Assembly (NCBI GenBank): GCA_016195915.1
Contig: JACPYS010000015.1
Location: forward strand, 124,001 to 188,000
From: Betaproteobacteria bacterium
GTDB lineage: Bacteria; Pseudomonadota; Gammaproteobacteria; Burkholderiales; SG8-39
Reading direction: 5' to 3'
DNA length: 64,000 bases
Positions within the stretch are counted from its first letter, which is position 1; every line of letters starts with the position of its first letter. A program made the translations under genes and the position numbers. The notes beneath the pieces are model-generated. The model saw nothing but the letters and a program-made list of their open reading frames with translations, had not been told where the DNA came from and did no database searches. Of this stretch, positions 1 to 64,000 are shown piece by piece.

Positions 1-5
1 ACCAG

Positions 6-461
6 GTGGCGGAGCATTTCGGCATGTCGAAGGTGCCGCTGATCCTGGCGCTGGTGGCGATGGTCGGGGTGTCTCTGGTCAACTACGTGGTGAAGAAACT
101 GCCCACGGGCCTCGAGCCCAAGCCCAAGGAAAAGAGCCCCGAGGGAATCCGTGCGCTGTTCTACGGCATCGAGAAGAACAACGTGGCCTATGCACAGAAG
201 GTATTGAGCATGAACTTCGACCCCAATCTGCGCCACGACAACGGCTATACGCCGCTCGCCTACGCGGCAATGAAGGGCAATCCGCAGATGGTGGATCTCC
301 TGCTGCGCAGCGGCGCCGAGGTGAACGTCGCCACCGCCGATGGCGATACGCCGGTGGAATTGGCGCTGCGCATGGGGCATGCGGAACTCGCCGACCAGCT
401 CAAGCGAGTACGCGTAGAGCAGGAAGCGCGCGCGGCGGGCACCGCGCCGGCATCGGCGTAG
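6..461 (+). CDS. Ankyrin-repeat protein with N-terminal hydrophobic segment (may be 5'-truncated by the window edge)
   Basis: NGYTPLAYAAMKGNPQMVDLLLRSGAEVNVATADGDTPVELALRMGHAELADQL is a canonical ankyrin repeat pair; hydrophobic N-terminus. Confidence 0.8.
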   Translation: MAEHFGMSKVPLILALVAMVGVSLVNYVVKKLPTGLEPKPKEKSPEGIRALFYGIEKNNVAYAQKVLSMNFDPNLRHDNGYTPLAYAAMKGNPQMVDLLLRSGAEVNVATADGDTPVELALRMGHAELADQLKRVRVEQEARAAGTAPASA

Positions 462-602
462 CGCCGCTGGCGCGGCGGGTGCGTCGCGCCGCGTTTACTC
501 CAAACTTCGGCGTTCCACAAGCTTTGCAGCCGGCGTGGTTTGCTGTATGTTTATCCAGTTCGCCGGCGCTCGGCCCGCGACACGGTCACCCCGGTTTTAA
601 AA

Positions 603-621
603 AATAATAATTATCATTTAA
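603..621. promoter_or_regulatory. Fur-box-like AT-rich element upstream of nrdJ
   Basis: AATAATAATTATCATTTAA matches GATAATGATAATCATTATC at 13/19 positions by manual alignment; conspicuously AT-rich in a GC-rich context. Confidence 0.3.
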
Positions 622-736
622 TCAATACGTTACGAGTTCTTATTGACGCATAACAAGAACTGCGCGATCGTAGCTTCCTAGCGTGCCGTCCGGACGCTAT
701 GCTCGCGACTCACCTGACCTCGGGATAAAACCAAAA

Positions 737-3586
737 ATGACCACGACGGAGAAGACCAAGAATCCCAGCGCCCTCGCCGAACAGGAAATCTGCCGGGAAG
801 CGCTGCTGGAGAAATACGCGAAGGGCATGGAGGATTCGGTCGACGCGGTGCGCCAGCGGGTCGCGCGCGCGCTGGCGGCAGTGGAGCCGGAAGACCGGCG
901 CGCAGGCTGGGAACGCCGTTTCATCCAGGCGCTCGAGGGCGGGTTCATTCCCGCCGGGCGCATCAACTCGGCCGCAGGAATCAATATCCGGGCCACCCTG
1001 ATCAATTGCTTCGTGCAGCCCGTGGGCGATTCGATCACGGAGATGGTGGACGGCAAGCCGGGAATCTACGCCGCGCTCGCCGAAGCCGCTGAAACCATGC
1101 GACGCGGCGGAGGCGTCGGCTACGATTTCTCCTCCATCCGGCCCAAGGGCGCGGAGGTAAGAGGCACGCAGTCTCGCGCCAGCGGGCCGGTATCGTACAT
1201 GCGCGTTTTCGACCGTTCGTGCGAGACGGTCGAGTCGGCTGGGGCCCGCCGCGGCGCGCAGATGGGCGTTCTGCGCTGCGACCACCCGGACGTGGAGGAA
1301 TTCGTCCATGCCAAGGACAAGGGCGACCTGGCAAATTTCAACATTTCGGTCGGCGTGAGCGACCAGTTCATGCAAGCCGTGGAGGCCGGGCGCGAAATCG
1401 AACTCGCGCACAAGGCCAAGCCCGGCCGCGAGCAGTTCGAGGCGGGTGCCTACCAGCGCGATGACGGCATGTGGGTGTTTCGCCGGATCGCGGCGCGCGA
1501 TCTTTGGGAACAGGTAATGCGCTCGACCTACGACCACGCCGAGCCGGGCATCCTGTTCCTCGATCGCATCAACCGCGACAACAACCTCAACTATTGCGAG
1601 ACGATCGACGCGACGAACCCCTGTGCGGAGCAGCCGCTGCCGCCCTACGGTTGCTGCTGCCTGGGTTCGATCGACCTCACGCGCTGCGTAAAGAATCCCT
1701 ATGCCGAGAACGCGGAGTTCGATTTCGAGCGATTCGCCAAGGTCGTGGAGGTGTCGGTGCGAATGCTGGACAACGTGCTCGACGTGACCGCCTGGCCGCT
1801 TGCGCAGCAGAAGAACGAAGCGATGGCCAAGCGCCGCGTCGGCCTGGGTTTCACCGGGCTCGGCGATGCGCTCATCATGCTGCGCTTGCGCTATGACACG
1901 GACGCCGCGCGCGCGATGGCCCAGCGCATCGCGGAATCGATGCGCGACAACGCCTATCGCGCGTCGGTCGAGCTGGCGCGGGAGCGCGGTCAGTTCCCGC
2001 TGTTCAACGCCGATCTCTACCTCTCGGGCACCAGCTTCGCCGCACGCTTGCCCGAGGACATCAAAGCGCAGATTCGCCGGCACGGCCTGCGCAACTCGCA
2101 CCTGCTCTCGATCGCTCCGACCGGCACCATCAGCCTTGCGTTTGCGGACAATGCCTCGAACGGCATCGAACCGCCGTTCTCGTGGACCTACACGCGCAAG
2201 AAGCGCATGGCCGACGGCACGCACAAGGAATTCCCGGTCGAGGACCACGCGTGGCGAAACTATCGCGCGCGCGGCGGCGACATGGAACGGCTGCCGGAGT
2301 ACTTCGTTACCGCGCTGGAGATCTCGGCCACGGCGCACGAGCAGATGGTGGCCGCGGTCGCTCCTTACGTCGACACGAGCATCTCCAAGACGGTGAATGT
2401 CCCCGAGGACTATCCCTACGGCGAGTTTCAGGACCTGTATCTCGAAGCGTGGAAATCCGGCCTCAAGGGCCTGGCCACTTACCGCCCGAACAGCGTCCTG
2501 GGCGCAGTCCTTTCAGTGGGCAAGCCCGCGGTCATCGACAAGAAACCCCAGGATTTCCGCAGCGACGACGTCAACCGGCGCATCGAAATCCGTAACGTCC
2601 CGCTGCCGGTGCTGGCTTCGCTGCGCTGGCCGAATCGCCCGGGTCTGGCCGACGGCAATCCGGCGTGGACCTACATGATCGAGCACCCGCACGGCGAATT
2701 TGCGCTGTTCGTGGGCCACGTCGAAAACGGCCGCAACCACGCCTTCGAGGTCTGGGTGAACGGCGCCGAGCAGCCGCGCGGCCTCGGTGCGCTCGCCAAG
2801 AGCCTGTCGATGGACATGCGCGCCAACGACGCCGGTTGGCTGAAACTGAAGTTCGACAGCCTCGCCAAGGCCGCCGGAGACGACGCGTTTGACATGCCTT
2901 TTCCGCCGCACGGGGAGAAAAAGCGCATGCCCAGCGTCGTCTCGGCCTTTGCGCAGGTGCTGCGCTACCGGGTCGAGCAACTCGGTGGCCTGGCGGAAGG
3001 CGCGCCTACGCCGTTGCTCGATTCCATGTTCAGCCACAAGGAACCCAAGACGGGCACGGACGGCACCATGTCGTGGACCGTGGACATTCTCAACCCGAGA
3101 ACGGGCGATGACTTCGTGCTGGGCCTGAAGGAAATCACCCTGCCGGACGGCATGACGCGGCCCTACTCCATGTGGCTGGCGGGAGAGTATCCGCGCGTGC
3201 TCGACGGTCTGTGCAAGCTGCTCTCGCTCGACATGCGCGTGCTGGATCCGGCGTGGATCGGCATGAAACTCAGGAAGCTGCTCAATTATCCCGAGCCGCT
3301 CGGCGATTTCATGGCCTTCGTCCCGGGCGAGCGCAAACAGCAGACCTACCCTTCCACGGTCTCCTATCTCGCGCGGCTCATCATTCACCGCTATGCGATG
3401 CTGGGGCTGCTCAACGAGGAAGGCCTGCCCGTGCGTGAGATGGGGATGCTCGAGGCACCGGCCAAGGCCGGAATGCCGCGCGTCATGAAAGGCGGGCAGT
3501 GCCCGGAGTGCGGCAATCACACCATGATCCGAAAGGACGGATGCGACTATTGCACCGCCTGCGGCTATGTCGGGGTTTGCGGCTGA
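737..3586 (+). CDS. nrdJ: Adenosylcobalamin-dependent (class II) ribonucleoside-diphosphate reductase
   Basis: RNR motifs such as [21 protein letters not shown] and [22 protein letters not shown], plus C-terminal Zn-ribbon [28 protein letters not shown]; start at MTTTEK. Confidence 0.93.
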
Positions 3587-3616
3587 CGCTACAATAGCAG
3601 CGAGGAGGATTCCCCG

Positions 3617-4177
3617 ATGAAAATTGTGCGCCTTGGCGCGGCTGTTGTGCTTGCCGCGCTTTTGTCCGCCTGCGGCTCGATGAACGTCACGAGCGACGGC
3701 GCCGATTCGCGACTGATGCTGAAGGGTTACGATCCAGTCGCGTATTTCACCACTGGCCGTCCGGTGAAGGGCGATCCCGGGATCAAGACCGATCACGCCG
3801 GCGTCACCTACCGTTTCTCGAGCGCCGGCAACCGCGACAGCTTCATGAAGGACCCGGCGAAATACGCGCCGCAGTACGGCGGTTTCTGCGCCAACGGAAT
3901 GGTCTACGCCATCCCGCTGGGCGGCGAGGTCGACGTGTTCAACATCGTCAACGGCAAGCTCTACATGTTCGGCGGCACCGGCTCGAAGATCTACTTCGAG
4001 ATGGACCAGGAGAGAAACCTCAAGCTCGCCGACGGCTACTGGGAGAGCGAGGTCAAGGACTCGAACTGGCGGCTGCAATCATGGAAGCGCGTGTGGCTCA
4101 GCAGGGTGCCGCACTACAAGACCAACCGGGAACTGGCGGAAGAGTACGAGAAGCGCTACGGCAAGAAACCGGGCTGA
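3617..4177 (+). CDS. YHS-domain lipoprotein
   Basis: Lipobox LLSACG; LKGYDPVAYFTTGRPVKGDPGI YHS signature. Confidence 0.85.
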   Translation: MKIVRLGAAVVLAALLSACGSMNVTSDGADSRLMLKGYDPVAYFTTGRPVKGDPGIKTDHAGVTYRFSSAGNRDSFMKDPAKYAPQYGGFCANGMVYAIPLGGEVDVFNIVNGKLYMFGGTGSKIYFEMDQERNLKLADGYWESEVKDSNWRLQSWKRVWLSRVPHYKTNRELAEEYEKRYGKKPG

Positions 4178-4208
4178 ACCTCTCAGGGCCCCGTGAACAC
4201 CACGGGCA

Positions 4209-5204
4209 TCACCCGGTGGCCATCGCGCGTCGAACGCCGGCCGCAATCGCGTTTTCATCCGGGATGATCATCTTCTCGAGGTTGCGCGCGAACGGGATCG
4301 GAACATTCGGCGTCGCAACGCGCCCGATCGGCGCCTTGAGGAAACGGAAACCTTCCTCCGCGACCATCGCCGCTATTTCGGCGCCCGAGCCGCAGAACTT
4401 CATCGCTTCGCTCACCACCACCATCCGGCCGGTCTTCGCCACCGAGCTGAGGATGCGTTCCTTGTCGAGCGGCACGATGCAGCGCAGGTCGAGGATTTCG
4501 ATTTCCACTCCCTCCTCTGCCAGCGCCTCGCCTGCAAGCTGCGCCCGGCGCACCATCGCGCCGATCGCCACTACCGTAACGTCGCGCCCCGCGCGCACCA
4601 GTTTGGCCTCGCCCAACGGCACTACGATGTCGCCCTCCGGAATTTCGTCGCGCGTTCCGTGGTAGAGCCCCATGTGCTCGAGGAACAACACCGGATTGTC
4701 ATCGCGGATCGCGGCCTTCACCATTCCCTTGGCGTCGCGCGCGTTGGATGGCATTGCCACCTTGATACCGGGCAGGTGAGCGACCCAGGCGTGGTAATCG
4801 TAGGCGTGGCCGTGGTAAGGCCCGACCCCGAACTTGGCGCGCACCACCAGCGGTACGCGTGCCTTGCCGTCGGAGTAATAGTGCATCGCCCCGCCGTCGC
4901 AGCCCAGCTGTTGCAGCACCAGCCCGAGGTATTCGAGGAACATGATGTCGACGATCGGGCGCTTTCCCATCAGGGCCGCGCCGACGCCTGCGCCCACGAT
5001 GCCGCCCTCGGAGATCGGCGTGTCGATCACGCGCGCTGCGCCGAATTCCTCCCACAATCCCTTGCACGAGTTGAGCGGCCCGCCGAACTGGCCGATGTCC
5101 AGCCCCATGATGAATACGCCGGCGTCGCGCCGCATTTCCTCGGCGATGCCCGCGACTACCGCCTGCTGCATGGTCTGTCTTGCCATGTCACACTCCTCCG
5201 GCAA
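4209..5204 (-). CDS. 2-oxoacid dehydrogenase E1 component, beta subunit
   Basis: DIGQFGGPLNSCKGLWEEFGAARVIDTPISEGGIVGAGVGAALMGKRPIVDIMF; transketolase-like pyrimidine-binding and C-terminal domains. Confidence 0.92.
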   Translation of the reverse strand: MPEECDMARQTMQQAVVAGIAEEMRRDAGVFIMGLDIGQFGGPLNSCKGLWEEFGAARVIDTPISEGGIVGAGVGAALMGKRPIVDIMFLEYLGLVLQQLGCDGGAMHYYSDGKARVPLVVRAKFGVGPYHGHAYDYHAWVAHLPGIKVAMPSNARDAKGMVKAAIRDDNPVLFLEHMGLYHGTRDEIPEGDIVVPLGEAKLVRAGRDVTVVAIGAMVRRAQLAGEALAEEGVEIEILDLRCIVPLDKERILSSVAKTGRMVVVSEAMKFCGSGAEIAAMVAEEGFRFLKAPIGRVATPNVPIPFARNLEKMIIPDENAIAAGVRRAMATG

Positions 5205-6162
5205 ACACGCGATCGAGTCCCAGGACTTCCGGACCCGGCATCGGATCGGACTGCGCTTTCCTCATTGCGGCCTCGACCTCGGCGGAAACCGCCGCGCGCA
5301 ATTCCGCAATCTTCGCCGCGTCGAGCACGCCCTCGGACAGCAACCGTGCCTCGTGCAGCGCGATCGGGTCGCGCGCCTTCCATTTCTCCACTTCCTCGCT
5401 GGAGCGGTAGTTGCCTGGATCGGACGCCATGTGCCCGCCCACCCGGTAGGTAAACGCGTCGATCAGCGCCGGACCTTCGCCGCGCCGCGCACGCGCGATT
5501 GCGCCTTGCACGGCATCGTGCACCGCGACCACGTCGTTGCCATCCACCAGTTGTCCCGGAACGCCGAATCCGGCGGCTCGGTCCACGATCCGGCCGCCAT
5601 GTTCCCGCGCCGAGGAGGTCGAAATCGCAAACTGGTTGTTCTGGCACACGAAGACCACGGGCAGGCACAGCACGGCCGCGAGATTCAAGGCCTCGTGAAA
5701 ATTGCCGCGGCTCGCCGTGCCGTCGCCGAACACTGCAAGCGCCACGCCTCCCCTGGCGTCGAGTTTCGCGGCGAGCGCCGCGCCCGCCGCGTACTCCAGC
5801 GTCGGACCGAGCGCACCGGAATACAGGCCGATGATGCCGAATTCGATCGGGCCACAGACGTCGGAGCGGTAACGTCCGCGCGTATAGCTCGTCGCCTTGC
5901 CCTCCAGTCCGGCCAGCAGCCGCGCAAGATCGCCACCGCGCGCATACGATGCAGCGATCATTCCGCGGTAATGGGGCACAAGGGCGTCGCCCTGGCGCAG
6001 ACCGTGGTAACAGCCCGCGACCACCGCTTCCTCTCCCAGCGCCGGGTGCCAATGCCCGTCGGCGGCGCCGATCACCCGATCCAATTCGCGCGTGGCCAGC
6101 ATGAGGCGGTGCAGCGCAATCCAGGTTTCATTGCGGTTTGACACGTCAGCCTCCCTGCGCAA
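5188..6162 (-). CDS. 2-oxoacid dehydrogenase E1 component, alpha subunit
   Basis: TPP-binding region GDGTASRGNFHEALNLAAVLCLPVVFVCQNNQFAIST; overlaps the beta subunit start. Confidence 0.92.
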   Translation of the reverse strand: MRREADVSNRNETWIALHRLMLATRELDRVIGAADGHWHPALGEEAVVAGCYHGLRQGDALVPHYRGMIAASYARGGDLARLLAGLEGKATSYTRGRYRSDVCGPIEFGIIGLYSGALGPTLEYAAGAALAAKLDARGGVALAVFGDGTASRGNFHEALNLAAVLCLPVVFVCQNNQFAISTSSAREHGGRIVDRAAGFGVPGQLVDGNDVVAVHDAVQGAIARARRGEGPALIDAFTYRVGGHMASDPGNYRSSEEVEKWKARDPIALHEARLLSEGVLDAAKIAELRAAVSAEVEAAMRKAQSDPMPGPEVLGLDRVFAGGV

Positions 6163-6388
6163 TTCGCGCGATCGCCGCGCCTACCGGCGCCACTTCGTCG
6201 GCCGGTACGAGAATCTCGGCGAGCGTGCCGCTGGCCGGGCTCTCCACCTCCACGTTCACCTTGTCGGTCATCACCTCGACCAGCAGTTCACCCTCGGTGA
6301 CCGGGTCGCCCGGCCGTTTGTGCCAGGTCACGATGGTGCCCTCTTTCGCATCGTTGCCGAAGTCCGGCATCGAAACATCAACGCTCAT
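6146..6388 (-). CDS. Stand-alone lipoyl/biotinyl domain protein
   Basis: MSVDVSMPDFGNDAKEGTIVTWHKRPGDPVTEGELLVEVMTDKVNVEVESPASGTLAEILV; lipoyl-lysine motif TDKVNVE. Confidence 0.9.
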   Translation of the reverse strand: MSVDVSMPDFGNDAKEGTIVTWHKRPGDPVTEGELLVEVMTDKVNVEVESPASGTLAEILVPADEVAPVGAAIARIAQGG

Positions 6389-6402
6389 TCGCAATTTCTC
6401 CG

Positions 6403-7152
6403 CTAAAGCCCGAAATTCACGCCATCGGGCGCCATCATCAATCCATGCACCGTCTCGACAAATCGCGCAGCCGGTACCCCGTTGACGGCGCGGTGGTCGA
6501 ATGTCAGGCTGGTCGGCATCACCCACGCGGCTTCGATGCGTTCCTCGCGCACCACCGGCGCGCGCCGCACCGCCCCGGTACCGAGAATCGCGCACTGCGG
6601 GATGAAGACGATCGGCGTGGTCCAGCGCGCGCCCGGCACCATGCCTGCATTGGTCAGGGTGAAGGTGCCGCCCGCCACGTCACCGAGCACAAGCTTGCCG
6701 GCAGCCGCGCGCGCTTCGAGATCGCGCAGTTCGCGCGCGACCTCGCTCAAGGGCTTCTGATCGGCATCCTTCACCACCGGCACAACCAGGTTTCCATCGG
6801 GCAGAGACAGCGCCACGCCAACGTTCACAACCTCGTACACATGCAGCGCTCCGTCGATCAGCGCGCAGTTCATATCCGGGTGCCCGCGCAGCGCCTGGGC
6901 GACCAGTTTCACCAGCAGCTGCGTAAAGGAGAAACGCTCGCCGGCGGCGCACCCGGTATTGAGCTTGTCGCGCAGCGCGACCAGTGCGTCGCATTCAGTC
7001 TCCCCGATCAGCGTCACCGGCGCCGTTTCGAGGTGGCTGCGGGAAAGGCGGCCGGCGGCGATGCGCTGCATCGCGCCCAGCCGTCTGACGCTTGCGCGCG
7101 GCGCGGGGTTCGCGGGCTTGCGTGCTCCGCCCGCTCCCTCCTCTGATGCCAT
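6403..7152 (-). CDS. 2-oxoacid dehydrogenase acyltransferase (E2) catalytic core
   Basis: GTFTLTNAGMVPGARWTTPIVFIPQCAILGTG and FDHRAVNGVPAARFVETV; no lipoyl domain in this polypeptide. Confidence 0.9.
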   Translation of the reverse strand: MASEEGAGGARKPANPAPRASVRRLGAMQRIAAGRLSRSHLETAPVTLIGETECDALVALRDKLNTGCAAGERFSFTQLLVKLVAQALRGHPDMNCALIDGALHVYEVVNVGVALSLPDGNLVVPVVKDADQKPLSEVARELRDLEARAAAGKLVLGDVAGGTFTLTNAGMVPGARWTTPIVFIPQCAILGTGAVRRAPVVREERIEAAWVMPTSLTFDHRAVNGVPAARFVETVHGLMMAPDGVNFGL

Positions 7153-7173
7153 GCATCCGCCCCGACTTGTGAA

Positions 7174-7195
7174 ATTAATAACAAACGTTAATAAT
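7174..7195. promoter_or_regulatory. Candidate MarR operator in divergent intergenic region
   Basis: Imperfect palindrome ATTAATAACAAACGTTAATAAT between the E2 and MarR start codons. Confidence 0.4.
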
Positions 7196-7238
7196 AGTTC
7201 AGTGCTGCGTCAAGCTGCATTGCAGCAACCCCCCAATC

Positions 7239-7763
7239 ATGTCGATCGCGAGAAAACCAGCCACGGCCCCGCGCGTGGACCAGGACCTGGTTTCCCGGCT
7301 GCTGCGGTTGGTGAACCTGATCGCCAAGCCGTTCTTCGCCGAATACGCGTCGCGCTTCCAGCTGTCGATCAACGACTGGCGGGTGCTGATGACTCTGGCG
7401 CAGAATCCCGAACTTGCAGCGAGCGACATCTGCGAGCAGACGGGCATGCACCCGATGAACGTCAGCCGCAGCGTCGCACACCTCGAGCGGCTGAGGCGCG
7501 TGAAACGCTGCGCGGATCCGAAGGACCGGCGCCGCAGCCTGTTACGCCTCACGCGCACCGGTCGTGCAGTGTTCCGAAGCATCGCTCCAAGTGCGCAGGC
7601 ACGCGAGGAAGTGGTGCGGCGCGCTCTGAGTGCCCGCGAAGCCGCGGTTCTTCGTACCCTGCTCGACCGGCTGATCGCCCGCGTCGGCGCCGAGACCAAC
7701 GACAGTTCCCAGCCGGCCGCGCGCAAACGCGTAGCGCGTCGCCTTCGAATCAACCTTCGTTAG
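7239..7763 (+). CDS. MarR family transcriptional regulator
   Basis: Winged-helix pattern LSINDWRVLMTLAQNPELAASDICEQTGMHPMNVSRSVAHLERLRRVKRCADPKDRRRSLLRLTRTG. Confidence 0.9.
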   Translation: MSIARKPATAPRVDQDLVSRLLRLVNLIAKPFFAEYASRFQLSINDWRVLMTLAQNPELAASDICEQTGMHPMNVSRSVAHLERLRRVKRCADPKDRRRSLLRLTRTGRAVFRSIAPSAQAREEVVRRALSAREAAVLRTLLDRLIARVGAETNDSSQPAARKRVARRLRINLR

Positions 7764-8161
7764 AGCACGCGTAGCACCCTGCGCTCCGGATCGATTTCCA
7801 CCGTCGCCCCGTTCGGTACCCGCGCGGTGACGTCTCCGTCGAATCCGGCCAGCATCGTCAGCCCGCCGAACGACGCGCCCTGCGCGAGGATCGGATTGAC
7901 CGAGTTCAACACGATGGCGAGCGGCACGAGCTGGCGCGAAGCCATTTCGTGCAGCATCCACGCGCTTGCGACACCGCCCTTGGCCGTGTCGAGCACCAGA
8001 ACCTTGCCGACGTAAGACTGCCCGGCGAGCTTGTGCGCAGGCCGGGAGAATTTTCCGGCGGCGCGGTCCAGGTCGTAGCGTGCGGAAAAACCGTCGTGCG
8101 CCACCAGCGCGCTGCCGCGAACCGGCCGGCCTATCGCATGGCGCGCAATCAGCTCGATCAT
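7760..8161 (-). CDS. Aconitase X swivel domain (small subunit, DUF126)
   Basis: Internal start MIELIARHAIGRPVRGSALVAHDGFSARYDLDRAAGKFSRPAHKLAGQSYVGKVLVLDTAKGGVASAW. Confidence 0.85.
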   Translation of the reverse strand: MIELIARHAIGRPVRGSALVAHDGFSARYDLDRAAGKFSRPAHKLAGQSYVGKVLVLDTAKGGVASAWMLHEMASRQLVPLAIVLNSVNPILAQGASFGGLTMLAGFDGDVTARVPNGATVEIDPERRVLRVL

Positions 8162-9393
8162 GGCAGCTTGCCGGTTTCGGCCGCCTCGACGCACCGCTGC
8201 ATCGAGGCGAGCATCGGCACGTAGCCGTACCCGCCGAGGATATTGACCAGCTTGGCGCTGTTCGTTGCGAGGCGCTTCCAACCGTTGGCTTCGGCGATTT
8301 CGCGCGCGTAGGACTGGTAGAAGCACATGCCCGAGAGCACCTGTCCGCCGGCCGCTTCGATTCGGCCGGTGAGGCCCATGCGGTCCGCATCGGGTTTGAC
8401 CTGCGGGCTCGTGATGGCCAGCATGGGACGAACGAACTTCCTTCCGTCGCACAGACCGGCCAGATCGCGCAATTCAAACAGGCTCAGTTGCGGAGCGGAA
8501 AAAACCACGACGTCGATCTCGTCATCGCTTGCGTAGGACGATTGCAGCGCTTTCACGTCGGATTCGCTCACGTGGTGCGCAACCGGCAAGCGGTCTCCGC
8601 CGACGTCTTCGATGCGCGCCGCCTCGGGTGTGATGCCGGCGAGGTGGAACAGCGCAATCGAGCCAAAACTGGCCATCGCGGCGCCGAAATGCTTGAGCGC
8701 GTCGGAGCCGGGCGCCCCTTCGAGGCCTTCGACCAGCGGGACCGCCCAGTAATTTCCCGACAGGCGGCCGATCACGCCACCCAAGGCGCCCCAGTCGTTC
8801 AGTGTGCGTGGCGTCCAGTGAACCCGGATACGCAATGTCGCCTCGCGCTGGGCGTCCAGGTGAAAACCGTAGCGCGGCGTGCGGCCTGTCAAGCCCGCCG
8901 CGAGGGCCGAGGGTCCGCCTTCGAAATTCGATCGCGCGCCGCACACCGAATTGGAATAGATCACCACACCCGTATCGCCGAACGCCACGTGCTCGCCGCG
9001 CGTGGGCGCCTGGATCGTCTGGTAATTGATGCAGGTATCGGTCATCGACACGCCGAGTTTCACGAATGCCGCGATCGCGCGCCGCTCCAGATCGAGCATC
9101 CAGGCTAGCTGTTTCAGCAAGCCGGCCTTGGCGAAGTCGGTTCCGCGCGGATCGGTGATGGTTGGGATTCTCACCTTGCACTGGCCCTGCCCTGCCGCAG
9201 CCAGCCCCTCCAGCCACTTCACGCCCGCAGGACCAAGGCTCTCCGTGTCGGCCATGATGTGCGCCTGCGTCACGGGAACGAAGTCCTCGGCGCCGAAGAA
9301 GTTTCCGACTTCCATCTGGTGACGCAACGCCCACTGCGGGACCGGCCCCGACTCGCCGGCCAGAATGGCCTGTTCTTCCTCGTTCAGCTTCAG
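8158..9393 (-). CDS. Aconitase X catalytic domain (large subunit)
   Basis: GAEDFVPVTQAHIMADTESLGPAGVKWLE...ITDPRGTDF; homology-like reading extends upstream of the 9327 ATG as LKLNEEEQAILAGESGPVPQWALRHQMEVG, so the true start is probably near 9393 (non-ATG). Confidence 0.85.
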   Translation of the reverse strand: MKLNEEEQAILAGESGPVPQWALRHQMEVGNFFGAEDFVPVTQAHIMADTESLGPAGVKWLEGLAAAGQGQCKVRIPTITDPRGTDFAKAGLLKQLAWMLDLERRAIAAFVKLGVSMTDTCINYQTIQAPTRGEHVAFGDTGVVIYSNSVCGARSNFEGGPSALAAGLTGRTPRYGFHLDAQREATLRIRVHWTPRTLNDWGALGGVIGRLSGNYWAVPLVEGLEGAPGSDALKHFGAAMASFGSIALFHLAGITPEAARIEDVGGDRLPVAHHVSESDVKALQSSYASDDEIDVVVFSAPQLSLFELRDLAGLCDGRKFVRPMLAITSPQVKPDADRMGLTGRIEAAGGQVLSGMCFYQSYAREIAEANGWKRLATNSAKLVNILGGYGYVPMLASMQRCVEAAETGKLP

Positions 9394-9407
9394 AACGGAC
9401 CCCGGTT

Positions 9408-10034
9408 TCAGAGCGGAGCGAGCGCGCCGTTCACCAGACGCACGCGCGCGCCCGTATACCAGGACGGGTGCGTGTCCTGAGTGAAGATCCTCGAGTTGCC
9501 GTCATCGAAACGCACGCCGACTTCCCAGGTCTTGCCGGACTTGGCCGATTTTTCAATCTGGTGGCCGGCGAGGCCACCGCCCACCGCACCGAGTACCGTG
9601 CCGGCCGTGCGGTGATTGCTCCCGCCGATCTGACGCCCGAGCACGCCGCCAAGCACACCGCCCGCGACCGCGCCGACGCCGCTCGCCTGGCCCGGCTTGT
9701 CGATTTCACGGATTCCGGTGATCGTGCCGCATTCGCGGCAGACGCTTGCTGGAGGCGGCGCCGGGGACGCGGCGGGCGCCGCCGCAGCGGTAGGAGCGGT
9801 ACTCTTGCGCGCAATGATTCTCTGAATGACGGCATCGCTCACTCCGCCGCCTTTGAGCTTCACCAGGCCATCCGGGCTGGTGTCGAAGCCGGCCTCGGCG
9901 GCGTCGATCGCCTGGAGCACCGTCGCCTCGCCCAATCCGCCTTTGACCATCTTGATCACGTCGTCGTTGGTCATCGGCGCGGCGGTCGCGGCGAATGGGA
10001 GGAGCAGCAGCAATACGGCAATAAGTTTTCGCAT
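9408..10034 (-). CDS. Glycine-zipper 2TM-domain outer membrane-type protein with signal peptide
   Basis: MRKLIAVLLLLLPFAATAAP signal; GVGAVAGGVLGGVLGRQIGGSNHRTAGTVLGAVGGGLAGHQIEK glycine zipper. Confidence 0.8.
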   Translation of the reverse strand: MRKLIAVLLLLLPFAATAAPMTNDDVIKMVKGGLGEATVLQAIDAAEAGFDTSPDGLVKLKGGGVSDAVIQRIIARKSTAPTAAAAPAASPAPPPASVCRECGTITGIREIDKPGQASGVGAVAGGVLGGVLGRQIGGSNHRTAGTVLGAVGGGLAGHQIEKSAKSGKTWEVGVRFDDGNSRIFTQDTHPSWYTGARVRLVNGALAPL

Positions 10035-10157
10035 GGGATACCTCACGTTGTCCAGATGCGGATTGTATCCAATGTGCGCCATGTCCGAGTGGCGAAAGCT
10101 TGGATACATCCATTCAAGATGCCGTCGGATTTCTTCCTGCGCGCCAGCCGCAAGACG

Positions 10158-10232
10158 TCAGCCGTGCCAGTCGACCAGATTCAGACCCGGTACGCGGCCG
10201 AACTCGCGCAAGTTACGCGTGACCAGCGCGTA
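10158..10232 (-). pseudogene. C-terminal stub of a VapC-type PIN toxin
   Basis: VYALVTRNLREFGRVPGLNLVDWHG* immediately downstream of vapB; no PIN N-terminus present. Confidence 0.6.
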
Positions 10233-10237
10233 CACGG

Positions 10238-10468
10238 CTACAGGCGTTCGCGGGCGATGTCCCTCGCGCCCGGCCTGCGAATCCGTTCGGCCGAGGGCAG
10301 ATCGGTCCACGCCCCCGCAAGCGCCGTCACCGCCGCGGGCCACTCGCTCCGCGCGCGCCGGTCGATGCGCCCGGCCACCCATTTGCTGAGCGACACGCCA
10401 TCGGCGCGCGCGGACGCCCGCGCCTGCTTCTCGGTCTGTTCATCGAGGTAAATCGTGACCTGACCCAT
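10238..10468 (-). CDS. VapB/CopG-like antitoxin
   Basis: MGQVTIYLDEQTEKQARASARADGVSLSKWVAGRI ribbon-helix-helix pattern. Confidence 0.75.
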   Translation of the reverse strand: MGQVTIYLDEQTEKQARASARADGVSLSKWVAGRIDRRARSEWPAAVTALAGAWTDLPSAERIRRPGARDIARERL

Positions 10469-10712
10469 GACGTCCTCTCTATCCCGTACATGTGGGAGTA
10501 TATTTTACGCACCCGCCGATTCGCAACGTGTCCGGCTCGTGGGTCTTTCCATGTCATGGCGGGACCGTTTCGGTGCCGCGGTACTGACGCGCTGCTCGTT
10601 GGGTAGGATTGTTACTTGGTTTCAGTATTACTCGGGAGGCGCCGTGCGCAGAAGGAGAGACGGACTCGCGGTGATCGCGTAGGCTGAATGGATTCTCGAT
10701 TTCCGTTGCAGG

Positions 10713-10828
10713 CTTCAGCGTACGGTCTCAGCAGCGCAGAAACCAGGAAACGAACCCTCCTGCATCGGCTTGGCGATGAAATACCCTTGTGCTACGTCAC
10801 AGCCCGCGGCCTTCAGCGCATCCCAGTC
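10713..10828 (-). repeat. Partial duplicate of the EAL gene 3' end (copy A)
   Basis: Gapless 116-bp match to 11261-11376, about 13 mismatches by manual alignment; encodes DWDALKAAGCDVAQGYFIAKPMQEGSFPGFCAAETVR*. Confidence 0.85.
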
Positions 10829-11107
10829 GACGACGTCTACTACTGGGCACCAGCGCAGGCGCGGCAACTCGAGGTCGACTTTCTTCTCCAGCGCGGCCGC
10901 GAACTGTTGGCGATCGAGGTGAAGACCTCGCCACGCCTGCAGCCCGCGCAGTTCGCGGGGCTTTCGGCGATCGCAGAACTTCCCAACGTCGTGCGACGGA
11001 TCCTGGTGTACGGCGGTACGCGCCGCCTCAGAACGCCGGCTGGAATTGACGTCTTGCCGCTCGCGAATTTCCTTGCCGCGCTGGAACAGGGAAAGCTCTG
11101 GCCGTGA
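10829..11107 (+). pseudogene. C-terminal fragment of a DUF4143-type AAA+ ATPase
   Basis: VYYWAPAQARQLEVDFLLQRGRELLAIEVKTSPRLQPAQFAGLSAIAELPNVVRRILVYGG; nuclease-like E-x-K strand; ATPase N-terminus absent. Confidence 0.65.
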
Positions 11108-11260
11108 CGGGAGGCGCGAACGTATTCCGCGGTACAGGGTTGGAATCGCAGCTTGGGCGGTAAAGCCGCTTCGATTGTCACACAGCGCATTTCCTAGTCA
11201 CTCTCGGCATCGAACCACGTCGTTGGTAGCCAGCGTGATGGCTTCCTCCACGCAACGTAA

Positions 11261-11376
11261 CTTCAGCGTACGGTTTCAGCAGCGCAGAACGCCAGAAATG
11301 CACTTTCCTGCATCGGCTTGGCGATGAAATACCCTTGCGCTACGTCGCAGCCCGCAGCCTTCAGCACATCCCAGTC
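11261..11376 (-). repeat. 3' end of the intact EAL gene (copy B of the 116-bp repeat)
   Basis: Direct repeat of 10713-10828. Confidence 0.85.
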
Positions 11377-12459
11377 TTGCTGCGTTTCCACGCCCTCGGC
11401 GACGCTCTTGATGTCAAGGCGGCGTGCCATTTCCACACTTGACTCGAAGATGGCGCGCGACGAGGGATTCGCCGCGCATCCGGTGACGAAGCTTTGGTCG
11501 ATCTTGAGCTCAGTGAACGGCACGCGCGTCAATTGCTGCAGGCTGGAGAAACCGGTTCCGTAGTCGTCAACCGATAGACCGAAACCTCGCATCCGCAGGC
11601 GGGCGAGATTTTCCAGAGCAGGCGCAACCTCGGTCATGGCCGTGGTTTCGGTTATCTCGAGAATCATATGATGCGGATGGAGCCCGGCCGAGCGCACGAC
11701 CTGCGTGATCTGGTCGGCCAGCGACGTGTCGGTGAGTGAGACGAGCGAGAGGTTCACGGACACGGTCAGTTCCAATCCACGCTCACGCCACGCGCAGCAG
11801 GCGTTCGCTGCCTTTTCCAGCATCAGCAGCGTGAGCGCATCGATCTTTCCGCTTTGCTCGAGCAGCGCAATGAACGCGTAAGGGGCGACCAGGCCGTGTT
11901 CCGGATGGCGCCAACGAGCCAGCGCTTCCGCACCCAGCACCAGGCCGCTCGCGAGTTCCACCTTGGGCTGGAAGAACGGTTCGAACTGTTTTTCCTGCAC
12001 ACCGTGAAGAATCTGCTCGAGACTGAAGCGCGCGGACCAAGCGGAAGCGCGCGCGGGCTGCGCCTTGGGTGGTTCGTACCGTGTGATCAGGTTTTCGAGC
12101 GCTTCGAGAGTCACCGGTTTCTCGATCACGCCGAGCAGCCGCACGCCGTATGCCCGCGCCATTTTGCCAACCGAGTTCAGAAGCGAGCGGTCCTGCGCAC
12201 TGGCGATGATGACCGAAACCGCGCGGTCCGCCTGTCCCAGATGCCGGATGAATTCCATGCCATCCATTTCCGGCATGTCCAGATCGCACACCACCAGATC
12301 CGCTATCGCCGCGCCCTGAATCGACACCAGCGCCTGCCTGCCGTCGCCGGCCTCCTGCACTTCCCGAGCGCCCAGCGACCGCAACATGCGCGCCACTGTC
12401 CGTCGCTGGAAATCATCGTCCTCGACGACCAATGCGACCAATCCGTCAGCTACAGTCAT
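11263..12459 (-). CDS. Response regulator with REC and EAL (c-di-GMP phosphodiesterase) domains
   Basis: REC (VVCDLDMPEMDGMEFI) then EAL with GAEALARWRHPEHG and DDYGTGFSSLQQL intact. Confidence 0.93.
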   Translation of the reverse strand: MTVADGLVALVVEDDDFQRRTVARMLRSLGAREVQEAGDGRQALVSIQGAAIADLVVCDLDMPEMDGMEFIRHLGQADRAVSVIIASAQDRSLLNSVGKMARAYGVRLLGVIEKPVTLEALENLITRYEPPKAQPARASAWSARFSLEQILHGVQEKQFEPFFQPKVELASGLVLGAEALARWRHPEHGLVAPYAFIALLEQSGKIDALTLLMLEKAANACCAWRERGLELTVSVNLSLVSLTDTSLADQITQVVRSAGLHPHHMILEITETTAMTEVAPALENLARLRMRGFGLSVDDYGTGFSSLQQLTRVPFTELKIDQSFVTGCAANPSSRAIFESSVEMARRLDIKSVAEGVETQQDWDVLKAAGCDVAQGYFIAKPMQESAFLAFCAAETVR

Positions 12460-15443
12460 TCCCGCTCCATGTTTGCGCCGGCCGTTCCGGCAATATGCGC
12501 ATCAAGACTTTTCAACGCGCGGTCCATAGCCGCTTCGGCCGCACCGGTGTCCTCAAGGTTTGCTTGTCGCGCGGCGTTCTCGATCGCTTCGCACGCCGCC
12601 GCCAGGTCTTGCGCCCCGACCATCCGGCTAGAGCCTTTCATGCGATGGGCGATGCGCGCGCAAACCGGGAAGTCCTGCTTGATCATCGCCGTGTGGAGTC
12701 CGGCGCGATCGGATCGGGTCTGGGTGATGAAATCCAGCAGAATTTCCGCCCGCTCGGCAGCGGTCGCGGCAATCTTGTCCAGACCCGCAAAGGCGTTGAC
12801 CGTCGCTTGCGTTCCACTCGAATCTTCATCTCCGGGATCGATGGGGCCGGTGGTCGCGACGGGCGGCAGCCACTTCGCGAGCATACGCTTCAGCGCCTCC
12901 AACTCGGCGGGCTTGGTCAGAATATCGTCCATTCCCGCCGCGTAGCACAGGGCCGCCGCACCGGGGAGTACGTTCGCGGTCCATGCGATGATCGGCGTCC
13001 GCGGACGGCTTTCCCGGGCTTCGATTTCGCGTATAGCCCGGGAAAGGGCATAGCCGTCCATACCCGGCATGTTGCAGTCGGTGATGACCAGGGCAAATCC
13101 GCCCGCTTGGTACAGGGCGAGCGCCTCGTGTCCGTCCGCGGCCGTCTGCGCGCGCAACCCCAGTGCTGCAATCTGGCGCGACAGCAATTCGCGATTGGTC
13201 GAGTGGTCGTCCACCGCCAGCACCAGCGGTCCTGCGCCGGCCGCGACGCGCGCGCGCAGGGGCGCAATGGTCGTTGCCGCCTCGCTCCCGAATTCGGCCG
13301 GCGCGGCGTCGGAGATCGGCAGCGTGAGCGACAAGCTCATCGTGGTTCCCATACCCGGCACGCTTTCCGCTTGGATGGTGCCGCCCATCATCTCCGCCAA
13401 GCGTTGGCTGATCGATAACCCGAGTCCGGTTCCGCCATACAAGCGCGCGGTGCTCGCGGCCGCCTGCTCGAACGGCTGAAACAGGCGCTGTTGCACGTCC
13501 GGCTCGATGCCGATGCCGGTGTCCTTCACCGAGAAGCGCACGGTGTCGGCGTCGCCTGCACGCCCGAGCAACTCCGCCCGGACTTCAACGTAACCATCGG
13601 CGGTGAACTTGAGCGCGTTGCTCACGAAATTGTTGAGGATCTGCAACACACGCAGCTGATCGGCAAGCAGCGATGGACTGATGCGCGGATCGACAATCTT
13701 AGTCAGCGTTAGATCCTTGGCGCTCGCCACTGCATGGTAGGTATTCACGACACGTCGCAGGAGTTGCGCCATGGACACGGGCTCGACCCGGATTTCGAGC
13801 TTTCCCGCCTCGATCTTGGCGTGATCCAGAACATCGTCGATGATACGAACCAGGCCGCGCCCCGAATCACGCGCGATCTGCAGCGAGTCGCGCTGCTCGC
13901 CGTCGAGCCGCGACAGACCGAGCAACTCCAGCATGCCCAGCAGGCCGTTGAGCGGCGTGCGGATTTCATGGCTCATCGCGGCAAGGAACATGTCCTTGGC
14001 AGCATTGGCGTGTTCGGCCTCGTCCTTGGCGGCGACCACCGCGTGCTCGGCTTCCTTGCGCTCGGTGATGTCGCGCACGATACCGGTGTAGTGGCGTTCA
14101 CCGCCCAGCCTCATCTCGCTCACCGCAAGCTCCAGCGGGAACGTGCTGCCGTCCTTGCGCCTGCCCATGACCTCGCGCCCGATGCCGATGATGCGCGCCT
14201 CGCCGGTGGTGCGGTAATGTTCGAGATAATCGTCGTGCTGGCTGTGGTAAGGCTCAGGCATCAGCATCTTGATGTTGCGCCCAATCACTTCAGTGGCGGC
14301 ATACCCGAAAACGCGCAGAGCGGCGGGGTTGAGTGTCTCGATCCTGCCTCGCTCGTTGATGGTGATGATTCCATCCACCACGGTATCAAGGATGCTCTGG
14401 ATTCGAGTGGAACTATCGCGCACTGCCGCGATCGACACGTCCAGTTCCTTGTTCACAGCCATCAATTCGGTGGTTCTGTCCTGCACGTGCTGACGCTCTT
14501 GGCGCTCGCTTGAATGCGCTGCGACCAGCCGGGCATAGAGCCTGCCGTTCTCGATCAGCAGCACCATGAGCACAAAGCTTGCCGCCAGCAGCCCATAGAT
14601 CCGGCCGACATAGAAGCCGAGGTCGAACCGGCCGGCATTGAGGACCGCAGCCAGTGCGATATCGAAGAGCCACGCGCACATCACGACCGTGAGCCACAGG
14701 TCGAGCACGGTGTGCGGCCGTTGCCGCCACAGGACGACCACCGCGAGGAGACTCAATGCCCACACGCTCGAGACGACAGCGATCATCGCACGGGTGTAGT
14801 GATTGTCCTGCATGATTGCGGGAAGAGAGTTTTGGCCCATCGTGACAAGGAGCGTGAGTACACACACGACGATAAGAACCGCGGCAACGCCGGAAAGGAT
14901 GATCACGCCGACGCGGCGCCGCGGTCGCTCGCCTGTTCCGGTAGGCTCGGGCGCCTGTTCCTTGAGCAGTGCGTAGGCGATGACGAGAAGCGGAAATCCG
15001 CCATGCCAGAACATGTACAGCCAGGCCGTGCTCTGGGGCCCGGCACCTAGCAAGCCGGTCTGCGAGAACAGGCCGGGAAAAGTAAGTGCGTGCGAAATAG
15101 CCATGAAAGCAGTAAACAGGTAGCCACTGGCGAGTACGAAGAGCGCCCGCAATCGCAGGATGTTGAACTGACCGAACAGAAGGATCGCCGTGAGCAGATC
15201 GCTGATCGCGATCGACGATTCATAGACGGGGATGAACGCCCAAACCTGCGCGAGCGGAACCGTTGCAAACGGCGCTGCAGCGAGAAAAATTCCGACGGAC
15301 ACCAACACGGACGCGAGCGCAAGCCGACGCTCGCGGCGCCCCGCAGGCATTGTTGACAGGAAAACCCGGCCGCCGTCCGTCATTTCGCGTACCACGCTGC
15401 TGATATCCGCAACACACCCGGAACTCGCAGAAATCAACTCCAA
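12456..15443 (-). CDS. Hybrid sensor histidine kinase (membrane MASE-like N-terminus, PAS, HisKA, HATPase, REC, Hpt)
   Basis: MSHEIRTPLNGLLGML H-box, GGTGLGLSISQRLAEMMGG, REC ALVITDCNMPGMDGYAL, Hpt AHRMKGSSRMVGA; TGA/ATG overlap with the EAL gene. Confidence 0.92.
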   Translation of the reverse strand: MELISASSGCVADISSVVREMTDGGRVFLSTMPAGRRERRLALASVLVSVGIFLAAAPFATVPLAQVWAFIPVYESSIAISDLLTAILLFGQFNILRLRALFVLASGYLFTAFMAISHALTFPGLFSQTGLLGAGPQSTAWLYMFWHGGFPLLVIAYALLKEQAPEPTGTGERPRRRVGVIILSGVAAVLIVVCVLTLLVTMGQNSLPAIMQDNHYTRAMIAVVSSVWALSLLAVVVLWRQRPHTVLDLWLTVVMCAWLFDIALAAVLNAGRFDLGFYVGRIYGLLAASFVLMVLLIENGRLYARLVAAHSSERQERQHVQDRTTELMAVNKELDVSIAAVRDSSTRIQSILDTVVDGIITINERGRIETLNPAALRVFGYAATEVIGRNIKMLMPEPYHSQHDDYLEHYRTTGEARIIGIGREVMGRRKDGSTFPLELAVSEMRLGGERHYTGIVRDITERKEAEHAVVAAKDEAEHANAAKDMFLAAMSHEIRTPLNGLLGMLELLGLSRLDGEQRDSLQIARDSGRGLVRIIDDVLDHAKIEAGKLEIRVEPVSMAQLLRRVVNTYHAVASAKDLTLTKIVDPRISPSLLADQLRVLQILNNFVSNALKFTADGYVEVRAELLGRAGDADTVRFSVKDTGIGIEPDVQQRLFQPFEQAAASTARLYGGTGLGLSISQRLAEMMGGTIQAESVPGMGTTMSLSLTLPISDAAPAEFGSEAATTIAPLRARVAAGAGPLVLAVDDHSTNRELLSRQIAALGLRAQTAADGHEALALYQAGGFALVITDCNMPGMDGYALSRAIREIEARESRPRTPIIAWTANVLPGAAALCYAAGMDDILTKPAELEALKRMLAKWLPPVATTGPIDPGDEDSSGTQATVNAFAGLDKIAATAAERAEILLDFITQTRSDRAGLHTAMIKQDFPVCARIAHRMKGSSRMVGAQDLAAACEAIENAARQANLEDTGAAEAAMDRALKSLDAHIAGTAGANMERE

Positions 15444-15588
15444 GGTCGTTTCGGCACTTTCGACTGCACATGGACCCCGCTACGAAACTACCGGTAGATT
15501 GCGTTCACAAAGGATCGGATCCCGCCTATGACTTCTTGAGAAATCTATCAGCATTCGAGCTCTTGCTTGCGCACTCGCGAAATTCGCT

Positions 15589-15604
15589 TGTGATCTACAT
15601 CACG
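15589..15604. promoter_or_regulatory. CRP-like palindrome
   Basis: TGTGATCTACATCACG versus TGTGA-N6-TCACA, one mismatch; about 146 bp upstream of the hybrid kinase gene. Confidence 0.35.
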
Positions 15605-16045
15605 AACCTGCGACGGTTGCACCGAGTGGTCTAGAAACCGATACGCGCTATCCGCCTATCAACGATGTGGTTATCGTGATGGCGCCTTTGCGTGCATCAC
15701 CGAACAAGATTCGAATTTCACGCAGGCGGCGCTGCGTCCGATTCTTCGCCGCGGAACAGCCGGTCGAGCACTAAAAGTATTCGACACGACGAAAGCAATC
15801 TTCCGAAGCACATGACGGGTCGCAAGGCGGGCTCGTCCTCCGGTCGGAATCAGCTGGTCGCCTTTCCCTTTATATGGTGAATCGCGCATGAATGACCACC
15901 GTTGCCCGAGCTCCGCGATTTGCGCATTGCCCGTGAGCACAAGTTCGACGGCGTCATTGCCCACGGTCAGGCAGTTGGCAAACTGGCGACGCGACTTGCG
16001 TATGCGACGCGTACTACACGCCGACACTCTCGCTACGCGCGAAGA

Positions 16046-16507
16046 TCAAGCGCCACCACCCTTGCGTGATTGCGCATGTAACATGACAAGAATGCCGTAG
16101 GCGGCGCCGCCCACAACGAGCAAAATCACCGGGACGATGACAAATACAATTGCGGAGGTCGACGATGCACGAGGGCGCGACACCGCATCGACCGCCTCCA
16201 GGTAAAAATATGCCGAGGCGGCGGTAACCAGGCAGGAAAAGACAAGTCCAGCAATTTGATAAGAGCGTCCGCTCCCATCGCTTGCGATTCGCTTACCCAG
16301 TTTCGCAAACAAGACATACGGCGCGACAACCAGCGTACCGACGAAAAGCAGGCTGGCAAGCGTTGCGGTGAAGGCAATCACCCGCTCAAACCCTTTGGTC
16401 CATGCCATGTTGGCTTGAAATGCGTCCCTCGATGCCCACCCGACGGGGATAAGGGAAATGAGTACCCCGATATAGACGACAGCAAGCTCCGCCTTTCTCA
16501 GCATCAT
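16046..16507 (-). CDS. Hypothetical membrane protein with four predicted TM segments
   Basis: MMLRKAELAVVYIGVLISLIPVGW... with repeated hydrophobic stretches. Confidence 0.6.
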   Translation of the reverse strand: MMLRKAELAVVYIGVLISLIPVGWASRDAFQANMAWTKGFERVIAFTATLASLLFVGTLVVAPYVLFAKLGKRIASDGSGRSYQIAGLVFSCLVTAASAYFYLEAVDAVSRPRASSTSAIVFVIVPVILLVVGGAAYGILVMLHAQSRKGGGA

Positions 16508-16583
16508 CGCGCTCTTAACTCCGCCGAAAAAGGAACTCACATGCCCATTGCCTCGGCACCGAAGCAAGCGGCTTCGAAACAGC

Positions 16584-16835
16584 TCACGTCCGGTCCCGGT
16601 CTTCGGAGACCGATTGCGTGCTGTCGGCGCCGCCATTGAGCGATCCGAGCATGCGCATATAGCCCCGGCGCAGCTTGCGCGCCGCGAACGGATTGACAGA
16701 GGACGTCGCCTCAACGGGCGCAATCCGGGCAACGGCCTTCCCGCGGTCCGTGACAATGATGGCCCCGAGCTTTTCGCTGCGCCTGACCCACTCGCCGGTC
16801 TTCGCGTGCAACTCTCGAATCGAGATTGATTTCAT
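16584..16835 (-). CDS. Phd/YefM family antitoxin (orphan)
   Basis: MKSISIRELHAKTGEWVRRSEKLGAIIVTDRGKAVARIAPVE. Confidence 0.8.
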   Translation of the reverse strand: MKSISIRELHAKTGEWVRRSEKLGAIIVTDRGKAVARIAPVEATSSVNPFAARKLRRGYMRMLGSLNGGADSTQSVSEDRDRT

Positions 16836-16912
16836 GTGTCACATCTGCTGCCTGCGGGCAAGCGGCGGCGCGTCATTTCTACACTATCCTTCACCATTCT
16901 CCCGGAACCCGG

Positions 16913-19279
16913 ATGAACCAGTCTTCCGATCAGTTGTTGACTCAGCCTTGGCCGCGAGCGGTGGTTGCCGCCGCCTGCCTTCTCGCCGCGTCGTGCGGAA
17001 CGACGCCGATGCGCAGTAGCGCAGACGGCGACGCATTGCGTGTCAGGGTCGAAGAGGTCCTTGCTATAAGTGGCTTGGGTGCGGATGCCCTCTCGATCAT
17101 CGACAACATCGTCCGCCACGAGACGACGGCGCCACCCTTCGCTCCGCCAATCGTGCGCGAGTTGTTCGCCGATCCGCTCGCGGCCGCGGATGCGGCGGCG
17201 TTTTTCGAGCGCTCGGTCCCCGGCGCACTGCAGCAACTGGTCGAGGAGATTTCCACGCCGCTCACGCGTAACGACGGTCCGCCGATCCTGATCCTCGATT
17301 TGCTCGAGCCCTATCTCGCCGAACTCGCCGCCGCCCAACACAGGTTGCGCTCGGCCGTGAAGGATGGAGCAATCGATCCCGCGCCGATCCTGCGCAAGCT
17401 CGAGGGTGTACTTCCCTTGACGGCCGAGATGGACCCCGTGGCAAGGGCAGTCGATCCGGCAGCGATCGAGCGCGCGAACAATCTCTTTCTCGCGGCTACG
17501 GCGCGATTCATTCGCGTGCTGCGCGCAACAGCAGGACGCATTGAGTTCCCCGACAGACCGCTGCGCTTCGACTCGCCTGTCGGAGTCGTGTCCATCGGCA
17601 CCGCGGGCGACGACCGGCATGGACCCGACGCCGCGGTGATTGTCGATCCTGGCGGCAACGACGTGTATGAGCGCGCCCCGGCCACCGGCGGCGCGATATC
17701 AATAATCGTCGACCTCGCCGGCGACGACCATTACATCGGCAGCGATCTCGCGATGCTCGGTTTCTCCGCGATCGTGGACTTCTCCGGTAACGATCGCTAC
17801 GAAATGCAAGGGCCGGGGCTGGGCGCGGCGATCGCGGGTGCCTCCATCCTCATCGACTTCGCAGGCGACGACACCTACGAAGCGGGTGTCTTCGGCGAGG
17901 GCGCGGCCGCATTTGGCATCGGCGCCCTCGTCGACCTGCGCGGCAACGATACCTACCGGATTGCGTCGGGCGGCCAGGGCCTCGGCATGATCGGCGGCAT
18001 CGGCCTGCTCTGGGACCGCGCCGGCAACGATGCCTATTTCGCGCGTGGCTTCCCGGACCTCTACGATCGCGGTGGAGGGATCAGCATGGCGCAGGGGGCC
18101 GGGCTCGGCCATCGCACGCGCTACGGCGGCGGCATCGGCATCCTGCGCGACGACGGCGGGGACGACCGCTACGAAGCGGAAATGTTCGCACAGGGCGTCG
18201 GCTATTTCTACGGCGCGGGACTGCTCTGGGACCGCGGCGGCGACGATCGCTACCGCGCCGTGCGCTACGCTCAAGGCAACGGGGTGCACGAGGCTGTCGG
18301 CATTCTGCGCGACGACTCCGGCGACGACCGCTACACGCTTTCTTTCGGCGTCGGACAGGGCATGGGGCTCGACCTGTCGGTGGGAATGCTGTTCGACGGC
18401 GCGGGTGATGACCAGTACGAGTCGCGAATTCTGGCCCAGGGCGCAGCGACCGCAAATGGACTTGGCATCCTCATCGACGCCGGTGGCGCCGACCGCTGGA
18501 GCATGGCTGCGGGCGGAAAGGGATGGGGAGAGGCAGAGCGGTTGCGCGGTTTGCCATCGTTAGGAATCCTTCTTTACGATCCGGCGCGGGCCGTATTCGA
18601 GCGCGAGGGAAAGACGGTGGCCGCCCCCTCAGAGACCGCTGCCCTTCACGGCTCGGCAGCCGACGCCCCTGTGGCGCAGGAGGTAATGGCCGCCCCGCGC
18701 TGCCCCGCATCCGCGGCCAGCTCGCAGGGTGACGGTCCGCCGCTCGACGAAGCGCTGCGCAAGCTCGAGGGCGGGTTCATCGAAGGCACTGCCGACCCGG
18801 GGCTTTTCGCCGGAGTGCGCCGGCAGCTCGCGGCGCAATTGCGTGCGAGCATTGCCACGCTGTCTCCGAACGACTTCGACGTGGTGCATTCCCTGGGCGA
18901 GGCGCTGCGCTGCACGCTCTTCGTCGCGGATGCGGGTGAAGCGCAGACCCTGTGGAACGAAATCGAACGCGCACTTGCGCAAGAGCCGGCGACGCCGTAT
19001 GCGGGCACGTTCGTGTTCGCACTGCGCGCCCGCCCTGCGCAAGCTGCACAGATGGAACGCATCCTGGACTTGCTCGATGCTCATCCGCGCTGCGGCTTGC
19101 GTGCGAGCGCGCTTTCGCTGCTCAGCACGGGCGCCATGACCGCCGCAGCCCGCGTTCAAACGGCGCTGCGCTCCTCGTGCTGGCGGCTCCAAGCGCAGGC
19201 GCTCGCGGTGCTCAAGAGCCTCGGTCGCGCGCCGCAGGACGTGACTTCGCTGCCGTCTTTCCTTCGCAGCACGCGCTGA
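16913..19279 (+). CDS. Lipoprotein with tandem G(D/N)DxY repeats (predicted repetitive beta fold)
   Basis: Lipobox LLAASCG; successive GNDVY, GDDHY, GNDRY, GDDTY, GNDTY, GNDAY, GDDRY x3, GDDQY, GADRW. Confidence 0.75.
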   Translation: MNQSSDQLLTQPWPRAVVAAACLLAASCGTTPMRSSADGDALRVRVEEVLAISGLGADALSIIDNIVRHETTAPPFAPPIVRELFADPLAAADAAAFFERSVPGALQQLVEEISTPLTRNDGPPILILDLLEPYLAELAAAQHRLRSAVKDGAIDPAPILRKLEGVLPLTAEMDPVARAVDPAAIERANNLFLAATARFIRVLRATAGRIEFPDRPLRFDSPVGVVSIGTAGDDRHGPDAAVIVDPGGNDVYERAPATGGAISIIVDLAGDDHYIGSDLAMLGFSAIVDFSGNDRYEMQGPGLGAAIAGASILIDFAGDDTYEAGVFGEGAAAFGIGALVDLRGNDTYRIASGGQGLGMIGGIGLLWDRAGNDAYFARGFPDLYDRGGGISMAQGAGLGHRTRYGGGIGILRDDGGDDRYEAEMFAQGVGYFYGAGLLWDRGGDDRYRAVRYAQGNGVHEAVGILRDDSGDDRYTLSFGVGQGMGLDLSVGMLFDGAGDDQYESRILAQGAATANGLGILIDAGGADRWSMAAGGKGWGEAERLRGLPSLGILLYDPARAVFEREGKTVAAPSETAALHGSAADAPVAQEVMAAPRCPASAASSQGDGPPLDEALRKLEGGFIEGTADPGLFAGVRRQLAAQLRASIATLSPNDFDVVHSLGEALRCTLFVADAGEAQTLWNEIERALAQEPATPYAGTFVFALRARPAQAAQMERILDLLDAHPRCGLRASALSLLSTGAMTAAARVQTALRSSCWRLQAQALAVLKSLGRAPQDVTSLPSFLRSTR

Positions 19280-19294
19280 TTGGCCGCCATCCGT

Positions 19295-20467
19295 TCATGT
19301 CGCCGCGACGGGAGCGGTCCCCGGGCGGCCGAAAACCCGCCCAAGCTCACGATCGAGCCGGGCCGCCGCGGCGTCCACACTGCGCTCCTCGCCAACGAAT
19401 CCCATCGCGGCGCGGCCCATGGCCGCGCAACGCGACGGATCAAGCAGAAGCATGCGCATGACCCGGGCCAATGCTTGCGTGTCGCCGGGTGCGACGTGTA
19501 CGCCGGTGCGGCCTTCCGCTACCGAGTCGGGCACTCCGCGCAGCGAGCACGAAACGACCGCAGTGCCTGCCGCCTGCGCTTCGAGCATCGCCCTCCCGTA
19601 GGTCTCGTTGATCGCGGGCCAGACGCAGACATCGGACGCCGCATAGACGGGCGCAAGCTCGCCCAGCGCGAGCTCGCCGAGAAAGCAGGCGCGCCCGGGC
19701 AGTGCGGCATCGATTTCGGTCTCGATTTCAGTCCGTGCCGGACCGTCACCGGCGAGCACCAGGCGCCACGGCAGATCGTTCAGACATGCGAGCGCCGCAG
19801 CGAGCGCCCGGTACGAGGCGACCTCGTCGCCTTGCCGCATCGTCGCTGCAACCATGATCCATGGCACACCGGGATCGAGCCGGTGCGCGGCCGCGAGCGA
19901 TGCGCGGTGCGCCTCGCGCATCCCGGCCGCTCGGCGATACGGCGCGGGATCAAGGAACGGCGGAAACCGCACCACCCGCTCGCGATTGAACACCAGCGGT
20001 TCGACGCAAATCACGTCGTGGCGTGTGGGGCACAGCACGAGATTGGCCCGGCGAATGGCGTCGGCGGCAGAATCATGACCGATCGCCCAGCGCCCGCCCG
20101 CCCGCTTGGGCGCATGCGATGCCTCGGCAATGACATAGGGAACGCCGAGCTCGGCACTCACGCGCGGGCCCAGCCAGTCGGGTGCCTTGTAGTAGACGTG
20201 GTGGGTGAACCACATTTCGGGTCGCAGCGTGCGGCTTGCGCCGCGCCATTGCGCGGCGAGGCGCCGGGCCAGCGCGACGCCCTCGTCGCGCAACGCGACC
20301 TGGCGATCCGGATCACCTTCGTCGTCATAGCTGCGAAAGCTCGACACCAGCTCGACGGCATGGCCGGCGCGCGCAAGCGCGTCGATCAGAAACCGGGCGG
20401 CGTCCCGATGGTCTGTCGACATTGCGCCGCCCGGCGGCTTGAGCGGCGCATAAAACGCGATCTGCAT
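19295..20467 (-). CDS. Glycosyltransferase family 4-like (group 1)
   Basis: LVLAGDGPARTEIE, ASDVCVWPAINETYGRAMLEAQAAGTAVVS. Confidence 0.88.
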   Translation of the reverse strand: MQIAFYAPLKPPGGAMSTDHRDAARFLIDALARAGHAVELVSSFRSYDDEGDPDRQVALRDEGVALARRLAAQWRGASRTLRPEMWFTHHVYYKAPDWLGPRVSAELGVPYVIAEASHAPKRAGGRWAIGHDSAADAIRRANLVLCPTRHDVICVEPLVFNRERVVRFPPFLDPAPYRRAAGMREAHRASLAAAHRLDPGVPWIMVAATMRQGDEVASYRALAAALACLNDLPWRLVLAGDGPARTEIETEIDAALPGRACFLGELALGELAPVYAASDVCVWPAINETYGRAMLEAQAAGTAVVSCSLRGVPDSVAEGRTGVHVAPGDTQALARVMRMLLLDPSRCAAMGRAAMGFVGEERSVDAAAARLDRELGRVFGRPGTAPVAAT

Positions 20468-20579
20468 GGGCGCATGACCGGTTGGAAATTCGAACCCGCT
20501 TTTCACGCGCATGCCGCTGATTGCGGCGGCGGCGCTCTGGCGTATTCTGCGCCTCCGGCCGCTCGATCCGCAATGCCCG

Positions 20580-21176
20580 CTACGGCAACATGCGCACCCT
20601 GCCGCCCGGACCGGCGTGCAGGGAGTGCGCCCGCATCAGCCCGATGATGGTTTTCACGTCGGTGATGCGTCCGTCGGCGCACATCGCGAGCGCTTCATCC
20701 AGCGGGAGCGGTACGACCTCGAGAAATTCCCCGTCGTCGAGCTTCGCTGCGCGCTGTTCCAGTCCCTGCGCGAGCCAGAGCTCGATCCCCTCGTCCGAGT
20801 AGGCGACGGCGTTGTGAATCACGCCCAGATAGGTCCAATGTGTTGCCGCGTAACCGGTTTCCTCGAGCAGCTCGCGTTTTGCCGTTTCGAAGTGCGGCTC
20901 GCCCGGCTCGAGCTTGCCCGCCGGAATTTCGATGAAGTCGCGGCCATGCGGGTAGCGGTATTGCCGTTCGAGCACCACACGGCCATCGTCGAGCAGCGCG
21001 ATGATGCCGACGGCACCGGGATGGCGTATGTATTCGCGCGCCGAGGTCTTGCCGTCGGGAAGGCGGACCACGTCGCGGTGCACGCGGAAGAAACCTCCGG
21101 CGTACACCTCCTCGCCCGAGACGAACGACTCGGTAAGGTCCCTGCCCTTCAAAGGCTCTTGATTGCGACGTAGCAC
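20580..21176 (-). CDS. NUDIX hydrolase, ADP-ribose pyrophosphatase-like
   Basis: [23 protein letters not shown] Nudix box. Confidence 0.92.
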
Positions 21177-22672
21177 AGCCCCAGCAGCGGCTGCGGCAGG
21201 ACACCGAGCGCGAGCAGCGCCAGGCCGTTGATCGAGAGCAGTACGCGCATCTCGCCGTTGCCGGCAAGCGCGGCATCCATGCTCGCGCTGCGCGCGGTGT
21301 CCGCCGCCGAGGCGCCCGTTTCATCGAAGTACATGAGCTTGACGACGCGCAGATAGTAAAACGCGCCGATGAGCGAGAGCAGCACCGCCACCACTGCGAG
21401 CCAGATCTGCCCCGCGTTGACCGCGGCCGAGAGCACCGCGAACTTGGCATAGAAACCTGCTGTGGGCGGCACGCCCGCGAGCGAGAACATCAGCACCAGC
21501 ATGATGAAGGCGGTCCACGGGCTGCGCGCGTTGAGGCCCTTCATGTCGTCGAGGTTCTCGCACTCGATTCCCTTGGAGGACAGGTAGAGCAGCATGCCGA
21601 AGGCCCCCAGGCTCATCAGCACATAGACGATGACGTAGAACATCGCCGCGCTGTAGGCATCCGCCGCGTTGAACCAGTTGCCCCCGACCACTCCCGAGAG
21701 CAGCCCGAGCAGCATGAAACCCATGTGCGCGATGGTCGAATAGGCGAGCATGCGTTTCAGGTTGGTCTGCGCGATCGCCGTCACATTGCCGATCGCCATC
21801 GAAAGCACGGCAAGCATGATCAGCATCTGCTGCCAGTCCAACGCGAGGTCGAGCAGGCCGTTCACCAGCAGGCGCATCGCCATCGCAAACGCTGCCAGCT
21901 TGGGAGCGGTCCCGATCACCAGCGTCACGGCCGTCGGAGCCCCGTGGTAGACGTCCGGAATCCACATGTGGAACGGCGCCACCCCGAGCTTGAAGGCGAG
22001 CCCCGAAACCACGAACACCAGCCCGAAAGTCAGGAACACGCGGTCCGAGGTGCTGCCGGAGAGTTTCGACACCGCGTGCGCAACCTCGGTAATGGTGAGG
22101 GTCCCGGTCGCGCCATAGATCATCGACATGCCGTAGAGCAGCAATCCGCTTGCGAGCGCGCCCAGCACGAAGTACTTCATCGCCGCCTCGGTGGACGCCG
22201 CCGAATCCCGGTTGAGCGCCACCATCGCGTACAGGCACAACGAGAGCAGCTCGAGGCCGAGGTACAGCGTGAGGAAGCTGTTGGCCGACATCATCACCAT
22301 CATGCCGAGCAGCGCGAACAAGAGCAGCGTGAGGAACTCGCCCCGCATCAGACCGCGGTCGAGCAGGTACTGGCGCGAATAGACCAGCGCCACCGATACC
22401 GCCACGTACGCGCACAGCTTCAGCACGTGCGACATCACGTCCGCGACGAACAGGTTGCTGAAGCTGTAGATCAGCTCGCCTTCGGTCGAGACCAGGATGA
22501 ACGCGCTCAGCACGGTGCAGCCGAGCAGGGTCGCCTGCGCGAGCAGGAACGAACCGGAGCGGCGCTCGCTCTTCACGTACAGGTCGGTGACCATCACCGC
22601 GCAGCCCATCAGCAGCAGGAACATCTCCGGCAGCGCGGGGAAGAAATTGGGAAGCCCGAAGGAGGCGTTCAC
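21149..22672 (-). CDS. nuoN: NADH-quinone oxidoreductase subunit N
   Basis: Proton-pumping subunit motifs; position at end of nuo operon. Confidence 0.95.
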
Positions 22673-22703
22673 CGCGTATGCGCCTGTCTTGAAACGTGGT
22701 TCA

Positions 22704-24182
22704 TCATATTTTCGGCAGCGCCACGTGCCGCAGCAGTTCGTTGACCGAGGCGTGCATCACCTCGGTGAACGGCAGGGGCCACAGCCCCATCGCCAGCACC
22801 GCCAGCGCGAGCAGCCCGAGGACGGTGAATTCGCGGCCGTCCAGGTCGGCGAGCCCGGCCACATGGGCGTTGGACACCGCACCGAAGATCACGCGCTTGT
22901 ACATCCACAGCGTGTAGGCGGCGCCAAACACGAGCGTGGTGGCGGCAGTGAAGGCCAGCCAGAAATTCGCCTTCATCGCCCCCATGATCACCATGAACTC
23001 GCCGACGAATCCGCTGGTCGCGGGCAGCCCGCAGTTCGCCATCGCGAACAGCATCATGAAGGCGGCGAATTTCGGCATGGTGTTCACCACCCCGCCGTAG
23101 TCCGCAATCATGCGCGAGTGCATGCGGTCGTACATCACGCCGACGCACAGGAACATGGCGGCGGAAACGAAGCCGTGCGAGATCATCTGCACCAGCGCGC
23201 CCTCCACGCCGTAGGCATTGAAGATGAAGAAGCCGAGCGTGACGAAGCCCATGTGCGAAATCGACGAATAGGCAATCAGCTTCTTCATGTCGGTCTGCAC
23301 CAGCGCCACCAGGCCGATGTACACGACGGCGATGAGCGAGAGGGCGATCATGAACCAGGCCAGTTCGCGCGAGGCGTCGGGCAGGATCGGCAGGCTGAAA
23401 CGCACGAAGCCGTAGGCACCCAGCTTCAGCATGATCGCGGCCAGCACCACCGAGCCGCCGGTGGGCGCTTCGACGTGCGCATCCGGCAGCCAGGTGTGGA
23501 CCGGCCACATCGGCACCTTGACGGCGAAGGCGAGCAGGAAACCGAAGAACAGGAGAATCTGCGCGCTGAGGCCGAGCGGCAGCTTGTGCCAGTCGAGGAT
23601 CGCGAAGCTGCCGCCGGACTTGTCGTACAGGTACAGCATGGCCACCAGCAGCAGCAGGGAACCCATCAGCGTGTAGAGGAAGAACTTGAACGCCGCGTAC
23701 ACCCGGTTGGGGCCGCCCCACACGCCGATGATGACGAACATCGGGATCAGCGTGGCCTCGAAGAACACGTAGAACAGCACGGCGTCGAGCGCGCAGAACA
23801 CGCCGTTCATCAACCCCGAGAGGATCAGAAAGGAGGCGTAGTACTGCGCAACTTTCTTCCCGATCACCGACCATCCGGCGATTACGACGAGCGGCGTGAT
23901 GAAGCTGTTGAGCAGGATGAATAGCACGCTGATGCCGTCGACACCGAGGTGGTAGTTGATGCTGAAGCGGCCGATCCAGGGGGCGAGTTCGACGAACTGC
24001 ATGGCCGGCTGGCGCAGGTCGAAACCGGTGTAGAGCGGGATCGTCACCAGGAAACCGAAGATCGCGCCGACCAGCGCAATCGCGCGGGCGAGCGGCGCAT
24101 TGCGCTCGCCGCCGGTGGCGAGCACCAGCAACCCGGCAAGGACCGGGACCCAGATGGCGAGAGAAAGCAGTGGCGGGTTCAC
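22704..24182 (-). CDS. nuoM: NADH-quinone oxidoreductase subunit M
   Basis: GTG start ([19 protein letters not shown]) overlapping the nuoL stop; [34 protein letters not shown]. Confidence 0.95.
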
Positions 24183-26155
24183 GCTCTGGCAAACCACAAG
24201 CTGAGCAGCACGAACACGCCGATGATCATCGTGAACGCGTATTGGTAGATCAGACCGCTCTGGAACAGGCGCACCACCGAGGCGGTCCACCCCACCAGGC
24301 GCGCCGATCCGTTGATGAAAACGCCATCGATCACGCGCTGGTCGCCGCCCTTCCACAGGCCGGTGCCGACCGCGCGCGCGCCGCTCGCAAACAACCATGA
24401 ATACAGCTCGTCGAAACCGTATTTGCGCTCGACGATCGCATACAGGACGCCGAACCTTCCGGCCACCGCCTTGGGCAGATCCGGACGCGCGATGTAGAGG
24501 TACCAGGCGGTCGCGATACCGGCCAGGGCGAGCCAGAACGGCGCAGCGCTCATGCCGTGCGCCATGTACGCCCACAGACCGTGATACTCCTCGGCCATCG
24601 TCGCCACCGCCGGGTGGCCGGCACCCGCCACGATCGAAGCGCCGAAATACTCGCCGAATACCACCGAGCCAACGTACCAGCCGGAAAAAATGGACGGGAT
24701 GGCCAGCAGCACCAGCGGCAGCGTGACCACCCACGGCGTCTCGCGCAGGTGCTCGCGCGCGTGCGCGTCCATGCGCGGTGCGCCGTGAAAGGCCATGAAC
24801 AACAGCCGGAAGGTGTAAGTCGCGGTGACAAACACGCACGCGAGCACGCAGAAATACGCAAACCCCGCGCCGGGCACGTTCGCCAGATGCGCCGCCTCGA
24901 TGATCGCGTCCTTGGAGAAAAAACCGGCAAACGGCGGGATGCCGGCCGAGGCGAGCGCGCCAATCACCATCGTCCAGTAGGTGATCGGCATGTACCTGCG
25001 CAAGCCGCCCATGCGGCGCATGTCCTGTTCATGGTGCAGAGCGATGATCACGGAGCCCGCGCAGAGGAACAGCACCGCCTTGAAGAAGGCGTGAGTGGCA
25101 AGATGAAATATCGCGGCCGAGTAAGCCGATGCACCGAGCGCGACCGTCATGTAACCGAGCTGCGAAAGCGTGGAATAGGCCACCACGCGTTTGATGTCGA
25201 ACTGGGTCAGCGCGACCAATCCCATCGACAGGGCGGTGATCGCGCCGATCACCAGCACCACCGACAGCGCCGTATCGGACAGCTCGAACAGCGGCGACAT
25301 GCGCGCCACCAGGAAGATGCCTGCGGTGACCATGGTCGCGGCGTGGATCAGCGCCGAGATCGGCGTCGGGCCTTCCATCGAATCGGGCAGCCAGACGTGC
25401 AGGGGGAACTGCGCGCTCTTGCCCATCGCGCCGACGAACAGACAAATGCAGATCAGCGTGATCAGGAGCCACGGCGTGCCGGGGAAGACCTCGATCGTGC
25501 TGCCCGCGATCGCGGGCGCCTGCGCGAATACCTGGACATAGTCGAGCGTGCCGAAGGCCGCGAGCACCAGGGCGATACCGAGCAGGAAGCCGAAGTCGCC
25601 GACGCGGTTGACGAGGAAGGCCTTCAGGTTCGCGTAGATGGCCGTCGGTCGCGTGTACCAGAATCCGATCAGCAGGTACGACACCAGGCCGACCGCCTCC
25701 CAGCCGAAGAACAGCTGCAGGAAGTTGTTCGCCGTGACCAGCATCAGCATCGAGAACGTGAACAGCGAGATGTAGGAGAAGAAGCGCTGGTAGCCGGGGT
25801 CCTCGGCCATGTAGCCGATGGTGTAGATGTGCACCATCAGCGACACGAACGTGACCACGATCATCATCAGCGCCGAAAGCCGGTCGACGAGAAAGCCGAT
25901 TTCGAGCCGCGTCTCGCCGCTCGTCACCCAGGTGTAGACGCTGCCGTTCCAGGTGTTGCCGTTGAGCACATCGGCGAAAATCACGCACGAGGCGACGAAC
26001 GACACCAGCACCGACAGAATCGTCACGCGATGGGCGTTGGCACGGCCGATCGAGCGGCCCCACAGCCCGGCGATGATGGCCCCGGCGAGCGGCGCGAGCG
26101 GTACGATCAGATAGAGTGTCTTGGCAGAGATCATCGTGTTGACCGGGATGCGCAA
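24179..26155 (-). CDS. nuoL: NADH-quinone oxidoreductase subunit L
   Basis: FPLHVWLPDSMEGPTPISALIHAATMVTAGIFLVARM. Confidence 0.96.
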   Translation of the reverse strand: MRIPVNTMISAKTLYLIVPLAPLAGAIIAGLWGRSIGRANAHRVTILSVLVSFVASCVIFADVLNGNTWNGSVYTWVTSGETRLEIGFLVDRLSALMMIVVTFVSLMVHIYTIGYMAEDPGYQRFFSYISLFTFSMLMLVTANNFLQLFFGWEAVGLVSYLLIGFWYTRPTAIYANLKAFLVNRVGDFGFLLGIALVLAAFGTLDYVQVFAQAPAIAGSTIEVFPGTPWLLITLICICLFVGAMGKSAQFPLHVWLPDSMEGPTPISALIHAATMVTAGIFLVARMSPLFELSDTALSVVLVIGAITALSMGLVALTQFDIKRVVAYSTLSQLGYMTVALGASAYSAAIFHLATHAFFKAVLFLCAGSVIIALHHEQDMRRMGGLRRYMPITYWTMVIGALASAGIPPFAGFFSKDAIIEAAHLANVPGAGFAYFCVLACVFVTATYTFRLLFMAFHGAPRMDAHAREHLRETPWVVTLPLVLLAIPSIFSGWYVGSVVFGEYFGASIVAGAGHPAVATMAEEYHGLWAYMAHGMSAAPFWLALAGIATAWYLYIARPDLPKAVAGRFGVLYAIVERKYGFDELYSWLFASGARAVGTGLWKGGDQRVIDGVFINGSARLVGWTASVVRLFQSGLIYQYAFTMIIGVFVLLSLWFARA

Positions 26156-26168
26156 GCCGCCGCGCGCA

Positions 26169-26477
26169 TCATCCTTTAAGGCTGTCGAGGTCCTCGACGT
26201 TGATGGTGGAAAGGTTCCTGAACAGCACCACCTGGATCGCCAGGCCGATCGCCGACTCGGCCGCAGCCACGGTCAGGATGAAGAACACGAACACCTGTCC
26301 CGCGGGGTCGCCGAGATAGCGCGAGAAGGCGATGAAATTCAGGTTCACCGACAGCAGCATCAGCTCGATCGCCATCAGCAGGACGATGATGTTCTTGCGA
26401 TTGAGGAAGATGCCGACCACGCTGATCGAGAACAGCGGCGCGCCGAGCACCAGGAAGTGCGAGAGCGTGAGCGTCAC
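26169..26477 (-). CDS. nuoK: NADH-quinone oxidoreductase subunit K
   Basis: Small 3-TM subunit: [26 protein letters not shown]. Confidence 0.95.
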
Positions 26478-27076
26478 TGGTCCTTCTCCGCGGACATCGG
26501 CACCAGCGCCACCCGCTCGGCGCGGCGCACCCGGGTCTGCTCGCCGGGATTCTGGGACTTCACGTCCTTGCGCCGGCGCAGCGTGAGCGCGATCGCCGCG
26601 ACGATCGCCACCAGCAGGATCACGGCGGCGACCTCGAATGCAAAGGCATACTCGGTGTAGATCAGCCGGCCGAGCATCTTGGTGTTGCTGTAACCGGCCG
26701 CCGGTTCCTTGAGCCGCATCTCGGTGAAGCCGAAGTAGCGCCCGCCGATCATCAGCGCCATCTCGAACGCCATCAGGATGCCGACGGTCGCTCCCAGGGG
26801 AAGGTAGCTCCAGAAGCCTTCGCGCAGCCGCTCCAGATTGATGTCGAGCATCATCACCACGAACAGGAACAGGACCATCACCGCCCCGACGTACACCACC
26901 ACCAGGGTGATGGCGAGGAATTCCGCGCGCAGCAGCAGCCAGATGGCCGATGCGGTGAAGAAGGCGAGCACCAGGTACAGGGCCGCATGCACTGGGTTGC
27001 GCGCGGTGATCACGCGCAGCGCCGCGACCAGCAGCACGGCCGCGAAAAAGTAGAAAACCGCGGTCTCGAAGATCAT
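26474..27076 (-). CDS. nuoJ: NADH-quinone oxidoreductase subunit J
   Basis: [22 protein letters not shown]. Confidence 0.94.
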
Positions 27077-27080
27077 GGCG

Positions 27081-27569
27081 TCAGCGGTAATTGGCGTCGG
27101 CCGCGCGGTCTTTCGCGATGCCTTCCTCGTAGCGGTCGCCCACGGCGAGCAGCATCTGCTTGGTGTAGTACAGGTCCCCGCGCTGTTCGCCGTGGTACTC
27201 GAAGATGTGGGTCTCGACGATCGCGTCCACCGGGCAGGCCTCTTCGCAGAAACCGCAGAAGATGCACTTGGTCAGATCGATGTCGTAGCGCGTGGTGCGC
27301 CGGGTGCCGTCCTCGCGCTGCTCGGATTCGATGTGGATCGCGAGCGCCGGGCACACCGCCTCGCACAGCTTGCACGCGATGCAGCGCTCCTCGCCGTTAG
27401 GGTAACGGCGCAAGGCGTGCAGGCCGCGGAAGCGCGGGCTGATCGGCGTCTTCTCCTCCGGGAACTGCACCGTGATCTTGCGCGCGAACAGATGCCGCCC
27501 GGTGAGCATCAGGCCGCGCATCAGTTCGAGCAGCAGGAACGAGCGGAAGAACTCGATCACGCGGGCCAT
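27081..27569 (-). CDS. nuoI: NADH-quinone oxidoreductase subunit I (2x 4Fe-4S)
   Basis: [16 protein letters not shown] and [19 protein letters not shown]. Confidence 0.96.
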
Positions 27570-27615
27570 GAAACACCTCCGTGTCCCGGGTCGTTTCCCG
27601 GGTGTGTCTGTTGAT

Positions 27616-28719
27616 TCATTTCCACAGACTCCAGGGCGTCTGCATCCAGATTCCGATCAGCGTGATCCACACCAGCGTGATCGGAATGAAGATCTTCCAG
27701 CCCAGCCGCATGATCTGGTCGTAGCGGTAGCGCGGGAACGTGGCGCGGATCCACAGGAACATCGAGACGATCACGAAGGCCTTGAGCACCAGCCAGCCGA
27801 ACGGCGGCAGCCAGTTGAACAGCGCGGAGTCGATCGGCGCCTGCCAGCCGCCGAAGAACATCACCGCAGTGAGCGTGCTGATCAGGATCATGTTGGCGTA
27901 TTCGCCGAGGAAGAACAGTGCGAACGCCATGCCCGAGTACTCGACCATGTGGCCGGCGACGATCTCGGATTCGCCTTCCACCACGTCGAAGGGCGCGCGG
28001 TTGGTTTCCGCGACGCCCGAGGTGAAATAGACCACCAGGATCGGCAGCAGCGGCAACCAGTTCCAGGAGAGGAAATTGAGCCCCTTGTGGGCGAAGTAAC
28101 CCTTGCCCTGCCCGGTGACGATATCGGACAGGTTGAGGCTTCCCGAAACCATCAGCACCACCACCAGCGAAAATCCCATCGCGAGTTCGTAGGACACCAT
28201 CTGCGCGGCGGAACGCATCGCGCCGAGGAACGCATATTTCGAATTCGACGCCCAACCGGCGATGATCACGCCGTACACGCCCAGCGAGGTCATCGCCATG
28301 AGGTAGAGCAGCCCCGCGTTGATGTCGGCGAGCACCACTTCGGGCGCAAACGGTATCACCGCCCAGGCCGCCAGCGCGGGCATCAGCACCATCACCGGCG
28401 CAACGAAGAACAGCTGCGTGCTCGCCTGCGTCGGGACGATGATCTCCTTGAACAGCAGCTTGACGCCGTCGGCGATCGGCTGCAGCAGGCCGAGCGGGCC
28501 GACGCGGTTCGGCCCCAGGCGGATCTGCATCCAGCCGATCAATTTGCGTTCCCACAGGGTCAGATACGCAATGCACAGGAACAACGGGGCCACGATTACC
28601 ACGATGAAGAACAGCGAGGTGACGAGCTCGTAGGTCGCGGGGCCCCAGAGCGGCCCGAGCCGCGACTCCGAGAGCGCGAGCAGCGAGTCGAGCACCTGGT
28701 TGACCGAGGGCAGGGCCAT
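27616..28719 (-). CDS. nuoH: NADH-quinone oxidoreductase subunit H
   Basis: [53 protein letters not shown]. Confidence 0.96.
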
Positions 28720-31023
28720 TTACGCCGCCTGCTGCGCGCTGAGTCTTTCGAGCGTCACCACGCCCGACATGGCACCGAGGGACGCGGTGGAACTGTGCGC
28801 AGCCGCCACGCGCACGCACTGGTCAGGCAGGCCCGCGTCGAGCGCGGCAACCAGTTCGGCGCTGCCATCGCCCTGCCTCACGCGCACCGGCTGCCCGGCG
28901 GAAAGTCCAAGCGCCGCGAGCGTCCCGGCATTCATGCCGGCGTGCGGAACCTGTGCGTCCTTCGTGCGCTGCAGGCTGGGCGCGCGCCGCACCAGGGCAT
29001 CGGCAAAGTAGATCGGCACGTCGGCAACACGCTGCAATCCACCCGCCGTCGCCTGCGCCACAGACACCTCGACCCGGGTCGCGTTGGACAATCGCGACGC
29101 CACGTCCTTTCCCGCGAGACAGGCATCGCGCACCTGCTCGGGCGAAATCTCGTCGAACCCGGCGATGCCCAGCATCGAGCCGAGCACGCGCAGCACTTTC
29201 CAGCCGGGCCGCGCTTCGCCGGCCGGCCGGACGCAGCCGTGGAAACCCTGCAACCGGCCCTCGGTCGAGATGAAGGTTCCTGCCGTCTCGGTGAACGGCG
29301 CGATCGGCAGCATCACGTTGGCATACTCGCGCGCGCGATGATCGAACGCCGACAAGGCGACCACCAACTCCGCGCTCCTCATCGCTGCGAGCGCCGCCTG
29401 GGGATTGCCGCAGTCGAGTTCCGGCTCCGCATTGAGAAGCAGGTAGGCCTTGCGCGGCTGCTCGAGCATGCTGCGGGCATTCATTGCACCCGCCTGTCCG
29501 GTAGGAACGCAGCCTGCGAGGTAGCCGCCCACGCTGTTGGCGGCCTCACCGAGGAAACCCAGCGCCGCACCCGTGGTTTCGGCCAAGGCCTGCGCCAGTG
29601 CATGGATCTGCGCGGCCTGGGCATGCTGCTGCGCGAAATTGCCGAGGAGGATCGCCTTCTTTTCACCCGACTTGAGACTCTCCAGGATTGCCGCAGCCGC
29701 CCCGGTCGCGCCCTGAGCGATCGACGCGAGCGCCGCGGGAAATTCCGATGGCGAAACGATGAGCTTGTGCGCGACCTTCATCAGCAGGTCGTCGTCGGCC
29801 GAATGCAGGATGCTGATCTGGCCGCACCGTTTGCCGACTTGCCGCAGCCGCTGCGCGATCAGAGGATGGTCTTTGCGCAGGAACGAACCGACCACCAGCA
29901 CGCGATCCAGTTCGTCCAGCCCGGCAACGCTCATGCCGAGCCACGGAATACCCGCGAGCTGTCCATCGGCGGAAAAGTCCGACTGGCGCAAGCGGAAATC
30001 GACGTTCTCGCTGCCGAGACCGCGCATCAGGCGGCCCAGCTGGGAAAGTTCCTCGAGCGTCGAATGCGGCGTGGCGAGTCCGCCGATCGCCGCGCCACCC
30101 GCGTCTGACTGTATGCGCCGCAATTCACTGGTCACGAAATCCAGTGCGACCGGCCATTCCACCGCCTCCCAGCGCCCGTCGCGCTTGAGCATCGGCTCGG
30201 TCAGGCGCTCGCGCGCATCGAGCGCCTCGTAGGAAAACCTGTCCTTGTCGGAGAGCCAGCATTCGTTGACCGCCTCGTTCTCAAGCGGTAACACCCGCAT
30301 CACCTTGTTCTGCTTGACCTGGACCACGAGGTTGGCGCCCAGCCCATCGTGCGGGCTCACCGACTTGCGCCGCGCAAGCTCCCAGGTCCGCGCGCTGTAG
30401 CGGAACGGCTTGGAGGTGAGCGCGCCGACCGGGCACAGGTCGATCATGTTTCCAGAGAGTTCGGAATCGACCGTTCTGCCGACGAACGCGACGATCTCCG
30501 AGTGCTCGCCGCGCCCCACCATGCCCAGTTCCATCACGCCGGCAATCTCCTGCCCGAAGCGCACGCAGCGCGTGCACTGGATGCAGCGGCTCATCTCCTC
30601 GGCGGCGACCAGCGGTCCCACGTCCTTCGCCAGGACCACGCGCTTTTCTTCCGCGTAGCGCGAGGCGCCGTTGCCGTAGCCCACCGCGAGGTCCTGCAAC
30701 TGGCACTCGCCGCCCTGGTCGCAGATCGGGCAGTCGAGCGGATGGTTGATGAGGAGGAACTCCATCACGCCGTTCTGGGCCTGCTTGGCGGCGGCGGATG
30801 AAGTCTTGACCTTCATCCCGTCGGTCACCGGCGTAGCGCATGCAGGCAGCGGCTTGGGCGCTTTCTCGACCTCCACCAGGCACATGCGGCAGTTGGCGGC
30901 AATCGACAGTTTGCGGTGATAGCAGAAGTGCGGGACGTAGATGCCGAGCTGGTTTGTCGCGTCCATCACGGTCGAGCCGTGCGGCACTTCGATTTCCCTT
31001 CCGTCGATCTCGATCTTGAGCAT
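28720..31023 (-). CDS. nuoG: NADH-quinone oxidoreductase subunit G
   Basis: Start MLKIEIDGREIEV; 2Fe-2S/4Fe-4S ligands CYHRKLSIAANCRMCLVEV and CPICDQGGECQLQDL. Confidence 0.95.
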   Translation of the reverse strand: MLKIEIDGREIEVPHGSTVMDATNQLGIYVPHFCYHRKLSIAANCRMCLVEVEKAPKPLPACATPVTDGMKVKTSSAAAKQAQNGVMEFLLINHPLDCPICDQGGECQLQDLAVGYGNGASRYAEEKRVVLAKDVGPLVAAEEMSRCIQCTRCVRFGQEIAGVMELGMVGRGEHSEIVAFVGRTVDSELSGNMIDLCPVGALTSKPFRYSARTWELARRKSVSPHDGLGANLVVQVKQNKVMRVLPLENEAVNECWLSDKDRFSYEALDARERLTEPMLKRDGRWEAVEWPVALDFVTSELRRIQSDAGGAAIGGLATPHSTLEELSQLGRLMRGLGSENVDFRLRQSDFSADGQLAGIPWLGMSVAGLDELDRVLVVGSFLRKDHPLIAQRLRQVGKRCGQISILHSADDDLLMKVAHKLIVSPSEFPAALASIAQGATGAAAAILESLKSGEKKAILLGNFAQQHAQAAQIHALAQALAETTGAALGFLGEAANSVGGYLAGCVPTGQAGAMNARSMLEQPRKAYLLLNAEPELDCGNPQAALAAMRSAELVVALSAFDHRAREYANVMLPIAPFTETAGTFISTEGRLQGFHGCVRPAGEARPGWKVLRVLGSMLGIAGFDEISPEQVRDACLAGKDVASRLSNATRVEVSVAQATAGGLQRVADVPIYFADALVRRAPSLQRTKDAQVPHAGMNAGTLAALGLSAGQPVRVRQGDGSAELVAALDAGLPDQCVRVAAAHSSTASLGAMSGVVTLERLSAQQAA

Positions 31024-31033
31024 CTGCGTTCGC

Positions 31034-32380
31034 TCAGGCCGCGTGGGCAAGGGGTGCCGCTACGGCCGGACCGGCGCGCCCGTACCTTGGCTCGGATCGG
31101 GGGCCGCCCACCATGCAGCACCGGTTCGCGATGTGGTATTCGAACTCGGGCCGGAAATGCTTGATGAAACTCTTCACCGGCAGCGCCGCAGCGTCGCCGA
31201 GCGCGCAGATCGTCCGGCCGGCAATATTGTCCGAGACGTTCACCAGCAGATCGAGGTCTTCCTGACGCCCCTGTCCGGTCTCGATGCGGTGCACCACGCG
31301 GTACAACCAGCCGGTCCCCTCGCGGCAGGGTGTGCACTGGCCGCAGGATTCCTCGAAATAGAAATACGACAGTCGCTCGAGCGCGCGCACCATGCAGGTG
31401 GTCTCGTCCATCACGATCACCGCGCCTGAGCCGAGCATCGAGCCCGCCTTGGCGATCGAATCGTAGTCCATGTCGGTCGCCATCATGACCTCCGCGGGAA
31501 GCACGGGCATGCTGGAACCGCCGGGGATGACCGCCTTCAGCTTGTTGCCTGCGCGCACGCCGCCCGCCATTTCCAGCAGTTTCGCGAACGGGGTACCCAT
31601 ATTCACTTCGTAGTTGCCGGGCCGGTTGACGTGCCCGGTCACTGAAAACAGCTTGGTGCCGCCGTTGTTCGGCTTGCCGAGCGCGAGGTAGGCATCGCCC
31701 CCGTTGCGGATGATCCACGGCACGGCCGCGAACGTCTCGGTGTTGTTGATCGTGGTCGGTTTGCCGTACAGCCCGTAGCTCGCCGGAAACGGCGGCTTGA
31801 AACGCGGCTGCCCCTTCTTGCCTTCCATGGATTCGAGCAGCGCAGTCTCCTCGCCGCAGATGTAGGCGCCGAATCCGGGATGCGCGTAAAGCTCGAACGA
31901 AAACCGGGAACCGAGAATGTTCCTGCCGAGGTAGCCCGCGCGCCTCGCTTCCTCGAGCGCGTCCTCGAACTGCTGGTAGACCTCCCAGATCTCGCCGTGG
32001 ATGTAGTTATAGCCAGCGCTCGAACCGGTCGCGTATCCCGCGATGATCATGCCTTCGATCACGCAATGGGGGTTGTAGCGCAACAGGTCGCGGTCCTTGC
32101 AGGTGCCCGGCTCCCCCTCGTCGGAATTGCACACCATGTACTTGGCACCGGGAAACTGGCGCGGCATGAAACTCCACTTCAGCCCCGCGGGAAAGCCGGC
32201 GCCGCCGCGCCCGCGCAGCGCGGATTTCTTGACCTCGGCGATCACCGCCTCGGGCGGCGTCTTCTCGGCAAGCAGCTTCTTCAGGGCGGCATAGCCCCCG
32301 CGCTTTTCGTAGTCGGCAAGGTGCCAGTTGCTGCCGTCGAGGCCGGACATCAGGATCGCATCGGGACCGTAATCGAGCAT
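31034..32380 (-). CDS. nuoF: NADH-quinone oxidoreductase subunit F
   Basis: [33 protein letters not shown]. Confidence 0.96.
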
Positions 32381-32384
32381 CGGG

Positions 32385-32876
32385 CTATCTGCTTCCTGGT
32401 TGGCCGGCCAGCGCGTCGATCAGCGCATCGATCTTTTCGTTCGACAGGTAGTCATGCATCTTCTTGTCGTTCACCAGCACCACCGGCGCCATGGCGCACG
32501 CACCCATGCATTCGCCTTCCTTGAGCGTGAACTTGCCGTCCGCCGTGGTCTGGTTGAAGTCCACCCCGAGGCGCCGCTTGAGGTGCTCAGCGGCATCCAG
32601 CGATCCCTGCAGGCCGCACGGCAGGCAGGTGCAGATGGTGATCTTGTGCCTGCCGACCGGCTTGAGGTTGTACATGTTGTAGAACGTCGCCACCTCGTAT
32701 ACGGCGACCGCGGCCATGCCGAGGTACCGGGCGACGAAGGCAATCGTTTCCGTGGACAGCCAGCCCTTTTCGTCCTGCGCGACGATGAGCGCCGCCATCA
32801 CGGCGGACTGCTTCTGGTCCGAAGGGTATTTGGCGACCTCGCGGTCGATCCTGGCCAGCGAATCGGTGCTCAGCAT
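32385..32876 (-). CDS. nuoE: NADH-quinone oxidoreductase subunit E
   Basis: [12 protein letters not shown]...[17 protein letters not shown]. Confidence 0.95.
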
Positions 32877-32911
32877 GGTCGGGTTCCGTCAGCGCGCCTT
32901 CGTCGACTCGG

Positions 32912-34165
32912 TCATCTGTCTATGCACCCGAAGACGATGTCCAGCGTACTGATGATGGTGACCGCGTCGGCGAGCATGTGGCCGCGCGAGAGTTCGTTCA
33001 TGCTCGACAGGTGCGCGTACGCGGGCGAACGCAGCTTCATCCGATAGGGTTTGTTGGCGCCATCGGAGACGAAGTACACGCCGAATTCGCCCTTCGGATG
33101 CTCGACCGCCGAGTAGACCTCGCCCTCGGGCACGTGCATGCCCTCGGTGAAGAGCTTGAAGTGATGGATCAGTTCCTCCATGTTCGACTTCATCTCCACG
33201 CGCGAGGGCGGCGCAAACTTGTGGTTGTCGGTGATCACCGGTCCGGGATTGGCGCGCAGCCAGTCCACGCACTGCCTGATGATGCGGTTCGACTGGCGCA
33301 TTTCCTCGATGCGCACCAGGTAGCGGTCGTAGGAATCGCCGTTCCTGCCGACCGCCACATCGAAATCCATGCGGTCGTAGACGTCGTAGGGCTGCTTCTT
33401 GCGCAAGTCCCATGCCACGCCCGAACCGCGCAGCATCGGGCCGGTCATGCCGAGCGCGATCGCGCGCTCCGGTTCCACCACGCCGATGCCCACGGTGCGT
33501 TGCTTCCAGATGCGGTTCTCGGTCAGCAGCGTTTCGTAGTCGTCGACGTACTTCGGAAAGCGCTGCGTGAAGTCGTCGATGAAATCGAGCAGCGAACCTT
33601 GCCGGTTGCGGTTCAGAACCTTGAGGTCGCTTTCGCCGCGAAAACGCGACGGCAGGTACTGCGGCATCGCGTCGGGCAGGTCGCGATAAACGCCGCCAGG
33701 GCGGTAATAGGCGGCGTGCATGCGCGCCCCGGAAACGGCTTCGTAGCAATCGAACAGGTCCTCGCGCTCGCGGAAGCAGTACAGAAACACCGTCATCGCG
33801 CCGAGATCCAGCCCGTGGGCGGCAAGCCCGAACAGGTGGTTCATGACGCGCGTGATCTCGTCGAACATCACGCGGATGTACTGCGCGCGCAGCGGCACCT
33901 CGACGCCGGCAAGTTTTTCCACCGCCAGGCAGAACGCGTGCTCGCTGCACATCATGCAGATGTAGTCGAGCCGGTCCATGTACGGCAGGGACTGGATATA
34001 GGTGCGCGATTCGGCGAGCTTTTCGGTCGCGCGATGCAACAGCCCGATATGCGGATCGGCGCGCTGCACCACCTCGCCGTCCATCTCCAGCACCAGCCGC
34101 AGCACGCCGTGCGCCGCCGGGTGCTGCGGGCCGAAGTTCAGCGTGTAGTTGCGGATCTCGGCCAT
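32912..34165 (-). CDS. nuoD: NADH-quinone oxidoreductase subunit D
   Basis: [25 protein letters not shown]-terminal [11 protein letters not shown]. Confidence 0.96.
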
Positions 34166-34780
34166 CTACTGGTCCCCGCCATAGTGCTGTTCGCGCACCA
34201 CGCGCGGGGTGACTTCGCGCGGCTCGATGGTGACCGGCTCGTAGATCACGCGCCGCTTCTCGGGGTCATAGCGCATTTCGACATGGCCGGAAATCGGAAA
34301 ATCCTTGCGAAACGGATGCCCGATGAAACCGTAATCGGTCAGAATGCGGCGCAGGTCGGGATGCCCTGCGAAGATGATGCCGAACAGGTCGAAGGCCTCG
34401 CGCTCATACCAGTTCACGCTGGGCCACACGTCGATCACGGAATCGACCATCGGGAAATCGTCATCCGGGCAGAACACGCGCAGCCGCAATCGCCAGTTGT
34501 GCTCGACCGAAAGCAGGTGCAGCACCGCGGCGAACCGCTGTCCAGGGCCCTGCCCGTCGCGCGGGCGGTCGCCATAGGCCGAGTAATCCACGCCGCACAG
34601 GTCGCTCGCCTGCTGGAAGCGCAATTCCGGCGCCTCGCGCAGCATCATGCACACCGCATGGTGGTCCTCGGCGCGCACCACCAGCGTCAACTGGTTGTGC
34701 TGCTCCTTGAGCGAAACCACGCGCTCGCCCAGCACCTTGACGAGCGCGTCGTTCAGCCGCTGGATTTTCGGCGAGATCAT
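34166..34780 (-). CDS. nuoC: NADH-quinone oxidoreductase subunit C
   Basis: [45 protein letters not shown]. Confidence 0.96.
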
Positions 34781-35260
34781 TCAGCGGGCGATCGTGTTGG
34801 TGCGCTTGATCTTGTTCTGCAACTGGATCAGGCCGTAGACGAGCGCCTCGGCCGTCGGAGGACACCCCGGCACGTAGACATCGACCGGTACGATGCGGTC
34901 GACGCCGCGCACCACCGAATAGGCGTAGTGGTAATAGCCGCCGCCGTTCGCGCAGGTGCCCATGGAAACCACCCAGCGCGGCTCGGCCATCTGGTCGTAG
35001 ACCTTGCGTAGCGCCGGCGCCATCTTGTTGGTGAGCGTGCCCGCCACCACCATCACATCGGACTGCCGCGGGCTCGGCCGGAACACGATGCCGAAGCGGT
35101 CCAGGTCGTAGCGCGCCGCGCCGGCATGCATCATTTCGATCGCGCAGCACGCGAGGCCGAAGGTCATCGGCCACATCGACCCGGTGCGCGTCCAGTTGAT
35201 CACCGTGTCCAACGAGGTGGTGATGAAACCCTGCTGCATCAGCCCGTCAGAAGCACCCAT
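34781..35260 (-). CDS. nuoB: NADH-quinone oxidoreductase subunit B
   Basis: [45 protein letters not shown]. Confidence 0.96.
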
Positions 35261-35263
35261 GGT

Positions 35264-35632
35264 TCACTCCCAGTCCAGTGCGCCCTTGCGCCACTCGTAG
35301 AAGAATCCGACTACGAGAATACCGAGGAACAGCATCATCGACAGGAATCCGAACGACCCGATCTCGTTGATCACCACCGCCCACGGAAACAGGAACGCGA
35401 TCTCCAGGTCGAACAGGATGAACAGGATCGCGACCAGATAGTAGCGCACGTCGAATTTCATGCGTGCGTCCTCGAAGGCCTCGAAGCCGCATTCGTAGGG
35501 AGAACCCTTCTCGGCGTTCGGCTGGCGCGTGCCGAGCAGCGTGCTCACAGTCCAGCCAAGCGCCATCGGCACGATGCCGATCACGAGGCCGACGAAAACG
35601 AACAGCAGGACCGGAAAATATTCAGCAAGCAT
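35264..35632 (-). CDS. nuoA: NADH-quinone oxidoreductase subunit A
   Basis: [40 protein letters not shown]. Confidence 0.96.
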
Positions 35633-35717
35633 CAGTGTTCGGCCAGACCCTCAACGCAGTGACGGCATTTCGGTTACCCACGGGCAGCGAATTTATGCCA
35701 GCGGGAAGGCAACTGCT

Positions 35718-35731
35718 TTGCTTTAAATCAA
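35718..35731. promoter_or_regulatory. FNR-like palindrome upstream of nuoA
   Basis: TTGCTTTAAATCAA versus TTGAT-N4-ATCAA, one mismatch. Confidence 0.35.
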
Positions 35732-35771
35732 ACATCCTCCCGGCATGCGAAATCAATCGCCGGACAGATCA

Positions 35772-35859
35772 TGGTGCCCACGAGCAGACTCGAACTGCTA
35801 CGGCTGATTAGGCCACCAGCCCCTCAAGCTGGCGTGTCTACCAATTTCACCACGTGGGC
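35772..35859 (-). tRNA. tRNA-Leu (anticodon GAG)
   Basis: Reverse complement GCCCACGTGGTGAAATTGGTAGACACGCCAGCTTGAGGGGCTGGTGGCCTAATCAGCCGTAGCAGTTCGAGTCTGCTCGTGGGCACCA; acceptor, anticodon (CCAGC-TTGAGGG-GCTGG) and T arms pair; encoded CCA. Confidence 0.95.
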
Positions 35860-35909
35860 GCACAAGGCGTAATTCTACAAACAATCGGGGATCGCCTGCG
35901 CGATACCGC

Positions 35910-36311
35910 TTACTGCGGCACGTCCTTCGCCTTCGAATCTCCCCCGGCGTCCTTCGCGCCCGCCGGCTGCACGGGCGCTGCCGGCTTGCCGGCCGCCGGT
36001 TTGTCGGCTGCCTTCGGAGTGACGCCCGCGTCGGTCTTCACCGAGTCCAGCAATCCCCCGGTCGCCTTGGGTTTATGGGTCGCGAGGTAGGCAAGTCCGA
36101 GGCTGGTAAGAAAAAACACCGTCGCGAGCGCTGCCGTCATGCGCGAAAGGAAATTCGCCGAACCCGTCGCGCCGAACAGACTTCCCGAAGATCCGCTGCC
36201 GAATCCGGAGCCCATGTCCGCACCCTTGCCGTGCTGGAGCAGTACCAATCCGATGATCGCGAGCGCGACAAGCACGTGAAACGCCAGAATCAAACTCATC
36301 CACATATCCAT
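35910..36311 (-). CDS. secG: Preprotein translocase subunit SecG
   Basis: LVALAIIGLVLLQHGKGADMGSGFGSGSSGSLFGATGSANFLSRMTA. Confidence 0.95.
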   Translation of the reverse strand: MDMWMSLILAFHVLVALAIIGLVLLQHGKGADMGSGFGSGSSGSLFGATGSANFLSRMTAALATVFFLTSLGLAYLATHKPKATGGLLDSVKTDAGVTPKAADKPAAGKPAAPVQPAGAKDAGGDSKAKDVPQ

Positions 36312-36344
36312 CGTCTCATCCCTCGCCGAGCGAGCAGGCAGCCC

Positions 36345-37112
36345 TCACGGGTTGCTGCGTGCCGCCCCGCATATGGTTACGAAATCGTCGGCCACCAGCG
36401 ATGCGCCACCTATCAGCCCGCCATCGACGTCCGGCATTGCGAACAATGCCGCGGCGTTTGCCGCCTTTACGCTTCCTCCGTAGAGGATCCGCAATCGCGC
36501 CGCGACGCTGCCTTCGCGCAATGCCACGCGCGCGCGCAGGAATGCATGCACCTGCTGCGCCTGTTCGGGACTCGCATTGCGCCCGGTGCCAATCGCCCAC
36601 ACCGGCTCATATGCGAGTACCGCCTGAGCCAGCGATGCGGGCCCCGATGCATCCAACACTGCGTCCAGCTGGCGCCCTATGACATCTTCCGTGCGTCCCG
36701 CCTCCCGCTCGGTCAGAGATTCACCAACGCAAAGAATCGGCACCAGCCCGGCGCGGCAGGCCGCGGCGAATTTGGCGGCGACCTGAGCATCGGTCTCGCC
36801 AAACGACGCGCGCCGTTCGGAGTGGCCGACGATTGCATACCGGCAGCCGAACTCCAGCAGCATCGCCGCGCTCACTTCACCGGTGTACGCGCCGGAAGCG
36901 TATTCGCTGACGTTTTGGGCACCCCAGGCGACGCGCGAGCCCGCCAGGAGTCCGGCAGTCTGAGAAAGGTAAGGAAACGGAGGGCAAACCACGCACTCGA
37001 CGTCCGCCAGCTCCCTCACCCCCGCAATGACCGCCGCGAGCAATGCTTCGTTCGCGGCGCGGCTGCCATGCATTTTCCAGTTGCCGGCGACCAGCCGCGC
37101 GCGTTTTGCCAT
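36345..37112 (-). CDS. tpiA: Triosephosphate isomerase
   Basis: VAGNWKMHGS; GHSERRASFGETD; LAYEPVWAIGTGRNASPEQAQ. Confidence 0.97.
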   Translation of the reverse strand: MAKRARLVAGNWKMHGSRAANEALLAAVIAGVRELADVECVVCPPFPYLSQTAGLLAGSRVAWGAQNVSEYASGAYTGEVSAAMLLEFGCRYAIVGHSERRASFGETDAQVAAKFAAACRAGLVPILCVGESLTEREAGRTEDVIGRQLDAVLDASGPASLAQAVLAYEPVWAIGTGRNASPEQAQQVHAFLRARVALREGSVAARLRILYGGSVKAANAAALFAMPDVDGGLIGGASLVADDFVTICGAARSNP

Positions 37113-37297
37113 GCTCTGCCCAGAAAAACAACTGGTAATTTTACCGTGCCGCAGCGTGCCCGGTCAACGCAATACAAACTGACAGATCAACCAGTTCGCG
37201 GATGCCGCATCGCGGCAATGTCACGCTTGCCGCAACCGTTCGCGCGACGAATTCCAGCAAGCGAATTCCGACCCCAGCGCCGTAGCACTGCCGGGCC

Positions 37298-38320
37298 TCA
37301 GGCCTTGCGCGTCTTTTCGACCACCTGCTCCATCTTGCCGATCAGCGAGGCGTTGACCTCCACCTTCCAGCGCGCGTAGACGCGGCGGCAGGCGATCTGC
37401 CAGGTGTTCAGTTCCGCCGGCGTGGGAACATGGACATCGACGCCAAGCGCTCGTACGCGTTCCACGTCCTCCGCGAACAGCTTGCGCACGATGGCGATCT
37501 GTTGCCTGGCCGCATCCTGCGCCGCCCCGCGCACGATTTTCTGGTCCTGCGCGCTCCAGCCCTGCCAGATGGGATTCGCGATCGCGAACAGCAGGATGTC
37601 GTTCGAATAGTTCCACTTGGTCACGTACTTCTGTCCGAGGGTGTGTATCTTGGCCGCGAGGAACACTTCCAGCGGGTTCTCCTGCGCGTCGACCGCCCCC
37701 GAGGCCAGCGCCGGCTGCGCGTCGGCCCAGCTCATGAAGGTCGGGTTCGCGCCCATGCTGTTCATGATCTCGCCGTACATCGGGCTGCCGACGACGCGGA
37801 TCTTGATGCCCTTCATGTCCTCGGGCTTGATGATCGGCCGCTTCGAATTGCTGATCTGGCGAAAGCCGGTCTCGCCGACCGCCAGCGGCTCGGCGCCGGC
37901 CTTGCGCACCAGGTCGAAATAGTCGTCCATTACTGCAGGCGAAGCGAGCACTGCATCGAGCGCCTTGTGATCCGGCGTGATGAAAGGCAGCGTGAACACG
38001 CCCAGTTGGCGCACCGTGCCCGACCAGTTGATCGGCGCGCCGCAGAGCACGTCGATGATGCCCTGGCGCATGGCCGAGAATTCCCGCGTCTGGTCGCCCT
38101 GCACCAGCGACGAGCCGGGATATTGCTTGATGTTGATGCGGCCGCTGGTGCGCTCGCGCACCAGGTTGGCGAAGATCTCGCCGCCCTTGCCCCAAGCGAA
38201 CGCCGGCGGCACGACGGTGGACATCTTGTACTCGGCCTTGTACTGCTGTGCCTTCAGTACCGCGGGAAATCCAAGCGTGCCGGCGGCGGCCGCGCCGAGC
38301 AGAAGTTCGCGTCGTTTCAA
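37298..38320 (-). CDS. TRAP transporter substrate-binding protein (DctP family)
   Basis: Twin-arginine-like MKRRELLLGAAAAGTLGFPAVLKA; DctP fold sequence with GIKIRVVGSPMYGEIMNSMGANPTFMSWADAQPALASGAVDAQENPL. Confidence 0.93.
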   Translation of the reverse strand: MKRRELLLGAAAAGTLGFPAVLKAQQYKAEYKMSTVVPPAFAWGKGGEIFANLVRERTSGRINIKQYPGSSLVQGDQTREFSAMRQGIIDVLCGAPINWSGTVRQLGVFTLPFITPDHKALDAVLASPAVMDDYFDLVRKAGAEPLAVGETGFRQISNSKRPIIKPEDMKGIKIRVVGSPMYGEIMNSMGANPTFMSWADAQPALASGAVDAQENPLEVFLAAKIHTLGQKYVTKWNYSNDILLFAIANPIWQGWSAQDQKIVRGAAQDAARQQIAIVRKLFAEDVERVRALGVDVHVPTPAELNTWQIACRRVYARWKVEVNASLIGKMEQVVEKTRKA

Positions 38321-38374
38321 TTAAGTTTCTCCTTGTCGGCAATCGGGTGATCGTGTCACTTCCGCCACGCCGGG

Positions 38375-39673
38375 TCAATAACCAAGCTCGCGCGGCAGCC
38401 ACAGCGCCAGTTCGGGGAAGAGGATCACCAGGAACGTCACCGCCAGGAAACTCACGATCAACCAGCCGACCCAGGGTATGGTCGATTCCATCGGAACCCT
38501 GGCCATCTTGCACGCCACCATCAGGTTCACCGCCATCGGCGGCGTGAACTGGCCAACCGCGATCTTCATCGTCAGGATCACGCCGAACCAGACCGGGTCC
38601 CAGTTGAACACCTTCGCGATCGGCATCAGCAGCGGCAGAAAGATCAGGAAGATCGAGATGCCGTCGAGGAACATGCCGACGAACATGAGGATGACGACCA
38701 TCAGAACGATCGCTCCAATGCTGCCCAGGCCGCTTTCGGCGACAAACTTCGCGATCGGGTCGGCGATACCGAGCGTATTGACCGAGTAGGCGAAGATACC
38801 CGCGAGCCCGAGGATCAGCATGATCACGGCGGAGAGCTCGGCGGCTTCGCGGAAAATGTCGAACAGGTCGCGAAACCTGATCGTGCGATGTACGATCATG
38901 CCGACGAACAGACCGTAGAACACCGCGACCACCGCGGCTTCTGTCGGCGTGAACCAGCCCAGGCGCATGCCCCCCAGGATCAGCACCGGCGCCACCAGCC
39001 CCCAGATCGCCTCCTTGAGACTGCGCCAGAACGGCGGTCGCGGAAGTTTGCTTTCGTTGACCCCGAAGCCATGGCTGCGCGATATCCAGACCGCCGGCAC
39101 GATCAGCGCCAGCCCGGCGAGTACACCCGGAATCATTCCGGCGGCGAACAGTGCCGGCACGGAGGCCCCGGGCACCATCACGCTGTAGACGATGAAAGCG
39201 ATCGACGGCGGTATCAGGATGTCGGTGGCCGCGGCCGCACCGATCACGCTCGCGGAAAAGGCCGCAGGGTAGCCCGCGCGCGACATGGCCCCGATCATCA
39301 CCCCGCCCACGGCGGCCGCATTTGCCGGCCCGGATCCGGAGATGCCGCCCAGCACCATCGCCACGCTGATCGCGACCAGCGGCAGCATGCCGGGACCGCG
39401 CCCGACCACCGCGATGGCAAAGCTCACCATGCGCTGGGCCACTCCGGAGCGATCGAAGATCGAGCCGACCAGGACGAACATGGGCAGCGCCAACAGCGGA
39501 TACTTGGCGATGGCCGCGTAGAAGTTCTGCGGCACCGCGAGCAGCCCGAACAGTTGAGCGTCGGCATTGGCGACGCCGATGGCCAGCGCACCCCCGATCC
39601 CGAGCGCAACGCCGATCGGCACGCCAGCCAGCATCAGCACGATGAACACCGAGAAAAGCAGTGCGCCGATCAT
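38375..39673 (-). CDS. TRAP transporter large permease (DctM)
   Basis: MIGALLFSVFIVLMLAGVPIGVALGIGG; ISGSGPANAAAVGGVMIGAM; FTPTEAAVVAVFYG. Confidence 0.94.
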   Translation of the reverse strand: MIGALLFSVFIVLMLAGVPIGVALGIGGALAIGVANADAQLFGLLAVPQNFYAAIAKYPLLALPMFVLVGSIFDRSGVAQRMVSFAIAVVGRGPGMLPLVAISVAMVLGGISGSGPANAAAVGGVMIGAMSRAGYPAAFSASVIGAAAATDILIPPSIAFIVYSVMVPGASVPALFAAGMIPGVLAGLALIVPAVWISRSHGFGVNESKLPRPPFWRSLKEAIWGLVAPVLILGGMRLGWFTPTEAAVVAVFYGLFVGMIVHRTIRFRDLFDIFREAAELSAVIMLILGLAGIFAYSVNTLGIADPIAKFVAESGLGSIGAIVLMVVILMFVGMFLDGISIFLIFLPLLMPIAKVFNWDPVWFGVILTMKIAVGQFTPPMAVNLMVACKMARVPMESTIPWVGWLIVSFLAVTFLVILFPELALWLPRELGY

Positions 39674-40128
39674 CGCCGGTTGACGATCCGCCTGAAGACG
39701 ATCGCCGCGCGAAATGCGATCACCAGCGACAGAACCGGTACCCAGACCGTGTACCACCAGCGCGGCAAGCCAAGTCCCGACGAGGTCTCGTCGTAGCGAA
39801 AATCATCCCAGACCATGTCACCGGTGAGTCCGGCGAGCAGCAGGAAGAACAGCGTCGTGACCAGTCCGCCCGAAACCGCCAGGAAGCGCCGGCGGGCCGC
39901 GCTGCCGCGCTCGAGAAAGTATTCGATGCGCACGTGATTGTCGCGAGCCGCCGCCGCCGCCGCGCCGGCGAGGGTCATCACGACCAGCAGGAACACCGAG
40001 ATCTCCTCGGTCCAGGCGAAGGACTGGTCGGTAAAGTAACGCACCAGTACGTTGCCAAAGGTGATCAGGCACAGCAGTGCCATGCCGATCACTGCTATCC
40101 AGTCTTCGGGCGTGCGCTGCGGACTCAT
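39670..40128 (-). CDS. TRAP transporter small permease (DctQ)
   Basis: Four-TM protein with FAWTEEISVFLLVVMTLAGAAAAARDNHVRIEYF. Confidence 0.92.
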   Translation of the reverse strand: MSPQRTPEDWIAVIGMALLCLITFGNVLVRYFTDQSFAWTEEISVFLLVVMTLAGAAAAAARDNHVRIEYFLERGSAARRRFLAVSGGLVTTLFFLLLAGLTGDMVWDDFRYDETSSGLGLPRWWYTVWVPVLSLVIAFRAAIVFRRIVNRR

Positions 40129-41072
40129 CCGCGCAGGGCTTGCTGGATGGTCTCCATGCTCACGCGCGCCTCATCCTCGAGCGGTCGCGAATAACCGACC
40201 GGAATGCGCGGCCCGCCCAGCCTGCGCACCGGAATCCCCAGTTCCTCCGCGACCGTTGCCGCGATCTCGGCGCCGAAGCCGGCCGCTCGCACCGCTTCGT
40301 GAACGACCAGCAGCCTGCGCGTCTTTGCCGCCGACTGCAGCACCGCCTCACGGTCCCAGGGCCAGATCGTGCGCAGGTCGATCACCTCGACCGAGATACC
40401 CGCGGCGGCCGCGTCTTGCGCGCAGGCGAGCGCAACATGCAGTGCGCGCGACCAGGTGACAAGCGTGACATCCTTGCCTTCCCGCGCGATGCGGGCCCTG
40501 CCGAGCGGCGCGGGCTGCGCGGCTTGCACTTCGCCTTGCAGTCCCCACAGCTCCTTGTGCTCCATGTAGACCACCGGATCGCCGCAGGCGAGCGACGCCT
40601 GTAGCAGCGTGAAGTTGTCCTGCGGCGTCGCCGGCGCCACCACCACCAGCCCGGGTACGTGAGCGAACCACGCCTCGAAGGATTGGCCGTGCTGGGCCGC
40701 GGCACCGCTCCATATGCCGATCGGAAGCCGCGCGACCAGCGGCACCCTTGCCTGCCCGCCGAACATGTAGCGCGCCTTGGCGGCCTGATTCACCAGTTCA
40801 TCCATCGCGCACAGGGCGAAATCGGCAACGCGCATTTCGACCACCGGCTTGAGCCCCGCGAGCGCCATGCCGACTGCCGCCCCCATGATGGTCGCTTCGG
40901 AAATCGGCGCGTCGATGACCCGCGCCGGGCCAAATTCGTCCGCGAGCCCCTGGTACTGGCCGAAGATCCCGCCTCGCCCGACATCTTCGCCGAGTGCGAC
41001 TACGCGCTGATCGGCGCGCATCGCCTGGGCAAGCGCCGCGCGACCGGCCTGCGCGTAGGTCATCACTGCCAC
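40125..41072 (-). CDS. 2-oxoacid dehydrogenase E1 component, beta subunit (second copy)
   Basis: ALGEDVGRGGIFGQYQGLADEFGPARVIDAPISEATIMGAAVGMALAGLKPVVEM. Confidence 0.92.
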   Translation of the reverse strand: MAVMTYAQAGRAALAQAMRADQRVVALGEDVGRGGIFGQYQGLADEFGPARVIDAPISEATIMGAAVGMALAGLKPVVEMRVADFALCAMDELVNQAAKARYMFGGQARVPLVARLPIGIWSGAAAQHGQSFEAWFAHVPGLVVVAPATPQDNFTLLQASLACGDPVVYMEHKELWGLQGEVQAAQPAPLGRARIAREGKDVTLVTWSRALHVALACAQDAAAAGISVEVIDLRTIWPWDREAVLQSAAKTRRLLVVHEAVRAAGFGAEIAATVAEELGIPVRRLGGPRIPVGYSRPLEDEARVSMETIQQALRG

Positions 41073-42067
41073 TGGCCGGCCCCAGTGTCCTGGATATCGG
41101 TGTAGGCGGCCTCGCCATCGGGAAACGGCGCTGCCGCCGCGGCACGCAGTGCCTGCGCCACCTCGGCCTCGGCCTGCGCGACGATTCGATCGAGTTCCGC
41201 GGCCGCGATTCCGTGCGCGGAAAATCTCTCCCTCGCAAGCGCGAGCGGATCCTGTTCCAGCGCACGCGCCAACTCGCAGCGATCGCGGTACGCGGCGGGA
41301 TCCACCGATACGTGGCCCTTCACCCGGTAGGTGATCGCGTGCAGGAACTGCGGGCCCTCCCCGCGGCGGATGCGGCCGAGGAGTTCGGCGGCGGCATCAT
41401 GCACCGCTTCCACGTCGTTGCCATCGCAGGCGAGACCAGCGATGCCCAACGATTCGGCGCGCGCCAGCGCCCCGGGACCCGCTGTCATCGCGTCGGTAGA
41501 GGTCATCGCAGAGTAACGGTTGTCCTCGCACACGAACAGCACCGGCAGCACGTGGATCTTTGCCCAGTTGAGGCCTTCGAGGAACGGCCCGCGGTTGATC
41601 GCGCCGTCGCCGAAAAAGCAGGCGATCACGGCCTTCGAACCCGTGATCCGGTAGGCATGCGCCGCGCCGACCGCAATGGGAATGCCCGCAGCGACGACGC
41701 CATTGGCGCCGAGCATGCCGACCGAAAAATCCGCAATGTGCATCGACCCGCCCTTGCCGCCATTGAAGCCGGTCGCACGACCGAATAGTTCGCACATCAT
41801 CGGCTCGAGCGAGGCGCCCTTGGCGATCGTGTGGCCGTGGCCGCGGTGCGTCGAAGTGATCGCGTCACCTGCAGCGAGATTGGCGCAGACGCCGACGGGC
41901 ACGGCCTCCTGACCGGTGGACAAGTGCAGCGGCCCGCGCACCTTGGCGGCACCGAGCGTGCTACCGAAGGCGGCCACTCCTCCGCTGCTCGCCTCCTCCG
42001 CGGCATTTTCGAAGGCTCGGATGCGCGCCATCGTGTGGAACAGTGACAGTAGTCGGTCGGCGGACAT
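41063..42067 (-). CDS. 2-oxoacid dehydrogenase E1 component, alpha subunit (second copy)
   Basis: TSTHRGHGHTIAKGASLEPMMCELFGRATGFNGGKGGSMHI; ACFFGDGAINRGPFLEGLNWAKIHVLPVLFVCEDN. Confidence 0.92.
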   Translation of the reverse strand: MSADRLLSLFHTMARIRAFENAAEEASSGGVAAFGSTLGAAKVRGPLHLSTGQEAVPVGVCANLAAGDAITSTHRGHGHTIAKGASLEPMMCELFGRATGFNGGKGGSMHIADFSVGMLGANGVVAAGIPIAVGAAHAYRITGSKAVIACFFGDGAINRGPFLEGLNWAKIHVLPVLFVCEDNRYSAMTSTDAMTAGPGALARAESLGIAGLACDGNDVEAVHDAAAELLGRIRRGEGPQFLHAITYRVKGHVSVDPAAYRDRCELARALEQDPLALARERFSAHGIAAAELDRIVAQAEAEVAQALRAAAAAPFPDGEAAYTDIQDTGAGQWQ

Positions 42068-42138
42068 CGGCGCGCGAGTGTAGGGGTGCCAGACGGGTCG
42101 CGTCAACGCGCGTTTCGTGCCGCCCTTCGGCTCGCGCG

Positions 42139-42933
42139 TTACGTCTTCGGAAGCTGTCCGGTCACTTCACGCCGGATTTCACGCAACTTTGCCTTTACCC
42201 GGGCAGAATTCTCCGCACCGATCCGCATCATCATCTTCTGGCCCGCCGAGCGCGCCTCTAACTGAGGGTCGGCGAACTCGTACAACACCTTGCGTTGCGC
42301 CAGCTTGATTGGTCTCTTGAGTTCCGGCGCGATGAGCAGGTGGTCGATCACCTGGATGAGGCGATCGTTGAAGTACCCGGAAGGGTAGCCCAGCTCCTTG
42401 TAGGCCTGTTGGAACCATGCGTAGTAGCGCACGTAGATCGCAACCAGTTTCCCGGCGTCGACCGACTCGATCATCCGGACGGCAGGCAGATAACGTGCCG
42501 AATTCTTCGCGCTCGAGGCGAGATTCTCTTCATTGCCGGTCAGCACGAAGCGCCCCGGCACCGGCTTCACGGGCATCAGTCTCGGCGCGACCTTCTCGCG
42601 CGGCAGGTTGTCGACCGTTGCAACGACGCGGCGGACGACATCCTGCAGGTTAAACATCTCCTGCATGCGCTTCAGACCGAAAACGGATCCCAGCGCTTCC
42701 CGCATTGCCGCGTCGCTGTCGGCAAAAGCGGGGAGCGCCGATGCATCGCCCGCCTGCACAACTGGATAACGGATCTGCGGGGCGGACTTTGCCTCGGGCT
42801 CTGGTGCAGGCGCCTTGGGCACCGCCGGAGGAGGTTGCGGTGCTTCTTCCGCGCGCCGCAGCCAGAAGTACAGACTTCCTCCGAGCGCGACCACAATCAC
42901 GGCGGCAATCATCCAGCGTACCGGATCTTTCAT
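42139..42933 (-). CDS. DUF3014-type membrane-anchored protein
   Basis: N-terminal TM, proline-rich linker, LNLQDVVRRVVATVDNLPREKVAPRLMPVKPVPGRF pattern. Confidence 0.7.
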   Translation of the reverse strand: MKDPVRWMIAAVIVVALGGSLYFWLRRAEEAPQPPPAVPKAPAPEPEAKSAPQIRYPVVQAGDASALPAFADSDAAMREALGSVFGLKRMQEMFNLQDVVRRVVATVDNLPREKVAPRLMPVKPVPGRFVLTGNEENLASSAKNSARYLPAVRMIESVDAGKLVAIYVRYYAWFQQAYKELGYPSGYFNDRLIQVIDHLLIAPELKRPIKLAQRKVLYEFADPQLEARSAGQKMMMRIGAENSARVKAKLREIRREVTGQLPKT

Positions 42934-43265
42934 CGGATGCCTCCGTTACGAGGGTCCCGCCGATTGCGCGCAGCCCTCGTGTTTTTTCGTGCGGCGACGC
43001 GCTGCCTGCGCATCGACACACAGATGTATAAACAAATATTGCCACGAACTTTTTCCAGCTGCTTGATCGGAAAAGAAATATCCGTTCGAGGCCATCGGAG
43101 GTGCCCGAGAAATTTGTACTTCGCGACCCGGCTGGAGATCGAAGCGATTTCGCGCGGTATCGTGCATCTCGCTGAATAAGCTTGTGTTTTACCCTTGTTT
43201 CCCTTCCTGGCATGCAGGTTGCATGAGTTCACGCAAGCACGTGGACTGAAACAAGGAGAGCGATC

Positions 43266-43976
43266 ATGGATGCGGTCAGGAAAGTACTGGTAGTCGATGA
43301 TGATCCCGTAGTCGCAAAGAGTTTCGACCGGGTTCTTTCGGGCAAGGGCTATGCAGTCATTACCGCGGCAAATGGCGATGAAGCGCTCAACAAGCTTCGC
43401 ACCGAAAACTACGACGTCGTTTTCACCGACATCAAGATGCCGGGGATGAGCGGCCTCGAAGTGGCGGAGCGGGTGAAGGCGAGCCAGCCATGGCTGCCGG
43501 TGGTTATCGTGACCGGCTACGGCACGGATGCCCATGAAGCAAGGGCGGAGGCCGCAGGTGTTGCCGGGTTCCTGCGCAAGCCGCTTTCGCCGGAAATGAT
43601 CGAAAGCAGCGCGCGCGCGGCCTTGTTTGAGATGGCGACGGCGGCAGCGCTTGCGATCCCCGTCGAAACGCCGGCGATTGCGCCGCCCGCGAGCGTCCCG
43701 CGCAGTTTCGCGAAAAGCATCGCTCTGATGCTTGCCGCGCCATTCATCGGGTTGGCGTTCGTACTCGCTGCGCCGTTCATCGGGCTTGCGGTGCTGGCCG
43801 CGATGGCTGGCCGGGAACTGGGACGCTACGCGATCATGAGGAAATTGGGACGCGTCGCCCGGAATGTCGGGCTCTTCATTGCGGCGCCCTTCATCGGACT
43901 CGCCTACGCGATCGCGTTCCCGTTCGTAGGGCTTGCGATGCTCGCCTGGATGGGCATCCGCGCGCTGAAGAAGTAA
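43266..43976 (+). CDS. Response-regulator receiver domain fused to a hydrophobic tail with APFIGLA repeats
   Basis: REC (VVDDDPVVAKSFDRV...VVFTDIKMPGMSGLEVAERV...VTGYG) followed by LAAPFIGLAFVLAAPFIGLAVLAAM...FIAAPFIGLAYAIAFPFVGLAMLAW. Confidence 0.85.
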   Translation: MDAVRKVLVVDDDPVVAKSFDRVLSGKGYAVITAANGDEALNKLRTENYDVVFTDIKMPGMSGLEVAERVKASQPWLPVVIVTGYGTDAHEARAEAAGVAGFLRKPLSPEMIESSARAALFEMATAAALAIPVETPAIAPPASVPRSFAKSIALMLAAPFIGLAFVLAAPFIGLAVLAAMAGRELGRYAIMRKLGRVARNVGLFIAAPFIGLAYAIAFPFVGLAMLAWMGIRALKK

Positions 43977-43980
43977 CCAA

Positions 43981-44078
43981 TCTTCAGTACCGTCATTCCG
44001 GACGCCGCGCCGGCGGCGCTCCGGAATCCAGCGTCTTTCGACACGCTGGATTCCCGTGTACACGGGAATGACTGAAGA
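43981..44078. repeat. REP-like palindrome cluster between convergent genes
   Basis: Outer TCTTCAGT...ACTGAAGA; inner hairpins ATTCCGGAC-GCCGC...GCGGC-GCTCCGGAAT, CCAGCGT...ACGCTGG, and perfect palindrome ATTCCCGTGTACACGGGAAT. Confidence 0.8.
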
Positions 44079-44087
44079 AATCAATCA

Positions 44088-45509
44088 TCAGGACTCGTCG
44101 GATCCGTCGCCGGCCTGTTCCGTGCCGCGCACCCGGATCTGGTATTTCTTCATGAGCGCCTGAAAATTGGTCCGCTGCATGCCTGTTTCCTCCGCGCTCC
44201 GGGTCACGTTCCAGGCGTTTCTCTTGAGCGCTTCCACCACGAACAGCTTTTCGATGTCCTCCACCGATCTTTCGCGCGCCTCTTTCTTTATCCGCTTGAG
44301 TTCCTCGCCGGTCCGCGGCACCTCGCGATCGAGCGGCAGGGATTCCATGATGTTGGCGAGGTGCGCCTGGCGGATGGCCTTGTCGCTGGTCAGGATCATC
44401 GCGCGGTGCATCGTATTTTCGAGTTCGCGCACGTTCCCCGGCCAGGGATAGTTCACCAGCGCGCTCATCGCCCCTTCGGAAATCTCGGTGACTTTCTTCC
44501 CGAGTTCCTCGCCGAACACGTTGAGGAAATGGAACGCCAGGGTGGGGATATCTTCGCGGCGCTCTCTAAGCGGCGGCACGTGAATCGGAAAGATGTTGAT
44601 GCGGTAGTAGAAATCGTCGCGGAAACTTCCGCCCGCCACCATCGACTTGAGGTCCTTGTTGGTGGCGGTGATCAGGCGGATGTTGACCGACTGGGTGCGG
44701 GTGTCGCCGACCGCCCGGTATGCCCGTTCCTGCAGGACCCTCAGGAGCTTCGCCTGGATCGAAAGCGAAATGTTGCCGATCTCGTCGAGGAACAGACTGC
44801 CGTTGTTCGCCAGTTCGAACATCCCCCGTTTGCTCGACACCGCGCCGGTGAACGAACCCTTGACGTGTCCGAACAACTCGCTTTCGAGCAGGTTCTCGCT
44901 CAACGCGTTGCAGTCGACCGGGATGAACGGCCCGTCCTTGCGCAGGCTGTTGAAGTGGATCGCGCGTGCGATCAGTTCCTTGCCGGTGCCGCTCTCTCCG
45001 GTCAGCATGACGGTGCTGCTGGTCGGCGCCACCTGGGCGACCAGCCGGTACACCGCCTGCATTCCGGGACTTGCGCCGATGATGTTTTCGAACCGGTACT
45101 TGGAACCCACCTCGGTCTTGAGGTTCAGGTTTTCCTGCAACAGCCGCCGCCTCTCGAGAGCCCGCTCCACCACCAGCTTCAACTCGTCCGGATCGAAGGG
45201 CTTGGGCAGGTAGTCGAACGCGCCGAGTTTCATCGACCGCACCGCCGTATCGATCTGCGAAAGCCCGGTGACCATGATGACTTCGATCGCCGGATGCATT
45301 TCCTTGACCCGCTGCAACACCTCCATGCCGTCCACCCTGGGCATCATGATGTCGAGAATCAGCACGTCGTAAGGGTTTTCGTCGACTTTGCGCAACGCCT
45401 CGGCCCCGTCCCGCACCGCATCCACCGTGTAGTCGCCTCCGCCCAGAATGCGGATACAGCTGCGCACGATGATCTCCTCGTCATCGACGACCAGTATTCT
45501 CGCGCTCAC
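44088..45509 (-). CDS. Sigma54-dependent NtrC-family response regulator
   Basis: REC, AAA+ ([34 protein letters not shown]), Fis-type HTH; GTG start overlapping the kinase stop. Confidence 0.93.
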   Translation of the reverse strand: MSARILVVDDEEIIVRSCIRILGGGDYTVDAVRDGAEALRKVDENPYDVLILDIMMPRVDGMEVLQRVKEMHPAIEVIMVTGLSQIDTAVRSMKLGAFDYLPKPFDPDELKLVVERALERRRLLQENLNLKTEVGSKYRFENIIGASPGMQAVYRLVAQVAPTSSTVMLTGESGTGKELIARAIHFNSLRKDGPFIPVDCNALSENLLESELFGHVKGSFTGAVSSKRGMFELANNGSLFLDEIGNISLSIQAKLLRVLQERAYRAVGDTRTQSVNIRLITATNKDLKSMVAGGSFRDDFYYRINIFPIHVPPLRERREDIPTLAFHFLNVFGEELGKKVTEISEGAMSALVNYPWPGNVRELENTMHRAMILTSDKAIRQAHLANIMESLPLDREVPRTGEELKRIKKEARERSVEDIEKLFVVEALKRNAWNVTRSAEETGMQRTNFQALMKKYQIRVRGTEQAGDGSDES

Positions 45510-47149
45510 GCATCCCCCTCGTCGCTCACGCCCGGCACAGGCTCGCGCGGGCGCTCCTGCGGAAGAAGCACGCGAAACGTGGTTCCCTCCCCGGCCCCGC
45601 TTTCGACTTCGATCGTTCCGCCGTGCGCACTGACGATGCCATGGCTCACCGACAGCCCGAGGCCGGTGCCTTTGCCCACTTCCTTCGAGGTGAAAAACGG
45701 GTCGAAAATCCGTTTCAGGTTCTTCTCCGGGATGCCGCAACCGGTGTCGATGAAGGACAGTTCGACCATCGGCACGGGTTCGCCGCCGCTGCCCGAATCC
45801 GGGGGCTTCAGCGCGCGCCGGCTGCGCACGGTAATGCTGCCTTTTTCCTCGATCGCGTGCTGCGCGTTGACGAGCATGTTCATGATCACCTGTGCAATCT
45901 GGTCCGCATCGGCCCAGACCTGCGGCAGGTCGGGTTCGAGGTCCATTGCGATTTCGATGTCGCGCAAATTGGCGGGACGTTCGATGATACGGGCAGTTTC
46001 CACCACCAGCCGGTTGATGTCGGTAAACTTTTTTTCCGGCGTCCGCTCGCGGGCAAAATCGAGCAGCCGCTTGATGATGGCGGCGCAGCGGCGCGTCTCT
46101 CGGATCACCAGGTCGAGGTCTTCCGCATCCGGGCTTGCGTCGGGCACGCCCCGCCGGAGCAGCGATGAAAACGTGAGGATGCCGGTGAGCGGATTGTTCA
46201 GCTCGTGGGCAATTCCGGCCGCCAGCAGACCCACCGACGCGAGTTTTTCCCCGCGCGCGGTCTCGGCTTCAGCAGCGCGCAGTTCGAGCGTGCGCTTCGC
46301 CACCTTCTGCTCGAGGGTGCGTCCCCACTCCTGCAATTCGAGCTGCGAAGTCCGCAGTGCCGTGGTCATCGCGTTGAAAGATTCCGCCAGCCGGCCGAAC
46401 TCGTCGGCGCTGCGCACCGGAATCAATTCTTCCAGATTTCCCGATGACAGCCGTTTCGCCCCGCCTTCGAGGTCGCTCAACGGCAGGTACACCATGCGAT
46501 GCACGAACAGGGCGACGAATCCGGAAACCACCAGGACGAACGCCAGCGACGACGCGGCGATGGTAATGGTGCTCTTTTTCAGCGTACGATCGATGTCGTC
46601 CAGCGAATACACGATATCGAGCACCCCGAGCACCGATTGTGCCTTGCTGTGCTGATGGCAGGCGGCGGTGTGGCAGGAGCTCTCGTTGCGGATCACTTCC
46701 ATGCTGCCGAGCACGCGCCGTCCTTCGGGCGTGGTGTAGATGCGCGAGCGCTCGCTCTGCGCAAGCTGTTCCAGCGGTTTTTCGCCCTGATGGCACAAGA
46801 TGCAGCCATCGGCCTTGCGATCCACGATCTGGCCGATTTCAGGCATGAACGTGGAGTGGATGATTCTGCCCTCCTTGCTCAACAGCCTGACCTTGGCGAT
46901 GTGCTCCTGCTTGCTCACGTCCTGGATGATCTTAAGCACGTAATCCGGCTGGTTCTGGAGCATGGCGTAGCGCGTGCTCTTGGTGACCACTGCGGAGACG
47001 TGCGTCGCATGACTCTCCGCCTCCTGCAGCAACAATTCGCGCTGATGATCGATCACGAGGTACGAAAACAGGGCCATCGCAGCCGATAGCGTGACCGCCA
47101 GATAAAACCCGATCTTGAATTTGAGGGTGCGGGGCAGCACGCTTGCCAT
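45506..47149 (-). CDS. Sensor histidine kinase with periplasmic domain carrying CXXCH and CX4CH motifs
   Basis: GCILCHQGEKPLEQL and SSCHTAACHQHSK between two TM segments; HAMP; AAGIAHELNNPLTGILTFSSLL H-box; GKGTGLGLSVSHGIV. Confidence 0.92.
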   Translation of the reverse strand: MASVLPRTLKFKIGFYLAVTLSAAMALFSYLVIDHQRELLLQEAESHATHVSAVVTKSTRYAMLQNQPDYVLKIIQDVSKQEHIAKVRLLSKEGRIIHSTFMPEIGQIVDRKADGCILCHQGEKPLEQLAQSERSRIYTTPEGRRVLGSMEVIRNESSCHTAACHQHSKAQSVLGVLDIVYSLDDIDRTLKKSTITIAASSLAFVLVVSGFVALFVHRMVYLPLSDLEGGAKRLSSGNLEELIPVRSADEFGRLAESFNAMTTALRTSQLELQEWGRTLEQKVAKRTLELRAAEAETARGEKLASVGLLAAGIAHELNNPLTGILTFSSLLRRGVPDASPDAEDLDLVIRETRRCAAIIKRLLDFARERTPEKKFTDINRLVVETARIIERPANLRDIEIAMDLEPDLPQVWADADQIAQVIMNMLVNAQHAIEEKGSITVRSRRALKPPDSGSGGEPVPMVELSFIDTGCGIPEKNLKRIFDPFFTSKEVGKGTGLGLSVSHGIVSAHGGTIEVESGAGEGTTFRVLLPQERPREPVPGVSDEGDA

Positions 47150-47156
47150 CACGCGG

Positions 47157-47687
47157 TCATTGCATCGTAGCGATCACCAAGCCGAACGCTTCCACCCGAT
47201 TCCAGTCGGTGAACTCGACTACCGCCTTCGGATCGGTCGGCCCGTTCGTGATCCACATGATGAACCGGATCACCATGCGGTCCCCGAAGCTGTAGCTCGG
47301 ATAATCGATCCTGCCGGCAAACACATCCAGATGCCCGGGCTTCCAGGCGATCTGCTTGAGGAATTTCTTCACGTAGGGATTGGTCTCGGGCCGGTTCTTT
47401 TCGGGCTTGCGCGCAACCACATTGACGGAAAAGAATGCACTCGGTTTTCCGTCCAGGACGCGCTGGTTGCGGCGGATGAAATCGAACACCAGCGGACTGT
47501 GCCTGCCGTAGCGGATGCTCGCGCCGATGACGATCTTGTCGAACGCGTTCAGCTCCGGGACAGGTTCATCCCGGATGGAAGCCACGGTAACCTGGTGCCC
47601 TTGCCGCTCGAGCACGTCGCGCAGACGATCGCAAATCCTTTGCGTATGGCCGTCGGTAGTCGAGTAGATGACGAGAATCCTGGCCAT
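47157..47687 (-). CDS. hemG: Flavodoxin-domain protein, HemG-like (menaquinone-dependent protoporphyrinogen oxidase type)
   Basis: MARILVIYSTTDGHTQRICDRL; FDKIVIGASIRYGRHSPLVFDFIRRNQ; SVNVVARKPEKNRPETNPYVKKFL. Confidence 0.85.
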   Translation of the reverse strand: MARILVIYSTTDGHTQRICDRLRDVLERQGHQVTVASIRDEPVPELNAFDKIVIGASIRYGRHSPLVFDFIRRNQRVLDGKPSAFFSVNVVARKPEKNRPETNPYVKKFLKQIAWKPGHLDVFAGRIDYPSYSFGDRMVIRFIMWITNGPTDPKAVVEFTDWNRVEAFGLVIATMQ

Positions 47688-47724
47688 ACCGATACCGGCG
47701 AACCCGGCGCGCAGCGGCGCGCCA

Positions 47725-48099
47725 TCAGTTGTTCTTCGCGCCCTCGTTGACCCAGATCTTGAGGATTTCGATCTCCTTGTCGGGCAGTTTGTCCTTGCCG
47801 TGCGGCATCCGGATGGACGGATTCGCGCGGCCTTCCACCAGCATGTTCAACGCGCTCGTGAACGCGTCCCCCGGCTTGACCAGCGGTCCGAATTTCCCGC
47901 CCTTCATGAGCGCTGCGTAGCTGGTGGTATCGAGGCCGTTCGCCAGGAAACCCGGCTTGCCGGGAGCGTGGCACTCGGAGCAGTTCCTGGAGAGAATCGG
48001 CTCGACGTCCTTGCCGTAGCTCAGGTTCTTCGGCGAGCAGCCCGCAAGCAGTGATGCGCCCGCGGTGATCGCGAAACCAGCCATCCATGCCTTGGGCAT
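47725..48099 (-). CDS. Small c-type cytochrome lipoprotein
   Basis: Lipobox SLLAGCS; YGKDVEPILSRNCSECHAPGKPGF with one CXXCH. Confidence 0.8.
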   Translation of the reverse strand: MPKAWMAGFAITAGASLLAGCSPKNLSYGKDVEPILSRNCSECHAPGKPGFLANGLDTTSYAALMKGGKFGPLVKPGDAFTSALNMLVEGRANPSIRMPHGKDKLPDKEIEILKIWVNEGAKNN

Positions 48100-48195
48100 T
48101 GTGGTTCTCCTGTTACTTGCGGCATCCTAGCAAGGCGGACGCCTGCGGGAGTTGATCCAGCGCAAATCGCGCGGACCCCGCGCCGTCCTGCCCAC

Positions 48196-48834
48196 TCAGC
48201 TGCCTCGGTAGACGAGCCTTGCCAGATCGCCGGCAAGCCGCGCGGCCACCTCGCTCATGATGTGCAGCAGCCGGCGGGCGATGTTCTCGCGCGCCGGAAC
48301 CAGCAGCTTGGGCAATTCGACCGCGTGACTGATCAAGCGGGTCTCTTCCGCGTACAGGCGCATCAGCTCCCGCAACAGTTGCTCGAGGTCCGCGGCGCCC
48401 GCGAAAGCGCCTCTGATCCCCGCCTGCACGCGTCCCTCGCGCCGCGACACCTCCAGGACCCGGCAAGCCGCGCCGAGCAGCAGTTCGATGCGTTCCAGCC
48501 GGACCGGGGCGATCTCGTCGTAGCGGACCACGATGCCTACCGGAAACGCCTTCGAACGCGCGAGGAATTCCCGGTCGATATGTTTCGATGCGTCGTAGAG
48601 CTGCTGCAGGTCACGGTGATCTGCCGCGCGCCCGGCCGCGACGATCTCCCCGGCACGATGGATGACGAGGGCATCCTTGCTCACCTCCTTGGCGACGTTC
48701 AACGCAAGGGTCGGCTCGAGATGCGGCAACGCCATGCGCAACGGCAAGGACGCGCGCAAAGCCTGTATCGTCCGCCGGCTGTATGCGCGGAGGATGCGGC
48801 CGTTGGCGGCCGCCAGGACGCGCGCCGCGTCCAC
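48196..48834 (-). CDS. Hypothetical protein (212 aa, GTG start), no recognised domain
   Basis: Frame continues from VDAARVLAAANGRILRAYS to DLARLVYRGS; tight spacing to the methyltransferase stop. Confidence 0.55.
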   Translation of the reverse strand: MDAARVLAAANGRILRAYSRRTIQALRASLPLRMALPHLEPTLALNVAKEVSKDALVIHRAGEIVAAGRAADHRDLQQLYDASKHIDREFLARSKAFPVGIVVRYDEIAPVRLERIELLLGAACRVLEVSRREGRVQAGIRGAFAGAADLEQLLRELMRLYAEETRLISHAVELPKLLVPARENIARRLLHIMSEVAARLAGDLARLVYRGS

Positions 48835-48842
48835 GACGGAAC

Positions 48843-49604
48843 TCAGCCCGGCCGCGGCTTGACTGCGCGATGGAATCCGAGCATCCCTAGAAATACGGTC
48901 TTGGCTGTCACGTCCACGTAGCCCAATTCGCGCAGTACCACGGAAAGTTCCCCGGCGGAGTAGAACATCTCGAGGGCGTTGATGAAATACTTCTTGCAGT
49001 TGAGCGCGGCCGGTCCGCTGCGAAACAGGAATCCGGTGAACGAGAGGCAGGTGCGCAGATAGCCGTAATAGAGGCCCTCCACCAACGGATTTGACGGACG
49101 CAGCATGTCGCTGTGGTGAAAATGCCCGCCGGGCTTGAGCACGCGGTGGATTTCCTTGAACACGCTGCGCACGCGCAGGTGGCGGGTGGCGAATTGCAGC
49201 GTCACCACGTCGAAATGGTTGTCGGGAAACGGCAGCTGGTGCACGTCGCCGATGGTGCTGTGAATGAGGAGCCCCCTTGCACGGGCCCGCTGGCGGCCGA
49301 CTGCCTGCATCTCCGCGCTGCGATCGATCGCGTGCACGTCGAGGGTAGGATCGCGCCGCAGCAGCGCAATGCCGATTGCGTTGGTGCCCGCGCACACGTC
49401 GAGCACGCGCCCGCGCGGACGGACATCCACCGTGGACATGAAACTCTTCAGGAAAAAGTCCCACAGGCCGAGGCTGGCGATGTTGTTGGCGCGGTCGTAA
49501 TAGGGCGCGACGTCGGCAAACACCTGATTGAGCTCCCGGCTCCAGACGGCGTTGAAGCGTTGCTCGCGCAACTCCTCGCGCAGGGCTAGCGGCGGCGGCG
49601 GCAT
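48843..49604 (-). CDS. UbiE/MenG-like SAM-dependent methyltransferase
   Basis: VAPYYDRANNIASLGLWDFFLKSF; VLDVCAGTNAIGIALL; HRVLKPGGHFHHSDM. Confidence 0.85.
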   Translation of the reverse strand: MPPPPLALREELREQRFNAVWSRELNQVFADVAPYYDRANNIASLGLWDFFLKSFMSTVDVRPRGRVLDVCAGTNAIGIALLRRDPTLDVHAIDRSAEMQAVGRQRARARGLLIHSTIGDVHQLPFPDNHFDVVTLQFATRHLRVRSVFKEIHRVLKPGGHFHHSDMLRPSNPLVEGLYYGYLRTCLSFTGFLFRSGPAALNCKKYFINALEMFYSAGELSVVLRELGYVDVTAKTVFLGMLGFHRAVKPRPG

Positions 49605-49620
49605 GGGTTGATCCCTCCTT

Positions 49621-49962
49621 TCAAATCCGCGACAGGTAGACGATGGCGGCTACGCTGCCGAACGCGGCAACCAGGTAGACGATGGTGGCGACCAGCGTGT
49701 CGGCGCGGATGCCGAAATCGTAACAGGTGATGCGCAGCCGGTGCGCCGCGCCCCACAGGGAAAGCGATATTACGGCGAACAGCGACAGCTTGCCGAACCA
49801 GTGCGCTGCGAACGCGTGCAGCCGGGCGTAGGCCAGCATTTCCGGGGTATGCCCGAGCGCAACCAGCAGCGTCAGCAGGATCAGCACCGGGGTGACAAAG
49901 GCTGAGAGTGTGCCGCCGGCCGCGAACGTCCCCCAGATGATCGGTTTGTTGGATTTGGCCAT
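49621..49962 (-). CDS. frdD: Fumarate reductase membrane anchor subunit D
   Basis: MAKSNKPIIWGTFAAGGTLSAFVTPVLILLT; three TM segments; gene order. Confidence 0.9.
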   Translation of the reverse strand: MAKSNKPIIWGTFAAGGTLSAFVTPVLILLTLLVALGHTPEMLAYARLHAFAAHWFGKLSLFAVISLSLWGAAHRLRITCYDFGIRADTLVATIVYLVAAFGSVAAIVYLSRI

Positions 49963-49964
49963 GA

Positions 49965-50357
49965 TCAGAACACCCCCGCCATCAGCAGCACGGCCAGCGA
50001 AAGCACCGCCCAGCCGAGGTAATGCGCTCCGGTGATCACGCCCCCGGGCAGGAATTCCTCGCCGATCTGCACCGGCAGCGCCTTGGGCGTCACGTTGAAC
50101 CAGGTCGCCGTGTTGTACACGGAAAACCCGAGTGCGAGCAGGTGGAATACGACGCTCACCGGGCTGCGCAACGCCGCGAGGAACGCCTCATACTCCGCCT
50201 GTCCCTGCGAAAGCCGCATCACGCCGACCAGCAGCAGCAGCGTGTAGGCGCCGATGAAGATGCAGGTCACCTCGCGGGCCATGTAGCGCATGTAGCGCGG
50301 CCGCCGGAAAAACCAGCTGTACTTGGGGACCTCGCGAACGTAGGGCTTGCGGCTCAT
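49965..50357 (-). CDS. frdC: Fumarate reductase membrane anchor subunit C
   Basis: MSRKPYVREVPKYSWFFRRPRYMRYMAREVTCIFIGAYTLLLL; overlaps frdB stop. Confidence 0.92.
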   Translation of the reverse strand: MSRKPYVREVPKYSWFFRRPRYMRYMAREVTCIFIGAYTLLLLVGVMRLSQGQAEYEAFLAALRSPVSVVFHLLALGFSVYNTATWFNVTPKALPVQIGEEFLPGGVITGAHYLGWAVLSLAVLLMAGVF

Positions 50358-51097
50358 TTTTTCACCCATGGCATCAAGTGTTCCTTGTACCAGTCAACCG
50401 TGCTCTTGATCTTCACCTGCTGCAGTGCGCTCGCCGGATCGACGTGCTCCGGGCAGACTTCGGAGCAGGCGCCGACGAACGAACACTCCCATACGCCCTC
50501 GGTGGTGGCGATTTCCTCCTGGCGCTCATCGCGCCCGCCGTCGCGCGAATCCTGGTTGTAGCGGTGCGCCATCGAGATCGCCGCGGGACCGAGAAACTTC
50601 GGGATCAGGCCGTATTCCGGACACGCCGCGTAGCACAGCATGCAGTTGATGCACATGGTGTACTGCTTGAACTTCTTCAGCTGCGCGGGGCTCTGCAGGT
50701 ACTCGCCTTCGCTGACCGGTTTTTCGTGTTTCGGGATCAGGTACGGCTTCACGCGCTTGAACTTGTCCATGAAATCGTCGATTACCGTCACCAGGTCGCG
50801 CTCGATCGGGAAATGCGCGAGCGGCTCGACGCGGATCACGCCCTGGTAGTCGCGCAGGAACGACTTGCACGCGAGCATCGGCTCGCCGTTGATCATCATG
50901 CCGCAGCTGCCGCACACCGCCATGTGGCACGACCAGCGGTAGCTCAGCGTGGGATCGATGGTTTCCTTGATGCGGTTCAAAGCATCCAGCACCACCCACT
51001 CCTCCTCGCAGCTGACCGAATAGCGCTGGAAATGCGGTTCGCTGTCGGTCTCCGGGTGGTAGCGCAGCACCTCCAGCTGGTACACGCGCTCGCTCAT
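50354..51097 (-). CDS. frdB: Fumarate reductase iron-sulfur subunit
   Basis: SYRWSCHMAVCGSCGMMINGEPMLACKSF; CINCMLCYAACPEYG. Confidence 0.94.
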   Translation of the reverse strand: MSERVYQLEVLRYHPETDSEPHFQRYSVSCEEEWVVLDALNRIKETIDPTLSYRWSCHMAVCGSCGMMINGEPMLACKSFLRDYQGVIRVEPLAHFPIERDLVTVIDDFMDKFKRVKPYLIPKHEKPVSEGEYLQSPAQLKKFKQYTMCINCMLCYAACPEYGLIPKFLGPAAISMAHRYNQDSRDGGRDERQEEIATTEGVWECSFVGACSEVCPEHVDPASALQQVKIKSTVDWYKEHLMPWVKK

Positions 51098-52854
51098 TTG
51101 TGGTCTCCCGAGTAATCGCGCACGCCGGGCTGCGACTTGGTGATCACCACGTCGCGGTAATCGATGCGCGGCGGGCCGCTCGGATGGTAGTAGGCCAGCG
51201 AATGGCGCAGGAACTTCTTGTCGTCGCGTTCGACGAAGTCCAGCCGCTGGTGCGCGCCGCGCGATTCCCTGCGCTCGAGCGCGCTCACCGTGACCGCTTC
51301 GGCGCAATCGAGCATCGAGCCGAGTTCGAGCGCCTGCAGCAGGTCGGTGTTGTAGACGTTGGTCTTGTCGTTCAGCTCGATGTCGGCATAGCGGCGGCGC
51401 AGATCGGCGAGCTTCGCGCACGCCGCCAGCAACTCGCCCTCCGTGCGGTAAATTCCCGCGTTGTCCTCCATTGTCGTCATCATCTCCTTGCGCAGGCCGG
51501 CGAGCGATTCCCTGCCGCCGGTTTTCTCGAACAGCGCGCGGATGCGTGCCTGCGCTGCCGCTGCCTTCCCCGCAAGCGCCGCATCGTTGCCCGCACTCGC
51601 GCCGGAGCGCACGTACTCTGCCGCGCTCAGCCCCGCCCGACGCCCGAACACCAGCAGTTCGGTGAGCGAATTGGAACCCAGCCGGTTGGCGCCATTGATG
51701 CTCACGCAGGCGCACTCGCCGGCGGCGAACAGTCCCGGGAGCGGCGTCGCGGCCCGGATGTCGGTGTGGATTCCGCCCATCATGTAATGCACCACCGGGC
51801 GCACAGGCACCGGATCGGTGACCGGATCGACGCCCAGGTAGCTGACGCTCACATCGCGTACCAGGGGCAGCCGCTCGTCGATCTTCTTCTCGCCCAGGTG
51901 CCGCAAGTCGAGCATCATGCAATCGCCCCACTTGGTGGACACCATGTTGCCCTTTTTCTGCTCCTGCCAGAATGCCTGGCTCACGCGATCGCGCGGTCCG
52001 AGTTCCATGGTCTTGAGCTGCGGCTTGCCGACCGGCGTTTCCGGTCCCATGCCGTAGTCCTGCAGGAAGCGGCGTCCGTTCTTGTTGACCAGAATTCCGC
52101 CTTCCCCGCGGCACGCTTCGGTGAGCAGCGTGCCCGTGTTGGGCAATCCGGTCGGGTGGTACTGGACGAACTCCATGTCCTTGAGCGGCACACCTGCACG
52201 GTAGGCGAGCGCCATGCCGTCACCGGTCTTGACCGCGCCGTTGGTCGTGAACGGAAACATGCGGCCCGCGCCGCCGCCCGCAATGATCACTGCGCCGGCC
52301 TGGAAGTGCTTCATCTGTCCGCTGCGCATCTCGATCGCGGTGAACCCCTGGCAGCGCCCGTCATCGACGATCAGGTCGGTGGCGTAGTACTCGTCGAAGC
52401 GCTGGATCGACGGAAACCTCAGGGAAGTCTGGAACAACGTATGCAGGATGTGGAAACCCGACTTGTCGGCAGCGAACCACGTGCGCTGCTTCTTCATGCC
52501 GCCAAACGGCCGCACGGCTACCGACCCGTTCGCCTCGCGGCTCCACGGGCAACCCCAGTGTTCGAGTTGGGTCAGTTCCTTCGGCGCCTCCTGGATGAAG
52601 TACTCTACCGCGTCCTGGTCCGAAAGCCAGTCTCCGCCGCCGACCGTGTCGTTGAAGTGGTAGTCCATGCTGTCGTCGGGCTTGATCACACCGGCCGCTC
52701 CACCCTCCGCCGCACAGGTATGGCTGCGCATCGGATAGACTTTCGAGATCAGCGCGACGCTCAGTTTCGGGTCGGCCTCGGCGAGCGCAATCGCTGCGCG
52801 CAGGCCTGCGCCACCCGCTCCGATGATCGCTACGTCAGTCTTTATTGTTTCCAA
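51094..52854 (-). CDS. frdA: Fumarate reductase flavoprotein subunit
   Basis: MRSHTCAAEGGAAGVI; HYMMGGIHTD; GANRLGSNSLTELLVFGRRAG. Confidence 0.94.
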   Translation of the reverse strand: METIKTDVAIIGAGGAGLRAAIALAEADPKLSVALISKVYPMRSHTCAAEGGAAGVIKPDDSMDYHFNDTVGGGDWLSDQDAVEYFIQEAPKELTQLEHWGCPWSREANGSVAVRPFGGMKKQRTWFAADKSGFHILHTLFQTSLRFPSIQRFDEYYATDLIVDDGRCQGFTAIEMRSGQMKHFQAGAVIIAGGGAGRMFPFTTNGAVKTGDGMALAYRAGVPLKDMEFVQYHPTGLPNTGTLLTEACRGEGGILVNKNGRRFLQDYGMGPETPVGKPQLKTMELGPRDRVSQAFWQEQKKGNMVSTKWGDCMMLDLRHLGEKKIDERLPLVRDVSVSYLGVDPVTDPVPVRPVVHYMMGGIHTDIRAATPLPGLFAAGECACVSINGANRLGSNSLTELLVFGRRAGLSAAEYVRSGASAGNDAALAGKAAAAQARIRALFEKTGGRESLAGLRKEMMTTMEDNAGIYRTEGELLAACAKLADLRRRYADIELNDKTNVYNTDLLQALELGSMLDCAEAVTVSALERRESRGAHQRLDFVERDDKKFLRHSLAYYHPSGPPRIDYRDVVITKSQPGVRDYSGDHK

Positions 52855-52916
52855 TTCGTGGCTCCCGGGCGAAACGCCCTTTAGTCGAATTATTGACGTC
52901 TGCCCGGGTGTCGGAT

Positions 52917-52930
52917 TTGACCAGGATCAA
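52917..52930. promoter_or_regulatory. FNR/CRP-family palindrome in the divergent frdA/cytochrome intergenic region
   Basis: TTGACCAGGATCAA versus TTGAT-N4-ATCAA, one mismatch; centred about 62-68 bp from both start codons. Confidence 0.55.
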
Positions 52931-52991
52931 TTCGCGTTGCGCGTTGCGTCATATCCTCGTGCACATGCTAATTCGTCGACAGGAAAATTCC

Positions 52992-54284
52992 ATGAAAAAG
53001 ATCGCTCTTGTTCTCAGCCTCGGCGCATTCGCCGCAGGCTCCGCATTTGCCGCAGACCCGGCTACGATTGACTGGTCGAAGATTCCGGTCGCAAATGTCG
53101 CCCTGTTCTATCCCGGACAGTCCTCCTACGAATGGGTGCGCAGCACGGCTCATCCGGGCGCCGCCATGGTCAAGAAGGACCAAGCCTGCGTCACGTGCCA
53201 CACCGGAAAAGAAAAAGCCATGGGCGACAAGATCGTCAAGGGCGGCCCGCTGGAGCCGGTGCCGGTCAAAGGAAAGAACGGCTCGGTCGACCTGAAATTC
53301 CAGGCAGCCTACGACGCGAAAAACGCCTACCTGCGGTTCCAGTGGAAGACCCTGAATTCTTTTCCGGGCTCAGAGCACCAGTACCTGCGCTTCGACGGCA
53401 AGGAATGGAAGGTCTACGGCTATCCGAAGCTCGACAAGGTGGTGCAGGAAGGCAAGCAGCCTGGCATCTACGAGGACCGCATGACGATTATGATCGACGA
53501 TGGCAAGGTGCCCGGATTCGCGCAGCAAGGCTGCTGGCTCACCTGCCACGACGGCCAGCGCGACATGCCGAAGCAGTTCACCAAGGAAGAGGTCGCCGCC
53601 AACGCGTTGCTGCAGGCGATCAAGAAGGGCGACGTGCGCAAGTACCTGCCGGCCACGCGCAATGATCCATCGGACTGGAAGACCGGCAAGTCGGTCGAGG
53701 AAATCGCCAAGGTCAAGGCCGCGGGCGGCTTCGTCGATCTGATTCAGTGGCGCGCGCACCGCTCGCACGCCGTTGGCATGGCAGACGACGGTTACGTCCT
53801 CGAATGGCGCCTGAGCGATGGCGGCAAGGACATGTTCGGCGGCAACGCCGACGCCAAGACCCACGCGCCGAAATTCATGTGGGACGAGAAGAAAGTCGGC
53901 TACAAGTCGATCACCGCCGATCAGCTGCGCAAGGGTGACCATTTCCTGGTGCGCGAAAAGAACGCCGTGCCCTTCGATGCGAATGCGGGCTGGAAGGAGG
54001 GCGACATGATCCCCGACTACATCGTCAGCCGCGAAGACGCCGCCGGCTCGGCCGCGGACAATAACGCCATTGCTAGCTGGAAGGACGGAATGTGGACCGT
54101 GGTGATGATCCGGCCGCTCGGCCTTGCCAACGTGGACGACAAGTCCCTCAAGGAAGGTGGCGTCTATAACATCGGCCTCGCAGTGCACGACGACAATATC
54201 ACCACGCGCGGCCACCACATTTCCTTCGTAAGGACGCTCGGATTCGGCGCAAAGGCGAGCATCGAGGCGGTGAAGCTGCCGTAA
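52992..54284 (+). CDS. Ethylbenzene-dehydrogenase-related periplasmic heme protein / c-type cytochrome
   Basis: Signal MKKIALVLSLGAFAAGSAFA; CVTCH (CXXCH) and CWLTCHDG (CX3CH); EB_dh-like C-terminal region. Confidence 0.85.
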   Translation: MKKIALVLSLGAFAAGSAFAADPATIDWSKIPVANVALFYPGQSSYEWVRSTAHPGAAMVKKDQACVTCHTGKEKAMGDKIVKGGPLEPVPVKGKNGSVDLKFQAAYDAKNAYLRFQWKTLNSFPGSEHQYLRFDGKEWKVYGYPKLDKVVQEGKQPGIYEDRMTIMIDDGKVPGFAQQGCWLTCHDGQRDMPKQFTKEEVAANALLQAIKKGDVRKYLPATRNDPSDWKTGKSVEEIAKVKAAGGFVDLIQWRAHRSHAVGMADDGYVLEWRLSDGGKDMFGGNADAKTHAPKFMWDEKKVGYKSITADQLRKGDHFLVREKNAVPFDANAGWKEGDMIPDYIVSREDAAGSAADNNAIASWKDGMWTVVMIRPLGLANVDDKSLKEGGVYNIGLAVHDDNITTRGHHISFVRTLGFGAKASIEAVKLP

Positions 54285-54343
54285 TCCGTCCTCTGCAGCG
54301 GAGAGGCGCGCGGGCTCAGACCTGCGCGCTTCCGCGCTTCAAT

Positions 54344-54886
54344 CTATCGCCTCGCCGCTGGGTGACTAGACCGCCTCGATTCGTCCGGCAACGCGCGCGT
54401 CTTAAGGTCGCGCGCATCGAGACTCGCCGCGCGCAGGCGTGCAAGGCGCTCCCGGCTCAGGGTTTCAGCAAACACCAGCTCGAGCGGAAATCCGTTGGCG
54501 GCGTGGGCTGCGATTCGCCCGGTTTCTGCCCAACTGGTACCGCGATGGGCCAGCACAAGCAGGTCCAGATCGGACTTTGGATGAACCCGCCCCGAGGCGA
54601 GCGAGCCGAACACCCGCACCTTGACGCCGGCGCGCTCTAGCGCCGCGATCACGCGCTTTGCCGCCACACCGGCCTGTAACAGGCGTTCGGCGCAGCGCCG
54701 ATCGATCAAGCGTTCGATCGGGCTGCCCGCGACCGCGCCGGCATGGCGCGGCGGATCTGAAAACTCACCGGCCTGCCGCGCGCTCTCCGCCATCGTGCCG
54801 CGCGAGTTACGCGTGCGCCGGGTCGTTTCACGGCGGAGCTCGCTCTTGATCGCCTGTCCTCTGGGCCGAGGGGTGTTGCGCGCCAC
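54344..54886 (-). CDS. MNT-type nucleotidyltransferase domain protein
   Basis: VRVFGSLASGRVHPKSDLDLLVLA (GSxxxGxxxxxSDxDLLV). Confidence 0.78.
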   Translation of the reverse strand: MARNTPRPRGQAIKSELRRETTRRTRNSRGTMAESARQAGEFSDPPRHAGAVAGSPIERLIDRRCAERLLQAGVAAKRVIAALERAGVKVRVFGSLASGRVHPKSDLDLLVLAHRGTSWAETGRIAAHAANGFPLELVFAETLSRERLARLRAASLDARDLKTRALPDESRRSSHPAARR

Positions 54887-54893
54887 GAGAAGC

Positions 54894-55184
54894 CTATGCC
54901 CCGATCGGCATCATATGTTTCAGTTGATCCTCAATTGCGTTTCGAGCTTCACGCAATTCATATTCATCCTGCAATCCCATCCAGAATTGCACAGAGGTTC
55001 CAAATACCTTGGCGAGCCGCAGTGCGGTATCCGCAGTAATGCCGCGCTTGCCCAGCACGATCTCGTTAATGCGGCGCGGTGGCACACCAATCGAATGAGC
55101 CAGCCTGGTTTGGCTTATTTCCATTGGGCGCAGAAACTCTTCGAGGAGCACTTCGCCAGGGTGAATGTTCAGTAATTTATCCAT
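54894..55184 (-). CDS. higA: HigA-family antitoxin (XRE)
   Basis: NIHPGEVLLEEFLRPMEISQTRLAHSIGVPPRRINEIVLGKRGITADTALRLAKVFGTSVQFWMGLQ. Confidence 0.92.
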   Translation of the reverse strand: MDKLLNIHPGEVLLEEFLRPMEISQTRLAHSIGVPPRRINEIVLGKRGITADTALRLAKVFGTSVQFWMGLQDEYELREARNAIEDQLKHMMPIGA

Positions 55185-55194
55185 TCCCTTCTCC

Positions 55195-55476
55195 TTAATG
55201 GTAGTCAACTATCTCAACATCATCAGGGCCGTTTCGCGTCCACAAAAAACAGATTCGCCACTGATCATTGATACGAATGCTGTGCTGCCCTTTTCGATCA
55301 TCTTTCAATACTTCCAACCGATTGGCTGGCGGAATCCTCAAGTCATTTAGCACCTGCGCCTTGTCCAGCATGAACAATTTCCGCAAAGCGACCTGCTGAA
55401 TTTCGCGCGGCAACTTACGCGATACCTCGCCCCGCCAGACTTTTTCAGTTTCCTTGGATGCAAATCCGATGATCAT
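55195..55476 (-). CDS. higB: HigB-family RelE-like toxin
   Basis: DLRIPPANRLEVLKDDRKGQHSIRINDQWRICFLWTRNGPDDVEIVDYH. Confidence 0.92.
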   Translation of the reverse strand: MIIGFASKETEKVWRGEVSRKLPREIQQVALRKLFMLDKAQVLNDLRIPPANRLEVLKDDRKGQHSIRINDQWRICFLWTRNGPDDVEIVDYH

Positions 55477-55516
55477 GCAAAAGCATAACGCATACCGTTA
55501 TAGCGGACAAGCTCCC

Positions 55517-55987
55517 CTACCCACGGCGCGGCAGCTCGATCGCGTCGCGGTGGCCGAATCCGGCAGAGTTGTCGATGAAGTACAGGCGGTCAGTAACCAC
55601 TTCGTACCAGCGCACCTTGTCCATCGCTTTTGCGATCGCAACCGGTGCCTGCGCCAATCCGCGAATGAGAGGGAACTTCTCGCCATAAATGTGGCGGGCG
55701 TGCTGTTCCCGCTCGCCGCCGATCTCCCGGGCGATCCCTTCCAGTTGAACGCCCTTGATCTCCGGCCAGTCGGCGTAGTCCTCCTGCACCGTCGCCGAAA
55801 CGCGCGGGCTTTCCGCCAGGTTGCGGCAATGCCGGCTGGAAGGTGAAGACAGGAATATCAGGTTGAAGCCATCGCTGACGTAGAACACGGCGGCGGCCCA
55901 GACACCCTCGCTGCCGTGGGTTGCCAATGTCATGACGTGATGCTCGCGCAGATACGCCGCGACCCGCCGGTGCAGCACCTCGCGCAT
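55517..55987 (-). CDS. Pyridoxamine 5'-phosphate oxidase-fold protein
   Basis: MTLATHGSEGVWAAAVFYVSDGFNLIFLSSPSSRHCRNLAESPRVSATVQEDY. Confidence 0.8.
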   Translation of the reverse strand: MREVLHRRVAAYLREHHVMTLATHGSEGVWAAAVFYVSDGFNLIFLSSPSSRHCRNLAESPRVSATVQEDYADWPEIKGVQLEGIAREIGGEREQHARHIYGEKFPLIRGLAQAPVAIAKAMDKVRWYEVVTDRLYFIDNSAGFGHRDAIELPRRG

Positions 55988-57732
55988 CAGTACCGGTCTG
56001 CTGAAGAATCCGTAGACGTCACCGGCGCGATCTGGGTCTTGGACGGTTCGCCCTCGCTCAAGCGCTTGAGGCGGTAGGCAAACTGCGGTCGCGTCAGCCC
56101 CAGCATGCGGGCAGCGGAGGAGAGATTCCCGCGCGCCTTGTCGACCGCCGTTTCGAGCAGCATGACTTCGAGCTGGTCGAGCGTCATGACGCCGTTGAAC
56201 ACCGCCTCGCACAGATTCTTCGCGGTTTCGGACTGGCCGACATCGAGGCCGCCGTTCATGCCAAGGCTGAACTCCCGCGAGTGTTCGTCCGCGCACGGCG
56301 AGAAAAGGTGGTTCACCTCGATGCGGGTGCCGCTCGGTGCGAGGATCACGCCCCGCTCGATCATGTTCTGCAGTTCGCGGATGTTGCCCGGCCAGGTGTA
56401 GGTCAGCAGCGCCCGTTTCGCCTTGTCGGTGAAGCCGCGCAGCTTCTTGCCGTGGATCGCGGAATACTTCGCCAGAAACCGCTTGGCCAGCGGGGAGATA
56501 TCTTCCTTGCGTTCGCGCAGCGGCGGAATCTCGACCTGGTAGGCGTTGAGCCGGTAGTAGAGGTCGGAGCGGAACTTGCCTTCCTTCACCAGCCGGTGGA
56601 GGTCGCCGTTGGTCGCCGCAATCATCCGGACATTGACCTTGCGCGTCTTCTGGTCGCCCAAGCGCTCGATCTCGCCTTCCTGCAGCACCCGCAGCAGCTT
56701 GCTCTGGGCCGGAAGGGGCAGCTCGCCGATTTCGTCGAGAAACAGGCTGCCGCCGTCGGCCCGCTCGAATCGTCCGTGACGCGAGACGAGCGCGCCGGTG
56801 TAGGCGCCCTTTTCGACACCGAACAGCTCGGCTTCCACCAAATCGTGGGGGATGGCCGCGCAATTGACGGCGACGAACGGGCGTTCGCGGCGCGGTCCGG
56901 ATTCGTGCAGGTAGCGCGCGAACATCTCCTTTCCGACGCCGGTCTCGCCGCGCAGCAGCACGGTGATCTGACTGCTCGCGGCCTGCTTGAGCAGCCCGTA
57001 GGCCGCGCGGAACCCGGGCGAACTGCCGACCATGTCGCCGGGCAGTGCCTCCTTCTCGCCAATGGTGGCGCGCAGCTGAACCACCTGGGTCTGCAGGTCG
57101 AACAACTGCTCGGCGATCGACTCGGGCGTGAAGAAGCGCATGTGCTCGGCCGCGTCCTCCCATTCCTCGACAGGCTTGCCGACGATGCGGCAGTTGTTGT
57201 GCCCGGCCCCGGTGCACTCGACTTCCTTGTACAGGATGGTGCGGCCCATGAACGCCGAGGTATAGCCGCAGGCGTAGCCGATCTGGGTCCAGCACACCGG
57301 ATCGGAGTGGATGCCGTAGTAGTGCCGGTGCCATTGCCCTTCCCAGGAATTCTCCCAGAGGAACTCGCCGTAGAACTTGCCCGCCACGCGGTCCAGCTCC
57401 AGCTTGACGGGCGTGACCCGGACGATGCCCTCCAGCGTGTGGAGCTGCGGGCCGGTCATGAAGGCTTCGATGTCGCTGCAGTTCTGCGCGCGCGTGCGCG
57501 CGAGCTCCGCATCGCGCACACCGGAAGCGTAGCCCATGCGCGTGAGCAATCCTTGAGCCCGCTCCCTGCCCAGGGTATCGATCAATTCCTTGCGCAAAGA
57601 CGCCTGCGCCTCGGCATGCACCAGCAGCATACGATGCTCGTGCAGCCAGATCTGGCCCGTCTCTGCACAAAAATGCACGCGGGCGCGCAGGTCATCGCCC
57701 GCTGTGCGCTCCACACTGCGGAGCTTCGTCAT
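55987..57732 (-). CDS. XylR/DmpR-type sigma54-dependent activator (XylR_N, V4R, AAA+, Fis HTH)
   Basis: N-terminal sensor plus V4R ([36 protein letters not shown]); [28 protein letters not shown]-terminal [22 protein letters not shown]. Confidence 0.93.
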
Positions 57733-57785
57733 GATCCTCTCCCCTCCGGATCTATGAGTTCTAGACGCAAATCGCGCGGTCCGAC

Positions 57786-57799
57786 TTGATCGAGGTCAA
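57786..57799. promoter_or_regulatory. TTGATC-N2-GGTCAA palindrome (candidate activator UAS or FNR-like site)
   Basis: TTGATCGAGGTCAA in the divergent intergenic region, 54 bp upstream of the activator start codon. Confidence 0.4.
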
Positions 57800-58039
57800 C
57801 CAAAATCGTCGCGCCGAAGCATCGCGCAACGATTCACCAAATGATCAAAAACTCCGGTTTCGGACCCGAAGATTTCACGAAACGGTCAACGGACGAATTC
57901 GACCTGCGCGATGCGACGCCGCCCGCCTGCCGTCGACGCAGGCATCTATTGCGCAGTGCACTATCTGTCCGATCCCGGTTCAGGCGGGTCAGATTCACGC
58001 GATGTGGCGCTGTAGATTGCCGCACCGCGCAACGTTCGG

Positions 58040-58055
58040 TGGTACGGACCTTGCG
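58040..58055 (+). promoter_or_regulatory. Candidate sigma54 (-24/-12) promoter for the pps-like operon
   Basis: TGGTACGGACCTTGCG versus TGGCACGN4TTGCW: GG and GC with exact 10-nt spacing; about 80 bp upstream of the 58134 ATG. Confidence 0.65.
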
Positions 58056-58133
58056 GCGTTAGCGTCGCAGCCGGCGCACCACGACCGACCGGCCCAACGC
58101 GAACGCATCCATGACTTACCGGGAGACATTCAA

Positions 58134-59969
58134 ATGAAGTTTCCGAATCCGCACGACATCAAGGCCAAAGCCATACCGGGCACCGAAGGCTGGGAACGGA
58201 TGTATCCGTACCAGTACCAGTTCGTCACCGACGATCCCGTGCGCAACCAGTACGAGAAGGACACGTTCTGGTTCTACGACGGATTGCACTATCCCGAGCC
58301 GCTGTACCCCTTCGACACGATCTGGGACGAGGCCTGGTACCTGGCCCTGTCGCAGTTCAATAACCGCATTTTCATGGTACCGCCGGTGCGGGGTGTCGAC
58401 CACCGTATCATCAACGGATACGTTTACATCTCGCCGGTTCCGGTGAAGGACCCGGAGGAAATCGGCCGCCGTGTGCCGAACTTCATGGAGCGCGCCGGTT
58501 TCTACTACAAGAACTGGGATGAACTCGAGGCCAAATGGAAGGTCAAGATGGAGGCCACGATCCGCGAACTCGAGGCAATCAAGATTCCGCGCCTCGCGGA
58601 CATGGAAGATATGTCGGTGGTGACCGACGCCATTGGCGAGTCGAAGGGCTACCACCTGCTCAAGAACTACGACGACCTGATCAACCTGGGCATCAAGTGC
58701 TGGCAATACCACTTCGAGTTCCTCAACCTCGGCTATGCCGCCTACGTGTTCTTCCTCGACTTCGTGCAGAAGCTGTTTCCCAGCATTCCGGCGCAGCGCG
58801 TGACGCAGATGATTTCGGGCATCGACGTGATCATGTATCAGCCCGACGAGGAACTGAAGAAGCTCGCCCGCAAAGCCCTCGAACTGGGCGTGGACTCGGT
58901 CGTCACCTTCAGCAAGGATTGGACGCAGGTCGAGGCGGCCCTGAAGAAACTGCCCAAGGGCGTCGAGTGGCTCACCTCGCTCGACCTGGCGCGCGAACCC
59001 TGGTTCAATATTTCCACCGGGACCGGCTGGTTCCACCACGACCGCTCGTGGAACGACCAGATGAACGTGCCGCTGTCGGGCATTGCCACCTACATCGGCA
59101 AGATAAAACAGGGGGCCTCCATCGATCGTCCGACGGCGAAGGTCCGCGCCGAGCGCGACCGCATCACCGCAGAATATCGCGGCCTGATCGAGAAAGAAGA
59201 AGACCGCAAACAGTTCGATGAGCTGCTTGGATGCGCCAAAACGGTGTTCCCCTACGTGGAAAACCATCTGTTCTACGTCGAGCATTGGTTCCATTCGGTG
59301 TTCTGGAACAAGGTGCGCGAGGTGGGGGTGATCATGAAGGAGCATGGCGTGATCGAAGACGTCGAGGACATCTGGCTGCTGCGCCGCGACGAAATCAAGT
59401 CCGCGCTCTGGGACATCGTCACGGCCTGGGCCACCGGCGTCACGCCGCGCGGCACCAAGACCTGGCCGAAGGAAATCGTCTGGCGCAAGGGCGTAATGCA
59501 GAAATTCAAGGAGTGGAATGCTCCCCCCGCCATCGGCACCGCGCCGGAAGTGATCCAGGAACCGTTCACCATCGTCCTGTGGGGCGTCACCAACAAGTCG
59601 CTCGCCGATTGGGCGGCGGTGCAGGATGTCAGGGACCCCGCCAACGTCAAGGAGTTGAAAGGATTCGCGGGCAGTCCCGGCATCATCGAAGGCAAGGCGC
59701 GCGTGTGCAAGACGGTGAGCGAGGTCGGCGAGTTGCTCGAGGGCGAGATTCTCGTTGCCCCGACGACGTCGCCTTCCTGGGCGCCGGCCTTTGCGAAGAT
59801 CGGGGCCTGTGTCACCGACGTGGGCGGCGTGATGAGCCATGCGGCGATCGTCTGTCGCGAGTACGGCATGCCGGCGGTGGTCGGAACCGGTCACGCAACG
59901 AAGATCATCAGGACGGGAATGATGCTGCGTGTCGACGGTTCGACCGGCGCAGTGACCATCGCACGCTGA
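58134..59969 (+). CDS. ppsA: Phenylphosphate synthase alpha-subunit-like protein (phosphohistidine swivel domain)
   Basis: Phosphohistidine motif DVGGVMSHAAIVCREYGMPAVVGTG at the C-terminus; no ATP-binding domain; companion ppsB-like gene. Confidence 0.8.
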   Translation: MKFPNPHDIKAKAIPGTEGWERMYPYQYQFVTDDPVRNQYEKDTFWFYDGLHYPEPLYPFDTIWDEAWYLALSQFNNRIFMVPPVRGVDHRIINGYVYISPVPVKDPEEIGRRVPNFMERAGFYYKNWDELEAKWKVKMEATIRELEAIKIPRLADMEDMSVVTDAIGESKGYHLLKNYDDLINLGIKCWQYHFEFLNLGYAAYVFFLDFVQKLFPSIPAQRVTQMISGIDVIMYQPDEELKKLARKALELGVDSVVTFSKDWTQVEAALKKLPKGVEWLTSLDLAREPWFNISTGTGWFHHDRSWNDQMNVPLSGIATYIGKIKQGASIDRPTAKVRAERDRITAEYRGLIEKEEDRKQFDELLGCAKTVFPYVENHLFYVEHWFHSVFWNKVREVGVIMKEHGVIEDVEDIWLLRRDEIKSALWDIVTAWATGVTPRGTKTWPKEIVWRKGVMQKFKEWNAPPAIGTAPEVIQEPFTIVLWGVTNKSLADWAAVQDVRDPANVKELKGFAGSPGIIEGKARVCKTVSEVGELLEGEILVAPTTSPSWAPAFAKIGACVTDVGGVMSHAAIVCREYGMPAVVGTGHATKIIRTGMMLRVDGSTGAVTIAR

Positions 59970-59975
59970 CACGCC

Positions 59976-61106
59976 ATGGCTGCGGCTGCAGCGATCATCG
60001 GCAACGCGCCACCGGCGGGCGAGTCACAGATGGGCCCGCCGGTGGTCTGCTGGTTGGAGGAGTGCAGGAAGGATTCGGTACCCCTGGTTGGCGGCAAGTG
60101 TTCGTCGCTCGGCGAATTGATCGGCGCCGGCGTGCGCGTGCCGCCCGGTTTCGCGCTCACCACCGAGGGCTACCGGCGCTTCCTGGCAGACGCGGGGGGC
60201 GCCGCCGAGATCCAATCGCTGCTCCGGGGTGTCGATGCAAGGGACATGGGCGCGCTGGAGACCGCCAGCGCGTCCATCCGCCAGGCGATCGAAGCACTGC
60301 CCTTCTCCATGGAATTGGAGGACATGATCGCGGAGTGCTACCGCAAGCTCTCGGTGCGCTGCTGCATGCCGGCAGTACCCGTCGCAGTGCGCTCGAGCGC
60401 CACGGCCGAGGACCTGCCGGGGGCCAGCTTTGCCGGCCAGCAGGATACGTTCCTCTGGATACGCGGTGTCGACGACGTGCTGGACCGCGTCCGGCGCTGC
60501 ATCTCCAGCCTGTTCAGCGCACGCGCCATCGCCTATCGCGCCAACAAGGGGTTCGACCACGATCAGGTGGCGATCTGCGTGGGCGTGCAGAAAATGGCCA
60601 ACTCGTTCACTGCGGGCGTGATGTTCACCATTCATCCGGCCAACGGCGATCGCTCGGTCATCGTGATCGATTCCAATTTCGGTTTCGGCGAGTCTGTCGT
60701 CTCGGGTGAGGTGACGCCGGACCACTTCGTGGTGAACAAGATCACGCTGGACATCATCGATCGCACCATCTCGCGCAAGCTCGTGTGTTACACAGTCGAT
60801 CCGAAGACGCAGAAGTCCCAGGCCGTGGAGGTTCCATTCGAGCGTCAGGAGGTGCAGTCGCTGATCGACGACGAGATCACCGAACTGGCCTGGCTGGGAA
60901 AACAGATCGAGAAACACTACGGCTGCCCGATGGATATCGAATGGGCGCTCGACAAGGACCTTCCCGCCGGAGGCAATCTGTTCATCCTGCAGGCGCGCCC
61001 CGAGACCGTGTGGAGCCGGAAAATCCAGCCCGGCAGTGCGCACGCGGGCGGCTCCGCCATGGATTACATCCTCTCGAGCATGCTGGCTGGAAAGAAAGTC
61101 GGTTAA
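59976..61106 (+). CDS. ppsB: Phenylphosphate synthase beta-subunit-like protein (PEP synthase-type ATP-binding domain)
   Basis: PLVGGKCSSLGELIGAGVRVPPGFALTTEGYRRF; VAVRSSATAEDLPGASFAGQQDTFLWI; MDIEWALDKDLPAGGNLFILQARPETVWS. Confidence 0.82.
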   Translation: MAAAAAIIGNAPPAGESQMGPPVVCWLEECRKDSVPLVGGKCSSLGELIGAGVRVPPGFALTTEGYRRFLADAGGAAEIQSLLRGVDARDMGALETASASIRQAIEALPFSMELEDMIAECYRKLSVRCCMPAVPVAVRSSATAEDLPGASFAGQQDTFLWIRGVDDVLDRVRRCISSLFSARAIAYRANKGFDHDQVAICVGVQKMANSFTAGVMFTIHPANGDRSVIVIDSNFGFGESVVSGEVTPDHFVVNKITLDIIDRTISRKLVCYTVDPKTQKSQAVEVPFERQEVQSLIDDEITELAWLGKQIEKHYGCPMDIEWALDKDLPAGGNLFILQARPETVWSRKIQPGSAHAGGSAMDYILSSMLAGKKVG

Positions 61107-61156
61107 CGCAGCGCCTCCACGGTTTTCAAGTCATCTGCAACGCTAACGGAGCAAAC

Positions 61157-62668
61157 ATGAATGCACGCACCGAAGTAACACCCATCGACGACATTCGAAG
61201 CTACATTGCCGCGCTCGATGCCCACGGCGAACTGCACCGCGTGAGGGCGGAGGTGGACTGGAAATTCGAGCTGTGCCACGTCTCGAAGGTGAATGAAGAA
61301 AGGAAAGGGCCGGCGCTGCTGTACGAAAACGTCAAGGGTTACGACATCCCGGTTTTCACCAGCGCCTTTACCACCTCGCGGCGGCTGGCCATCGCTCTGG
61401 AGCAGGATCCTTCCCTGTCGATGAGCCAGCTCTCGAAGAAATGGATGGAGTTGACCACCAAGAAAATGGTCAAGCCACTGTTCATCGAAAATCCGAAGGT
61501 CAAGGAGAACATCCTCGAAGGCGATGCCGTCGATATCGAAATGTTTCCTTCGCCCTGGTTCTACCCCGACGATGGCGGCCGCTTCTTCGTTACTTCCGGG
61601 TTTCTGGTGACCCGTGATCCCGATACCGGCTGGACCAATCTCGGCACCTACCGCGCCCAGGTGCTGGGCAAGAAGATCCTGGGTTCGCAGATCATCAAGG
61701 GCAAGCACGGCGACATGCACATGAAGAAATACCAGGAGCGGGGTGAACTGATGCCTGCCGCTTATGTGGTGGGCACCGATCCGGTGCTGTTCCTGGCCAG
61801 TTCCACGCTGGTCAGCGCTCAGGTCGACGAGTACGAAGTGGCCGGCTCCCTGCGCGGCAAGCCGGTTGAGGTGTTCAAGTCCGATCTCACCGGGTTGATG
61901 CTGCCGGCCGCCGCCGAGATCATCGCCGAAGGCTGGATCGACCCGAACGAACTGATGGAGGAGGGTCCATTCGGCGAATACACGGGCTACTACTCGGGCA
62001 ACAAGGGCAAGGACTATCCCAAACCGGTGCTGCGCATCGCGCGCATCCTGCATCGCAACAAGCCGGTCATGTGGGCGACAACGGTCGGCAAACCGATCAA
62101 CGATATTCACATGATCCAGTCGTTAAACCGTACCGCGACGCTCTGGCATGACCTGGAGACCATGAAAGTGCCGGGCATCCAGAGCGTGTACATCCCGCCC
62201 GAGGCCTGCGGCCGTTTCTGGGTCGTGGTCTCGGTGAAGCAGATGTATCCGGGACACTCGAACCACGTCGGTCACGCCGTGATCGCAAGCACGACCGGGC
62301 ATTACGGCGTCAAGGGCGTAATCACGGTGGACCATGATATCGATGCCGAGGACTGGGACCGCATCTGGTGGGCGCTCGCGACCCGCTTCGATCCCAAGCG
62401 TTCGGCGCAGATCATCGACCGCGGTCGCTCGACGCCGCTCGATCCGGGTCTGCCGATCGAGGCGCGCGAGATTACCAGCCGCATCCTGCTCGACGCCTGT
62501 ACCCCTTATGAGTGGACCAACAAGCCCAATGAGATCTTCATGGATCGCAGCGTATTGCAGAAAGTATCGGACCGCTGGAACGAGTATGGCTTTGCCGGCG
62601 CAAGTCCGGTAGCCGGCATGATCAACCGGCTGACCCGGCCCGATGTGAAAAAGACAACGGGCAAGTAG
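61157..62668 (+). CDS. UbiD-family (de)carboxylase
   Basis: LLYENVKGYDIPVFTSAFTTSRRLAIAL; EGPFGEYTGYYSG; GHSNHVGHAVIASTTGHYGVKGVITVDHDIDAEDWDRIWWALATRFDP. Confidence 0.92.
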   Translation: MNARTEVTPIDDIRSYIAALDAHGELHRVRAEVDWKFELCHVSKVNEERKGPALLYENVKGYDIPVFTSAFTTSRRLAIALEQDPSLSMSQLSKKWMELTTKKMVKPLFIENPKVKENILEGDAVDIEMFPSPWFYPDDGGRFFVTSGFLVTRDPDTGWTNLGTYRAQVLGKKILGSQIIKGKHGDMHMKKYQERGELMPAAYVVGTDPVLFLASSTLVSAQVDEYEVAGSLRGKPVEVFKSDLTGLMLPAAAEIIAEGWIDPNELMEEGPFGEYTGYYSGNKGKDYPKPVLRIARILHRNKPVMWATTVGKPINDIHMIQSLNRTATLWHDLETMKVPGIQSVYIPPEACGRFWVVVSVKQMYPGHSNHVGHAVIASTTGHYGVKGVITVDHDIDAEDWDRIWWALATRFDPKRSAQIIDRGRSTPLDPGLPIEAREITSRILLDACTPYEWTNKPNEIFMDRSVLQKVSDRWNEYGFAGASPVAGMINRLTRPDVKKTTGK

Positions 62669-63910
62669 GTGAAGGGGATCGTCATCGTCTGCAACCTGGA
62701 CACGCGCGGGGAGGAAATCGTATTCGTCAAGGAACTCATCGCCGGCCGCGGCCACGAGCCGGTCCTGCTGGACTTCAGCATGGAGGAGCCTCCGCCCTTC
62801 CCCGGCGATATTCGTACCGAGGACGTGGCCGCGCGCGGCGGGCTGGCGATCGAAGTGGTGCGCGAGAAGTACCGTTCCGATCGCGATACGGCCACCAACA
62901 ACCAGATCCGGGGCGCGGCCGCGATCGTCGACGATCTGGTCAAGCAGGGCCGCGTACACGGCATTATCGGCATCGGCGGCGGCACCGCCACGCTGGTTGC
63001 GACATCGATCATGAAGCAACTTCCCTTCGGCATGCCGAAGCTGATGGCCTCGCCGATGGCCGCGCACCCGGCCTACATCGACAAGTACGTCGGCACCCGG
63101 GATATCACCATGCACCACACGGTGCTCGACATCGTGAAGATGAATCCGCTGCTCAAGGCGCAGATCATCAACGCGGTGGGCGCCATTTGCGGCATGGTCG
63201 AGATGACGCAGGGAACGCACATCACCTTCGACAAACCCTGTGTCGCCATCTCCTCGTTCGGTTTCGGCGAGATGGCGGTGCAGACGGCGGTCGGCATGCT
63301 GGAGGAAGCCGGCTTTACGCCCGTCGTTTGTCACGCGCAGGGCAAGGGCGACAAGGCGATGGAGGAAATGATCCGTGACGGCGTCTTTCACGGAGTGCTC
63401 GACATCTGCACTGGCGGCGTGATGGAACACCTGTTCAAGGGAAACCGCGATCCCGGGCCCAACCGGCTGATGGCCGCCGTGGAGGCCGGCATTGCGATGG
63501 TGCTCGCGCCCTGCGGCCTCGACATCCTGTCCTACGGTGGCCGCGCCGACATGCTGGAACGGACCGGGGACCGGGTTCAATACGTGCAGGATGCCCTGCG
63601 CGTCCAGGTGCGCACCACCGCCGACGAACTGCGCCAGGCCGCGGACGTGATCGCCGAACGGCTCAATCGCGCCAGGGGACCCTGGTCGTTCCTGATCCCG
63701 CTCAGGGGCTGGTCTTCGCTCGACAAGGAAGGCCGGCCGATTTACGACCCGGTCGCCGATGCCGCCTTCAGCGCGCGCTTGAAGGAAAAGCTCGCCGACC
63801 CGAGCCACCTCAGGGAGGTCGACCTGCACCTGTACACGCCCGAATTCGCGCGCGTCGCGGTGGACGAGTTCCTGCGGCTGTTCAGGACGGCGAAGACGCC
63901 GGCAGCATGA
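62669..63910 (+). CDS. Tm-1-like ATP-binding domain protein (UPF0261)
   Basis: GTG start abutting the ubiD-like stop; VIVCNLDTRGEEIVFVKELIAGRGHEPVLLDFSM; GIIGIGGGTATLVATSIMKQLPFGMPKLMASPMAA. Confidence 0.88.
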   Translation: MKGIVIVCNLDTRGEEIVFVKELIAGRGHEPVLLDFSMEEPPPFPGDIRTEDVAARGGLAIEVVREKYRSDRDTATNNQIRGAAAIVDDLVKQGRVHGIIGIGGGTATLVATSIMKQLPFGMPKLMASPMAAHPAYIDKYVGTRDITMHHTVLDIVKMNPLLKAQIINAVGAICGMVEMTQGTHITFDKPCVAISSFGFGEMAVQTAVGMLEEAGFTPVVCHAQGKGDKAMEEMIRDGVFHGVLDICTGGVMEHLFKGNRDPGPNRLMAAVEAGIAMVLAPCGLDILSYGGRADMLERTGDRVQYVQDALRVQVRTTADELRQAADVIAERLNRARGPWSFLIPLRGWSSLDKEGRPIYDPVADAAFSARLKEKLADPSHLREVDLHLYTPEFARVAVDEFLRLFRTAKTPAA

Positions 63911-64000
63911 TTCGCCCCTGGCCCCTTGCGGGTTCAGAACAGGTGTTCAGCGCCGGTCTGTTCCGCGTGACCTGCGACCGGGCCCGATCGCCGCGCACGG
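63907..64000 (+). CDS. Partial NUDIX hydrolase-like N-terminus (runs off the window)
   Basis: ATG overlapping the previous TGA; MIRPWPLAGSEQVFSAGLFRVTCDRARSPRT resembles N-termini of ADP-ribose pyrophosphatase-type NUDIX proteins. Confidence 0.5.
   Translation, partial: MIRPWPLAGSEQVFSAGLFRVTCDRARSPRT

Follow-up and report, generated by a model that had tools for sequence, protein, structure and literature searches.

What is known of anaerobic phenol carboxylation at the biochemical level comes from a carboxylase of four subunits that is sensitive to oxygen and difficult to work with. The operon described here raises the question of how phenol could be carboxylated where phenylphosphate synthase genes are followed by a single UbiD-family gene and a gene of the UPF0261 family. 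The operon lies at the end of the window, the whole 64,000-nucleotide stretch analysed (G000:C25:124001-188000 of a 6.8-Mb draft genome), and extends past its edge. Its features are listed below; type W denotes the compact operon layout defined further on.

55990..57732, minus strand: PheR, a XylR/DmpR-type sigma-54 activator divergent to ppsA, with XylR_N, V4R, Sigma54_activat and HTH_8 (Fis-type) domains
57786..57799, plus strand: UAS-like inverted repeat TTGATCGAGGTCAA, a candidate PheR site (consensus match only)
58040..58055, plus strand: candidate -24/-12 sigma-54 promoter TGGTACGGACCTTGCG, 94 nt upstream of ppsA
58134..59969, plus strand: PpsA, phenylphosphate synthase subunit; Pfam PEP-utilizers swivel domain only (residues 536-605), phosphorylatable histidine H569
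59976..61106, plus strand: PpsB, ATP-binding subunit; PPDK_N only (E 4.6e-114)
61157..62668, plus strand: PpcB-like UbiD carboxylase of the type-W clade; UbiD_N, Rift and C domains
62669..63910, plus strand: UPF0261 (Tm-1-like) protein, PF06792/PF23189; N- and C-terminal domains, both above cut-off
63907..64452 (L004:1907-2452), plus strand: NUDIX hydrolase, of which only the start (to 64000) is inside the window
64466-65149, window-equivalent (L004:2466-3149), same direction as ppsA: PpsC, CBS-domain protein, beyond the window edge
65146-65766, window-equivalent, same direction as ppsA: UbiX, beyond the window edge

The earlier note had described a PEP-synthase-like protein split into a swivel-only and an ATP-binding subunit, then a UbiD and directly after it a Tm-1-like protein, all closely spaced behind a divergent XylR/DmpR-like activator. 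The Pfam domains and coordinates agree with this description at each point. The gaps along ppsA, ppsB, ubiD, UPF0261 and the NUDIX gene are 6, 50, 0 and -4 nt, and PpsA-PpsB-UbiD-UPF0261 make up a tightly spaced operon, with the regulator gene divergent in front of it. The absence of ppsC claimed in the same note is true within the window and is lost once the contig is extended past its edge, where PpsC is encoded; ubiX, whose absence is likewise not supported, follows it. Dozens of named genomes contain this set of genes, so its assembly is not due to chance. Clustering of flanking ORFs across related loci gave no clear conserved neighbor outside the operon except an acyl-CoA ligase, and most of the clusters were shadow reading frames.

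All three synthase subunits are encoded in the operon. PpsA scores 1239.8 against the NCBIfam equivalog NF006152 (cut-off 723), a model that PpsA of Aromatoleum buckelii, run as the control, also passes. Identity to PpsA of A. buckelii and A. anaerobium is 82% in both cases, and the phosphorylatable histidine, H569, sits in the motif GGVMSHAAI. The adjacent PpsB is 73% identical to Aromatoleum PpsB, and PpsC has two CBS stretches and 59-60% identity to Aromatoleum PpsC. These comparisons establish the identities of the synthase genes at the level of sequence.

The regulator points to phenol. PheR is 74% identical to the regulator beside the Aromatoleum pps genes and matches the structures of CapR (DmpR), PoxR and MopR. 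Its sensor residues H98/W126 and C147/E170/C173/C181 align with the phenol-anchoring and zinc positions of MopR, whose residue numbering we take to assign the corresponding sites in PheR. The candidate promoter TGGTACGGACCTTGCG has a score of 17.7 out of 20.2, between the 95th (17.2) and 99th (18.2) percentiles of shuffled sequences. Many relatives with either operon type have stronger, near-perfect TGGCAC-N5-TTGC matches, mostly 80-120 nt upstream. In A. aromaticum, PheR is the phenol activator of ppsA1 and its His/Trp pair is important (PMC10715001). Since promoter and regulator are the same in both operon types, both would have the same substrate, and this operon very probably works on the substrate of the PpcABCD system.

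The carboxylase is where the operon departs from that system. Its UbiD scores 563.7 against TIGR02724, the phenylphosphate carboxylase beta model (cut-off 468.95), and 205.4 against the alpha model TIGR02723 (cut-off 564.6). Canonical PpcB reaches 1115 with TIGR02724, about twice the type-W score, and the two proteins are about 52% identical. The E-R-E triad for prenylated flavin (prFMN), R166/E269/E274, is kept in the window UbiD and in 46 of 46 type-W rows, and the UbiX partner for prFMN is encoded in the operon. On the UbiD tree the type-W enzymes are monophyletic (support 99), as is canonical PpcB (100); these two clades and another pair of UbiDs from this genome share one group (support 100). 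UbiD sensu stricto was rejected as the identity of the operon enzyme on the basis of this grouping with PpcB.

The other carboxylase subunits were sought throughout the genome, using models that each recognized the corresponding Aromatoleum protein (PpcA, B, C and D) above its own cut-off. There is no PpcA in the operon; the genome holds ten UbiD paralogues besides the operon UbiD, and the best alpha score among the 11 genes is that of an alpha-like gene on C36, at 343.9 (cut-off 564.6). PpcC has no match anywhere in the genome, with the same model that does detect Aromatoleum PpcC. The best genome-wide match to PpcD, the HAD phosphatase, is KdsC-like and scores 124 (cut-off 282). The reported lack of ppcC and ppcD in the window thus extends to the whole genome. 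With beta recovered and alpha, gamma and delta not recovered, the operon carboxylase does not belong to the four-subunit PpcABCD enzyme type. The alpha, beta and gamma subunits of Thauera aromatica carry out CO2 exchange and net carboxylation needs delta (PMC6114531), so the beta-only type-W carboxylase is putative. The alpha-like UbiD on C36 means that a carboxylase subunit could act from outside the operon, as is proposed for Desulfatiglans anilini.

The predicted route onward from 4-hydroxybenzoate is complete in this genome. The 4-hydroxybenzoyl-CoA reductase subunits pass their equivalog cut-offs (HcrA 1172.8 vs 994.6, HcrB 423.5 vs 404.6, HcrC 270.7 vs 257.8), and the Hcr genes on C7 adjoin a benzoate-CoA-ligase-family enzyme. 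A BcrCBAD operon on C28 encodes a benzoyl-CoA reductase (BcrA 722 vs 578, BcrB 765 vs 487, BcrC 649 vs 421, BcrD 422 vs 313), together with Oah and Dch, also over cut-off. Judged by gene content, the path from phenol to benzoyl-CoA and on to ring reduction is covered. A second candidate benzoyl-CoA reductase cluster, on C45, was rejected with every subunit under cut-off.

Searching GTDB genome contigs with a PpsA alignment gave 433 relatives, of which the best 80 loci were analysed. These 80 are the nearest by PpsA and come mostly from metagenome assemblies, so the counts characterize this sample and do not measure abundance in nature. Binning errors may account for some of their taxon labels (Myxococcales, Syntrophaceae). 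Forty-seven loci have the compact layout, type W (PheR, PpsA, PpsB, PpcB-like UbiD, UPF0261, sometimes NUDIX, PpsC, UbiX), 25 have the canonical layout, type C (PpsABC, PpcB, PpcD, PpcA, PpcC, a third UbiD, UbiX), and the remaining 8 are truncated or ambiguous. The compact layout is common to many uncultured proteobacteria; a cultivable carrier is Ramlibacter lithotrophicus RBP-1 (L083). What the earlier note called an unusual composition resides in the carboxylase module, a PpcB-like UbiD plus UPF0261 for PpcABCD, which recurs in 47 of the 80 loci, and not in a lack of ppsC. The note had already pointed to this module; its recurrence as an architecture emerges from the comparison of loci.

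The two layouts do not follow the phylogeny of the synthase. Mapping the W/C label onto the PpsA tree takes no fewer than 8 changes, of which well-supported branches force 6; with long branches removed the number is 7, and the hypothesis of one W clade is rejected (p-AU 5e-6). The label changes 6 times on the PheR tree and 4 times on the PpsB tree. Identity between PpsA proteins crosses the layouts in the same way: the window PpsA is 89% identical to that of the canonical-type locus L081 and 81% identical to that of the type-W locus L132. Labels mixed on the PpsA tree, with each UbiD type confined to one clade, indicate that carboxylase modules have been swapped repeatedly behind one synthase and phenol sensor. 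On the simplest reading of these trees, both carboxylase modules would act on phenylphosphate.

UPF0261 marks the compact module. Of the 38 type-W loci whose flanks extend far enough, 34 encode it, and the 25 canonical loci all lack it; an AMP-forming acyl-CoA ligase fills its slot in the other 4 of the 38 and in G120 (L050). The protein is 80-91% identical across 26 aligned loci and is encoded once in this genome. No W-type copy was found in the 368 other genomes of a class-wide sample, in which other family members score 109-200 bits compared with 889. The AlphaFold model (pLDDT 82, pTM 0.70) has 9mpy as its best structural match, followed by tomato Tm-1 (3wrw), and Foldseek matches outside the family are weak and were left aside. 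The rmsd to 9mpy is high, probably from domain motion between the model and the structure. The 9mpy entry is Saro_1862 of Novosphingobium aromaticivorans with bound acetovanillone, a phenolic ketone, which other bacteria degrade via a PpsAB-like kinase and then carboxylation (PMC9618137). This ligand and its fate elsewhere suggest, by analogy, that UPF0261 proteins bind phenolic rings. No established function for UPF0261 was found in the literature searched, and no description of it in a phenol operon was found in the open-access literature searched, most subscription literature being outside that scope.

Three other explanations of the locus were weighed. At the level of domains, the PEP-utilizers and PPDK_N matches would also be expected if parts of a generic PEP synthase or of a rifampicin phosphotransferase simply stood next to an ordinary UbiD, in which case there would be no phenol pathway. 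PpsA scores 105 against RIF_Ptrans_rph (cut-off 999) and 97 against PEP_synth (cut-off 740), so both identities were rejected, and it passes the phenylphosphate-synthase-type equivalog; PpsA and PpsB do not group with either family by equivalog scores, UbiD goes with PpcB by TIGR02724 and tree, and the PpsA and UbiD trees refute this explanation as well. Its probability is negligible. A less drastic alternative is that a different hydroxyarene, such as cresol, catechol or naphthol, is phosphorylated and carboxylated, and that the altered carboxylase reflects this substrate. The separate UbiD clade at about 52% identity to PpcB fits such a change, and related kinases take 4-cresol and hydroxyphenylethanones (PMC9618137). 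The kinase substrate classes in that study fall into distinct clades, however, whereas the PpsA and PheR trees interleave proteins from compact and canonical operons, the window PpsA is nearer to a canonical-type protein than to a type-W one, and PheR keeps the phenol-anchoring residues. A different hydroxyarene is consequently an unlikely substrate. Phosphorylation followed by carboxylation, as put forward in the earlier note, agrees with the PpsA equivalog and the grouping of UbiD with PpcB; phenol is the best reading of its substrate, and the unspecified hydroxyarene gives way to the same predicted pathway as in Thauera and Aromatoleum.

The third alternative concerns UPF0261 and NUDIX, which may be passengers beside a core of PpsABC, PpcB and UbiX, with PpcB alone sufficient, as may hold in Geobacter metallireducens. 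G. metallireducens and D. anilini are reported to have clusters with Ppc-beta only (PMC6114531), an acyl-CoA ligase occupies the UPF0261 slot at some loci, and at many no NUDIX gene was detected. Against a passenger stand the 80-91% conservation of UPF0261, its absence from 25 of 25 canonical operons and the confinement of W-type copies to these operons in the class-wide sample. We regard the passenger explanation as possible, though somewhat doubtful. A similarly tentative proposal is that the operon encodes a second, independently assembled phenylphosphate carboxylase, in which a PpcB-like UbiD and a dedicated UPF0261 subunit replace PpcA, PpcC and PpcD. Because the acyl-CoA ligase substitutes in a few loci, UPF0261 would not be strictly needed for the core reaction and may instead help to drive or finish carboxylation.

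The locus is likely to be a phenol-induced operon for anaerobic phenol activation, in which phosphorylation is followed by carboxylation by a single PpcB-type UbiD and metabolism proceeds to benzoyl-CoA. The enzyme activities and substrate in the following scheme, and above all the part given to UPF0261, are what we infer from the comparisons above. PheR would sense phenol and switch on the sigma-54 promoter. PpsB would phosphorylate H569 of PpsA with ATP, PpsC assisting, and PpsA would hand the phosphate to phenol to give phenylphosphate. The UbiD, with prenylated flavin from the operon's UbiX, would carboxylate phenylphosphate, releasing the phosphate and yielding 4-hydroxybenzoate, from which a CoA ligase and HcrABC would form benzoyl-CoA for BcrABCD. 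UPF0261 would most likely aid the carboxylation or product step served by PpcA, PpcC and PpcD in the canonical system, by binding the aromatic substrate or product.

A single-UbiD carboxylase would be simpler to express and would reveal which subunits are really needed, and the repeated exchange of carboxylase modules next to a constant synthase amounts to a natural test of that need. In this sample of closest relatives, compact operons outnumber canonical ones, and searches for phenol degraders keyed on PpcA, PpcC or PpcD would miss these organisms. The operon ties UPF0261 to aromatic catabolism, which fits the phenolic ketone in 9mpy; if the protein is indeed a carboxylase subunit, a family of unknown function gains a catabolic role.

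The pps-ppc variant with one UbiD and a conserved UPF0261 is new, and is not described in the open-access literature searched. It shares with the pps-ppc systems of T. aromatica and Aromatoleum the divergent PheR, the sigma-54 promoter, PpsA (82%), PpsB (73%), PpsC, a PpcB-type UbiD, UbiX and NUDIX, as well as Hcr and Bcr enzymes in the genome. It differs in having one UbiD and not three, in lacking PpcA, PpcC and PpcD, in the inserted UPF0261, in the position of PpsC after the carboxylase and in a PpcB that is about 52% identical. The Hpe/Acv hydroxyphenylethanone pathway (HpeHI) likewise uses a PpsA/PpsB-like two-part aryl kinase and then carboxylation, but its carboxylase is biotin-dependent and not a UbiD, and its kinase belongs to another clade (L053-type, 49% identical to the window PpsA). 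Saro_1862 (9mpy) and tomato Tm-1 (3wrw) belong to the same two-domain family as the window UPF0261 over the full length. Members of this family usually come with a TIM-barrel partner (PMC5028733). No such (TBST) companion is present among the operon genes, and the window protein departs from the family habit in that the sole genomic copy adjoins UbiD; many residues invariant in W-type copies differ in 9mpy. Closest in carboxylase content are the clusters of G. metallireducens and D. anilini, which share the synthase and a single beta-type UbiD. The available portions of their descriptions (PMC6114531, PMC1924859) make no mention of UPF0261, which sets them apart from the window operon, and for D. 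anilini give a PpsA 42% identical to that of Thauera and gamma, alpha and delta candidates located elsewhere. Compared with these clusters as so described, the type-W operon is a tidier beta-only case, with a nearly constant extra gene.

Two further PpcB-like UbiD genes are found elsewhere in the genome that carries the phenol locus.

L064:7533-9044, contig C20: PpcB-like UbiD, 60% to the window UbiD
L058:8723-10189, contig C64: PpcB-like UbiD, 52% to the window UbiD

The C20 protein scores above the cut-off of TIGR02724, the phenylphosphate carboxylase beta equivalog, and the C64 protein falls narrowly below it. Because both genes adjoin TctC-type binding proteins and neither has phenylphosphate synthase (Pps) genes nearby, TIGR02724 is not specific for phenylphosphate.

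The phenol locus is preceded in the window by four features, the middle two read from the sequence alone.

52845-54284 (+): c-type haem protein, like ethylbenzene-dehydrogenase-type haem subunits
54344-54886: putative nucleotidyltransferase-like small ORF, adjoining the next pair
54894-55476 (-): apparent HigB/HigA-type toxin-antitoxin pair
55517-55990 (-): pyridoxamine-phosphate-oxidase-like small gene (FMN-binding fold), immediately after the activator gene pheR

The haem protein gene has the phenol locus on one side and succinate dehydrogenase/fumarate reductase genes on the other. A similar pyridoxamine-phosphate-oxidase-like gene adjoins pheR in L093, L100 and other relatives, and the gene may therefore be a member of the regulon.

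Two more clusters lie beyond the window in the same genome.

L004:12583-15912, same contig, ~10.5 kb past the window: MtrB/PioB-like outer-membrane beta-barrel and adjoining multihaem c-type cytochrome
L055:9655-14719, contig C45: second benzoyl-CoA-reductase-like cluster

The barrel and cytochrome are suggestive of extracellular electron transfer; downstream, L005 holds further multihaem cytochromes together with NrfD-like genes. In the C45 cluster, two subunits are of the activase type and two of the HGD-D type. None of them reaches its equivalog cut-off, and the cluster is possibly another dearomatising or dehydratase system.

Pps and Pps-like loci also occur in other genomes.

L113:9944-18314: PpsA, PpsB and a separate W-type UPF0261
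L053:6138-12456 (G332): PpsA/PpsB-like kinase genes, biotin carrier and carboxyltransferase

L113 looks like a rearranged form of the window's compact operon (type W), with no UbiD adjoining PpsA/PpsB and the UPF0261 gene in its own transcription unit behind another PheR-like gene. The gene set of L053 resembles the hydroxyphenylethanone (Hpe/Acv) pathway.
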